From positions 1-33,491 of the forward strand of contig DATLAJ010000058.1 in assembly GCA_035527515.1 (NCBI GenBank): a stretch of 33,491 nucleotides of DNA, written 5' to 3'. The translations under genes were made by a program, and so were the position numbers. Below, piece after piece: positions 1 through 33,491 of this stretch (position 1 is the stretch's first letter; the number at the start of each line of letters is the position of its first letter). This DNA comes from a bacterium. GTDB lineage: Bacteria; B130-G9. The notes under the pieces were generated by a model. The model worked only from the letters and a program-made list of their open reading frames with translations. It was not told the origin of the DNA and did no database searches.

Positions 1-1
1 C

Positions 2-2317
2 GCGTCCGCACTTGGCTTCGATCTAACTGCCAGCACGCAGGTCATCGAGGAGGGTCTGTCAAGGCTCGAGAATGATGCGGCGTTCGATGCCGAGCATGTG
101 CCCTACATCTATCACCTCTTTGGCCTGAAGTTCCACGGCGATCCGCTGGCCGCTTTAGAGTCGAAGGCCATCAAGGATAACCTCTGGATAGCGATCAGGA
201 AGCTTTACGAGCGCTGGTCGGTCGAGAAGCCGCTGGTCTTGGCCTTCGAGGACATGCACTGGGCAGATGGCGGCACGATAGATTACCTCGAGTATCTGTC
301 TGATTTCGTCAGCGATTTCCCTGTCCTTATTCTTCTTCTATATCGGCCGGGCTACGAGCCGAAGTTCGCCCAAAGAGAGAGCGTCCCGTTCACGTTGCTT
401 GATCTTGGGCCACTGTCGGACGATGCAGAGAGCGACCTTCTGAGCTTCTACCTGGCGTCCGGCGACAAGGAGCAGGCGCTTCTCCGGCGCATTCGGAGAT
501 ACTCCGAGGGCAACCCGCTCTTCGCTGAGGAGTTCCTTCACCTCCTGTTGGAGCAGGCCAGGCTGAGGCTTGAGGATGGCAAGATGCACCTGACCGGCCC
601 GATAGAGAAGATGCCGGTGCCGACTGGCCTCTCGGGCGTCTTGGCCGAGCGGTTCGACCGGCTGGCTCGCGGCGATAAACGTGTGGCCTACTACGGCGCC
701 GTCATCGGCCGCTCCTTCCTTTATAGTCTCCTTTCAGACCTGCACGCGAGGCTGCACGGCTCGCCAGAAGTTCGAGGCGCACTAGGGACGCTGGTGAGCA
801 GAGAGATTATCTTTGAACGAGCCGTCGAACCTGAGCTGGAGTACATCTTCAAGCACGCTTTGACGCGGGAGATGCTCGTCTCGCGCCTCGTCGAGAGCCT
901 GCGCCGCGAGCTATCTAGGCTTATCGCGACGCGCATTAAGGAGCTCTTCAAGGACCGGCTGAATGAGTTCCACGGGACGCTGTCGGAGCACTACGAGATA
1001 GCCGGTGACGTGGGAAACGCCGCCCGACACGCCGCTTTCTGTGCCATCCACGAGCAAAAAGAGCAGCGAAACTTCGAGGCACTTGGCGCTTTCGAGCGTT
1101 TCGACCGGCTGGCGGGTGAACTCGGACGAGAGGTTCTGAGTGAAGATGAACAGGCCGAGCTGCTCAATTCGCGCATCCAGGTCGTTTGGGTATTCGGGCG
1201 CTGGGACGATGCCCTGTCTCTGTGCGACGAGCTAGCAATGCTAGAGAACGGCAAATGGCGCGCCAAAGCGCTCAATTCGCAGGCCTTGATCAAATATGAG
1301 ACCGGGGACTACGACGAATCCATCGCCCTCGCCAATCAGGCTCTCGAGATTGGCGGCAGAACGAGACGTGGCAAAGACCGGTGCCGGTCGATTACGTACA
1401 TCGGTAACGTCCGCTTGAACCAGGGCGATCCCGACGAAGCGATGCGCTGCTACGACGAGGCGCTTACGATCTATCGGGAGTTGGGCGACAAGAGCGGCAT
1501 CGCGATCGTCGTGGGCAACATCGGCCTCGTCCACACCAGCCGTGGCGATTACGACGAGGCGATGCGATATTATGACGAAGCGCTTTCGATCTTTCGGGAG
1601 TTAGGCGACAAGCACAGAATCGCGATCGTCGTGGACAACATCGGCCTCGTCCACACCAGCCGCGGCGACTACGACGAAGCGTTGCGATGCTATGATGAAG
1701 CCCTTGCGATGCGTCGGGAGTTGGGCGACAAGAGCGGCATCGGGAGGGACCTTGGCAGCATCGGCAACGTCCACTGGAACCGCGGCGATTACGACGAAGC
1801 GCTACGATATTTTGAGGAGGCGCTTTCAGTCTACCGGGACTTGGGCGGCAAAGCACAACAAGGGATCAATCTCAATAACATGGCGAGCGTTCATGCCGAA
1901 CGAGGCGACGTGGCAGAGGCGAAAGAGGCCGCGCTTGAGGCAGAGAACCTTTGGAGAGAGACTGGATCAGGCGGCTATGCCCCCGAAACGCTGTCAATCC
2001 TCTGTCGTGTAGCCGCGGCAGAGCGCGACTGGACAGCCTTCTCGTCATACGAGACTGAGGCCTTGTCTGTTTCAGAGGAGATAGGGAATCCGGAACTCAC
2101 CCTTCTCTGCCTACTCAACCTCGCCAGGGCGCACCTTCAGGTCGCAGAGTGGCACGACGAGCCTCAGGGCGATCCGCCGCCTCTTTCGCGGGATGATGCA
2201 ATCGCAAAGGCGACCGACTACGCCAACCAGGCCAAAGAGCTCGCCGCCTCCAAAGAGATGAAGGGCTACGTCAAGAAGGCGGATGCGCTGCTGGCCAGCA
2301 TCGACAAGCTCGGCTGA
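2..2317 (+). CDS. STAND/AAA-type ATPase with TPR repeats, 5'-truncated by the window edge
   Basis: The frame is open from base 2, so the gene starts outside the window; the GTG at 98 is only an internal codon. The visible part begins inside an AAA_16-like NTPase domain, recognised from the Walker B-type motif LVLAFEDMHWAD and the following LLLYRPGYEP and EGNPLFAEEFL segments, which are typical of the ATPase modules of large cyclase, kinase and LuxR/MalT-type regulators. After a helical linker come TPRs; at least four 40-residue units lie at bases 1381-1860 (consensus around GDYDEALRYYDEAL). No effector domain follows, so any cyclase, kinase or DNA-binding output must lie upstream. A role in signal integration is inferred from architecture, and the substrate is unknown. 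The ATPase-TPR layout recurs inside the giant kinase gene at 12248-17752. Confidence 0.85.
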   Translation, partial: ASALGFDLTASTQVIEEGLSRLENDAAFDAEHVPYIYHLFGLKFHGDPLAALESKAIKDNLWIAIRKLYERWSVEKPLVLAFEDMHWADGGTIDYLEYLSDFVSDFPVLILLLYRPGYEPKFAQRESVPFTLLDLGPLSDDAESDLLSFYLASGDKEQALLRRIRRYSEGNPLFAEEFLHLLLEQARLRLEDGKMHLTGPIEKMPVPTGLSGVLAERFDRLARGDKRVAYYGAVIGRSFLYSLLSDLHARLHGSPEVRGALGTLVSREIIFERAVEPELEYIFKHALTREMLVSRLVESLRRELSRLIATRIKELFKDRLNEFHGTLSEHYEIAGDVGNAARHAAFCAIHEQKEQRNFEALGAFERFDRLAGELGREVLSEDEQAELLNSRIQVVWVFGRWDDALSLCDELAMLENGKWRAKALNSQALIKYETGDYDESIALANQALEIGGRTRRGKDRCRSITYIGNVRLNQGDPDEAMRCYDEALTIYRELGDKSGIAIVVGNIGLVHTSRGDYDEAMRYYDEALSIFRELGDKHRIAIVVDNIGLVHTSRGDYDEALRCYDEALAMRRELGDKSGIGRDLGSIGNVHWNRGDYDEALRYFEEALSVYRDLGGKAQQGINLNNMASVHAERGDVAEAKEAALEAENLWRETGSGGYAPETLSILCRVAAAERDWTAFSSYETEALSVSEEIGNPELTLLCLLNLARAHLQVAEWHDEPQGDPPPLSRDDAIAKATDYANQAKELAASKEMKGYVKKADALLASIDKLG
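1381..1860 (+). repeat. Tandem 120-bp coding repeats (TPR units)
   Basis: Four consecutive units of exactly 120 nt encode 40-residue TPRs. Units are close at the DNA level: bases 1501-1560 and 1621-1680 differ at only about four of 60 positions, including silent ones. This suggests recent unit duplication or gene conversion rather than old, protein-level conservation. Confidence 0.8.
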
Positions 2318-2632
2318 TTTGGATTGCTTCGCCGCTCGGCTGATTTCATGGGCGAGACGCTCGACTGAAAGGCACGTTCGATAGCAGCGTTCTATCTGAT
2401 TGATCGTCCCTGCAAAAGCACGAGTTTCTTCTTGAGCAAAACCAAGACCCGGAGCCAACAACCCAACACTCCTTGATCAAAGAATAGGAAAACTCCTGGT
2501 TTCCCACCATGATCTCCGGGTGAGACTATCGCACTACACAAGTCGTGCCACACGCCGTAGTATTATGGAGGATTTGATGTAATTGCACGGGACTGATTGG
2601 GCTTGTGCGGCAGGTTAGAAACTCCTCAGATT
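2318..2632. other. Gene-free stretch with one copy of a short dispersed repeat
   Basis: No convincing gene on either strand and no clear terminator. Bases 2459-2498 match 30964-31003 at about 32 of 40 positions in the same orientation (shared cores CAACACTCCT and GAAAACTCCTG), so a fragment of a dispersed repeat family lies here. The minus-strand frame reaching 2461 overlaps the TPR gene and has no recognisable domain. Confidence 0.45.
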
Positions 2633-3175
2633 ATGGAAACGAGGCAATTGCCTGAGGCGCTAATACTATTGACCTCGGACGTTGGCCACTTGCAGGAGGC
2701 CATCGAGGGGACAGTTCGTCTAATCCCCGATGCGTCCATCACGCTAGTTGCGCAGGAGGACATCGCAACGGGGCTTCAGGGCTTCGACAGCGTAGATAAA
2801 ATGATCACAGCGCCTCGAGCAGGCTCACTGAGCTTCGGCCTCAGCCTTCCGTTTCTCAAGGAGCTGCGTTCACGACGCTATGACGTCTGTGTGCTGCTCC
2901 AGAAACAGAAGACCACCCGCGTCGGCATCAGGGCCATTGCGCTGGCATACATCGCGTGCTCCTCGAGGCGCCTGGCCCACATTTCGGGCGTGGGGCTTGT
3001 TCCATTCTCGAGGGCCGTTGCTGTGTCATTGGGACCGTCCTATCTTCTTCGAGGTCCTGGGGTCTTACTCGACAAGCTGCTCGCTATCCTGATACGGAAG
3101 GCAGCAGACCTCATCGTAGGGTTCATGCTGTTGAGGGATCGGCGCCGGTGCCGTCGGTCGAGGGGGTCTGGGTGA
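2633..3175 (+). CDS. Hypothetical protein, faintly glycosyltransferase-like, possibly truncated
   Basis: About 180 residues from the ATG at 2633; an in-frame upstream start exists at 2597. I do not recognise it firmly. The first ~110 residues alternate strand and helix (ALILLTSDVGHL, ASITLVAQED, SRRYDVCVLLQKQK), a pattern reminiscent of the N-terminal half of GT-B glycosyltransferases of the heptosyltransferase (GT9) type. The middle is hydrophobic. The last ~15 residues are an Arg-rich tail (RDRRRCRRSRGSG) unlike the rest, suggesting a frameshift or truncation near 3130-3140; another frame stays open to 3201. At this length it lacks the nucleotide-sugar-binding half of a GT-B enzyme, so it is either a fragment or a different fold. 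It sits upstream of the vor operon with 130 bp between. Confidence 0.4.
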   Translation: METRQLPEALILLTSDVGHLQEAIEGTVRLIPDASITLVAQEDIATGLQGFDSVDKMITAPRAGSLSFGLSLPFLKELRSRRYDVCVLLQKQKTTRVGIRAIALAYIACSSRRLAHISGVGLVPFSRAVAVSLGPSYLLRGPGVLLDKLLAILIRKAADLIVGFMLLRDRRRCRRSRGSG

Positions 3176-3305
3176 AGCGACTTCCGGCTGAACATTCATA
3201 GGCAACTTCGGCCTTCTCTAAGGAATCGTTCGGAGATTATGGCGAATATGCTATCTCATCTAAAAGCATTTGCCTTTCTTGCTGAATTATGTAAGGTCGG
3301 GAATC

Positions 3306-4019
3306 ATGGATGAGACTGTGCTCCGGGACAGGAAAAGGTTGACCGTTTTCGTGGGCGATTACGGGAGCGGCAAGACGGAGGTGGCACTCAACTTCGCTCT
3401 CGTGTTAAAGCGGCATGAGGAGCGGGTCAAGATCGTTGACCTCGATATCGTCAATCCATATTTCAGGACCCGTGAGGCGGCCGGCGTTCTTCTGGCGGCC
3501 GGCATCGAGCTCATAGCTCCGACCGGCGAGCAGACCTGGGCCGACCTGCCGATCGTCCTGCCCAGCGTCGCGGGCGCGGTACACGATGCCAGCGCCTCCG
3601 TCGTGCTCGATGTGGGTGGCGAGGCGGCCGGCAGCCGGGTGCTCGGCTCGCTGTTCGACAGTAAGGATGAGATTGATTACGATCTACTGGCCGTGCTCAA
3701 CGTCAATCGGCCCTTCACGGCCGACGTGGACAGCGCTGAGAGTGTCCTGCGGAAGATAGAGGATGCGTCCGGACTTCGGGTCACGGGGCTTGTGTCGAAC
3801 ACTCATCTGTTGGGTGGGACGACGCCGGAGATGGTGCTGACAGGCTACGAAGTTGCAGAGTCTCTTGCCAAGAGGCTGGATGTTGATGTAAGGTTCGTTT
3901 CTGTCGAGAAGTCGGTTGCCAAGGAGCTTCACAGGGCCTCTTTCTCGGCACCGATTTTCGTGATAACAAGATATGTCTTGCTGCCCTGGGAACTCACCGC
4001 GGCCGCGACAGCAGGATAA
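3306..4019 (+). CDS. P-loop ATPase (MinD/CobQ/ParA-like) heading the vor operon
   Basis: 237 residues from the ATG at 3306, preceded by AAGGTCGGGA; an in-frame TTG at 3270 is less likely. Walker A GDYGSGKTE lies at residues 17-25. KIVDLDIVNPYFRTREA follows at about 45-62, the nucleotide-switch region of SIMIBI-class (MinD/ParA-type) ATPases. Near the C-terminus, SVEKSVAKELHRASF is a further conserved-looking stretch. It ends 20 bp before the ferredoxin gene, so co-transcription with the 2-oxoacid:ferredoxin oxidoreductase is very likely. The role is not established: it could assist Fe-S insertion, complex assembly or cofactor loading. Those roles are inferred from operon position only. Identification of the ATPase fold is firm. 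Confidence 0.8.
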   Translation: MDETVLRDRKRLTVFVGDYGSGKTEVALNFALVLKRHEERVKIVDLDIVNPYFRTREAAGVLLAAGIELIAPTGEQTWADLPIVLPSVAGAVHDASASVVLDVGGEAAGSRVLGSLFDSKDEIDYDLLAVLNVNRPFTADVDSAESVLRKIEDASGLRVTGLVSNTHLLGGTTPEMVLTGYEVAESLAKRLDVDVRFVSVEKSVAKELHRASFSAPIFVITRYVLLPWELTAAATAG

Positions 4020-4039
4020 CGATACAAGAAGAGGGAGCG

Positions 4040-4261
4040 ATGACAGAGGTAAAGGCAAGACCAAGGGTGCAGATTGACAAGGATTGCTGCAAAGGCTGTG
4101 AATTATGTATCGGGGCGTGCCCGAAGGGGGTCCTGGCCATGTCCACAGAGATAAACTCAAAGGGCTACTTCTACGCTGAAGCGGTTCATCCGGAGAACTG
4201 CATCGGGTGCGCTCTGTGCGCGACTTCCTGCCCTGACGTGGCCATAGAGGTATATAGTTAG
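4040..4261 (+). CDS. 2[4Fe-4S] ferredoxin, delta subunit of 2-oxoacid:ferredoxin oxidoreductase
   Basis: 73 residues, with GAGGGAGCG just before the ATG as ribosome binding site. It carries two complete CxxCxxCxxxCP motifs: C17/C20/C23/C27 and C54/C57/C60/C64. These bind two [4Fe-4S] clusters that carry electrons from the thiamine diphosphate centre to free ferredoxin. Length and motif spacing match the separate delta subunit of four-subunit VOR/KOR/POR enzymes. The alpha subunit gene follows after 59 bp. Confidence 0.93.
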   Translation: MTEVKARPRVQIDKDCCKGCELCIGACPKGVLAMSTEINSKGYFYAEAVHPENCIGCALCATSCPDVAIEVYS

Positions 4262-4320
4262 GCTCGATTAGTTGTTCCTGGTTTCACAATAAACCCCTAA
4301 GGATAGAAAGGGTTAGCTAT

Positions 4321-5409
4321 ATGGCTAAAGTTCTGATGAAGGGCAATGAGGCGCTTGCAGAGGCGGCGATAATAGCCGGCTGCAAGCTCTTCTTTGGGTA
4401 TCCGATTACGCCGCAGAACGAGATACCTGAATACCTTTCGCGGCGGCTTCCGGAGGTTGGAGGCTGTTACCTCCAGGCGGAGAGCGAGGTTGCGGCGAGC
4501 AACATGCTATATGGTGCAGCTGGTGTTGGTGAGCGGGTTTTCACATCATCGTCCAGTCCCGGCATCAGTTTGATGTCCGAGGGCTTGTCCTACATAGCCG
4601 GGGCGCAGCTTCCTGTTGTGGTAGTGAACATGGTGCGGGGCGGGCCTGGACTCGGCGGCATACTACCAGCACAGTCGGACTATTTTCAGGCGACGAGAGG
4701 ATTAGGCCACGGCGATTTTAGGATACTGGTCTTGGCGCCCTCAACAGTTCAGGAGGGGGCAGACCTAATCATGGAAGCCTTCGATTTGGCCGACAAGTAT
4801 CGGAACCCAGTCATGGTTCTGGGCGACGGATTGATAGGTCAGATGATGGAGCCGGTTGAGTTTAAGGATAGGCCGAAGTCGAAGGACCTGCCGCCGAAGA
4901 CCTGGGCTGCGACGGGGCTTGTGCCAGGCAAGAAAAAAAGCGTCATCAACTCGCTGTACCTCGACCCATTGGAGCTCGAGGCGAACAGTTGGGAGCTCAA
5001 GGCCAAGTATGACGCCATGGCCAGGGACGAGCTTCGCTGGGAGCTGTTCAACTGCGAGAGCGACTACGACGTTCTCATCGTGGCTTATGGCTCCACGGCT
5101 AGAATATGCAAGACGACGATAGAGCTGCTCAAGAGACGAGGTGTTTCGGTAGGGCTTTTCAGACCGATAACGCTCTTCCCCTATCCCTACAAGCAGCTGT
5201 TTGACGCAGCGCAGAAGGCAAAAGCGGTATTTTGCGTGGAGATGTCCACGGGCCAGATGCTCGATGACGTCAAGATCGCCCTTGAGGGGTCGAGGCCAGT
5301 CCATTTCTACGGCCGGACTGGCGGGATAGTTCCTTCGCCAGAAGAGGTCCTGCGCCAGGTTGAAAAGATCATGAACGGTGAGGAGGTGGACAAGATATGG
5401 GAGAAATAG
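4321..5409 (+). CDS. vorB: 2-oxoacid:ferredoxin oxidoreductase alpha subunit, VorB type
   Basis: 362 residues, start supported by GAAAGGG 8-12 nt upstream. The N-terminal half has the signature of the alpha (pyrimidine-binding) subunit: MKGNEALAEAAI, FGYPITPQNEIPEYLSRRLP, LQAESEVAASNMLYGAAG, TSSSSPGISLM and NMVRGGPGLGGILPAQSD. These are the blocks used to name VorB (3-methyl-2-oxobutanoate dehydrogenase, ferredoxin). The C-terminal domain (from about residue 240) includes VAYGSTAR and GLFRPITLFPYP. With beta, gamma and delta partners it should oxidatively decarboxylate a 2-oxoacid to acyl-CoA, CO2 and reduced ferredoxin in the cytoplasm. Branched-chain 2-oxoacids are the best guess by similarity; 2-oxoglutarate is the alternative. 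Its 3' end overlaps the beta gene by 13 nt, implying translational coupling. Subunit letters vary between species. Confidence 0.93.
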   Translation: MAKVLMKGNEALAEAAIIAGCKLFFGYPITPQNEIPEYLSRRLPEVGGCYLQAESEVAASNMLYGAAGVGERVFTSSSSPGISLMSEGLSYIAGAQLPVVVVNMVRGGPGLGGILPAQSDYFQATRGLGHGDFRILVLAPSTVQEGADLIMEAFDLADKYRNPVMVLGDGLIGQMMEPVEFKDRPKSKDLPPKTWAATGLVPGKKKSVINSLYLDPLELEANSWELKAKYDAMARDELRWELFNCESDYDVLIVAYGSTARICKTTIELLKRRGVSVGLFRPITLFPYPYKQLFDAAQKAKAVFCVEMSTGQMLDDVKIALEGSRPVHFYGRTGGIVPSPEEVLRQVEKIMNGEEVDKIWEK

Positions 5410-6155
5410 TTTTCAAGAGGCCTGAATCGCTGCTGCCTGTTACGACTCACTACTGTCCGGGCTGCTCTCATGGGATAGTTCACAGGATCGTTGCGCAGTG
5501 CATCGACGAGCTCGGAATTCAGGAGCGCACCGTCGGCATCGCGCCGGTCGGCTGCTCGGTTTTGGCTTACAACTACTTCAACGTTGACTTCTTTGAGGCG
5601 TCGCACGGACGCGCCCCGGCGGTCGCAACTGGCGCCAAGCGTGCCCGTCCGGACCTGATCGTCTTCGCCTATCAGGGCGACGGGGACCTTGCCTCAATCG
5701 GGATGGCAGAGATAGTTCACGCCTGCAATCGAGGCGAGAAGATCACTGTGATCTTCATCAACAACACGGTATATGGGATGACAGGCGGCCAGATGGCTCC
5801 GACGACGATGCCAGGTCAGGTAACTACAACCAGCCCCTACGGCCGAGACGTGAACCTTATTGGGTGGCCGATTCGTGTGTGTGAGCTTCTCGCAAGCCTC
5901 AGGACCGAGGGGTACATCGCAAGGGTCTCAACGCACTCCGCGAGGGAGATTCTCAAGGCGGAGAAGGTGATTAAGAAGGCCTTCGAGCTTCAGGTGGCCA
6001 ATAGGTGCTTCGCGTTTGTGGAGGTTCTCTCCACCTGCCCAACCAATTGGGGCATGACGCCCATACAGGCACAGAAATGGGTGGAAAAAGTGATGGTGCC
6101 CTATTATCCGCTTGGCGTTTTCAAGAGCCCGAATGGTGATGAGGCCAAGAGCTGA
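5397..6155 (+). CDS. vorA: 2-oxoacid:ferredoxin oxidoreductase beta subunit (thiamine diphosphate-binding)
   Basis: 252 residues. The ATG lies inside the end of the alpha gene, with GGAGG about 10 nt upstream. The N-terminus has HYCPGCSHG (C20, C23) and later APVGCSVLAYNYF, the cysteines expected for the proximal [4Fe-4S] cluster; most relatives have GCGHG, so the Ser at that spot is a small variation. The thiamine diphosphate motif runs GDGDLAS through INNTVYGMTGGQMAPTT (about residues 93-132), binding Mg2+ and diphosphate. FVEVLSTCPTNWGM near the C-terminus is also typical. It forms the catalytic core with the alpha subunit. Unlike the tight alpha/beta junction, 388 bp separate it from the gamma gene. 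Confidence 0.93.
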   Translation: MGEIVFKRPESLLPVTTHYCPGCSHGIVHRIVAQCIDELGIQERTVGIAPVGCSVLAYNYFNVDFFEASHGRAPAVATGAKRARPDLIVFAYQGDGDLASIGMAEIVHACNRGEKITVIFINNTVYGMTGGQMAPTTMPGQVTTTSPYGRDVNLIGWPIRVCELLASLRTEGYIARVSTHSAREILKAEKVIKKAFELQVANRCFAFVEVLSTCPTNWGMTPIQAQKWVEKVMVPYYPLGVFKSPNGDEAKS

Positions 6156-6244
6156 TATACGGCTCTTAATCTGTGAAGATAGATCATTCTTCCCTTTCAG
6201 GGGAGTACGAAGTGGATACATATTGTTACAAGAAACAGGAGGGT

Positions 6245-6346
6245 ATGGGGGAGCGAATGCTCCGGAGCAGCGTCCATCTTGGGCAGCTTCTGCTGATTCA
6301 TTTCAGTGTCCAGTCACTTCGACTGAGAAAGGAGATTTGCCTATGA
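6245..6346 (+). CDS. Possible 33-aa leader-like ORF between beta and gamma genes
   Basis: The ORF starts at the ATG at 6245, just 2 nt after AGGAGG (6237-6242), which is closer than ideal; the in-frame ATG at 6257 is the alternative. The product (MGERMLRSS...KEICL) is basic, with a hydrophobic stretch LGQLLLIHF. Its stop overlaps the start of the next small ORF as ATGA (6343-6346), the arrangement seen in translationally coupled genes. I recognise no family. It could be chance, so confidence is low. Confidence 0.25.
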   Translation: MGERMLRSSVHLGQLLLIHFSVQSLRLRKEICL

Positions 6347-6516
6347 AGGTATCAAACAATACGGGCGCTCCCCAGTTGATTCTCAACTGGAAGCATCTAA
6401 TCCTGGTATTGTTACATCTTGGTGTTTTCATTCACTTGGTTTTGAGTCAAGAGTTGATTACAGCAGAGGTACGTGCCAGGGCGCTGCCCCATACTCTCCT
6501 GTATGAAAGGTCATAA
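6343..6516 (+). CDS. Small hypothetical protein with one hydrophobic segment, inside the vor operon
   Basis: 57 residues with a strong ribosome binding site (GAAAGGAG, 6-8 nt before the ATG). Residues ~17-36 (WKHLILVLLHLGVFIHLVLS) form one hydrophobic helix, flanked by an N-terminal polar stretch and a C-terminal charged tail with EVRARALPHTLLYERS. It could be a single-pass membrane microprotein. The stop lies 27 nt before the gamma subunit start, so it would be co-transcribed with the oxidoreductase. No known family comes to mind, and vor/kor operons do not normally carry such a gene. A spurious ORF is possible. Confidence 0.42.
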   Translation: MKVSNNTGAPQLILNWKHLILVLLHLGVFIHLVLSQELITAEVRARALPHTLLYERS

Positions 6517-6543
6517 CGCAGAAAAAAGTCAGGTGGGAGTCAA

Positions 6544-7077
6544 TTGACTACAGAGTTAATAGTGGCAGGTTTTGGTGGACAGGGGGTTCTCCTGTTCGGT
6601 AAGTTTCTGGCTCTCTCTGGCTTGAAGGAGGGCAAGGAGGTCGTTTGGATACCGTCTTATGGCCCCGAAATGCGCGGCGGGACGTGCAACTGCACGGTAG
6701 TGGTCTCAGACGATCCGATCGGCTCTCCGATCATCGATTCACCGAATACGGTCGTTGTGATGAACAAGCCCTCGTTGGCTAAGTTCGGACCAAGGGTCAG
6801 CCCTAATGGGCTTCTATTGATCAACAGATCGCTGATCGATACGACGTCGGACAGAACTGATATACGCATAGAGACCGTCCCGGCCAACGACATCGCGCTC
6901 GAGCTGGGCAACGGTAAGGCCGCCAATATGGTCGCGCTTGGCGCCTACGTTGCACTCACGAAGGTCGTCAAGCTCGACACCGTCCTGAGCGTTGTCGAGG
7001 AGAGCTTCGCCAAGAAAAAAGAGTTCCTCGACCTGAATATCAGCGCAGTGAAGAAGGGCTACGAGCTAGCCAGCTAA
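6544..7077 (+). CDS. 2-oxoacid:ferredoxin oxidoreductase gamma subunit
   Basis: 177 residues. The start is the TTG at 6544, chosen because AGGTGGGAG lies 4-12 nt upstream and the protein then begins TTELIVAGFGGQGVLLFGK, the expected N-terminus. Family marks are the glycine loop GFGGQGV (residues 9-15), SYGPEMRGGTCNCTVVVSD (about 39-57) and a C-terminal helix with AVKKGYELA. In four-subunit enzymes this domain binds CoA-related groups and completes the alpha/beta/gamma/delta set encoded from 4040 onwards. The weak start codon and the small-ORF insertion upstream may lower its expression relative to alpha and beta. No clear terminator follows; a palindromic repeat starts 83 bp downstream. Confidence 0.92.
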   Translation: MTTELIVAGFGGQGVLLFGKFLALSGLKEGKEVVWIPSYGPEMRGGTCNCTVVVSDDPIGSPIIDSPNTVVVMNKPSLAKFGPRVSPNGLLLINRSLIDTTSDRTDIRIETVPANDIALELGNGKAANMVALGAYVALTKVVKLDTVLSVVEESFAKKKEFLDLNISAVKKGYELAS

Positions 7078-7159
7078 GTAGGCGGTTGGCGGTTCACCGT
7101 GTAGGGCGGCCTTTCTAGCCTGTCCGTTGGCGGTTGGCCGTGTAGGACGCGGGCTTTCT

Positions 7160-7266
7160 GAGGCTGGGTCATAAGTCCGTTTTGCCTGTGTAGGGGCGAT
7201 TCACGAATCGCCCTCGTCTAATCCGATCGGGCACCTTATGGGCGGTTCGTGAACCGCCCCTACACG
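7160..7266 (+). repeat. Palindromic dispersed repeat, related copy inverted at 19858-19950
   Basis: The unit begins with a degenerate GAGGCTG...ATAAGTC end. It then has GTGTAGGGGC, a hairpin GGCGATTCACGAATCGCC, a unique spacer, a second hairpin GGGCGGTTCGTGAACCGCCC and a closing GCCCCTACAC. Bases 7160-7251 match the reverse complement of 19858-19950 at more than 90% of positions. Just upstream (7081-7159) are two imperfect copies of a GTTGGCGGTT...CGTGTAGG phrase. There is no coding capacity; it is probably a non-autonomous mobile or REP-like element. Confidence 0.85.
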
Positions 7267-7632
7267 ACGTCGATGTCCTTCTGAAGAACTGCGGGCCTTG
7301 CGGTCTTCTATTGGGTGATTCTCGTGTGCGAAGTTACGCCGAGCTCTTTTCTGGCCGCTTCTGTGTCCTCTGCTATATGCCGAAACTCGGAGACGAGTCC
7401 GTCCACAATCTTCGCGACATAAAGCCGTCTTTGGCGGATTTCATCTCCTCTCGACACCTGCTCGCACGAGCCGGTGGTTCTCCCGACAATGACAGCGGCG
7501 TTATCAACCAAATGGACGACTGGCCATTTGATCAGAATCCTCAATACACATTACGCTTGAATCTGCATAACAACGTCGCAAGAAGGTGCTTTCAAATGCA
7601 TGGACAGAGTCAGTGTCATCTGGGTTCGTTGG
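7267..7632. other. Gene-free stretch with only doubtful ORFs
   Basis: Nothing convincing is encoded. A minus-strand frame 7308-7544 (78 codons) ends with a charged, helix-like EFRHIAEDTEAARKELGVT segment that looks protein-like, but its first half does not and no ribosome binding site is evident. It may be a relic of a small gene, for example of an addiction module like the one next door. The plus-strand frame 7311-7715 runs antisense into the nucleotidyltransferase and looks random. Confidence 0.3.
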
Positions 7633-8082
7633 TCATGGCAATTGTCTCAAATCATCTAGGTCCTTCAACCTCCCACTTGCCTGCTTGTTCTTCTTTAGCA
7701 TCGGGAGAGAGATGATATTGACGGGAATACCATCGACTTCAGCGATGACGCGCTGCGCGTAGCATTCCTCAAAATCAACACCGGAAATCCCGGTCTGCAA
7801 TTCTACCCTGATTGGCGGGACCCCCATCCTTATTACCTTATCCCGCTCCAGGAATAGGGACTCAGTTGCTTCGCGGGCGGATATCCCGAATTGCCTGACT
7901 GCGCGGGAAATCCGCGAGGCATTCTCTCTGTCAACGGGGATCCAGATGTCCATATCCCCTGTGGCGCGGGGATGGCCATGGAATCCAACCGCGTGTCCGC
8001 CGATTAAGAGATATCTAACTTCGTTTGAGTTCAGCAACCTCAAGAACTCTTTGAAGTCGGGATGTAGCTGTATCATAGCCAT
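7633..8082 (-). CDS. Nucleotidyltransferase-fold protein (MNT/AbiEii-like)
   Basis: 149 residues. The core YLLIGGHAVGFHGHPRATGDMDIWI (about residues 24-48) is the minimal nucleotidyltransferase signature: a GG loop followed by D-x-D metal ligands (DMD). A later acidic residue is likely in VELQTGISGVDF. The C-terminus LPMLKKNKQASGRLKDLDDLRQL is the usual end of this family. Such proteins are often encoded beside a small partner and several act in toxin-antitoxin or abortive-infection modules, but members of this branch are mostly uncharacterised. Its start overlaps the end of the 71-residue gene upstream by 68 nt, so the two form one transcript. Function here is inferred, not shown. Confidence 0.8.
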   Translation of the reverse strand: MAMIQLHPDFKEFLRLLNSNEVRYLLIGGHAVGFHGHPRATGDMDIWIPVDRENASRISRAVRQFGISAREATESLFLERDKVIRMGVPPIRVELQTGISGVDFEECYAQRVIAEVDGIPVNIISLPMLKKNKQASGRLKDLDDLRQLP

Positions 8083-8230
8083 ACACCAACCACCTATTCA
8101 CCTCAACAGCAGAGAGGCGCTCCTCCGGAGTCCTGCTCAGCCAATACTCCAAATCATCATCCGCTTCAGACAAAGGGACTACAGAAAACGCGGACCTGTC
8201 TAACCTCGGAAGCGTCTCTTCAGCCATCAT
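8015..8230 (-). CDS. Small partner protein of the nucleotidyltransferase
   Basis: 71 residues. Tandem ATGs lie at 8230 and 8227, and GGAG sits 7 nt before the second, which is the likelier start. The C-terminal half (LEYWLSRTPEERLSAVEVNRWLVYGYD, then SRLQRVLEVAE) matches a short helical family seen again and again directly upstream of this kind of nucleotidyltransferase gene. The long overlap with the next gene suggests coupled translation. It may be an antitoxin-like or RNA-binding partner, but I know of no assigned activity. Confidence 0.7.
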   Translation of the reverse strand: MMAEETLPRLDRSAFSVVPLSEADDDLEYWLSRTPEERLSAVEVNRWLVYGYDTATSRLQRVLEVAELKRS

Positions 8231-8534
8231 TTATCTCCATAGTAACCTGCCCCAGCCTCATCGTCTGCCTCAGCTCAGGGACCCCGGTGGCATCCACGAA
8301 GTTATAGCTTTCTTCGTGTGTCTTCGTGAACTTCGCGGACCGTTTAGCCCTAGAAGGATTACAAGCCTATCCACCTGTGCACTCCTTCTAATCGCACATT
8401 CCAACTTGTCAAATCTCAAACCACATCTGAATCTATCATATCTTTAGGAACAGAAACTGCAACATATCATCTGCTTAAGTAGAGGCTTCAACTTGTATTC
8501 GCCACGCTCCGCTCTATCATGAAGAACATATTGG
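8231..8534. other. Divergent intergenic region between the nucleotidyltransferase and ABC genes
   Basis: No gene is seen. Around 8310-8340 the phrase CTTCGTGTGTCTTCGTG is internally repetitive. A possible minus-strand -35 (TTGACA, complement of 8407-8412) lacks a good -10. A weak plus-strand promoter is listed separately at 8493-8520. Confidence 0.4.
8493..8520 (+). promoter_or_regulatory. Weak candidate sigma-70 promoter for the ABC ATPase gene
   Basis: TTGTAT, a 16-nt spacer and TATCAT. The -10 fits well and the -35 poorly. It would put the transcript start near 8527 and favour the ATG at 8577 over the GTG at 8535. Confidence 0.25.
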
Positions 8535-8576
8535 GTGACCTTGCAGAACACACAGAAAGACATCAACAGAGCTGAG

Positions 8577-9554
8577 ATGCAGGCAATTCTTGAGATTACG
8601 GGGCTTCAGACCGAGATACCCACACGCGGTCGTGTGGTGCGACCCGCACGGGGTCTTGATCTTGTCCTGCCTCCTAGGGGGTCCCTGGGTATCGCCGGGG
8701 AGTCCGGCTGCGGCAAGACGATGCTTTTGCTTGCGATAATGAGGCTGCTTCCGCCCGGGGCAAAGATAACTGCCGGCTCCATCATGTTCGAGGGGCAAGA
8801 CCTCGTCAAACTCCCCGAGGCCAGAATGCGGACCATCCGGGGGCGCCGCATTGCGATGGTATTTCAGGAGCCGATGACTGCCCTGAATCCTGTCTTCACA
8901 GTCGGTTCGCAGCTCATCGAGAGTATCAGGATCAACGGGCGCATCGGCCGCAAAGACGCGAGAGAACGTGCCGTCCAGCTTCTGCAAGATGTGAGGATTC
9001 CTGACCCCACACGGAGGCTCGGTCAATACCCACACGAGCTCTCAGGCGGCATGCGGCAGCGCGTGGTGCTGGCTATCGCGCTCGCGGCGAGGCCGGCCCT
9101 AGTCCTCGCTGATGAGCCAACCTCGTCCCTCGATGTTACTATCCAGGCGCGGGTCATTACATTGCTGGCTGAGCTTAAGAACGAGTTCTCCCTGAGCCTG
9201 GTCTTCGTGTCCCACGACCTTGCACTTCTGTCGCAGTTATGCGATAGGATTGCAGTTATGTATCTTGGGCGGGTCGTCGAGGTCGGCCCGACCCAGGAGG
9301 TCGTCGGAGCCCCCCTTCACCCCTACACGAAGGCCCTGCTTGACTGCATCCCCCCGCTTCCGAAAGGACTGCCCAGTCGAGATGCACCAGCCGTGTTCCA
9401 CGAGATTCCGGGCGAGCTTCCCGACGCCGCGAAGACGCTCGCCGGCTGTCAGTTCCAACCACGGTGCCCCCAAGCATCACCTGATTGCGGGCTGGCTTCG
9501 CCCGAGATGCACGCTGTGCGGCCGATGCACAGCGTCGCCTGCTTCAAGGTTTGA
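8577..9554 (+). CDS. ABC transporter ATP-binding protein, OppD/DppD type
   Basis: 325 residues from the ATG at 8577. A GTG at 8535 would add 14 residues but has no ribosome binding site. All ATPase motifs are intact: Walker A GESGCGKT, Q-loop FQEPM, signature LSGGMRQR, Walker B LVLADEPTS, H-loop VFVSHD. The C-terminal oligopeptide-transporter extension is present (HPYTKALLDCIPP) with four cysteines in CQFQPRCPQASPDC and VACF, the spacing seen in DppD/OppD proteins for which an Fe-S cluster has been described. It should energise uptake of peptides or similar solutes together with OppB/C permeases, an OppF-type ATPase and a binding protein. None of those is nearby, because the next gene is convergent 14 bp away. 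It is therefore an orphan or works with distant partners. Confidence 0.9.
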   Translation: MQAILEITGLQTEIPTRGRVVRPARGLDLVLPPRGSLGIAGESGCGKTMLLLAIMRLLPPGAKITAGSIMFEGQDLVKLPEARMRTIRGRRIAMVFQEPMTALNPVFTVGSQLIESIRINGRIGRKDARERAVQLLQDVRIPDPTRRLGQYPHELSGGMRQRVVLAIALAARPALVLADEPTSSLDVTIQARVITLLAELKNEFSLSLVFVSHDLALLSQLCDRIAVMYLGRVVEVGPTQEVVGAPLHPYTKALLDCIPPLPKGLPSRDAPAVFHEIPGELPDAAKTLAGCQFQPRCPQASPDCGLASPEMHAVRPMHSVACFKV

Positions 9555-9568
9555 TAGGTTACACTCGG

Positions 9569-10588
9569 CTACCTCGGCTCTTTAGCGGCCTCCATGAAGT
9601 TGTTGATGCTTCTGACCGAACTGGGGATAGGCACCTCGCAGCCCGACGCCAGAATGAAGCCATTCGCATCTCCGGCTACATCCTTGCACCTTTTGACCTC
9701 GCGCCGCATCGCCTCCCTGTCCTCGTTCAGAAAGGTGGTTGTCCGCACATTGCCGATCACAACCGCTCGTCCGTCTGCAATCGATAACATCTTCTCGAGT
9801 GATGAGGGTGCGTCGAAGCTGATGGCGGCCGCGCCCGTATCAACCAGCATCTCCATGATGGGGTCAATGAACCCACATACATGAATCGTAAGGACCTTCC
9901 GTTGGCTCTTGAAATAGCTCACTACCTCGGTGTGGCTCGGGGCCACAAAATCCCTGTAAATGCTGGGCGAGATGAGGCTGCACGATGCGGGCGCCTCGGA
10001 CAGGCTTATTCCCACGCCGGTCTTGGCAACCTCATGCCCGAAGACCTTGCAGACCTCGGTCGTAAACTCCATGAGGGCCTTGACGAAATCCGGGTCGTCG
10101 AACGTGTCCAGGAGCAGCTTCTCCGCCCCGCGAAGCTCGCACGCAAGCGACCAGGGGCCGTTGATGACGCCCCCAACGACCGCGCTGGTTCCGGCCTCCG
10201 ACGCAAGCGTGCACGCCTCCAGATAGTAAGGCATGCGCCCATCGGCCAGCGGGTTGGGCACGTCCAAATGAGCCAACTTGGCCTTCTCATCAACAAGGTA
10301 GCCACGCTGCTGACACATCCGATCGTCGAAGAAATCCACCCTCTGCCCCATGGCCTCAGGCTCCATCACCAGGTCCGCCATCATAACGGCTATGTCAGGC
10401 TCGAACCGCTCGATGGCAGCCAGCTGTGCCCCGGCGAACTTCGCCGCGTCCGTCAAGAACTCCTTGATAGTTATCCCGTAGAACTTCGCATTAACCGTCC
10501 CAAGGACCGGATATGCGCAGAATCTGTCCAGTCGCTCCCGCTTGAAGGCCGCACGGACATAATCTCGTCCCGTGAGTTTCTCTGTCAT
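9569..10588 (-). CDS. Uroporphyrinogen decarboxylase-fold protein, MtaA/CmuA-like methyltransferase
   Basis: 339 residues from the ATG at 10588 (GGAG 11 nt upstream); a longer frame begins at 10648 but its first 20 residues look non-coding. The protein starts TEKLTGRDYVRAAFKRE and spans the whole URO-D fold. Key residues favour the corrinoid methyltransferase branch over true HemE: HVCGFIDP supplies the H-x-C pair and ASGCEVP the later Cys of the zinc site used by MtaA/MtbA/CmuA to activate a thiol. The early arginines of HemE are not evident. The likely reaction is methyl transfer between a corrinoid and a thiol or other acceptor. The substrate is unknown, and no corrinoid protein or substrate methyltransferase lies beside it. 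It is separated by repeats from the upstream same-strand signalling operon. Confidence 0.82.
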   Translation of the reverse strand: MTEKLTGRDYVRAAFKRERLDRFCAYPVLGTVNAKFYGITIKEFLTDAAKFAGAQLAAIERFEPDIAVMMADLVMEPEAMGQRVDFFDDRMCQQRGYLVDEKAKLAHLDVPNPLADGRMPYYLEACTLASEAGTSAVVGGVINGPWSLACELRGAEKLLLDTFDDPDFVKALMEFTTEVCKVFGHEVAKTGVGISLSEAPASCSLISPSIYRDFVAPSHTEVVSYFKSQRKVLTIHVCGFIDPIMEMLVDTGAAAISFDAPSSLEKMLSIADGRAVVIGNVRTTTFLNEDREAMRREVKRCKDVAGDANGFILASGCEVPIPSSVRSINNFMEAAKEPR

Positions 10589-10680
10589 AGCTACTCGCTC
10601 TCCATGTTGAAATGAACCCTCATGACCTTGATGGTCGGGGCGCCGCACAAAAAACCATCACGAATGCAATCCGGCTAGCC

Positions 10681-10793
10681 CTGTCAACGGATAAGCAGTC
10701 CGGCAAGCTAAAAATGCTTCACAGAGGCACAGTCCAATCTCGCGAAGCGCCTGTCAACAGATAAGCAGTCCGGCAGGCTAAAAAATGTCTCAC
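10681..10793. repeat. Pair of ~43-bp direct repeats, 70 bp apart
   Basis: Copies at 10681-10722 and 10751-10793 share CTGTCAAC, GATAAGCAGTCCGGCA and GCTAAAAA with only a few differences. The second copy reaches the stop codon of the propeller gene (10790-10792). They lie between two same-strand genes, so they could be a regulatory site pair or a duplicated gene end. No hairpin with a T-tract is seen. Confidence 0.7.
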
Positions 10794-12244
10794 AAGAATG
10801 TCGTGAAGAGCTCGTCCACGCCGCCGGTTGACTTGGCCTGCTCCAGCGCCTCGCGCGATTCCTTCAAGTGCCCCATCGCCGCCTCAGGGCAATCGTCCAT
10901 GCTAACCGCCTCAAAAAAGCGCTTAACCGCGGGAACGAGCTCGCCGCGATGCAGGTGAATAAGACCCAGCAGATCGAATAGCCTCGCGTCGCTGCTACGA
11001 ACGGCAGCGACCGCCATCCTCCCGTAGAACCCCTGCCTTGCCCCCTCATCAAGGTTGCCAACATGCTGCAGAAGCAGCGGCAACGCTCGCATGTAGAATG
11101 CGGCCAAACACCGGAACAGCCGCTCGGGCGTCTCGTCCAAAACCATCGCCCCAATAACGCGTGCCAGCGTTTCCTCGGGCAGCTTGCCGATCAGCTTGTA
11201 GCTGCTCTCTTGCACAGCCCCATCCTTGATCGCACCGACCAGGGCTGTCAGGCTCTCGGCTGAGGAGCGCGCAAGAACTTGCAGAGAGAGCGATGTGTAG
11301 TCTCGCTCGTTGATGAGGCGCAAAGCCCGCTGGACAAGTTGCTCGGGGTTCATGAAGTAGTTGCGGCACATAAGCAGCTCATCATTCCCACAACAGACAG
11401 CGATCGAGGCCGCATCGTCAGAGAGCCAGATGTGGATTGGCCGCCTGGGCACCGTGAAATGCCAGACGAGCTTCCCATCTTTGTCAAACATAAAGAGCAT
11501 CGGCTTTAATCTCGACGCTGCGATGACCCAGTCGCCTGCCCCGTCGCAGCCGATCTTGCCGATCTCGTCGCCCGCATCGGCAGAATAGACGCGGCTTCCG
11601 TCCATACCCAGCCCCACAACATGCCCATCGAACGTCGCAAAGAACACGCGCGACAGGTCCGGCAGCACCGCAAGCCCCTTGACGCTGGATGCTGTCCTGT
11701 GGTCAAACACCAACGTCTGCTCCGAGTCGAGGCAAACGATGCGCCTCGCAAAGCCAAGAACTACCTTTGAGCCGTCGCGGGCCCCAACGAAGAACTGATA
11801 CGCATCCTCGAACTTCTCCTTCCATAGGACCGCGCCCGGCTGCCTTTTGAGTAACGATTTTTTGGTCGCATCGTAGAATGAGACCGACGAGGTGTGCTTC
11901 GTGGCGTCCGAAACGCCCAAGAAAGCAAACCGCCCGTCAGGCGACAGAACGGCGTTATCGACGCGCTCCTTGACGCGCCTCAGCTGATTCCCTGACCTGT
12001 CAAAGATGACAAGTCCATGGTCCGTCGAGGCGTAAACGTGCTGCCCCTCGGGCGACACCCCGACTGAGGTCGCCCTCCCCTCCAAAGTGTGCTCCCAGAG
12101 CACCTCGCCGCCAGCATCAAGAAGCATCACAACCCCGTTTGCAAAGACCACCGCCACACAGGAGCCATCAACAAAGGGGCTCATCTCACTGGGCAGCCTC
12201 GGGAACTTCTTGCTGAATACGATATCAAGCGCTGAAGGACTCAT
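10790..12244 (-). CDS. Beta-propeller protein with helical C-terminus, partner of the giant kinase
   Basis: 484 residues. It starts 3 nt after the stop of the kinase gene (TAAGCTATG) with AGGGAG overlapping that stop, so the two are translated from one mRNA. Residues ~20-310 contain WD40/PQQ-like blades: VAVVFANGVVMLLDAGGEVLW, YASTDHGLVIFDRSGNQL, LSPDGRFAFLGVSD and FMFDKDGKLVWHF. The last ~170 residues are all helical (VQRALRLINERDYTSLSLQ..., LLGLIHLHRGELVPAVKRFFEA), resembling a TPR-like solenoid. There is no signal peptide, so it is cytoplasmic. The propeller-solenoid layout suits a scaffold or sensor bound by, or phosphorylated by, the kinase; this role is inferred from the operon. Confidence 0.75.
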   Translation of the reverse strand: MSPSALDIVFSKKFPRLPSEMSPFVDGSCVAVVFANGVVMLLDAGGEVLWEHTLEGRATSVGVSPEGQHVYASTDHGLVIFDRSGNQLRRVKERVDNAVLSPDGRFAFLGVSDATKHTSSVSFYDATKKSLLKRQPGAVLWKEKFEDAYQFFVGARDGSKVVLGFARRIVCLDSEQTLVFDHRTASSVKGLAVLPDLSRVFFATFDGHVVGLGMDGSRVYSADAGDEIGKIGCDGAGDWVIAASRLKPMLFMFDKDGKLVWHFTVPRRPIHIWLSDDAASIAVCCGNDELLMCRNYFMNPEQLVQRALRLINERDYTSLSLQVLARSSAESLTALVGAIKDGAVQESSYKLIGKLPEETLARVIGAMVLDETPERLFRCLAAFYMRALPLLLQHVGNLDEGARQGFYGRMAVAAVRSSDARLFDLLGLIHLHRGELVPAVKRFFEAVSMDDCPEAAMGHLKESREALEQAKSTGGVDELFTTFL

Positions 12245-12247
12245 AGC

Positions 12248-15200
12248 TTAACTCCCTGGCACTTCTATATTAAAAGCTTTAAGTTTATTTCTCAAAGTAT
12301 TCCTCGACATACATAGCTCCTTGGCCGCTTTCCGAATGCTCCAACCCTCTGTGCCAAGCGCTCGCCTCAGCACCTCCTCCTCAACGATGGCCAACATCTC
12401 CTTCAGCGTTACTCCATCCTGAGAAAGCGCGGCAATCAAGTCCGCTATCCTCTCGCTCCGGGGCACGGACAGGCCCGGCTCCGCCGGCAGAAAGTCAAAA
12501 TTGGAGCTCCTGATGATCTTGCCCGAGCTCTCCGTCAAGGCCCGCTTGATCGCGCTTTCCAGCTCCCTCACGTTTCCCGGCCAATCATACTCCATCAGGA
12601 GCGCAATCGCGTCCTTCTCAATGCTGGTGACCTTCGACGAGAGCTCCTGGCTATACTTCTTGATGAAATGATGGGCCAGATGAGGGATGTCTCCCTTACG
12701 CTCCCGCAGAGGCGGAAGTTTGATCGGAACATCGTTGATCCTGTAGTAGAGGTCCTTGCGGAACATCTGGCGCCTAACGAGCTTCAAGAGGTCTCGGTTC
12801 GTCGCGGTGAGTATCCTGACGTTCACGTGGATAGTCTGTGTCCCACCAACTCGCTGAAACTCCTTGTTCTCGATCGCCGTGAGCAGCTTCCCCTGAAGCT
12901 CTGAGGGCAAGTCCCCGATCTCGTCGAGAAAGAGCGATCCCTTGTCCGCGACCTCGAACTTGCCGATCTTACGCGCACCTGCGCCCGTGAACGCCCCCTT
13001 CTCGTGTCCAAACAGCTCATTCTCCATCAAGCTCTCCGGAATCGCGGCGCAGTTGATCTTGACGAATGGGCCGTCCTTCCGAACCCCGTTGTAGTGGATG
13101 GCGCGGGCGACGAGCTCTTTGCCCGTCCCGCTCTCACCCTCGATCAGAACCGCGACCTGCGTGTCAGCGACCTGCCTTATCTTCCTGAATACATCCTGCA
13201 TCACGCCGCTCTCGCCGACGATGTTCTCGAACGTCAACTGAGGCGCGATGGCCTCCCTCAGGTCAATGTTCTCCGCCTGTAGCGACTCCTTCTTGCGCTG
13301 CAACTTCTCGAGCAACATCGCTTTCTCAATGGCCATCGAAGCCTGCGTAGCGAAGGCCGAAAGTAGATATAAGTCCTGCTCGGTGAAGACGGTCGCAGAG
13401 AGGCTACTGTCAACATAAACCGTCCCGGCCACCTCCCCATTTATGACGATCGGCACACAGACTATCGACCTGATGTCATAGAGCGACACGCTCTTGCTCT
13501 CGTGGAATCTGGGGTCGCTCTGTGCATCGGTGGTCACCAGTGGCTGCCCGAGATCAACGACCCGCTGGATGACGCTCTTGCTTATACGAGTAACGTCCTC
13601 GATAGTCTGCTCGTCAACCTTGCGCGCGACCCGCGTCTCCAAAACACCGGTCTTGGCGTCCTTCAGCATGATCAGCCCACGCTCCGCACCGAGAATGCCT
13701 ATCACCGCGTCCATGACCCGATTCAAAAGCTCGTCAAGATCGAGCAGCGACTCGAACAGACGGGTTACTCTGTAAAGCGCTTTAAGCGCCGGCGAGCCCC
13801 GCTTGACCTCGCCAGTGTCTCCCCATCTGAGCGATTCGATTCTGTCATCGAGCTGGGCAGCCTTCTCCTTCATCTCCAGCCCTAAGAACTGCTCGCGGGA
13901 AAGCTCAAGGCTTAGAAGCGCGTCCGACCGCAGACCCGCCTCAAGCTGAAGCTTCGATAGATACTCCGCCATCTCCCCTATCTTGAGAAAAGCCTCCATC
14001 TGCTTGAACATGGCTACCGCCTCACTCGCGAGCTCGATCGCCTTAGGATAATCACCTTCGGCCGCTTTGACGCGCGAGAGAACTCCGAGGCATAAAGCCT
14101 CCTCCCGGACCGCGGACGCATCCCGCGCGAGCGACAGAGCTTTGGAACCGTCCCGCCCAGCCGAATCACGCTCCCCTAGCCCGAGCGCCGCCTCAGCCCG
14201 GATGCGGTGCGCAATCGAAGCGTCCCGGTTGTCGAGATGTTCGCCCCGGGCAAGCACCGCCGACGCAGTCTGGCTCGCCCTTCCATAATCCTCCTCCGCA
14301 TTGCAGACACTTGCCTCGGCCAGCTGAGCCCTAAGCCGAACACCCGCGCTGTCGAGCGACTTGAGCACAACATCCAGTTTCTTTACCGCTGCGCGCGCAT
14401 CTTTGGTCCTGCGCTCGGCCAGAAGAACCTCCATCTTGAAAACCAGGCCGAGCGACTCAACCTCTGTGAAGCCGTTTTGCTCGCTCATCTCAAGGCTCTC
14501 GTCGATCTTCTCCAAGGCCTGCCCAGTCCAGCCCTGCTCGAACAGCGCAATCCCGAGATGCTGAAGCTGCCGCGCGACCGAGTACTTGTTCCCAAGCCTT
14601 CTTGCTATCAAGAGTGCTTTACTACAGTGCTGCGCCGCCTCTTTGGGACGACCACGCAGCGCAAGAATCGAGGACAGGTTGTTGTGAGCCACCAACAGGC
14701 CCTCCTTGAAGCCCTCCTTTGCGAAGTGGTCCAACGCCTCCTTGTAGGACTTCTCCGCGTCCGCATACTCGCCCAGATGTTGGCTAATCGTTCCGTGCGT
14801 TACGAGATTCCGGGCGTGCTCGGACGCATCCTGAAGGAGTCTGCTGGCGCCAATAGCCTTCTCGATATGCTTCAGGGCCTCCTTGTAACGACCTGCGCTG
14901 TCATCGATTATCGAGAGGTTCCGGAACAACCTCGGTAAGTAGTGAGAGTCCGCCATAACCGGCCCAACTGCATCCTCGGCGCTCTCTGAGGCAAGCGCCC
15001 TGAGCGCCCTCTTGGGCACGAGCTCAAGCGCATGCACGAACTCCTCCTTGGCCTTTTCGTAATGGCATTGCCCAAAATATGTCTGCCCCAGAAAAGTGTA
15101 AAGACGCGCAAGATGTGCCCTGACCTGCGAAAGCCGCCTACCACGAGCCTTGCGCCGTTCAGCCTTGAGCCTATCAATGAGCGATTGATAGAGGTCTCGG

Positions 15201-17752
15201 GCCAGCTCGAAATTGCCACGGCCGCAGTAGATCACGCCCAGCCTACACGTGGCCATCACCTCATCCCGAAGCGAATCTTGTAGATTCTGCGCAAGCGCTA
15301 TCCCCTCCTTGAGAGCCTCGACAGCCTCATCATGGTCGCCAAGAACGAAATCAAGGTCCCCTAGCCTAAAAAGAGCTCGACCTAAAAACAGATTCTCGCC
15401 CTCCTTCCTGGCCACATCCACCACCTGGGCTGACACAAGCCTCGCATCCTCAAGCCTAAACCGGCCCATAAGAAAACGGCATCCAACCTCGTAATTACGG
15501 TTGAGCAAGCCGGGCAGGCCGGCCTGGACGGCATGAATCGCGGAGGTGGCCCGAAGTTGAGCGGGCTCGGCGGGCGGAAACGCTTCAAGGCCATGCTCTT
15601 CCTTAGATGGCTCACTCTCAAGCGAGGTCGCCAACGCATCGCACCTCTGAGCGATCAGCCTATGTATGGCCTGCCTTTCCTCCTGCAAGACCCGCGAGGA
15701 GACGAGCTGACCCAAGACGGGATTTGCGAGGCAATAGGACACGCTCTTCTCGTCCGTCTGCATCTCCACAAGGAGCCCTTGCCTGATGAGCTCCTCCAGA
15801 CCCTCCTGGGCTGAGGAGGTGCTCGTCCCGCCTAGATTGGCCATTAGCGAAGGCGAAAAACACTCGTTCAACACCCCCGCCTTGATAAGTATGGACATTG
15901 CCCCGGCCGAAATCCGCGAGAGCCTCGTCTCAACAACCTGACTCAGACTTCTGGCTGGAGCGAAATCCTTCAAACTGTCCGCTCTAAGCTCCCAACGCCC
16001 ATCGGTGAAGTGAACGATGTCCTCCTCAAGGGCAGACTCGATACACTGTACCAAGAGCGCCGGCAAGCCACCTGTCTTCTCCAAGAACGCCGGGGCCGCC
16101 TCTTGGCTGAAAGCGTTCGGCATGAACGAGGCGTCGATCAACGAGGCTACCTGAGACTCATCAAGAGGCAGAAGCTCCACATTCTCGACCTCAACGCTGT
16201 CCAACATCTGCTCGAGCTCCGAGTTCATCGCAGAGCCGCCGGTCAAGACGATCGCAACCTTCCTACCTGCACCAGTTGCGGCCACGGACCGGACAAGCGC
16301 CCATAGCGACTCACACCTTCTCTCGTCTGTGAGGTCGAAATCGTCCAGCAGCCACACCACCGGCCTCGTTTCCCACGCGTCAGAGACACAGTCCACGAAG
16401 CGCCTCAGAAACTCTTGCCGCATGTTGGCAGACCAGTCGCCAACCTCATCTGGCGGCAGGAGGTCCGGCGAATTGGCGCGGGCCGAGCTCCCACCTGACT
16501 GGACTGACTTGCCGATAGCGCCCGGTAGGGACTTCATATCGAACGACAGCCCAGCGCTGTTGAGCGTTACCGACACAAAGCCTGCAACGTCGAGGTTCTG
16601 TGCTCCTGACGGCGAGACCATCGTAGTTAGCTCGCAGAGCTGTAGCTCGGATTTGAGCGCGTCAAGAAACGCGGTCCTGCCAGAACCGCTCGCGCCTTGA
16701 GCGAGAACCACGAGGCAGCGGTCTAGGCGCTCGTGCACTGAATAAGGCGGCTGTTCCTCGAACATCTCAGCGAACCGCTGGCTCGAGAGCCTGCTCAATA
16801 TGGCTCTCAGACACTGCTTCAGGGCGCCAGAGCGGCCGAAGAGCTGGTTTGGTCGGATGTTGGGGGTTACAGCGAATGTTCTGGGCACTCGCGGCCCGAG
16901 CGCCTCGACCAGCTTGGCAGAGACAGCAGCGACGGAACCTGGCCTTTGAGAGGGCCTTTTGGCCAATAGATGGTCAACCGTTTCCCCCACGAGCGGTGGG
17001 AGGTCGGGGGCGATTGACGAGAGCTGCGCTGGCCTCGCGTGCAGATGCTGCTCGACGTATCCCTCAATAGTCTCGGACGAAAACGGCAGCTGTTTGGCGA
17101 AGAGCTCGTATGCCAGGACTCCGAGTGAATAAAGGTCCGAACGGACGTCCGCACGGCAAGCCATGAACCGCTCTGGAGACATGTATTCCACGGTTCCGCT
17201 GACTCGAAGGGAGGGCTCGGCAAGCGCGCTTGAGAGGCCGAAATCCATCAGTGTTGCGAAGCCATAGTCGTAGAGGTCTGATCCTGCAAGCGGAAGGTTT
17301 ACACCGGCGGGCGGCTTTGGCCGAACAATGATGTTGCTCGGCTTGATGTCCCCGTGAAACACGCCCTGCCCATGTATGTAAGACAGCGCAATGCAGACTT
17401 GCAGAAGAAGGGCCATGATCGCGTCTGCGTCCCGCTCCGCGCACCACTGCACGATCGATTGCCCCTCGACAAAATCCATCGTGAAGTAATACCGACCCCG
17501 CTCCGTTAGGCCGAAGTCATAGACGCTCACCGTGTGTGGATGTTTGAGACGAGAGGTCAGCATGAACTCCTGCTTGAACTGCCAGGCAGAGCCCGGGCCC
17601 ATAGATTCGTCAAGAAAGAGCTCCTTAAGAGCCAGCACTCGCCCCAGGTTCCTGTCGAATACCTTATGGACAGCGCTGGAGCCCCCACGCCCGCACTCTG
17701 CCAGAACCTCGTAACGCCCCTCTATGACCTTGTAGCCGGCTTTCTCGATCAT
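12248..17752 (-). CDS. Giant regulator: Ser/Thr kinase - AAA ATPase - TPR - GAF - sigma-54 activator - Fis HTH
   Basis: About 1834 residues from the ATG at 17752; an in-frame TTG at 17770 is possible. The N-terminal kinase (~13-285) has the GRGGSS loop, LALKEL lysine (K43), HGDIKPSN catalytic loop, DFG and GTVEYMSPE. HGD replaces HRD, so it is a non-RD kinase. An AAA_16-like ATPase follows with Walker A GASGSGRT (~360) and Walker B VVWLLDDFD (~470). TPRs run from ~790 to 1240. A GAF domain spans ~1330-1480 (RVTRLFESLLDLDELLNRVM to FATQASMAIEKA). Then comes a full NtrC-type AAA+ domain (~1505-1735) with GESGTGKE, an intact GAFTGA loop for sigma-54 contact, LFLDEIGDL and YDWPGNVREL. The C-terminus is a Fis-type HTH (IRKAAKELCMSRNTLRNKL). 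It should bind DNA and drive sigma-54 promoters under control of kinase and sensory modules. No sigma-54 gene or clear -24/-12 promoter is in the window. Confidence 0.93.
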   Translation of the reverse strand: MIEKAGYKVIEGRYEVLAECGRGGSSAVHKVFDRNLGRVLALKELFLDESMGPGSAWQFKQEFMLTSRLKHPHTVSVYDFGLTERGRYYFTMDFVEGQSIVQWCAERDADAIMALLLQVCIALSYIHGQGVFHGDIKPSNIIVRPKPPAGVNLPLAGSDLYDYGFATLMDFGLSSALAEPSLRVSGTVEYMSPERFMACRADVRSDLYSLGVLAYELFAKQLPFSSETIEGYVEQHLHARPAQLSSIAPDLPPLVGETVDHLLAKRPSQRPGSVAAVSAKLVEALGPRVPRTFAVTPNIRPNQLFGRSGALKQCLRAILSRLSSQRFAEMFEEQPPYSVHERLDRCLVVLAQGASGSGRTAFLDALKSELQLCELTTMVSPSGAQNLDVAGFVSVTLNSAGLSFDMKSLPGAIGKSVQSGGSSARANSPDLLPPDEVGDWSANMRQEFLRRFVDCVSDAWETRPVVWLLDDFDLTDERRCESLWALVRSVAATGAGRKVAIVLTGGSAMNSELEQMLDSVEVENVELLPLDESQVASLIDASFMPNAFSQEAAPAFLEKTGGLPALLVQCIESALEEDIVHFTDGRWELRADSLKDFAPARSLSQVVETRLSRISAGAMSILIKAGVLNECFSPSLMANLGGTSTSSAQEGLEELIRQGLLVEMQTDEKSVSYCLANPVLGQLVSSRVLQEERQAIHRLIAQRCDALATSLESEPSKEEHGLEAFPPAEPAQLRATSAIHAVQAGLPGLLNRNYEVGCRFLMGRFRLEDARLVSAQVVDVARKEGENLFLGRALFRLGDLDFVLGDHDEAVEALKEGIALAQNLQDSLRDEVMATCRLGVIYCGRGNFELARDLYQSLIDRLKAERRKARGRRLSQVRAHLARLYTFLGQTYFGQCHYEKAKEEFVHALELVPKRALRALASESAEDAVGPVMADSHYLPRLFRNLSIIDDSAGRYKEALKHIEKAIGASRLLQDASEHARNLVTHGTISQHLGEYADAEKSYKEALDHFAKEGFKEGLLVAHNNLSSILALRGRPKEAAQHCSKALLIARRLGNKYSVARQLQHLGIALFEQGWTGQALEKIDESLEMSEQNGFTEVESLGLVFKMEVLLAERRTKDARAAVKKLDVVLKSLDSAGVRLRAQLAEASVCNAEEDYGRASQTASAVLARGEHLDNRDASIAHRIRAEAALGLGERDSAGRDGSKALSLARDASAVREEALCLGVLSRVKAAEGDYPKAIELASEAVAMFKQMEAFLKIGEMAEYLSKLQLEAGLRSDALLSLELSREQFLGLEMKEKAAQLDDRIESLRWGDTGEVKRGSPALKALYRVTRLFESLLDLDELLNRVMDAVIGILGAERGLIMLKDAKTGVLETRVARKVDEQTIEDVTRISKSVIQRVVDLGQPLVTTDAQSDPRFHESKSVSLYDIRSIVCVPIVINGEVAGTVYVDSSLSATVFTEQDLYLLSAFATQASMAIEKAMLLEKLQRKKESLQAENIDLREAIAPQLTFENIVGESGVMQDVFRKIRQVADTQVAVLIEGESGTGKELVARAIHYNGVRKDGPFVKINCAAIPESLMENELFGHEKGAFTGAGARKIGKFEVADKGSLFLDEIGDLPSELQGKLLTAIENKEFQRVGGTQTIHVNVRILTATNRDLLKLVRRQMFRKDLYYRINDVPIKLPPLRERKGDIPHLAHHFIKKYSQELSSKVTSIEKDAIALLMEYDWPGNVRELESAIKRALTESSGKIIRSSNFDFLPAEPGLSVPRSERIADLIAALSQDGVTLKEMLAIVEEEVLRRALGTEGWSIRKAAKELCMSRNTLRNKLKAFNIEVPGS

Positions 17753-17813
17753 CCCTCTCTTAGGCCTCAATTATCGCTGAAACCTCATTCATGAACCGCC
17801 TCAAAGCGTCTCG

Positions 17814-17842
17814 TATATAAGGCTTCGCTGCAAGAATGTCAA
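17814..17842 (-). promoter_or_regulatory. Near-consensus sigma-70 promoter of the kinase/propeller operon
   Basis: Read on the minus strand: TTGACA (17842-17837), a 17-nt spacer and TATATA (17819-17814). Transcription would start near 17807, some 55 nt before the ATG at 17752. This is the best promoter match in the window and suggests that the sigma-54 activator gene itself is read by the housekeeping sigma factor. Confidence 0.6.
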
Positions 17843-17894
17843 GAAAGAGACCTTCTCTCAAGAATGGCCAGATTGGCGAAAGCAGCGAGCGACC

Positions 17895-18073
17895 TTTTGG
17901 AGTGCGGCGGCTCGACTCCGCTTTGGCTGGCCGCGGCTTGACGCGGCCTGCGCCCTGTTAAGAAGGGTGAGGTTGTGTCGATGACGGCTCCAGGTTCAAG
18001 ATAGATGTTCTATCAGAGGGTGGTGTCAAGCCACCACCAATGAAGGCGGTGTCAAGCCACCGCACTCCAAGAA
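17895..18073. repeat. Cluster of short palindromes with a shared GGCTTGAC core
   Basis: Outer arms 17895-17921 and 18046-18073 form a long imperfect inverted repeat (shared TTGGAGTGCGG and GGCTTGAC-like parts). Between them lie the palindromes GGCCGCGGCTTGACGCGGCC (about 17929-17948) and GTGGTGTCAAGCCACCAC (18020-18037). The right arm holds GCGGTGTCAAGCCACCGC. All carry the same core in one or the other orientation, so the cluster looks like REP-type elements. It lies between the divergent kinase operon and pal. Confidence 0.75.
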
Positions 18074-18122
18074 GGCCACCGCACGCACAGTCCAGCCGAT
18101 TATTGGGGTAATTCGCCCAGAC

Positions 18123-18151
18123 TTGACCTGACCATGCACTATCGCTACGAT
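18123..18151 (+). promoter_or_regulatory. Candidate sigma-70 promoter of pal-cpoB
   Basis: TTGACC (18123-18128), exactly 17 nt, then TACGAT (18146-18151). The predicted start is about 45 nt before the pal ATG at 18202. A later TTGACA at about 18168 has no matching -10. Confidence 0.4.
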
Positions 18152-18201
18152 GGAGGGCGTCTTACGCTTGACAATAAACTTTCGGGGAATTGGGTGTTGA
18201 G

Positions 18202-18756
18202 ATGCTGAAGCTAGCGACACGTCTGTTAGTTATCTCTGTTACACTATCTCTCGTTTTTCTGTGCTTTTGTGGGTGCGGCCCTAAGGCCAAGGAACAGGCT
18301 GCAAGGGACTTGGAGGAAGAGACCCAGGTGCAGCCGACACCGCTACCGCCTCAAGAGCCGCAGCGCCAGGAGGCTAGTCCGGCTGCCACGGCTCAAGCCG
18401 AGGTGACCGAGGCGGAGAGCATGAACTTCGAGGATATACACTTCGACTTCGATCGGTCCAACCTCAACACGATATCCCGCCAGGTTCTCAATCAAATCGC
18501 GTTCATTATGTTCGATCGCCCCGAGCTCTCGATGCTCGTAGAGGGCCACTGCGATGAGCGAGGCAGCAACGAGTATAACCTTGCGTTGGGGGACCGGCGA
18601 ACCGAGGCGGCGAAAGATTACCTGATCGACATGGGAATCGAGCCGCATCGCATAAGGACAATCAGCTACGGCGAGGAGAGGCCGTTGACGTCAGGCCACG
18701 ATGAGGCGGCCTGGGCAGTGAATCGCCGGGCGCACTTCGCGGTCATAGGCCAATGA
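18202..18756 (+). CDS. pal: Peptidoglycan-associated lipoprotein Pal (OmpA family)
   Basis: 184 residues from the ATG at 18202; an in-frame TTG at 18190 is less likely. A signal peptide with a long hydrophobic run ends at a lipobox-like FCGC, giving lipidation at about C25. A Pro/Gln-rich linker follows. The OmpA C-terminal domain (about 75-184) shows IHFDFDRSNL, LVEGHCDERGSNEYNLALGDRR and RISYGEERP-like blocks; the DxxGxxxYN and LGxRR residues bind diaminopimelate of peptidoglycan. Pal anchors the outer membrane to the cell wall with the Tol system. cpoB follows 64 bp downstream, the usual order, but tolQRAB are not in this window. Confidence 0.93.
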   Translation: MLKLATRLLVISVTLSLVFLCFCGCGPKAKEQAARDLEEETQVQPTPLPPQEPQRQEASPAATAQAEVTEAESMNFEDIHFDFDRSNLNTISRQVLNQIAFIMFDRPELSMLVEGHCDERGSNEYNLALGDRRTEAAKDYLIDMGIEPHRIRTISYGEERPLTSGHDEAAWAVNRRAHFAVIGQ

Positions 18757-18820
18757 CGTTCCGAAACGGCTGCGGCCTTCAAGACGTGTAGTTGGCCACA
18801 GATAACATCGAGGATATATC

Positions 18821-19603
18821 ATGAGCGGCGGCAGAATTGCGCGCTGTCTTCTGGCGTTCATATTCCTGTTCGCCTTGTCGATCGGGCTGCTCTCGTGCGC
18901 CTCAACCAGCAAGATGCAGACCCTCAGCGCCAAGACCGATGAGGCGAACTTGCTTGCGACCGAGAACCAACAGAATCAGGAGCGACTGAGAAACGATCTG
19001 AAGTTGCTGGAGGGGAAGGTTGAGGAGCTGTCTAGGCAGGCGCGAGTTCGAGACGCGGAGACCAAACAGGGGCTCAAGGAACTTACCCAGCGACTTGACG
19101 AGATTTGTGCTTCGCTTGACGACGTGTCCCAGCAGCAGGAGGCGATTCGTGCGGCGGTGCTGGACCTGGAGGACATGATCAGCAGCCTCTCTAAGAAGGA
19201 CACAGACAATAACAAGAATAGGTCGCGAAAGCGCATATTCGCGGCGGCCAGACAGGACTACAACAGCGGAAACTACCGATCGGCCATGATGGGGTTCAGG
19301 AACTATATCGCTGCCTACCCGAATAGTTCGGCGGCCGACGACGCCCAATACTGGGTCGGCGAGTCGTTGTCTGCCACCCAGCAATACAAAGAGGCGATCA
19401 AAGAGTATGAAGGCCTGCTTCAAAAGTATCCCAAGAGCGACCGGACTGCGGAGACGCTTCTCAGGCTTGGGATGTGTTACCAACGGATTGGTCAGCAAGA
19501 AAAGGCCGCCAAGTTCTTCACAGACGTCTCGAAACGTTTCCCCGACAGCAATGAAGCCCGTCTTGCCAAGGCGCAGCTCGGTAAGCAGAAGGAAGCTGAT
19601 TAA
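18821..19603 (+). CDS. cpoB: Tol-Pal-associated coiled-coil/TPR protein CpoB (YbgF)
   Basis: 260 residues, with GAGG 8-11 nt before the ATG. The signal sequence ends in GLLSC, so this version is a lipoprotein (C26), whereas E. coli CpoB is soluble in the periplasm. Residues ~35-125 form a Gln/Glu/Leu-rich coiled coil (LATENQQNQERLRNDLKLLE), the trimerisation region of YbgF. Residues ~140-255 hold three TPR-like repeats beginning FAAARQDYNSGNYRSAMMGF and continuing with KEAIKEYEGLLQKYPKSDRT. CpoB links outer-membrane constriction with peptidoglycan synthesis at division in E. coli; the same role is inferred here. An 8-bp inverted repeat (AGGCCGCC/GGCGGCCT) just downstream is a poor terminator candidate. 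Confidence 0.9.
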   Translation: MSGGRIARCLLAFIFLFALSIGLLSCASTSKMQTLSAKTDEANLLATENQQNQERLRNDLKLLEGKVEELSRQARVRDAETKQGLKELTQRLDEICASLDDVSQQQEAIRAAVLDLEDMISSLSKKDTDNNKNRSRKRIFAAARQDYNSGNYRSAMMGFRNYIAAYPNSSAADDAQYWVGESLSATQQYKEAIKEYEGLLQKYPKSDRTAETLLRLGMCYQRIGQQEKAAKFFTDVSKRFPDSNEARLAKAQLGKQKEAD

Positions 19604-19707
19604 GAGGCCGCCTTGACGTATCCGCCGCAGGAGACGGGCAACGCCTTTCAACGGGCGGCCTTGGGAGGGTTCTTGGTGAGGGTTTTCCTGCTGTTATCGC
19701 CGACTAA

Positions 19708-19950
19708 AGAGGCTGTCCAATAAGTCAGGTCCGAGGTTGTGTAGGGGCGGGGCTTGTCTCCGCCCATCTATATATTCGGGCAGACACAAGGCCTGCCCCT
19801 ACATGTGGCATACCCCGCTGCGTCATCCCCGTAGAAACCGACTTATGGGACAGCCTCCACGAACCGCCCCTAAGGTGCCCGATCGGATTAGACCAGGGCG
19901 ATTCGTGAATCGCCCCTACACAGGCAAAACGGACTTATTGGACAGCCTCT
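19708..19950. mobile_element. Composite MITE-like element with perfect 19-bp terminal inverted repeats
   Basis: AGAGGCTGTCCAATAAGTC at 19708-19726 is matched exactly in inverse at 19932-19950, and a third, slightly changed inverse copy lies at 19840-19857. The part from 19858 to 19950 is the inverted relative of 7160-7251. The part from 19708 to 19857 has the same plan with different inner hairpins: TGTAGGGGC, two palindromes, GCCCCTACA. No transposase is encoded. The right end touches the stop codon of the next gene. It may be a non-autonomous element that needs a transposase in trans. Confidence 0.82.
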
Positions 19951-20920
19951 AAACCAACAGGCTCCTGACCTCGTCCGGGTCGATAGGAACCACGGCTAGC
20001 TCATAACTTGCCCCTCCCTGAACCACTTGAACATTAGCCTCGTCATGCTGAGGGGCATCGCTGTATCTGGCGACGATGGCAGCGGCCTGCCGCATCTCAT
20101 CGGGGGAACAGGGAGTGGTCAGAAGCCCTGTTGGCCCGACGTAGCCTGAGACCCTGAGAACCGCATCAGACGCGACAGCCAAGCGCTCGATCGCATCGTT
20201 CTCGGCCTCGCTTCTCCCGACGACGAGGGTAGCGGCGTCACCGAGTCGCACGTGTCTTCCAAGCCCCAAGAGTTTGAATAGGCGCACTGACGGGGCAGGG
20301 TCGGTCTCGTAAAGGCGACTCAAGCGGCGTGCGTAGCCAGGCTCAGTTAGTTTGCATCCCCCGGCGGGGCTGGGATAGCTCGTTATACCGAACTCTTGAG
20401 CCAGCAGCATCTGCCTCTGCCGCCCTCTTCCTGAGATGTCGTAGAGCCTCGCTGTGTCCAGCTTCTGCTCCCTCTGAACAAGTATGGGAGGAAGGAGTTT
20501 TGCTGAAAGCGGCCTTAAGATGTAATCCTCGTAGCCCGAGAGTTTTGCCACGATGTGCAGCGACTGTCTGTTCTGGGACATCGGCCTTTGGCCAAGGACC
20601 TCGCCGGAGAAGATGAAGTCGCAGCCCCGCTTCTGCATCAGCTTCCCAGCCTGCCTGAGCATGAGCGCCTTGCAGTCGATGCAGGGGTTCATGTTCTTGC
20701 CATAGCCATACTTGGGATGAGGCAGCATCGCGAGGTATTCGTCCGTAACGTCGAGAGTCATAAGCGAGACGCCGAGCTGGGCCGCGGCCTCTTGGGCCCA
20801 GGCCGTGCCAAAAAAGGGAGAGGAAAACGAAACAGCCACCACTTCGAGGCCGAGTCGCCGAATTGCCTCGACCGCTAACATGCTGTCTAGCCCGCCGGAA
20901 AAAAGCCCTAACGCCCGCAT
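19949..20920 (-). CDS. PP-loop ATPase related to tRNA thiolation enzymes (ThiI/MnmA-like)
   Basis: 323 residues from the ATG at 20920 (AGAGGGAAC upstream); a longer frame to 20959 adds non-homologous-looking residues. The PP-loop GLFSGGLDS at residues 4-12 binds ATP for adenylation. NPCIDCKALMLRQA (about 80-93) carries a CxxC that could handle sulfur. GEVLGQRPMSQNR and the PSPAGGCKLTEPGYARR block mark the MnmA/ThiI-like family. The C-terminal part, with LLGLGRHVRLGDAATLVVGR and EN, resembles the NFACT/DUF814-type RNA-binding module attached to some of these proteins. It is therefore probably a tRNA-modifying enzyme, with exact target unknown. The gene is last in a long minus-strand series, and its stop codon lies at the border of the inverted-repeat element. 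Confidence 0.8.
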   Translation of the reverse strand: MRALGLFSGGLDSMLAVEAIRRLGLEVVAVSFSSPFFGTAWAQEAAAQLGVSLMTLDVTDEYLAMLPHPKYGYGKNMNPCIDCKALMLRQAGKLMQKRGCDFIFSGEVLGQRPMSQNRQSLHIVAKLSGYEDYILRPLSAKLLPPILVQREQKLDTARLYDISGRGRQRQMLLAQEFGITSYPSPAGGCKLTEPGYARRLSRLYETDPAPSVRLFKLLGLGRHVRLGDAATLVVGRSEAENDAIERLAVASDAVLRVSGYVGPTGLLTTPCSPDEMRQAAAIVARYSDAPQHDEANVQVVQGGASYELAVVPIDPDEVRSLLV

Positions 20921-20965
20921 AGTACAGTTCCCTCTTGGCAGAGACAGACCAACGCACACAAGGGA

Positions 20966-21766
20966 CTACGGCCCGATCCTGAATGAGGCGGGATCGAGCT
21001 TGGCGTTCACATCGGGGCTAGAGAACGTCATGCGAAGCGACTGGCGACGATCAGGCGCCCTGATAACCACGATGCGGGGAAGACGGCATCGCGTCTCGTC
21101 CTGACCGATAACCTCCTGGAAGTCGGAGTAAAACCCCTCGACAACAGGCTGTTGGCCGTCTCCCGACAGAAGGGTGAACCTCTCCACGTCCGCCCGCCCC
21201 CGCCGCAGCTTCACCCAAAGAGTTATCTTCACAGCCTCATCTTTAAGCTCGATCCTTACCTCGTTCTTGCCTTCGTGAAAGGCCTGTTCGACAAGGATGG
21301 AATCTCGTGAGATTGGTGGAAGGCCCAAGACCGCCGCGACCACCCACTCTGGCGTCAGCCCCAGAAAGGAGAGCGTGGCGCCGGAGGCGTGTGCATCCTG
21401 GAGCCTTATCTCGTTGTTCTTGCCGATCTCACTGAAGAGCTTGCCGTCGAACGCTACGATATGCCGCGGGTGTCTGAAGGGTCCCAGAAACTCTATCCTA
21501 AAGCGGTCGGGGCGTTCGAGAAGGACCGCCACTGAGGCCCGGTATGCGCGGCCCTCCGAGATGAGCATCAATCTAGCGAAAGAGCGCAGCGTCATAACGT
21601 TCTCATGGTCAGAGATGAGGCCCCCAACGATTGAAGTTGCCTCCGCTGTCGGCATTCGGACGCACCCATGACGAGCCAGGAGGCTGCATGCCGTGCTGCA
21701 AAGCGAGCAAGAAAGCAGGAGAGCAAGGGATATAAGGCGAACGCGCGATCTATCGCACAGACACAT
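20966..21766 (-). CDS. LolB/DUF4292-like outer-membrane lipoprotein
   Basis: 266 residues if begun at the ATG at 21766, where the protein starts MCLCDRSRVRLISLALLLSC and reaches a lipobox STAC. The frame is open to 21940, but that extra part is the out-of-frame shadow of the upstream TPR gene. The chosen start lies 17 nt inside the 3' end of that gene, so the two are probably coupled. The mature part (TLRSFARLMLISEGRAYRASVAVLLERPDRFRIEFLGPF) has the strand pattern of LolB-type or DUF4292 half-barrels that bind lipid or acyl chains. Likely role: lipoprotein or lipid handling at the outer membrane. Family assignment is from pattern only. Confidence 0.65.
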   Translation of the reverse strand: MCLCDRSRVRLISLALLLSCSLCSTACSLLARHGCVRMPTAEATSIVGGLISDHENVMTLRSFARLMLISEGRAYRASVAVLLERPDRFRIEFLGPFRHPRHIVAFDGKLFSEIGKNNEIRLQDAHASGATLSFLGLTPEWVVAAVLGLPPISRDSILVEQAFHEGKNEVRIELKDEAVKITLWVKLRRGRADVERFTLLSGDGQQPVVEGFYSDFQEVIGQDETRCRLPRIVVIRAPDRRQSLRMTFSSPDVNAKLDPASFRIGP

Positions 21767-23057
21767 TTTCGGGCTTGTTCGCCGTGTCTTTTTTCTTGGG
21801 TAACGCCAGAGACGATGAGAACTCCCTGAGCAGCTTTTGCACGGCGGGGTCCCCTGACTTGGCAGAGGCAACGATGGCAAGGTACTTTTCTGCATCTTCG
21901 GACCTGCCACTTCTCTGGTAAGCAAGCGCAAGATGACCACATATAACTGGCTCGGAGCTAGCCTCCTTCAGGCCGGCCACCGCCCTTTCGAGATACTCGA
22001 CCGCCTCTTTTGTGTTACCCAGCTTGTAGAGACCCCAGCCAAGACTGTCGAGAAACGCAGAGTTGTGAGGCTCGATGGTGAGAGCCGCCCGCACCAGCGA
22101 CATGCCCTTCTGCAGCTTCAAGCCCCTGTCAATATAGATGTAGCCCAAGTAGTTAAGCGCCGCTGCGAAACTGGGGTCGAGCTTGATGAGAAGCTGCAAC
22201 TGCTCGATCGCCTCGCCGACTCTGCCTGCCCGATCCATGCAGTTGGCCAGACAGAACCTAAGCTGAGTGTCGTTGGGCAGGCGAGCGACCACGTTGCTGC
22301 CCAGCGCGATTGCATCCTCAAACCGACCGCACTGCTGGTATGCCTCCAACAGCCGCGAGATTGTGTTTGTGTCCTCAGGATGGGCGGCCACCACTCTTTC
22401 AAAGCAAGGGACCGCCTTCGCCGGCTCCCCAATTGTCATATACAGCCCACCCAAAGAGAAATCCGCACGAAGCGAGCCGGGCTCTATCTCCTTCAGGCGC
22501 ATAAGCTCCCCAATCGCGTCGTCGTACTCCCTGACGAGCTTCAACAGCTCGGCAATCGTAAACCTGAGGGTCGGCTCGTCAAAGCCAAGCGCCGCCCCGC
22601 GCCGATAGTCCCTAATGGCGTCAGCAATGTTGAAGAGCATTCTGTTGGCGTCACCGCGCAGGACATAGGCCCTGGCCATTTCCGGCGACTTAGCAATGGC
22701 CAAATCAAGCCTGCCGATCGCATCCTTGAGCCTGTCACTTTCTAGGAGAACGCGGCCCTCCTCGAAATTGATGTATCCGCTCTCTGGAAGTCGTGTGCTG
22801 GCCTTTTCAAACTCCTGAAGAGATTTATCGCACTTGCCCTGAAGACCAAACAACTCGCCATAGCAGTAGAAAGTATAAGCCTCGGCCAAGCTAGCGATCT
22901 GAGGCGAGATCGTTGAGCTGCTCGCGAACTCGCAGCCTCGAACCGACGAAGCTGGTGGGGCCTTCTCCGTCTGCCTGTAAAACGACGAACAGGAGATCAG
23001 CGCCCAGGAGAGGGCAAGCACGACCAGAAAAAACAAAACTCTTCTTGCTCTCAACAT
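21750..23057 (-). CDS. TPR-repeat lipoprotein
   Basis: 435 residues from the ATG at 23057 (AGGTGG 8 nt upstream); a GTG at 23069 is the alternative. The signal peptide LFFLVVLALSWALISC gives a lipobox Cys near residue 23. About ten TPR-like helix pairs follow, for example LQEFEKASTRLPESGYINFEEG, AIGRLDLAIAKSPEMARAYVLRG and AIEQLQLLIKLDPSFAAALNYLGYIYIDRG. Length and layout resemble tetratricopeptide outer-membrane lipoproteins that act as scaffolds in envelope assembly or export. Its 3' end overlaps the LolB-like lipoprotein, so the two likely work together at the outer membrane. No specific function can be named. Confidence 0.8.
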   Translation of the reverse strand: MLRARRVLFFLVVLALSWALISCSSFYRQTEKAPPASSVRGCEFASSSTISPQIASLAEAYTFYCYGELFGLQGKCDKSLQEFEKASTRLPESGYINFEEGRVLLESDRLKDAIGRLDLAIAKSPEMARAYVLRGDANRMLFNIADAIRDYRRGAALGFDEPTLRFTIAELLKLVREYDDAIGELMRLKEIEPGSLRADFSLGGLYMTIGEPAKAVPCFERVVAAHPEDTNTISRLLEAYQQCGRFEDAIALGSNVVARLPNDTQLRFCLANCMDRAGRVGEAIEQLQLLIKLDPSFAAALNYLGYIYIDRGLKLQKGMSLVRAALTIEPHNSAFLDSLGWGLYKLGNTKEAVEYLERAVAGLKEASSEPVICGHLALAYQRSGRSEDAEKYLAIVASAKSGDPAVQKLLREFSSSLALPKKKDTANKPENVSVR

Positions 23058-23202
23058 CCCTTCAACCACCTATCGACGGCGCGACCGCCGAGCAGACCCC
23101 GCGAGGGGAATCAGCGTTTACAGCGATTAACACAAGGAGCCAAATCCGCCCACAGCTCCGGCTCCTCTTCGGCAGACCCCGGCCGCCTTTTCTATACTTA
23201 TA

Positions 23203-25416
23203 CTACCTAATTAGCTCTTTTCTTGCAACCTTGGCATTGCCACACGCATCCTCAACCAGAATCGCCACGAAATGCCCAGTGCCTTTGAGGACAGACGTCT
23301 TGACCTCGAACCTCTCCTCCTTGCTGTCGAACACGCCGTCCTTTGCTCTCAGCACCCGAAACTGGCCGAGGTCAACAGCGAATCTCGCTGATGCAATGTT
23401 GCTCACCTTGTCCCTGATCGTGCCCGAGACCAAGAACGTCCCATCCGAGAGTCGCTTGACCCGGTTGAACTTGACCTCCGGTGCGCCGTTGTCGATCGTG
23501 AACTCGTCGCTCTCTTCTTCAGAGGACAGCTGCTCCGAGGCAGTGTTGCTCGGCCCGTCGCACGCCTCGACTTTGACCAGATACTTGCCGTCGGCAAGAA
23601 CGCTCGTGTCAATCACGCTGAACGTGAGCCTGGTTTCCTCAGTAACCAATTGCCAGCTGCCGTCCTTGGGCTTCAGAAAGACTGAATACAGAAGGCTGTC
23701 CCCGTTAGGGTCGCTGGCGCGCCATGTAATCGCTCGCAGCATCTCGGTTTCCGGCATGTCGGAGAACCTGTCCAACAGCTTGAGGTTCTCATACTTAGCC
23801 TCAACCCCCGAAGCCTTCGCCGACCGGACGACGTCCTCTAGGTCCTCGCCTGCCTCGTGAATCGTTATCTTCTCGACCTTGGGCGGCAGATTCGACTGGA
23901 TATATGAAATCGCGACCTTCTCGAGAGAGGGAGAATCCCCCCCCTTGCTTCTCTCAAGAACTGCTCGGTACTGGATATAGCGAGCCTCCGGGCTGAGGCA
24001 CTTGCTGCCGGCCGCATCCTTCAGCGGCCCCTGCCAGTCGCTCCAGGACTCGTCAACCGTGGAGACGTCTCCGGACCTCGTGAAGAGCTGAACTTTCGCT
24101 CCCTTGGGGGCTAGCGACTCCCAGCTCACATTGCCCCAAGTGGCCCGAGACAGCGCGTCCTCAACCTTGGAGACGAGGCTGCCTTGGAGCATCATCTTGT
24201 AGGGCGATAACTCAAACAGATGTCCCACCTCCGACGTGCCAAGAGCGAAACCTCCGCCCGGCGCCGAACAGGCCGAGATGAACTTCGTGTCCTCTATCGA
24301 CCGCAGAAGGTCCGCTTCTCCTTTCTTGTTCATCCGCACGACCACACCCAAATCCCCGCGGTAGCCGAAGATGAGCAAATCGCCCTCATACCAATCCATG
24401 CAGAAAAGCGAGCCACTAGTGCTGGAGAATATCGGCTCGCTGTGCCCGTCTGCGTAAATCCTGTAAACTGCGGATTTGGCGGCAGAGGGCATTGATGGCT
24501 TTCTCGCGGGCTTGGCCTTTGAGACGGCCTTGCGCTTGGACATCATCGCACTCATCGCGGCACGAAGGGAGCTCGGCATGGAGCTCACATCCGGAGGCTC
24601 CGGCACGCTCGGCGGCTCGGCAGCTGGTGCATCTGCCCCACCTTTGCCGCTCCCCATCGCCAACACGTAGAGCTCATTGCCATCAACGAGTATCGTTCTG
24701 ATCTCCATCCCGCTTGCCTCGAGGCAAGCCTTGGGCTTCCCCGAACCGGAGAATGAATAGACAACGCCCGATGAAGTGCCTATCAAGAGCCTCTTGCTCG
24801 GCAGATCGAACGTCAGGGATGTGATATTAGGAGCTTCGAGGTCAAGAATCGCCTCACCTTTCCCAGGACCGGCTATCTTGAAGACCTTGCCATTGGGCCC
24901 GGTCCCAGCATATATCTCGCCATTCTGGCCCGAGGCAAGCGACCAAACGTATTTCTCGCCCGTCTCGAGGAGCTTCGTCGCAGACCCCGTCTTGCGGTCA
25001 ACTTGAAACACGATGCCAGAAGGCCCCGTGCCAGCGTAAAGCCTGCCCTCTCCGTCCACCAGCACTGAGTGAATCTGCTGCTCGTCCGAGTCGAAAAGAA
25101 TCTCCGGCTTCGCGCCCGGTCTCAGAACGTAGAGCCTGCCCTCGTCGCCGGTCCCCGCAAATATCGCCCCTGACTTGTCGGCCGCAACCGCCCAGACCTG
25201 AGATTCCTTGAGGTCGGCGGTCTTCTCGAGCGGAACCGAGAGGATTATCTTGCCGGCATCGGTCAGCGTAACTCCGTGCAGGTCGCAGCCGTCAAACTGA
25301 TCCTTGCCCTCGGTTACAAACTCGTCCGAGGAAGTTCCGTAGGCGCAAACGCCCACAAGGACCAAACAGCAGGCCAAGAAAACAAATCGTATATGTCTAG
25401 AACTTGCGAAAGCCAT
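23203..25416 (-). CDS. Secreted beta-propeller protein
   Basis: 737 residues from the ATG at 25416 (GGGAG 8 nt upstream). The signal peptide (HIRFVFLACCLVLVGVCAYG) may end after CAYG. The N-terminal ~430 residues repeat the blade motif GEIYAGTGPNGKVFKI, GRLYAGTGPSGIVFQVD and GAIFAGTGDEGRLYVL. They are interrupted at about 265-325 by an Ala/Pro/Ser/Lys-rich stretch, likely a flexible loop. The C-terminal ~300 residues look like Ig/fibronectin-type beta domains (ITWRASDPNGDSLLYSVF, FTIDNGAPEVKFNRVKRL). Function is unknown; an extracytoplasmic binding or scaffold role is inferred. It lies 44 bp downstream of the S55-like gene, a pairing worth checking in other genomes. Confidence 0.78.
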   Translation of the reverse strand: MAFASSRHIRFVFLACCLVLVGVCAYGTSSDEFVTEGKDQFDGCDLHGVTLTDAGKIILSVPLEKTADLKESQVWAVAADKSGAIFAGTGDEGRLYVLRPGAKPEILFDSDEQQIHSVLVDGEGRLYAGTGPSGIVFQVDRKTGSATKLLETGEKYVWSLASGQNGEIYAGTGPNGKVFKIAGPGKGEAILDLEAPNITSLTFDLPSKRLLIGTSSGVVYSFSGSGKPKACLEASGMEIRTILVDGNELYVLAMGSGKGGADAPAAEPPSVPEPPDVSSMPSSLRAAMSAMMSKRKAVSKAKPARKPSMPSAAKSAVYRIYADGHSEPIFSSTSGSLFCMDWYEGDLLIFGYRGDLGVVVRMNKKGEADLLRSIEDTKFISACSAPGGGFALGTSEVGHLFELSPYKMMLQGSLVSKVEDALSRATWGNVSWESLAPKGAKVQLFTRSGDVSTVDESWSDWQGPLKDAAGSKCLSPEARYIQYRAVLERSKGGDSPSLEKVAISYIQSNLPPKVEKITIHEAGEDLEDVVRSAKASGVEAKYENLKLLDRFSDMPETEMLRAITWRASDPNGDSLLYSVFLKPKDGSWQLVTEETRLTFSVIDTSVLADGKYLVKVEACDGPSNTASEQLSSEEESDEFTIDNGAPEVKFNRVKRLSDGTFLVSGTIRDKVSNIASARFAVDLGQFRVLRAKDGVFDSKEERFEVKTSVLKGTGHFVAILVEDACGNAKVARKELIR

Positions 25417-25460
25417 CTCTGTTCTCCCAGGTTGAAACAAGGTTTGGCCAACTAACCTGA

Positions 25461-27341
25461 CTATAGCTTTCTCGGCTTAATCTGTATCCCGAGATTCTTC
25501 TTACCGCTTAGGTTGAAATCGCTCTCAAGCGCAAGCCTTGTCAAGACTTCAAAGTTGGCATTGTCGCGCGTCTCACTCGAGGCCGCCGACGAAAGGACGT
25601 CGCGTGCAGAGATAGGCAGGTCTGGTAGAACCTCACGCCCTCGCATTGCCACAAGCCTCCTCCTTGCAAGGACAACTAAGAGCTGTCTGTGGTTCGGCGC
25701 CTCGAGCAACATGTCAACCACGTCGTTGTAGCTCTTGGGTTGGAACTTCGCTTTGGCGCGCACGCTCTCCCACATCTGGTAAGCATCCGCTCCGAACACC
25801 ATCAGCTCCGCAGACCCAGGCTGGCACGACTTCGGTATCGGGATCTGAAACCTCAGCGTCTTCTCCTTTTGTGCATGAGGTAGAACGCAGACGCTAAGCC
25901 CAACGCTCTCGCCCGGCCGCACACGCTTCTTATCAACGTCTATGGAGAGAATATCCGCGACGTCGATCGATTGACTAACCTTGAGCTTTATCTGAACCTT
26001 GTCGAGCCGGACATCCTCGAAACCATTGTCAATGACCGCAGCGAATGTCTCCCCCATATACCCCATGAACTGCCTGTAACTGTACTGAGGCATAGAAAGC
26101 GAATCCCTGATGCGCACCGGCTCATGCTCATTGACGTCCATCAGAATGTCCCAATCGACCGTCATCTCGCCCGACTCATGCTGGAACGCATAGATGCTGT
26201 AGTGTGCCACAAGCCCCAAGAGCAGTGGCGTGAAGTATTTGTCTCTTATCATCTCGAAATGAAACTCGCGCGTCCTGCCAGACTGGGCCCCCGTCAGCCA
26301 CAGGTCTACCGGCAGCGTGTCCGCCCTACCCCCTATCTTGCCAGCAACAGCAGGATACCTATCCTGTGTTATCACGCCGAGAGGTTGAGAACTGGAAGAG
26401 ATCTTGAAGCTGTATCTGTAACTCGGGAAGCCTGTATGGATGATACCGCTGCACATCGGATAGCTCACGCTTCCGCCACCGAAGCTCGGATGTCCGTAAG
26501 CGAGTAAGACGTCTCCGTCCCTGTAAGTCAGCGTTCCCATCCCCGATAAATCAAGGTCGCCCGTGACCAGCGACTCGCCAAGCGGACAGCCCGGCTTAAG
26601 CTGCTCCGGGTCGATATGAATGGGGCTTCGCGAACTCGCCTCAACAGACGTAAGGCCTAGCTCGCCGGCCACATTGTTCAGGCCCGCGGAACTCGACACA
26701 AAAGATAGCGGAATGGGCCTCAGTCGCACTCCGGCCAATCGCGAGAGCAGTGGATTACTGGAGGCTGCGGACTCCGAGACGATAAGCTCGGACTCGCCTT
26801 GACCCATATCTTTCAACGGCCGCAATTTGATGGGCAGCCTGAATCGCCCGTTCTCGTCCAGGTAGGGCTTCATCCCGGCGGACTCTTTTGCGAAAACGCC
26901 GCCTGCGCCGTGCGTCCCATGCTGCACGACAGGCGCCTTGAGCACTGTCAGCATCTCCTCTATTGGCGTGATCCCGCCTATCGGCTCCTTCTCGGCCATC
27001 CAGCCATACGATAACGCGCCGATCAGCTTGTCATCTATGTAGCATGGACTCCCGCTCATCCCCGCTAAGATGCCAAATCTCTTGAACGTCTTGTCCGTTC
27101 CTGTAAATAGAATCCGGTTCGCTCTCGGAGCAACGCCCCAAATGACGCCGAGTATCTCGATCTGTAGGCGCTCGGGCTCAAAGCCCTTTAGCGTCGTGAG
27201 GCAATACCCAGTCATGCCGGGCTTGATCTCGGATAGCGGCATGATCTCGACGCTCGCCGCAAACACGCTCGTTGCGAGCAGCCATGCCCACCAAAAGGCG
27301 CAGATGAAAACCACTGACCCCAATCTACGTCCAAGAGACAT
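25461..27341 (-). CDS. SpoIVB/S55 peptidase-like exported protein
   Basis: 626 residues with a signal peptide (residues ~9-28). PGMTGYCLTTLKGFEPERL opens the S55-like domain and GILAGMSGSPCYIDDKLIGALSYGW (about 90-115) contains the GMSGSP serine motif of SpoIVB-type peptidases. The usual early catalytic His is not obvious, but DVLLAYGHPSFGGGSVSYP (about 280) has a conserved-looking GH. Catalysis may therefore differ or be lost. The remainder is beta-rich and unrecognised. SpoIVB relatives outside spore formers are common but little studied. The ATG directly abuts the stop of the radical SAM gene upstream (TAGATG), so the two are translationally coupled. Confidence 0.78.
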   Translation of the reverse strand: MSLGRRLGSVVFICAFWWAWLLATSVFAASVEIMPLSEIKPGMTGYCLTTLKGFEPERLQIEILGVIWGVAPRANRILFTGTDKTFKRFGILAGMSGSPCYIDDKLIGALSYGWMAEKEPIGGITPIEEMLTVLKAPVVQHGTHGAGGVFAKESAGMKPYLDENGRFRLPIKLRPLKDMGQGESELIVSESAASSNPLLSRLAGVRLRPIPLSFVSSSAGLNNVAGELGLTSVEASSRSPIHIDPEQLKPGCPLGESLVTGDLDLSGMGTLTYRDGDVLLAYGHPSFGGGSVSYPMCSGIIHTGFPSYRYSFKISSSSQPLGVITQDRYPAVAGKIGGRADTLPVDLWLTGAQSGRTREFHFEMIRDKYFTPLLLGLVAHYSIYAFQHESGEMTVDWDILMDVNEHEPVRIRDSLSMPQYSYRQFMGYMGETFAAVIDNGFEDVRLDKVQIKLKVSQSIDVADILSIDVDKKRVRPGESVGLSVCVLPHAQKEKTLRFQIPIPKSCQPGSAELMVFGADAYQMWESVRAKAKFQPKSYNDVVDMLLEAPNHRQLLVVLARRRLVAMRGREVLPDLPISARDVLSSAASSETRDNANFEVLTRLALESDFNLSGKKNLGIQIKPRKL

Positions 27342-28892
27342 CTAAAGCTGGGCCTCCTTACTTCTTGATGCCTCCTGATGAGACACAGCGGCAGAACTCA
27401 ACTCCGAGGCACGCCCCGAACCATTGCTCGCAAACAGCTTCGCCTGAGCATGAGCGTCGTGCCTGGCCTCGGAATGTCCTCCAAAGAACCAGTGCCAGGC
27501 AATGGTGATGCCGCTCTTTATGAACTTGACTAGCACGTCCCAACTGCGGATCTGCCCGAGATAGGAGATAACGGTCTTGGGCCTTATGTAAAACCGCCGG
27601 AGCGCATTGTTGTAAGCCTTGTCCAGCTCCTCGGCGGTCCACCCATGCGGAATGAAGACTACTTTGTGTTTGTTCATATCGTGCCAGCCGCCAACCACCT
27701 CACCATATTGCTCTATGTTCTCGCTGATCGGCGTGCCGGGGAACGGCACGAACAGGTGAATCTGGAAATCATCCACGTATTCTCTGAGCGCAAACCGCAC
27801 CGTCTCCTCCAACTCATCCTTGGTCTGGGTCGGTAGCCCCGCTATGAAATACCCCCTAGTCCTTATCCCGGCCTTGTGAGTAGCGTGCAGCGCGCGCCGC
27901 ACCTTCTCCAGATTAGTCCCCTTCTTAACAAACTCCAGCAACCGAACCGATGCCGCCTCAAGTCCGTAAGATATCTGCCAACAACCAGCCCTCTTGGCAA
28001 GAACCAACATCTCATCGTTCACGAGGTCCACACGCGAGACGCAAGTCCAGGTAATATCCATCTTCTCGCGAATTATGCCCTCGCATAGCCCGTAGAACCT
28101 ATCCTTCGAGAACGTCATGTTGTCATCGTAGAACTTTATCTCACGGATGCCGTAGTCCCGAATGAGCCGCCTGATCGCCTCCAAGACATAGTCAGCGCTG
28201 AAGAACCTAATCCTGTTGCCGAAGACGTTCTTGGAACAGAATGTGCACCGGGCTGGACAGCCACGCGTTGTGTAGAGCGCTGCGACAGGCAAGCGCCCAA
28301 AAGAGTGAACCGGCGGCGTGTATATGTCGGGGAAGTGTTCCAAAAGGTCCCAGGCCTGAAACGGAAGATGGTCGAGATCTTCAAGGTATTCACGCGGAGG
28401 CGTTCGATGAGTCCCCTGCTCGCCGCGCAAGATCAGTCCGTTGACGCTCTCGAACGTCCGCTCCCCCCGGAACGCCTGCATCAGCTCCAGGACAGTTACC
28501 TCGCCCTCTCCGATCGAGCCCACGTCAAACTCCGGATAGCGACTCATTGTCTCCTCTGGGACGGCTGAGAGGTGCGGGCCACCGATCGCCAACTTCACGC
28601 GGCTGTCCGCCGCCTTGATGCCCGCCGCGAACCTTGCAGCGTTGCTTATCGAGAGCGTAACTGCCGTTACGCCAACAACGCTGGGCCTGTGCGACAAGGC
28701 CTTCTCGATCGCTTGCTCATAAGAAAGACCCAACGCCTCGGCATCGACAATGGCTGTCTTTATACCAGCCTGCCTCGTTACGGCGGCGAGATTCAGAAGA
28801 CCCAGCGGAGCGACGTTATTGCTCGTCTGTTGGAGGTAGCAGTACTGCTCCCAAGACGTTAGAGGCGGATTGACTAGAACCAGCTCAGCCAC
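27342..28892 (-). CDS. B12-binding domain radical SAM protein (copy 1)
   Basis: 516 residues. The N-terminal ~150 residues form a cobalamin-binding-like Rossmann domain (LVLVNPPLT, VVGVTAVTLS, LAIGGPHLSAVPEE, GEGEVTVLEL) without the DxHxxG base-off motif, as is normal for this class. The radical SAM core starts at TTRGCPARCTFC (about 213-224; Cx3Cx2C binds the [4Fe-4S] cluster), followed by IKFYDDNMTF, ISYGLEAASVRLLEFVKKGT and GYFIAGLPTQTKDELEETV. The last ~100 residues are variable, with a hydrophobic end (ITIAWHWFFGG). Such enzymes methylate or rearrange unactivated carbons, often in lipids, cofactors or secondary metabolites. The substrate is unknown. A second member lies 53 bp upstream. 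Confidence 0.9.
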   Translation of the reverse strand: MAELVLVNPPLTSWEQYCYLQQTSNNVAPLGLLNLAAVTRQAGIKTAIVDAEALGLSYEQAIEKALSHRPSVVGVTAVTLSISNAARFAAGIKAADSRVKLAIGGPHLSAVPEETMSRYPEFDVGSIGEGEVTVLELMQAFRGERTFESVNGLILRGEQGTHRTPPREYLEDLDHLPFQAWDLLEHFPDIYTPPVHSFGRLPVAALYTTRGCPARCTFCSKNVFGNRIRFFSADYVLEAIRRLIRDYGIREIKFYDDNMTFSKDRFYGLCEGIIREKMDITWTCVSRVDLVNDEMLVLAKRAGCWQISYGLEAASVRLLEFVKKGTNLEKVRRALHATHKAGIRTRGYFIAGLPTQTKDELEETVRFALREYVDDFQIHLFVPFPGTPISENIEQYGEVVGGWHDMNKHKVVFIPHGWTAEELDKAYNNALRRFYIRPKTVISYLGQIRSWDVLVKFIKSGITIAWHWFFGGHSEARHDAHAQAKLFASNGSGRASELSSAAVSHQEASRSKEAQL

Positions 28893-28945
28893 GGCTCAAC
28901 CTCGGAAACGCCAAAAAAAGAATGACTGCCAATTGCTGCCTATGA

Positions 28946-30493
28946 TTAATGATAGATTCTCTCCCGGTCCCGCTCCTCCGTGTGCGACAAATCCCGGGGC
29001 ACACCACTGGGGCGAGCGCTGAGCATGCCCTCTCTTCGAGCATTGTCAATTAGAATGTCCACGCCGTTGACATAGGTGAAGTTCTTGAGCATGTCAAAAA
29101 TCTTGAATCCATTTCTGCGACAAAGAACCAAATATCTGAAAAAATTAACAAAAAACCGCTGCTTCTGATACCACAACTGCAAGAAAACCTTCCGAAGCGT
29201 CATCACCGTCAGCACTCGCGTCTGGAACCACCCAATCGTCAACGGACCGATGTAAGGAGTTGTGATGAATGAGGTCCGAGTAATGTCCACAACCTCCTTT
29301 GCCCACCTATTGCTCATCTTGCCGCCAAACTCCCGAAGCTTGTCAACTGCCTTTGTGCCCGGAAGCGGCTTCCAAACGTGGAAAACTGTTGTCTCAGCCT
29401 TGACCGAACGAGCCATCAACTTTGTCCTCCTCAGGCTTCTGCGAGTCTCGCCCGGGGCGCCCACGCAGAAATATGTCGTCGGAGACAGGTTATACTTACG
29501 GCATAGATGGGCGGCGTAATCGATCTGCTCGGCCGACAGTCCCTTCTCATACACTTTGTTCCGAATGAACTCGTCTCCGCTCTCGATGCCCGTTCTAATC
29601 TTCAGGCAGCCAGTCTCATGAAGCAGCCTCGCCTTCTCCTCGTCCAGCTCATCTATGCGAGAGTAGATCGAGTAAGGCAGCTTCCCAACCAGGTCGAGCT
29701 TCTCGTATTCCTCAAGAAACTTGCGCATCCACTCGCGGTTGATCGTAAACACCGGGTCCCACATCCAGGCTATCTTGAAGTATGGGCCCCGCCACTGGTC
29801 CCAAGCCTCGCGAACCTGCCGTGCATACACCACCGGGTCGAGGAACCTGATCCCAACGCCTACCCGTTCTCTCACGATCGTCGCCGAGCAATACGTGCAC
29901 CCGTGGGGGCAGTTCCGCTGGCCAATGAAGGGGAACATCTGAAATACCTGAAGATGCTTGTCAAAATCGCTCCAGAACTTCCAGTCAGGCGCCGGCAGAT
30001 CGGCAAGATTCTTAACCGCTGGCCTTGTGGGATTCTCGACGATTGTGTCCCCGTCCCTGAACCACACCCCCTTCAGGCCCTCCAGACTCCTCCGCTCCTC
30101 GAGCCTGTCGAGATACTCCTCGGTCGCGTATTCCCCATCACCGATGCAAATCGCATCAATGTCGAGCTCCTCAAACACCTTGCCCTGCGTAATCGTCGCG
30201 TGGTGCCCACCGCTGATGATCTTGACGCCCGGGTCGATCTTCCTGATCTCGCTCACTATCTCCCGCGCCGAAAAGCCGTGCGTGCTCAAAAGCGTTATGC
30301 CAATCACATCAGGACTGAACCTCAACATCTCCCGCCTGAGCCGCTCACGCCATCTGTTACGGCAGAATGAGAAGTCCAGAATCCTCGCCTGGTGCCGAGT
30401 GCGCTTCACAAGGTAGGTCGCTATCGACGCCAGACCAATGTTTATCGTAAAATACTCACCGCCGGTGGACGGGGTCACGAAAAGTATCCGCAT
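28946..30493 (-). CDS. B12-binding domain radical SAM protein (copy 2)
   Basis: 515 residues, first gene of the long minus-strand series. The B12-binding-like half has MRILFVTPSTGGEYFTINIG, DVIGITLLSTHGFSA, IISGGHHATITQGKVFEELD and CIGDGEYATEEYL. The radical SAM motif is GQRNCPHGCTYC (about 190-201), with EKARLLHETGCLKIRTGIES and TYFCVGAPGETRRSLRRT following. It is only distantly similar to the adjacent copy, so the two probably perform successive steps rather than duplicate each other. The C-terminus is rich in aromatic and basic residues (LWYQKQRFFVNFFRYLV), possibly touching membrane lipid. Lipid or hopanoid-type modification is one idea, but the sequence does not show it. Confidence 0.9.
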   Translation of the reverse strand: MRILFVTPSTGGEYFTINIGLASIATYLVKRTRHQARILDFSFCRNRWRERLRREMLRFSPDVIGITLLSTHGFSAREIVSEIRKIDPGVKIISGGHHATITQGKVFEELDIDAICIGDGEYATEEYLDRLEERRSLEGLKGVWFRDGDTIVENPTRPAVKNLADLPAPDWKFWSDFDKHLQVFQMFPFIGQRNCPHGCTYCSATIVRERVGVGIRFLDPVVYARQVREAWDQWRGPYFKIAWMWDPVFTINREWMRKFLEEYEKLDLVGKLPYSIYSRIDELDEEKARLLHETGCLKIRTGIESGDEFIRNKVYEKGLSAEQIDYAAHLCRKYNLSPTTYFCVGAPGETRRSLRRTKLMARSVKAETTVFHVWKPLPGTKAVDKLREFGGKMSNRWAKEVVDITRTSFITTPYIGPLTIGWFQTRVLTVMTLRKVFLQLWYQKQRFFVNFFRYLVLCRRNGFKIFDMLKNFTYVNGVDILIDNARREGMLSARPSGVPRDLSHTEERDRERIYH

Positions 30494-30587
30494 TCTTCCC
30501 TCACCTGCCAGTTATATAACTCGCTGCAAAGTTACGGTCCTCAGTAGAAAAACTCCCAACCTCCTCGCGCCGAATTGCACTCCCTGT

Positions 30588-30615
30588 ACGATACTGTTCT
30601 GCCACGTGCTGTCAA
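30588..30615 (-). promoter_or_regulatory. Candidate sigma-70 promoter for the radical SAM gene series
   Basis: On the minus strand: TTGACA (30615-30610), 16-nt spacer, TATCGT (30593-30588). This would start transcription near 30581, about 90 nt before the gene at 30493. It sits right at the edge of the repeat-rich stretch. Confidence 0.35.
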
Positions 30616-30628
30616 GTAAGCTTGCAGG

Positions 30629-31002
30629 AGGAGTTTTCGTAATCGTGCCCGGGCCTGCTCAACTGACGCCGTCCTTCCTGCATCCCCGGAAGGGGATTAA
30701 GTTGAATAGCCGTAGGCGCCGGCCGCAGGCCCAGCCTACGGACAGGTGGCGCCAAACCTCCTGAAAGGCGACCCCAACGGGGTCGAACGATGTCGTTGAT
30801 CTGTCCATTTGTTCGACCCCGTTGGGGTCGCCAAGACAGAATTGGATGCGCCCTTAACCCCACGTTGCACATGGGGCTACTCACATTCAGCCCCGTTGGG
30901 GCTGGCGGCGTCCAGCTCACCGATTCCAGTTCTCGCACGCCCAAATCACCGCCTTGCGGCCTGCAACTCAACACTCCTCTCCCCAAAAATACGAAAACTC
31001 CT
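30629..31002. repeat. Repeat-rich block framed by AGGAGTTTTCGTA inverted repeats
   Basis: A 13-bp inverted repeat (30629-30641 and 30990-31002) frames several palindromes. CCGTAGGC/GCCTACGG occurs at 30710-30741. A perfect 22-bp inverted repeat with 22-nt loop spans 30767-30832 (core GACCCCAACGGGGTC). CAGCCCCGTTGGGGCTG lies at 30888-30904. Frames through it are low-complexity and differ wildly in composition from the neighbouring genes, so I call no gene here. It may be an assembled cluster of several repeat families. Confidence 0.75.
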
Positions 31003-31176
31003 GAGCTTGCAGCCCCCGAGAAATCAAATTGCCTATGTGGGCGAGGCCCGTTTGGGGTGCGTCGGCCTGGGCCTACCATTCAAGTAATCCCCTTGTAGAG
31101 ATTCGCAGGTTAATGTCAAGCTCGTGAAAACGAAAGCAGTGCCGTCTTGACGGTGTTTAACGCCGCAAAAAAGCAC

Positions 31177-31205
31177 TTGACGCTTCTAGTTGCAGGCGTT
31201 ATTTT
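31177..31205 (+). promoter_or_regulatory. Candidate sigma-70 promoter upstream of the last gene
   Basis: TTGACG (31177-31182), 17-nt spacer, TATTTT (31200-31205). It precedes the AGGAGAG-ATG at 31242 by a normal leader length, but lies about 360 bp before the secreted propeller gene at 31564, with repeat DNA between. Confidence 0.4.
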
Positions 31206-31241
31206 TAAGGTGAGGTTGTAAGACAAAATTAGGAGAGTGGG

Positions 31242-31538
31242 ATGAGGCTCCTATATTCTGTGGTGTCATTCTCAAGTGCTGCTATATGTAGTATGGAGAT
31301 AGATAGGCGCCGCTCCTCTCCGTCCGCCATAGCCTCCTCCTTCGCACTTGCTACGGAGGACAAGCCGGCGACGGCGGGCTCGACCGCGCGAGGCCCACCT
31401 ATGCTCGCCGCGCAGAACTTTCGCCTCGATAATCCCGAGATGAAAAAGCCGGCCAAGAGGCGCGAAGCCTCCCGGCCGGCCGTAGTGGGCGCAATCATGC
31501 GCCCACACGAGAAACCAACAATGATTATCGAAAGATAA
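31242..31538 (+). pseudogene. ORF with good start but repeat-derived body; probably not a real protein
   Basis: The ATG at 31242 has AGGAGAG 5-11 nt upstream and follows a promoter-like site. The first ~18 residues (MRLLYSVVSFSSAAICSM) look like a signal peptide. From about 31290 the frame runs through a palindrome-rich repeat, giving an Arg/Ala/Pro-rich sequence with no domain. An interrupted hairpin lies at 31448-31480 (GCCGGCC...GGCCGGC) and a perfect one at 31485-31506 (GTGGGCGCA-ATCA-TGCGCCCAC). A small gene or a leader may have been invaded by the repeat. Confidence 0.35.
31290..31510. repeat. Palindrome-rich repeat in the leader of the last gene
   Basis: This GC-rich block holds a 33-nt double-stem hairpin (31448-31480) and a 9-bp perfect hairpin with ATCA loop (31485-31506). 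Its composition differs from the AT-richer DNA on both sides (about 31200-31285 and 31507-31560), which suggests an inserted element. No second copy is visible in the window. Confidence 0.55.
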
Positions 31539-31563
31539 TCACAAATTATGAGGTACATGTCAA

Positions 31564-33491
31564 ATGTCGAAAAGGTCTTTGATAGTGTTGTCAATCTGTT
31601 TTGTGGCTTTTCTAATCTCGTTCGCTTCGGGCATCTCTTATGCCGAGGAGTTCACTATCTACACGAATCCCTTCGCAAGCGGCGAGGACCTTGCCACGTC
31701 ACCGGGCTGGGCGTGGTTCAAGGCTGGAGGATTTCTGGTGGGATTCAGCCCGTTGACGGAGGATTTCCAGCTATTTCGGCTCCCGTCGTCATATCCAGGA
31801 AACCAGGTTGTAGTCGATACTAGCGGGGCTGTCTGGGTCCACTGTAGGACCGTCATCTGCCGCGTCCTGGACCACCAGCTCGAGACTTTCCTGTTCACCG
31901 ATGTACATGCGGGCGGCCCCTTTGGGGTGATCGCCGCGGCGCCCGATGGCAGCGTCTGGGCTGCAAATCCGGCGAATGGAATCCGGACCGGTATCGTACG
32001 CTTTGACGGGACGAGTTGGTCAGTGATGGACCACCCCGCCGGGCTAGAATATGCCCCCGGGGCGATATGCTTCGCTCCGGACGGAACTGGCTGGTTTGCG
32101 TGGGATGGCCCCCCGGTGAATGAGCACCAGCTTGGCCGGTACAGGGACGGCGAGTGGGAGGTGTTCGACGGTTTGGCTTACGGCGATTTCGTGCCGTTAG
32201 CAATCGCTGCTACAGACGCGGGCGACGTCTGGCTCGCTATCGATGGCATGAAGGTATATCACATAAGAAACGGCGAGGATGTGGCTGAATACCGGGTGTG
32301 GCCAGGGACGATGATTCACCCAACCGGGGTAGCCATTGACACCGTAGGCCGTGTCTGGGTACCGAGCGGCGGTGGAGGCGTGGCGATGTTCGACGGCGAG
32401 AACTGGACCACGTTCAACACGCTCAACTCCGGCCTGCCCTCAGACAACGTGAACGGTGTTGACGCGGCAACTGACGGCACAGTCTGGTTCACGACGGGCG
32501 GCGGCCTGGCGTGGTACTACCAGGGCCTCTGGAACAGTTACACGGGCGGCGAGTGCACCGTGATGAACAACAATATATGCTCTGTTGCTGTCGATGGCCT
32601 GGGCAGAACCTTCTACGGAACCTATTTCGGCCAGGTTGGCTACTCTGACGGCGTGCGCTGGAAGGAGCTCTACAACCCAGGGACTACCTACGCCGATGAG
32701 GTCTATGATATCGAGTTCTGGCTGGATGGCACGGTTTGGCTTGCCTGTCAGCAATTCCTGAAGGGCTGGAAGGGCACAATGACCAGCTACGGGAAGACGG
32801 ACGACGGCATGTCGCTGAATCGCTCGACCAACCTTTGTCTTGACCGCCATGATAATCTATGGGTCTGTGCGGGCCGAGGCCTGGCCAGATACGATGGCTC
32901 CTCGTGGAGAACTTTTCAGGCCTTCACGAACGACACGCCGCCGCGGGCAATAACGCCTGAGGGCATCGCTTGCGACCAACAGGGCCGAATCTGGGTCGGC
33001 ACCCCGATCGGGCTGGCCGGCGTCAAGAACGATCAGCTCGACCAGTTCCTGCCTCAGTACGAGTATGTCCACACGATAGCGTGCGACAACGACGGGATGC
33101 TCTGGCTGGGCTTTGGCTCAAGCGAACGAGGCGTGCTTGAATTCGACGGCGAGAACGAGGTGGCATGGTACACGATGGATGATGGTCTTCCGTCAAACCG
33201 GATAAGCTGCATCGAGTGCGATGCGGACAATAACATCTGGGTTGGGACGAACGACGGTCTGGGCTATTTCGACGGGACCGAGTGGACGATGTGGGACATC
33301 GATTCTGGCCTTGCGGTCAATGAGATACGCGACATCTCGATAGCGCCGAGCGGCGACGTCTGGTTTGCCACGCCGGCTGGGCTTCTCTGCCACGAGTCTG
33401 GCGTCAAGCCGCCGGGACCGACGATAACGATAGGGACTGACAGCGACGAGTATCACGCGGGCGACACGATGACGGTTGCGCTCTCATACGA
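31564..33491 (+). CDS. Large secreted Reg_prop-type beta-propeller protein, 3' end outside window
   Basis: Open for 642 codons from the ATG at 31564 (GAGG about 10 nt upstream) to the window edge. The signal peptide is MSKRSLIVLSICFVAFLISF, with likely cleavage after SYA near residue 27. The body has many ~40-residue blades of the two-component-regulator propeller type: NIWVGTNDGLGYFDGTEWT, DVWFATPAGLLC, LWVCAGRGLARYDGSSWRTF and GTVWFTTGGGLAWY. At the right edge PTITIGTDSDEYHAGDTM begins a different, Ig-like or surface domain. It has no visible kinase or membrane domain so far, so it is probably an exported or surface protein rather than a hybrid sensor kinase. The ligand is unknown. It is unlike the secreted propeller at 23203-25416 in blade sequence. 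Confidence 0.82.
   Translation, partial: MSKRSLIVLSICFVAFLISFASGISYAEEFTIYTNPFASGEDLATSPGWAWFKAGGFLVGFSPLTEDFQLFRLPSSYPGNQVVVDTSGAVWVHCRTVICRVLDHQLETFLFTDVHAGGPFGVIAAAPDGSVWAANPANGIRTGIVRFDGTSWSVMDHPAGLEYAPGAICFAPDGTGWFAWDGPPVNEHQLGRYRDGEWEVFDGLAYGDFVPLAIAATDAGDVWLAIDGMKVYHIRNGEDVAEYRVWPGTMIHPTGVAIDTVGRVWVPSGGGGVAMFDGENWTTFNTLNSGLPSDNVNGVDAATDGTVWFTTGGGLAWYYQGLWNSYTGGECTVMNNNICSVAVDGLGRTFYGTYFGQVGYSDGVRWKELYNPGTTYADEVYDIEFWLDGTVWLACQQFLKGWKGTMTSYGKTDDGMSLNRSTNLCLDRHDNLWVCAGRGLARYDGSSWRTFQAFTNDTPPRAITPEGIACDQQGRIWVGTPIGLAGVKNDQLDQFLPQYEYVHTIACDNDGMLWLGFGSSERGVLEFDGENEVAWYTMDDGLPSNRISCIECDADNNIWVGTNDGLGYFDGTEWTMWDIDSGLAVNEIRDISIAPSGDVWFATPAGLLCHESGVKPPGPTITIGTDSDEYHAGDTMTVALSY

Follow-up and report, generated by a model that had tools for sequence, protein, structure and literature searches.

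Can a eukaryotic-type protein kinase and a sigma-54 activator reside in one bacterial polypeptide, and if so, how might the one bear on the other? We addressed this question for the window, by which we mean the whole 33,491-nucleotide stretch analyzed; it is an entire contig (C58) of genome G000, a 3.47-Mb, 96% complete Candidatus Coatesbacteria MAG. A preliminary description had read a kinase, an AAA_16-like ATPase, TPRs, a GAF domain, a sigma-54 AAA+ domain, and a Fis-type HTH in a single frame. Pfam matches and motif inspection found all of these domains. In the features below, Pfam residue numbers are counted from an alternative start codon, TTG at 17770; numbering from the ATG is 6 lower.

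17814..17842, minus strand: sigma-70-like promoter TTGACA-N17-TATATA (read by eye)
17753..17760, minus strand: likely ribosome-binding site AGAGAGGG, immediately 5' of the ATG at 17752 (sequence)
12248..17752, minus strand: giant gene, kinase-AAA_16-TPR-GAF-sigma54 AAA+-Fis HTH, 1,834 aa (ORF, Pfam, orthologs)
16919..17713, minus strand: Ser/Thr kinase (Pkinase, residues 20-284, E 1e-34; Pfam, motifs)
16286..16720, minus strand: AAA_16, a MalT-PknK-like NTPase (residues 351-495; Pfam)
16673-16696, minus strand: Walker A of AAA_16, GASGSGRT, Lys to Arg (motif)
13871..15430, minus strand: TPR region, MalT-like (residues ~780-1300; Pfam)
13328..13741, minus strand: GAF (residues 1344-1481, E 8e-20; Pfam)
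12722..13222, minus strand: Sigma54_activat AAA+ (residues 1517-1683, E 9e-70; Pfam)
13115-13138, minus strand: Walker A of the sigma-54 AAA+, GESGTGKE (motif)
12980-12997, minus strand: GAFTGA sigma-54 contact loop, exact (motif)
12911-12934, minus strand: Walker B of the sigma-54 AAA+, LFLDEIGD (motif)
12497..12706, minus strand: AAA+ lid, AAA_lid_14 (residues 1689-1758; Pfam)
12272..12394, minus strand: Fis-type HTH, HTH_8 (residues 1793-1833; Pfam)
10790..12244, minus strand: propeller partner, 484 aa, seven-bladed beta-propeller with a helical C terminus (predicted fold, conserved operon)

The giant frame runs on the minus strand from the ATG at 17752 to a stop codon at 12250-12248; the plus strand holds many stops, and GC content along the gene is even except in the final ~35 codons. 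Orthologs of 1,823 to 1,841 aa were present in 3/3 other genomes of the family, with identities of 87, 61, and 54%. The preliminary description had raised the possibility that two genes were joined in assembly. Nothing but the odd architecture speaks for such an artifact, and it can practically be dismissed, since the orthologs are intact in three independent assemblies and are followed by the same downstream gene. The latter, encoding the propeller protein, begins 3 nt past the stop codon of the giant gene (3 to 4 nt in all four genomes). A full-length propeller partner was not found in the 141 other genomes searched, and a fold search returned generic WD40-type propellers only, giving no functional lead. 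The propeller protein, lineage specific and always coupled to the giant gene, is a possible sensor or substrate.

The N-terminal kinase matches PknA/PknB by sequence, and when the first 691 residues of the protein were modeled with AlphaFold (pLDDT 81.5), the structure fitted PknB with a TM score of 0.91 on the target. Its catalytic set is complete, with Lys (LALK), HGDIKPSN (Asp, Asn), and MDFG, and is of the non-RD type (HGD). By this motif set, the domain is a Hanks-type Ser/Thr kinase that is predicted to be catalytic, and the Lys, HGD, Asn, and DFG residues are invariant in the ortholog group (four species, three genera). The AAA_16 match scored 26.9 bits, under the 32.6 cutoff, with one ortholog reaching 34.0; the TPR_MalT match, at 55.8 bits, lies above its cutoff. 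The window protein lacks the catalytic lysine of the STAND P-loop, having an arginine in common with one ortholog, while two orthologs carry GASGSGKT; as a result, nucleotide switching of the STAND type may be altered or abolished here.

Over its full length, the C-terminal half aligns with the solved structure of NifA (9qq6, residues 1328 to 1835, E 1e-88), with a score of 435.2 against the 528.85 cutoff of the NifA equivalog TIGR01817 (NCBIfam), which was not reached. The HTH_8 match scored 34.5 bits against a cutoff of 22. The Pfam matches of the giant protein included no HisKA or HATPase, and its C terminus consists of Sigma54_activat and HTH_8. Identity to the most distant ortholog is 81% for GAF, 69% for AAA+, 62% for the kinase, 57% for the HTH, 47% for AAA_16, and 45% for the TPR region, so GAF and then AAA+ are the most constrained parts and the TPR region is the least. 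The window protein and two orthologs have an exact GAFTGA; in ortholog L053 (6169-11637, genome G002), it is replaced by GAYTSA. Among known changes in this loop, Y at position 3 works, and S at position 5 is putative (PMC3162934).

The possibility of a sigma-54-free host was considered and rejected: PF04552 was negative in G000, but rpoN is present there in part, cut by a contig end, and is complete in the relatives G001 to G003. Counts of TGGCACG-N4-YTGCW relative to a reversed-pattern control were 8:0 in G000, 18:1 in G003, 5:5 in G001, and 3:4 in G002, an excess in the first two genomes and not in the others. Several -24/-12 sites lie 50 to 150 nt upstream of genes that were recognized by eye as those for FlgB, FlgF/G, and flagellin. 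From G000 to G003, the -12 element is often CTGCT instead of TTGCT, and the sites precede flagellar and secreted-protein genes. With RpoN present and such sites before flagellar genes, the lineage appears to make use of sigma-54. Promoters of the appropriate type are present in the host genome, and none is tied to the giant protein. The sigma-54 output that the preliminary description proposed is thus borne out at the level of sequence: the apparatus is intact in one polypeptide, and RpoN and likely sigma-54 promoters occur in the lineage. RpoN was found in 19/19 fusion-bearing genomes tested, compared to 117/145 overall, a weak enrichment.

The giant gene itself has no acceptable -24/-12 site nearby, which had been suggested as a place to look. 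A conserved sigma-70-type site is found instead, in a matching layout and with 17-nt spacing upstream of 4/4 orthologs (by eye), and sigma-54 autoregulation was therefore ruled out. A strict scan did not call TTGACA-N17-TATATA because it demands a T as the sixth base of the -10 element. Two tandem palindromes at 18020-18063 (GTGGTGGCTTGACACCAC / GCGGTGGCTTGACACCGC) were considered as enhancers and rejected as a dispersed repeat with ~60 close matches in the genome. The palindromic repeat at 17904-18063 (GCGGTGGCTTGACACCGC and relatives) resembles a mobile or REP-type element; several copies are arranged as inverted pairs ~116 bp apart.

We sought the same architecture in other bacteria with a profile of eight fusions in 386 genomes, scoring two candidates per genome, so that the counts are lower bounds, and with a kinase plus AAA_16 profile in 193 genomes. 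Open frames running from kinase to sigma-54 activator numbered at least 36, in at least 24 of the 386 sampled genomes. Pfam analysis of 28 fusions detected Sigma54_activat, TPR, and GAF in all 28, Pkinase and AAA_16 in 26, and HTH_8 in 25. Genome G153 encodes six fusions (L130, L131, L175, L185, L191, and L195), apparently a lineage expansion. Spread by plasmids was rejected, as none of the plasmid records matched the giant protein over 80% of its length. Rarity of the architecture is not supported, since fusions occur in no fewer than 19 of the ~259 family-level groups sampled. The preliminary description had allowed that the architecture might be both common and already studied. The first of these is partly borne out; as to the second, the open full-text papers searched hold no description of a kinase-sigma-54 fusion, subscription literature lying outside the search, so that an earlier mention is possible. 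Nor, as far as they are searchable, do the kinase surveys (PMC1262709, PMC2176072) or the sigma-54 activator survey (PMC3162934) mention one. Both halves belong to known classes, and their combination is apparently undescribed in the open literature searched. The statement that known giants of this kind usually terminate in a histidine kinase or cyclase is, roughly, a fair account of the literature; in our sample, sigma-54 outputs were at least as frequent, in shares biased by a profile built mostly from sigma-54 fusions and by classes partly assigned by motif rules. The PknK-like front end was also joined to HisKA/HATPase, SpoIIE, GGDEF, or no output.

Which parts of the fusion are kept can be judged from the 36 fusions, scored by simple motif rules, with loop variants taken from a published list (PMC3162934). 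All 36 keep the Walker motifs of the activator, and 32 have a sigma-54 loop of a functional type (GAFTGA in 24, an accepted or putative variant in 8), the remaining four carrying an ATGV-type loop for which loss of the sigma-54 contact is predicted. Of the 36, 28 retain the kinase motifs and 29 the AAA_16 lysine. By this pattern of motif retention, the activator is predicted to be the indispensable part, and the kinase is usual yet dispensable. In a Coatesbacteria paralog (L021, L056), GAFTGA is retained although the kinase active site is gone (HGN, DLG), which suggests that some members can do without the kinase. NtrC-type AAA+ proteins with an xATGV loop, namely, L009 (G000:C22:3316-4338), L085, L088, L122, and L127, form a group with 95% SH-aLRT support that spans a 458-aa stand-alone protein and kinase fusions. 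In the three xATGV fusion genomes tested (G104, G221, and G137), rpoN is present, so the loss of GAFTGA in this group is not due to loss of sigma-54. These proteins are possibly sigma-54-independent activators.

In a quick, weakly resolved tree, the fused sigma-54 domains are scattered among stand-alone activators, with 14 to 15 label changes, and a single sigma-54 clade, as expected from one origin of the fusions, was rejected (AU test, P = 0.014). The fusion has thus probably been made or reshuffled several times. Many branches have low support, and the claim is accordingly one of several origins or exchanges without a number. Trees of the kinase and activator domains were too poorly resolved to display coevolution. 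That the window protein arose by recent replacement of the histidine-kinase half within the same genome was also rejected, since the kinase domains of L022, L184, and L186 group apart from that of the window protein.

The reading that we favor, tentatively and at slightly less than an even chance, is that the giant is a one-component sigma-54 activator with a PknK-like STAND front and a NifA-like back, gated by ligand and multimerization and tuned by its kinase. By analogy, the union of a PknK/MalT-type front end with a NifA-like activator points to a one-component switch, and in STAND proteins, MalT and PknK among them, multimerization follows inducer binding (PMC4381067). The giant and its propeller partner would be made constitutively, probably from the sigma-70 promoter. 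A ligand at the TPR and/or GAF region would open the protein and permit multimerization, and multimerization of the front half would lead to assembly of the C-terminal AAA+ ring. The ring would bind an enhancer via the HTH and remodel RpoN-polymerase at -24/-12 promoters, and the kinase, within the multimer, might phosphorylate its own polypeptide or oligomer, thereby setting a threshold or duration. Gating of the giant by ligand and oligomerization is probable. Phosphorylation as a gate of the sigma-54 output is only what we infer, since the P-loop lysine is an arginine here and a paralog lacks the kinase active site. It is conceivable, though doubtful, that the fusions form a recurrent class, invented several times, in which a sigma-54 activator is phosphorylated by the eukaryotic-type kinase of its own polypeptide or oligomer, with ring assembly gated thereby.

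The same parts could be wired in other ways. The kinase might act in trans, for example, on the propeller partner, with the sigma-54 half under GAF/TPR ligands and the fusion coordinating two outputs. PknK has several separate phosphorylation targets, and in 4/4 genomes the giant gene is coupled to that for the 484-aa propeller protein, which was seen in this lineage alone; both points favor such a hub. Against it, no gene for a phosphatase or a phospho-binding (FHA) protein turned up among the neighboring genes scanned, and we regard this arrangement as rather unlikely. Less probable still is that the kinase and AAA_16 are mainly structural or ATP sensing, the NifA-like activator being switched by a GAF ligand. 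That GAF stands well ahead of all other domains in conservation is consistent with this idea, as are the losses of the AAA_16 Walker lysine in 7/36 fusions and of kinase motifs in 8/36, including the whole pseudokinase paralog, but it does not sit well with the invariance of the kinase residues among the window orthologs. A TyrR-like AAA+ half with no sigma-54 function seems very improbable: the ATGV loop of four other fusions and the GAYTSA of one ortholog show that the motif can change, whereas the window protein and two orthologs retain it exactly, and in GAYTSA the Y is a working change and the S a putative one (PMC3162934).

A one-component activator tuned by its own kinase would be of interest for sigma-54 control in general. 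A chain of Hanks kinase and activator would compactly link eukaryotic-type phosphorylation with sigma-54 transcription. NtrC-class activators are classically controlled by a His-Asp phosphorelay or by direct ligand binding; if the reading is true, sigma-54 transcription would come under Ser/Thr rather than His-Asp phosphorylation. Since at least 19 family-level groups carry the fusion, one could study it in a cultivable organism.

Each half of the giant has a counterpart among known systems. PknK of Mycobacterium tuberculosis, the closest characterized counterpart of the front half, likewise starts with a Hanks kinase, after which come a MalT-like NTPase and repeats, and it affects transcription; its chain is not known to contain GAF, sigma-54 AAA+, or Fis HTH domains. 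The transcription factors that PknK phosphorylates, VirS, PrrA, and MtrA, are separate proteins (PMC9045387), whereas the window protein has its transcription factor fused in cis. NifA, the best solved-structure match, has the GAF-AAA+-HTH order and GAFTGA in common with the giant, which differs in its 1,300 additional N-terminal residues. The output of MalT is LuxR-type DNA binding at sigma-70 promoters, and MalT has no kinase. It does, as here, combine an AAA_16/TPR sensor and a transcription output in one chain (PMC4381067). The HstK-type dual kinases share the front end together with GAF (PMC2176072, PMC1262709), but their output is a histidine kinase, in place of which the window protein has a sigma-54 activator. 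A two-piece counterpart of the giant is found within the host genome, at L022 (2868-9055, G000:C145), where the gene for an NtrC-type response-regulator sigma-54 activator (GAYTGA) overlaps by 4 bp a kinase-AAA_16-TPR-GAF-HisKA-HATPase gene. Because one genome thus holds both the single-chain protein and a histidine-kinase version, the two wirings can be compared there in their natural setting.

Follow-up and report, generated by a model that had tools for sequence, protein, structure and literature searches.

Several described systems come close to the element analysed here. According to the portions of the publications covered, IS1272 and TnSha1 of the IS1182 family use stem-loops without a sequence consensus as targets, TnSha1 occurs as multiple insertions in one hairpin in both orientations, and with both elements the stem-loop is deleted and no target duplication arises (PMC5678879, PMC4923244). 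In the covered part of one of them, loop duplication is drawn only as pathway c of the IS1272 model (PMC5678879). Insertion sequences (IS) that target REP sequences are described as inserting at the axis of the REP palindrome with direct repeats, as in the case of ISRm22 (IS4 family), and the families named in that source, as far as covered, are IS3, IS110 and IS4, with IS30 in a comparison (PMC1525189). GTAG REP, BIME and REPIN sequences, in the parts of the sources covered, have a GTAG foot, a hairpin and inverted doublets and are linked to Y1 transposases, or RAYTs (PMC3733652, PMC2817692, PMC3116915). Finally, ordinary bacterial MITEs are outlined as non-coding elements of 70-300 bp with inverted ends and a transposase presumed to act in trans (PMC3733652).

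The element under study lies in a window of 33,491 nucleotides, which is the whole stretch of DNA analysed, and is a composite. Relative to these partly covered sources, the composite and its relatives resemble IS1272 and TnSha1 in having IS1182-family ends and hairpin targets (13/42; the composite itself is below the hairpin threshold), and are unlike them in having an exact 4-bp duplication in 13/42, in 6 of which the target is also a hairpin loop. The present family, IS1182, differs from those described for REP-targeting IS, and REP is also the element's cargo. The repeat units share the GTAG foot, the hairpin, the inverted doublets and a possible link to Y1 transposases with GTAG REPs and REPINs; unlike in the REP, BIME and REPIN structures described, inverted ends of the DDE type surround the doublet. 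Size, inverted ends, non-coding body and a transposase presumed to act in trans are as in ordinary MITEs, as outlined in the source, whereas the two-family composition and a third, internal end are not.

Layout and insertion site of the composite

Two converging genes face the composite with their 3' ends: a TPR/YfiO-like gene (end 19603) and a minus-strand ThiI/NFACT-R_2 gene (end 19949) (Table 1). G001, a genome of the same genus, has this gene pair joined by ...GCCGACTAAACCAACAGG... with a single TAAA and without the element (L211). Therefore, we conclude that the composite represents a single insertion, with 4 bp duplicated. Its own TAAA target forms 2/8 pairs and is not a clear hairpin. 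At 19949-19951, the TAG stop of the minus-strand gene is completed by the last base of the element; the G001 empty site also has TAG there.

Table 1. Features of the composite element and its borders (window positions)
Feature	Position	Strand	Remarks
TAAA, target duplication on left	19705-19708		single TAAA at the G001 empty site (L211)
Composite MITE, single insertion unit	19709-19949		241 bp; based on target duplication, empty site and RNA fold
Left terminal inverted repeat GAGGCTGTCCAATAAGTC, IS1182-type end	19709-19726	+	matches the end pattern
Unit 1, assigned as whole family-A MITE, 149 bp	19709-19857	-	antisense to the query used; similarity to L020, L045
Family-A REP-type doublet: GTAG-hairpin, linker, hairpin-CTAC	19741-19802		inverted repeat I1
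Internal end copy, right end of unit 1	19840-19857	-	1 mismatch/18
CACG (other strand CGTG), 4-nt loop of family-B hairpin, A/B junction	19858-19861		junction recurs at other loci
Unit 2, assigned as terminal part of a family-B MITE: half hairpin, whole hairpin, arm, end	19858-19949	-	similarity to L032, L016
Intact family-B hairpin GGGCGATTCGTGAATCGCCC (19896-19915), then CTAC	19896-19919		seen in sequence
Right terminal inverted repeat, perfect complement of left	19932-19949	-	
TAAA, target duplication on right	19950-19953		

The end pattern at ≤3 mismatches has 3 matches in the window, against a mean of 0.02 in 100 shuffles. The RNA fold of the 241-bp composite has a z of -8.34, none of 200 shuffles being equally stable, and the element contains none of the listed ORFs (80 aa or more). 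Being short, without a transposase gene, multicopy and flanked by duplicated TAAA, the composite has the features of a MITE.

The sequence-only reading had described perfect 19-bp terminal inverted repeats, an internal inverse copy of the end and two units built on one plan, and had proposed comparing the copy borders for target duplications. At these borders, TAAA is found on both sides of the composite and once at the empty site in G001. The inverted ends are perfect, at a length of 18 bp; as the empty site shows, A 19708 and T 19950, read as a 19th base pair, are part of the duplication. The internal copy is present but not identical, with 1/18 bases differing. The shared plan holds for unit 1, which consists of GTAGGGGC, two hairpins and GCCCCTAC, whereas unit 2 starts at the loop of a hairpin (CACG AACCGCCCC...) and is therefore missing half of that hairpin as well as a GTAGGGGC of its own.

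MITE families, IS1182-type ends and REP-type cargo

In the host genome, GAGGCTGTCCNATAAGTC at ≤2 mismatches has 62 matches, compared with 0 in the reversed control, so that the case raised against the sequence-only reading, namely that no other genomic copies have these ends, falls away. Read with their flanks, the end copies form several MITE families with common ends and differing bodies (A, about 149 bp; B, about 255 bp; C, 172 bp; plus others). Unit 1 matches family A with 98.6% identity to L020 over 147 bp and 97.3% to L045 over 149 bp, and with 99% over positions 1-149 of the query used; unit 2 matches the terminal 92 bp of family B, with 98.9% to L032 and L016 over 92 bp. From these comparisons, we assign units 1 and 2 to two separate MITE families with common ends. 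In relatives, end matches numbered 2 in G001 (same genus, 83% complete; each with 2 mismatches), and 58 in G002 and 27 in G003, both of the same family as the host, with 1 match under the reversed control, in G003.

Other copies were seen in different states. The 62-bp doublet of 19741-19802 is also present at C71 (L234), next to a family-A arm. L045 contains, at 3221-3447, a 227-bp B/A chimera joined at a common GCCACAT with both ends intact. At 7160-7275 of the window lies a cut-off family-B copy with a left end (4 mismatches), a whole doublet and no right end; it directly follows the hairpin arm GTAGGACGCGGGCTTTCT and is a second loop-type insertion in the window.

Full-length relatives with a transposase, for which the sequence-only reading had proposed a search, were found and are of the IS1182 family. 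Two lie in genera sister to the host's, an 1801-bp element in G002 (L154; ends with 1 and 2 mismatches to the pattern) and a 1780-bp element in G003 (L153; ends with 3 and 4 mismatches), and two with these ends lie outside the host family (L126, 1651 bp; L105, 1775 bp); all four have IS1182-family transposases. When public genomes were scanned for the end, 83 stretches were returned, in Bacillota and many MAGs, and at L052 an IS1182 protein adjoins such an end. The proteins of L154, L153, L126, L105 and L052 all score above the NCBIfam IS1182 cut-off (L154, 302.7 bits against 270). Judged by their sequence, the ends of the composite are those of IS1182-family insertion sequences.

Searches with PF13751, PF05598 and PF01609 gave no match in the host MAG, which is 95.6% complete, multicopy IS being known to break assemblies. 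Because the host MAG shows no IS1182-type transposase, its elements are classed as MITEs. PF13751 is present in 14/60 genomes (host included in the 60), G002 and G003 among them. Another DDE family as the origin of the ends was rejected: PF01609 has no match in the host and the relatives' proteins are IS1182 by NCBIfam. In G002, exact end copies lie within about 100 bases of the tips of contigs C23, C121, C122, C152, C179, C194, C210, C211 and C239, which is what a multicopy IS interrupting the assembly would be expected to produce.

Unit 1 and the whole B element each enclose a GTAG-hairpin/hairpin-CTAC doublet. The GTAGGGGC hairpins are REP-type repeats, with a GTAG foot, a hairpin and an inverted doublet, and are also found without MITE ends. 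We fetched 20 further host loci at hairpin matches away from the 62 end matches; 12 contain the doublet by pattern. Because 10 of these 12 have no end at ≤4 mismatches within about 250 bp per side, we conclude that doublets also occur without MITE ends. Some doublets (L224, L234) have family arms and are truncated MITEs.

In G022 and G045, both outside the host family, a Y1-transposase-type gene contains the GTAGGGGC doublet in frame, read VGAGLVPA (L136, L137), so that the repeat is part of the very gene presumed to move it. Against Pfam Y1_Tnp, the G022 gene scores 22.6 bits (cut-off 23) and the G045 gene 37.9 bits; with the NCBIfam REP-associated model, the G045 gene scores 64.8 and the host gene L047 25, both below the cut-off of 80. 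In view of the scores of 22.6 against 23 (Pfam, G022) and 64.8 against 80 (NCBIfam REP-associated model, G045), the name RAYT for the G022 and G045 genes is our own reading. L047 (G000:C146:60182-63526) is the host's one Y1 transposase gene (PF01797) and is IS200/IS605 by NCBIfam (73.3 against a cut-off of 55); its flanks hold other GTAG repeats, GTAGCCGTGTG... and CTACCCATGG..., which differ from GTAGGGGC. The host Y1 transposase was dropped as a mover of the GTAGGGGC hairpins since the repeats flanking L047 differ from them.

Target sites and probable nesting

For the analysis of target sites, 42 elements (23 from the host, 19 from two sister genera) were picked by hand from 69 candidate pairs. 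The 27 pairs left out were alternative pairings within a locus, the duplicate locus L035 and weak-end pairs (L011, L027, L036, L175, L179, L181, L182, L187, L203); L203 and the outer pair of L198 were left out despite an exact 4-bp duplication. The criterion for a hairpin target was a 4-nt loop bordered by at least 6/8 pairs, a slack of ≤2 nt on either side being allowed. An exact 4-bp duplication is present in 13/42 elements (expected 1/256) and absent from 29/42. Similarly, 13/42 elements have a hairpin-loop target, compared with 3.7% of random positions drawn from the same loci as the elements (p=2e-9), and 29/42 are below the threshold. Duplication and hairpin coincide in 6/42 elements, while 7 of the 13 with an exact duplication, the window composite among them, are below the hairpin threshold. 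In the host elements alone (n=23), 9 have the duplication and 5 the hairpin.

The clearest loop duplications include L199 (CCATGGGT-TGCC-[element]-TGCC-ACCCATGG), L200 (GGGCAGGC-CTTG-[element]-CTTG-TGTCTGCCC), L019 (GCGGGCT-TTCT-[element]-TTCT-AGCCTGC) and L153, the IS itself (GTGGGCT-TTCG-[IS]-TTCG-AGCCCGC). In all four, the loop is kept on both sides of the element. For 12/117 ends, a GTAG is placed exactly 16 nt further out, before GTAGGG-type and GTAGCC-type arms alike, a count made after inspection. The REP-flank patterns were chosen after the flanks had been viewed, so the flank-pattern test is descriptive.

Outside the host family, 18 elements were paired in 68 of the 83 public stretches, the 15 of AUK292 and Zod_Metabat.233 being left out as already counted. 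Here, 6/18 are hairpin-centred (p=3e-5) and 2/18 have an exact 4-nt duplication (L063, Zixiibacteriota; L112, Thermoanaerobaculia). Exact loop duplication in a hairpin is thus seen under three lineage labels: the host family, Zixiibacteriota (L063) and Thermoanaerobaculia (L112). The three full-length Bacillota copies of this set (L052, L105, L117) showed no hairpin target; a short Bacillota element, L114, is hairpin-centred. At some loci the flanking 4-mers are inverted and not direct (L012, CTTG/CAAG; L154, GGAA/TTCC; L172, TCTA/TAGA; also L072, L097 and L114). Our guess is that such elements landed in both loops of one doublet and that the middle was lost.

In the window, unit 1 is followed by CACG-AACCGCCCC, which is the loop and one arm, on the other strand, of the B hairpin GGGCGGTT-CGTG-AACCGCCC, of which there are 32 exact occurrences in the host. 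The A/B junction at CGTG is also found at C108 (L033), where it is exact and A has the opposite orientation, and at C34 (L015), where it has 3 mismatches to the pattern and the other B half is kept. At all three host A-in-B sites, a single B half remains beside A, and because of this the CGTG duplication is not seen there. By analogy with L200, the CGTG loop was probably duplicated at these sites. L200, from a sister genus (G003), is a complete nest in which the inner element has CTTG on both sides and lies inside the A-type doublet of the outer element, the ends of which are diverged. In the window, both outer ends have CAATAAG and the internal end CCATAAG, which is a hint at most.

Simple adjacent insertion of A beside B was rejected, TAAA being absent at the internal junction. 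The sequence-only reading had considered modular growth of non-autonomous elements by nested or adjacent insertion; growth by nested insertion is favoured by the A/B junction at the B loop, the two further loci and the L200 nest. In addition to that idea, the outer element appears to have lost one of its halves, and structure seems to guide where insertion takes place.

Proposed assembly of the composite

We consider it likely that the composite is a non-autonomous MITE moved in trans by an IS1182-family DDE transposase, and that its structure reflects nesting of A in B, loss of half of B and targeting of hairpin loops. The starting point would have been a family-B MITE with a REP-type doublet. 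Next, one of the B hairpins would have received a family-A MITE in its 4-nt loop (CGTG/CACG). After nesting, the left ends of the outer and inner elements always point the same way; a deletion between these like-oriented left ends of B and A, with loss of one B half, would leave the structure seen in the window with the outer TAAA duplication intact. Alternatively, transposition may have used the outer end of A together with the outer end of B, which would have the same appearance as the deletion product. The A+B product, with one end of each, would lie in a TAAA target duplicated on both sides. The B element with its doublet, the entry of A into the loop and the final state at TAAA are based on comparison of sequences. 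The transposase probably acts in trans on the MITE. If, as the target sites suggest, it favours hairpin (cruciform) loops and duplicates the loop, REP doublets would therefore be cargo as well as landing pad, and the elements would nest in one another. Every MITE appears to bring along sites where others of its kind can land, growing by self-nesting. On balance, we lean towards the more general proposal that an IS1182-type transposase inserts in cruciform loops and duplicates the loop, as in pathway c of PMC5678879, and that MITEs enclosing REP doublets are put together as elements self-nest and their ends re-pair.

Homologous or microhomology recombination between A and B elements, with no insertion of A into B, is an unlikely origin of the composite. 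Such chimeras exist, the 227-bp copy at L045 passing from B to A at GCCACAT being an example; however, the junction in the window coincides exactly with the outer end of A on one side and with the B loop on the other, and the same junction is present at two other loci, at one of them with A reversed. We give very little credence to movement of the whole element by a RAYT (Y1 transposase) via the GTAGGGGC hairpins, in which the IS1182-type ends would be passengers. The paired copies are bounded by GAGGCTGTCC ends and not by the GTAG foot, with 4-bp duplications there in 13/42, and other repeats flank the host Y1 gene; these observations stand against the occurrence of GTAGGGGC doublets without ends in the host, the doublets inside Y1-transposase-type genes of two genomes outside the host family, and the presence of one Y1 transposase gene in the host. 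Finally, the strong fold (z -8.34) and the position between the 3' ends of two converging genes would fit hairpins kept for a host function, for example as a two-way terminator between the genes ending at 19603 and 19949, with mobility being secondary; as the same gene pair occurs in a same-genus genome without the element between, we regard this as very improbable.

In a literature search of partial coverage, mostly titles and abstract openings, no IS1182-type MITE was found that combines enclosed REP doublets, duplication of hairpin loops and self-nesting. The reading that we favour is an IS1182-type MITE system with REP cargo and, most likely, structure-guided self-nesting. If this reading is true, REP doublets and MITEs would be parts of a single system, with REP serving as cargo and as target alike. 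Moreover, the sequences would be evidence that a family in which IS1272 is known to delete hairpins also has a loop-duplicating mode. In total, the host nests, the complete nest in a sister genus and the empty site would form a readable record of how composite non-autonomous elements are made.
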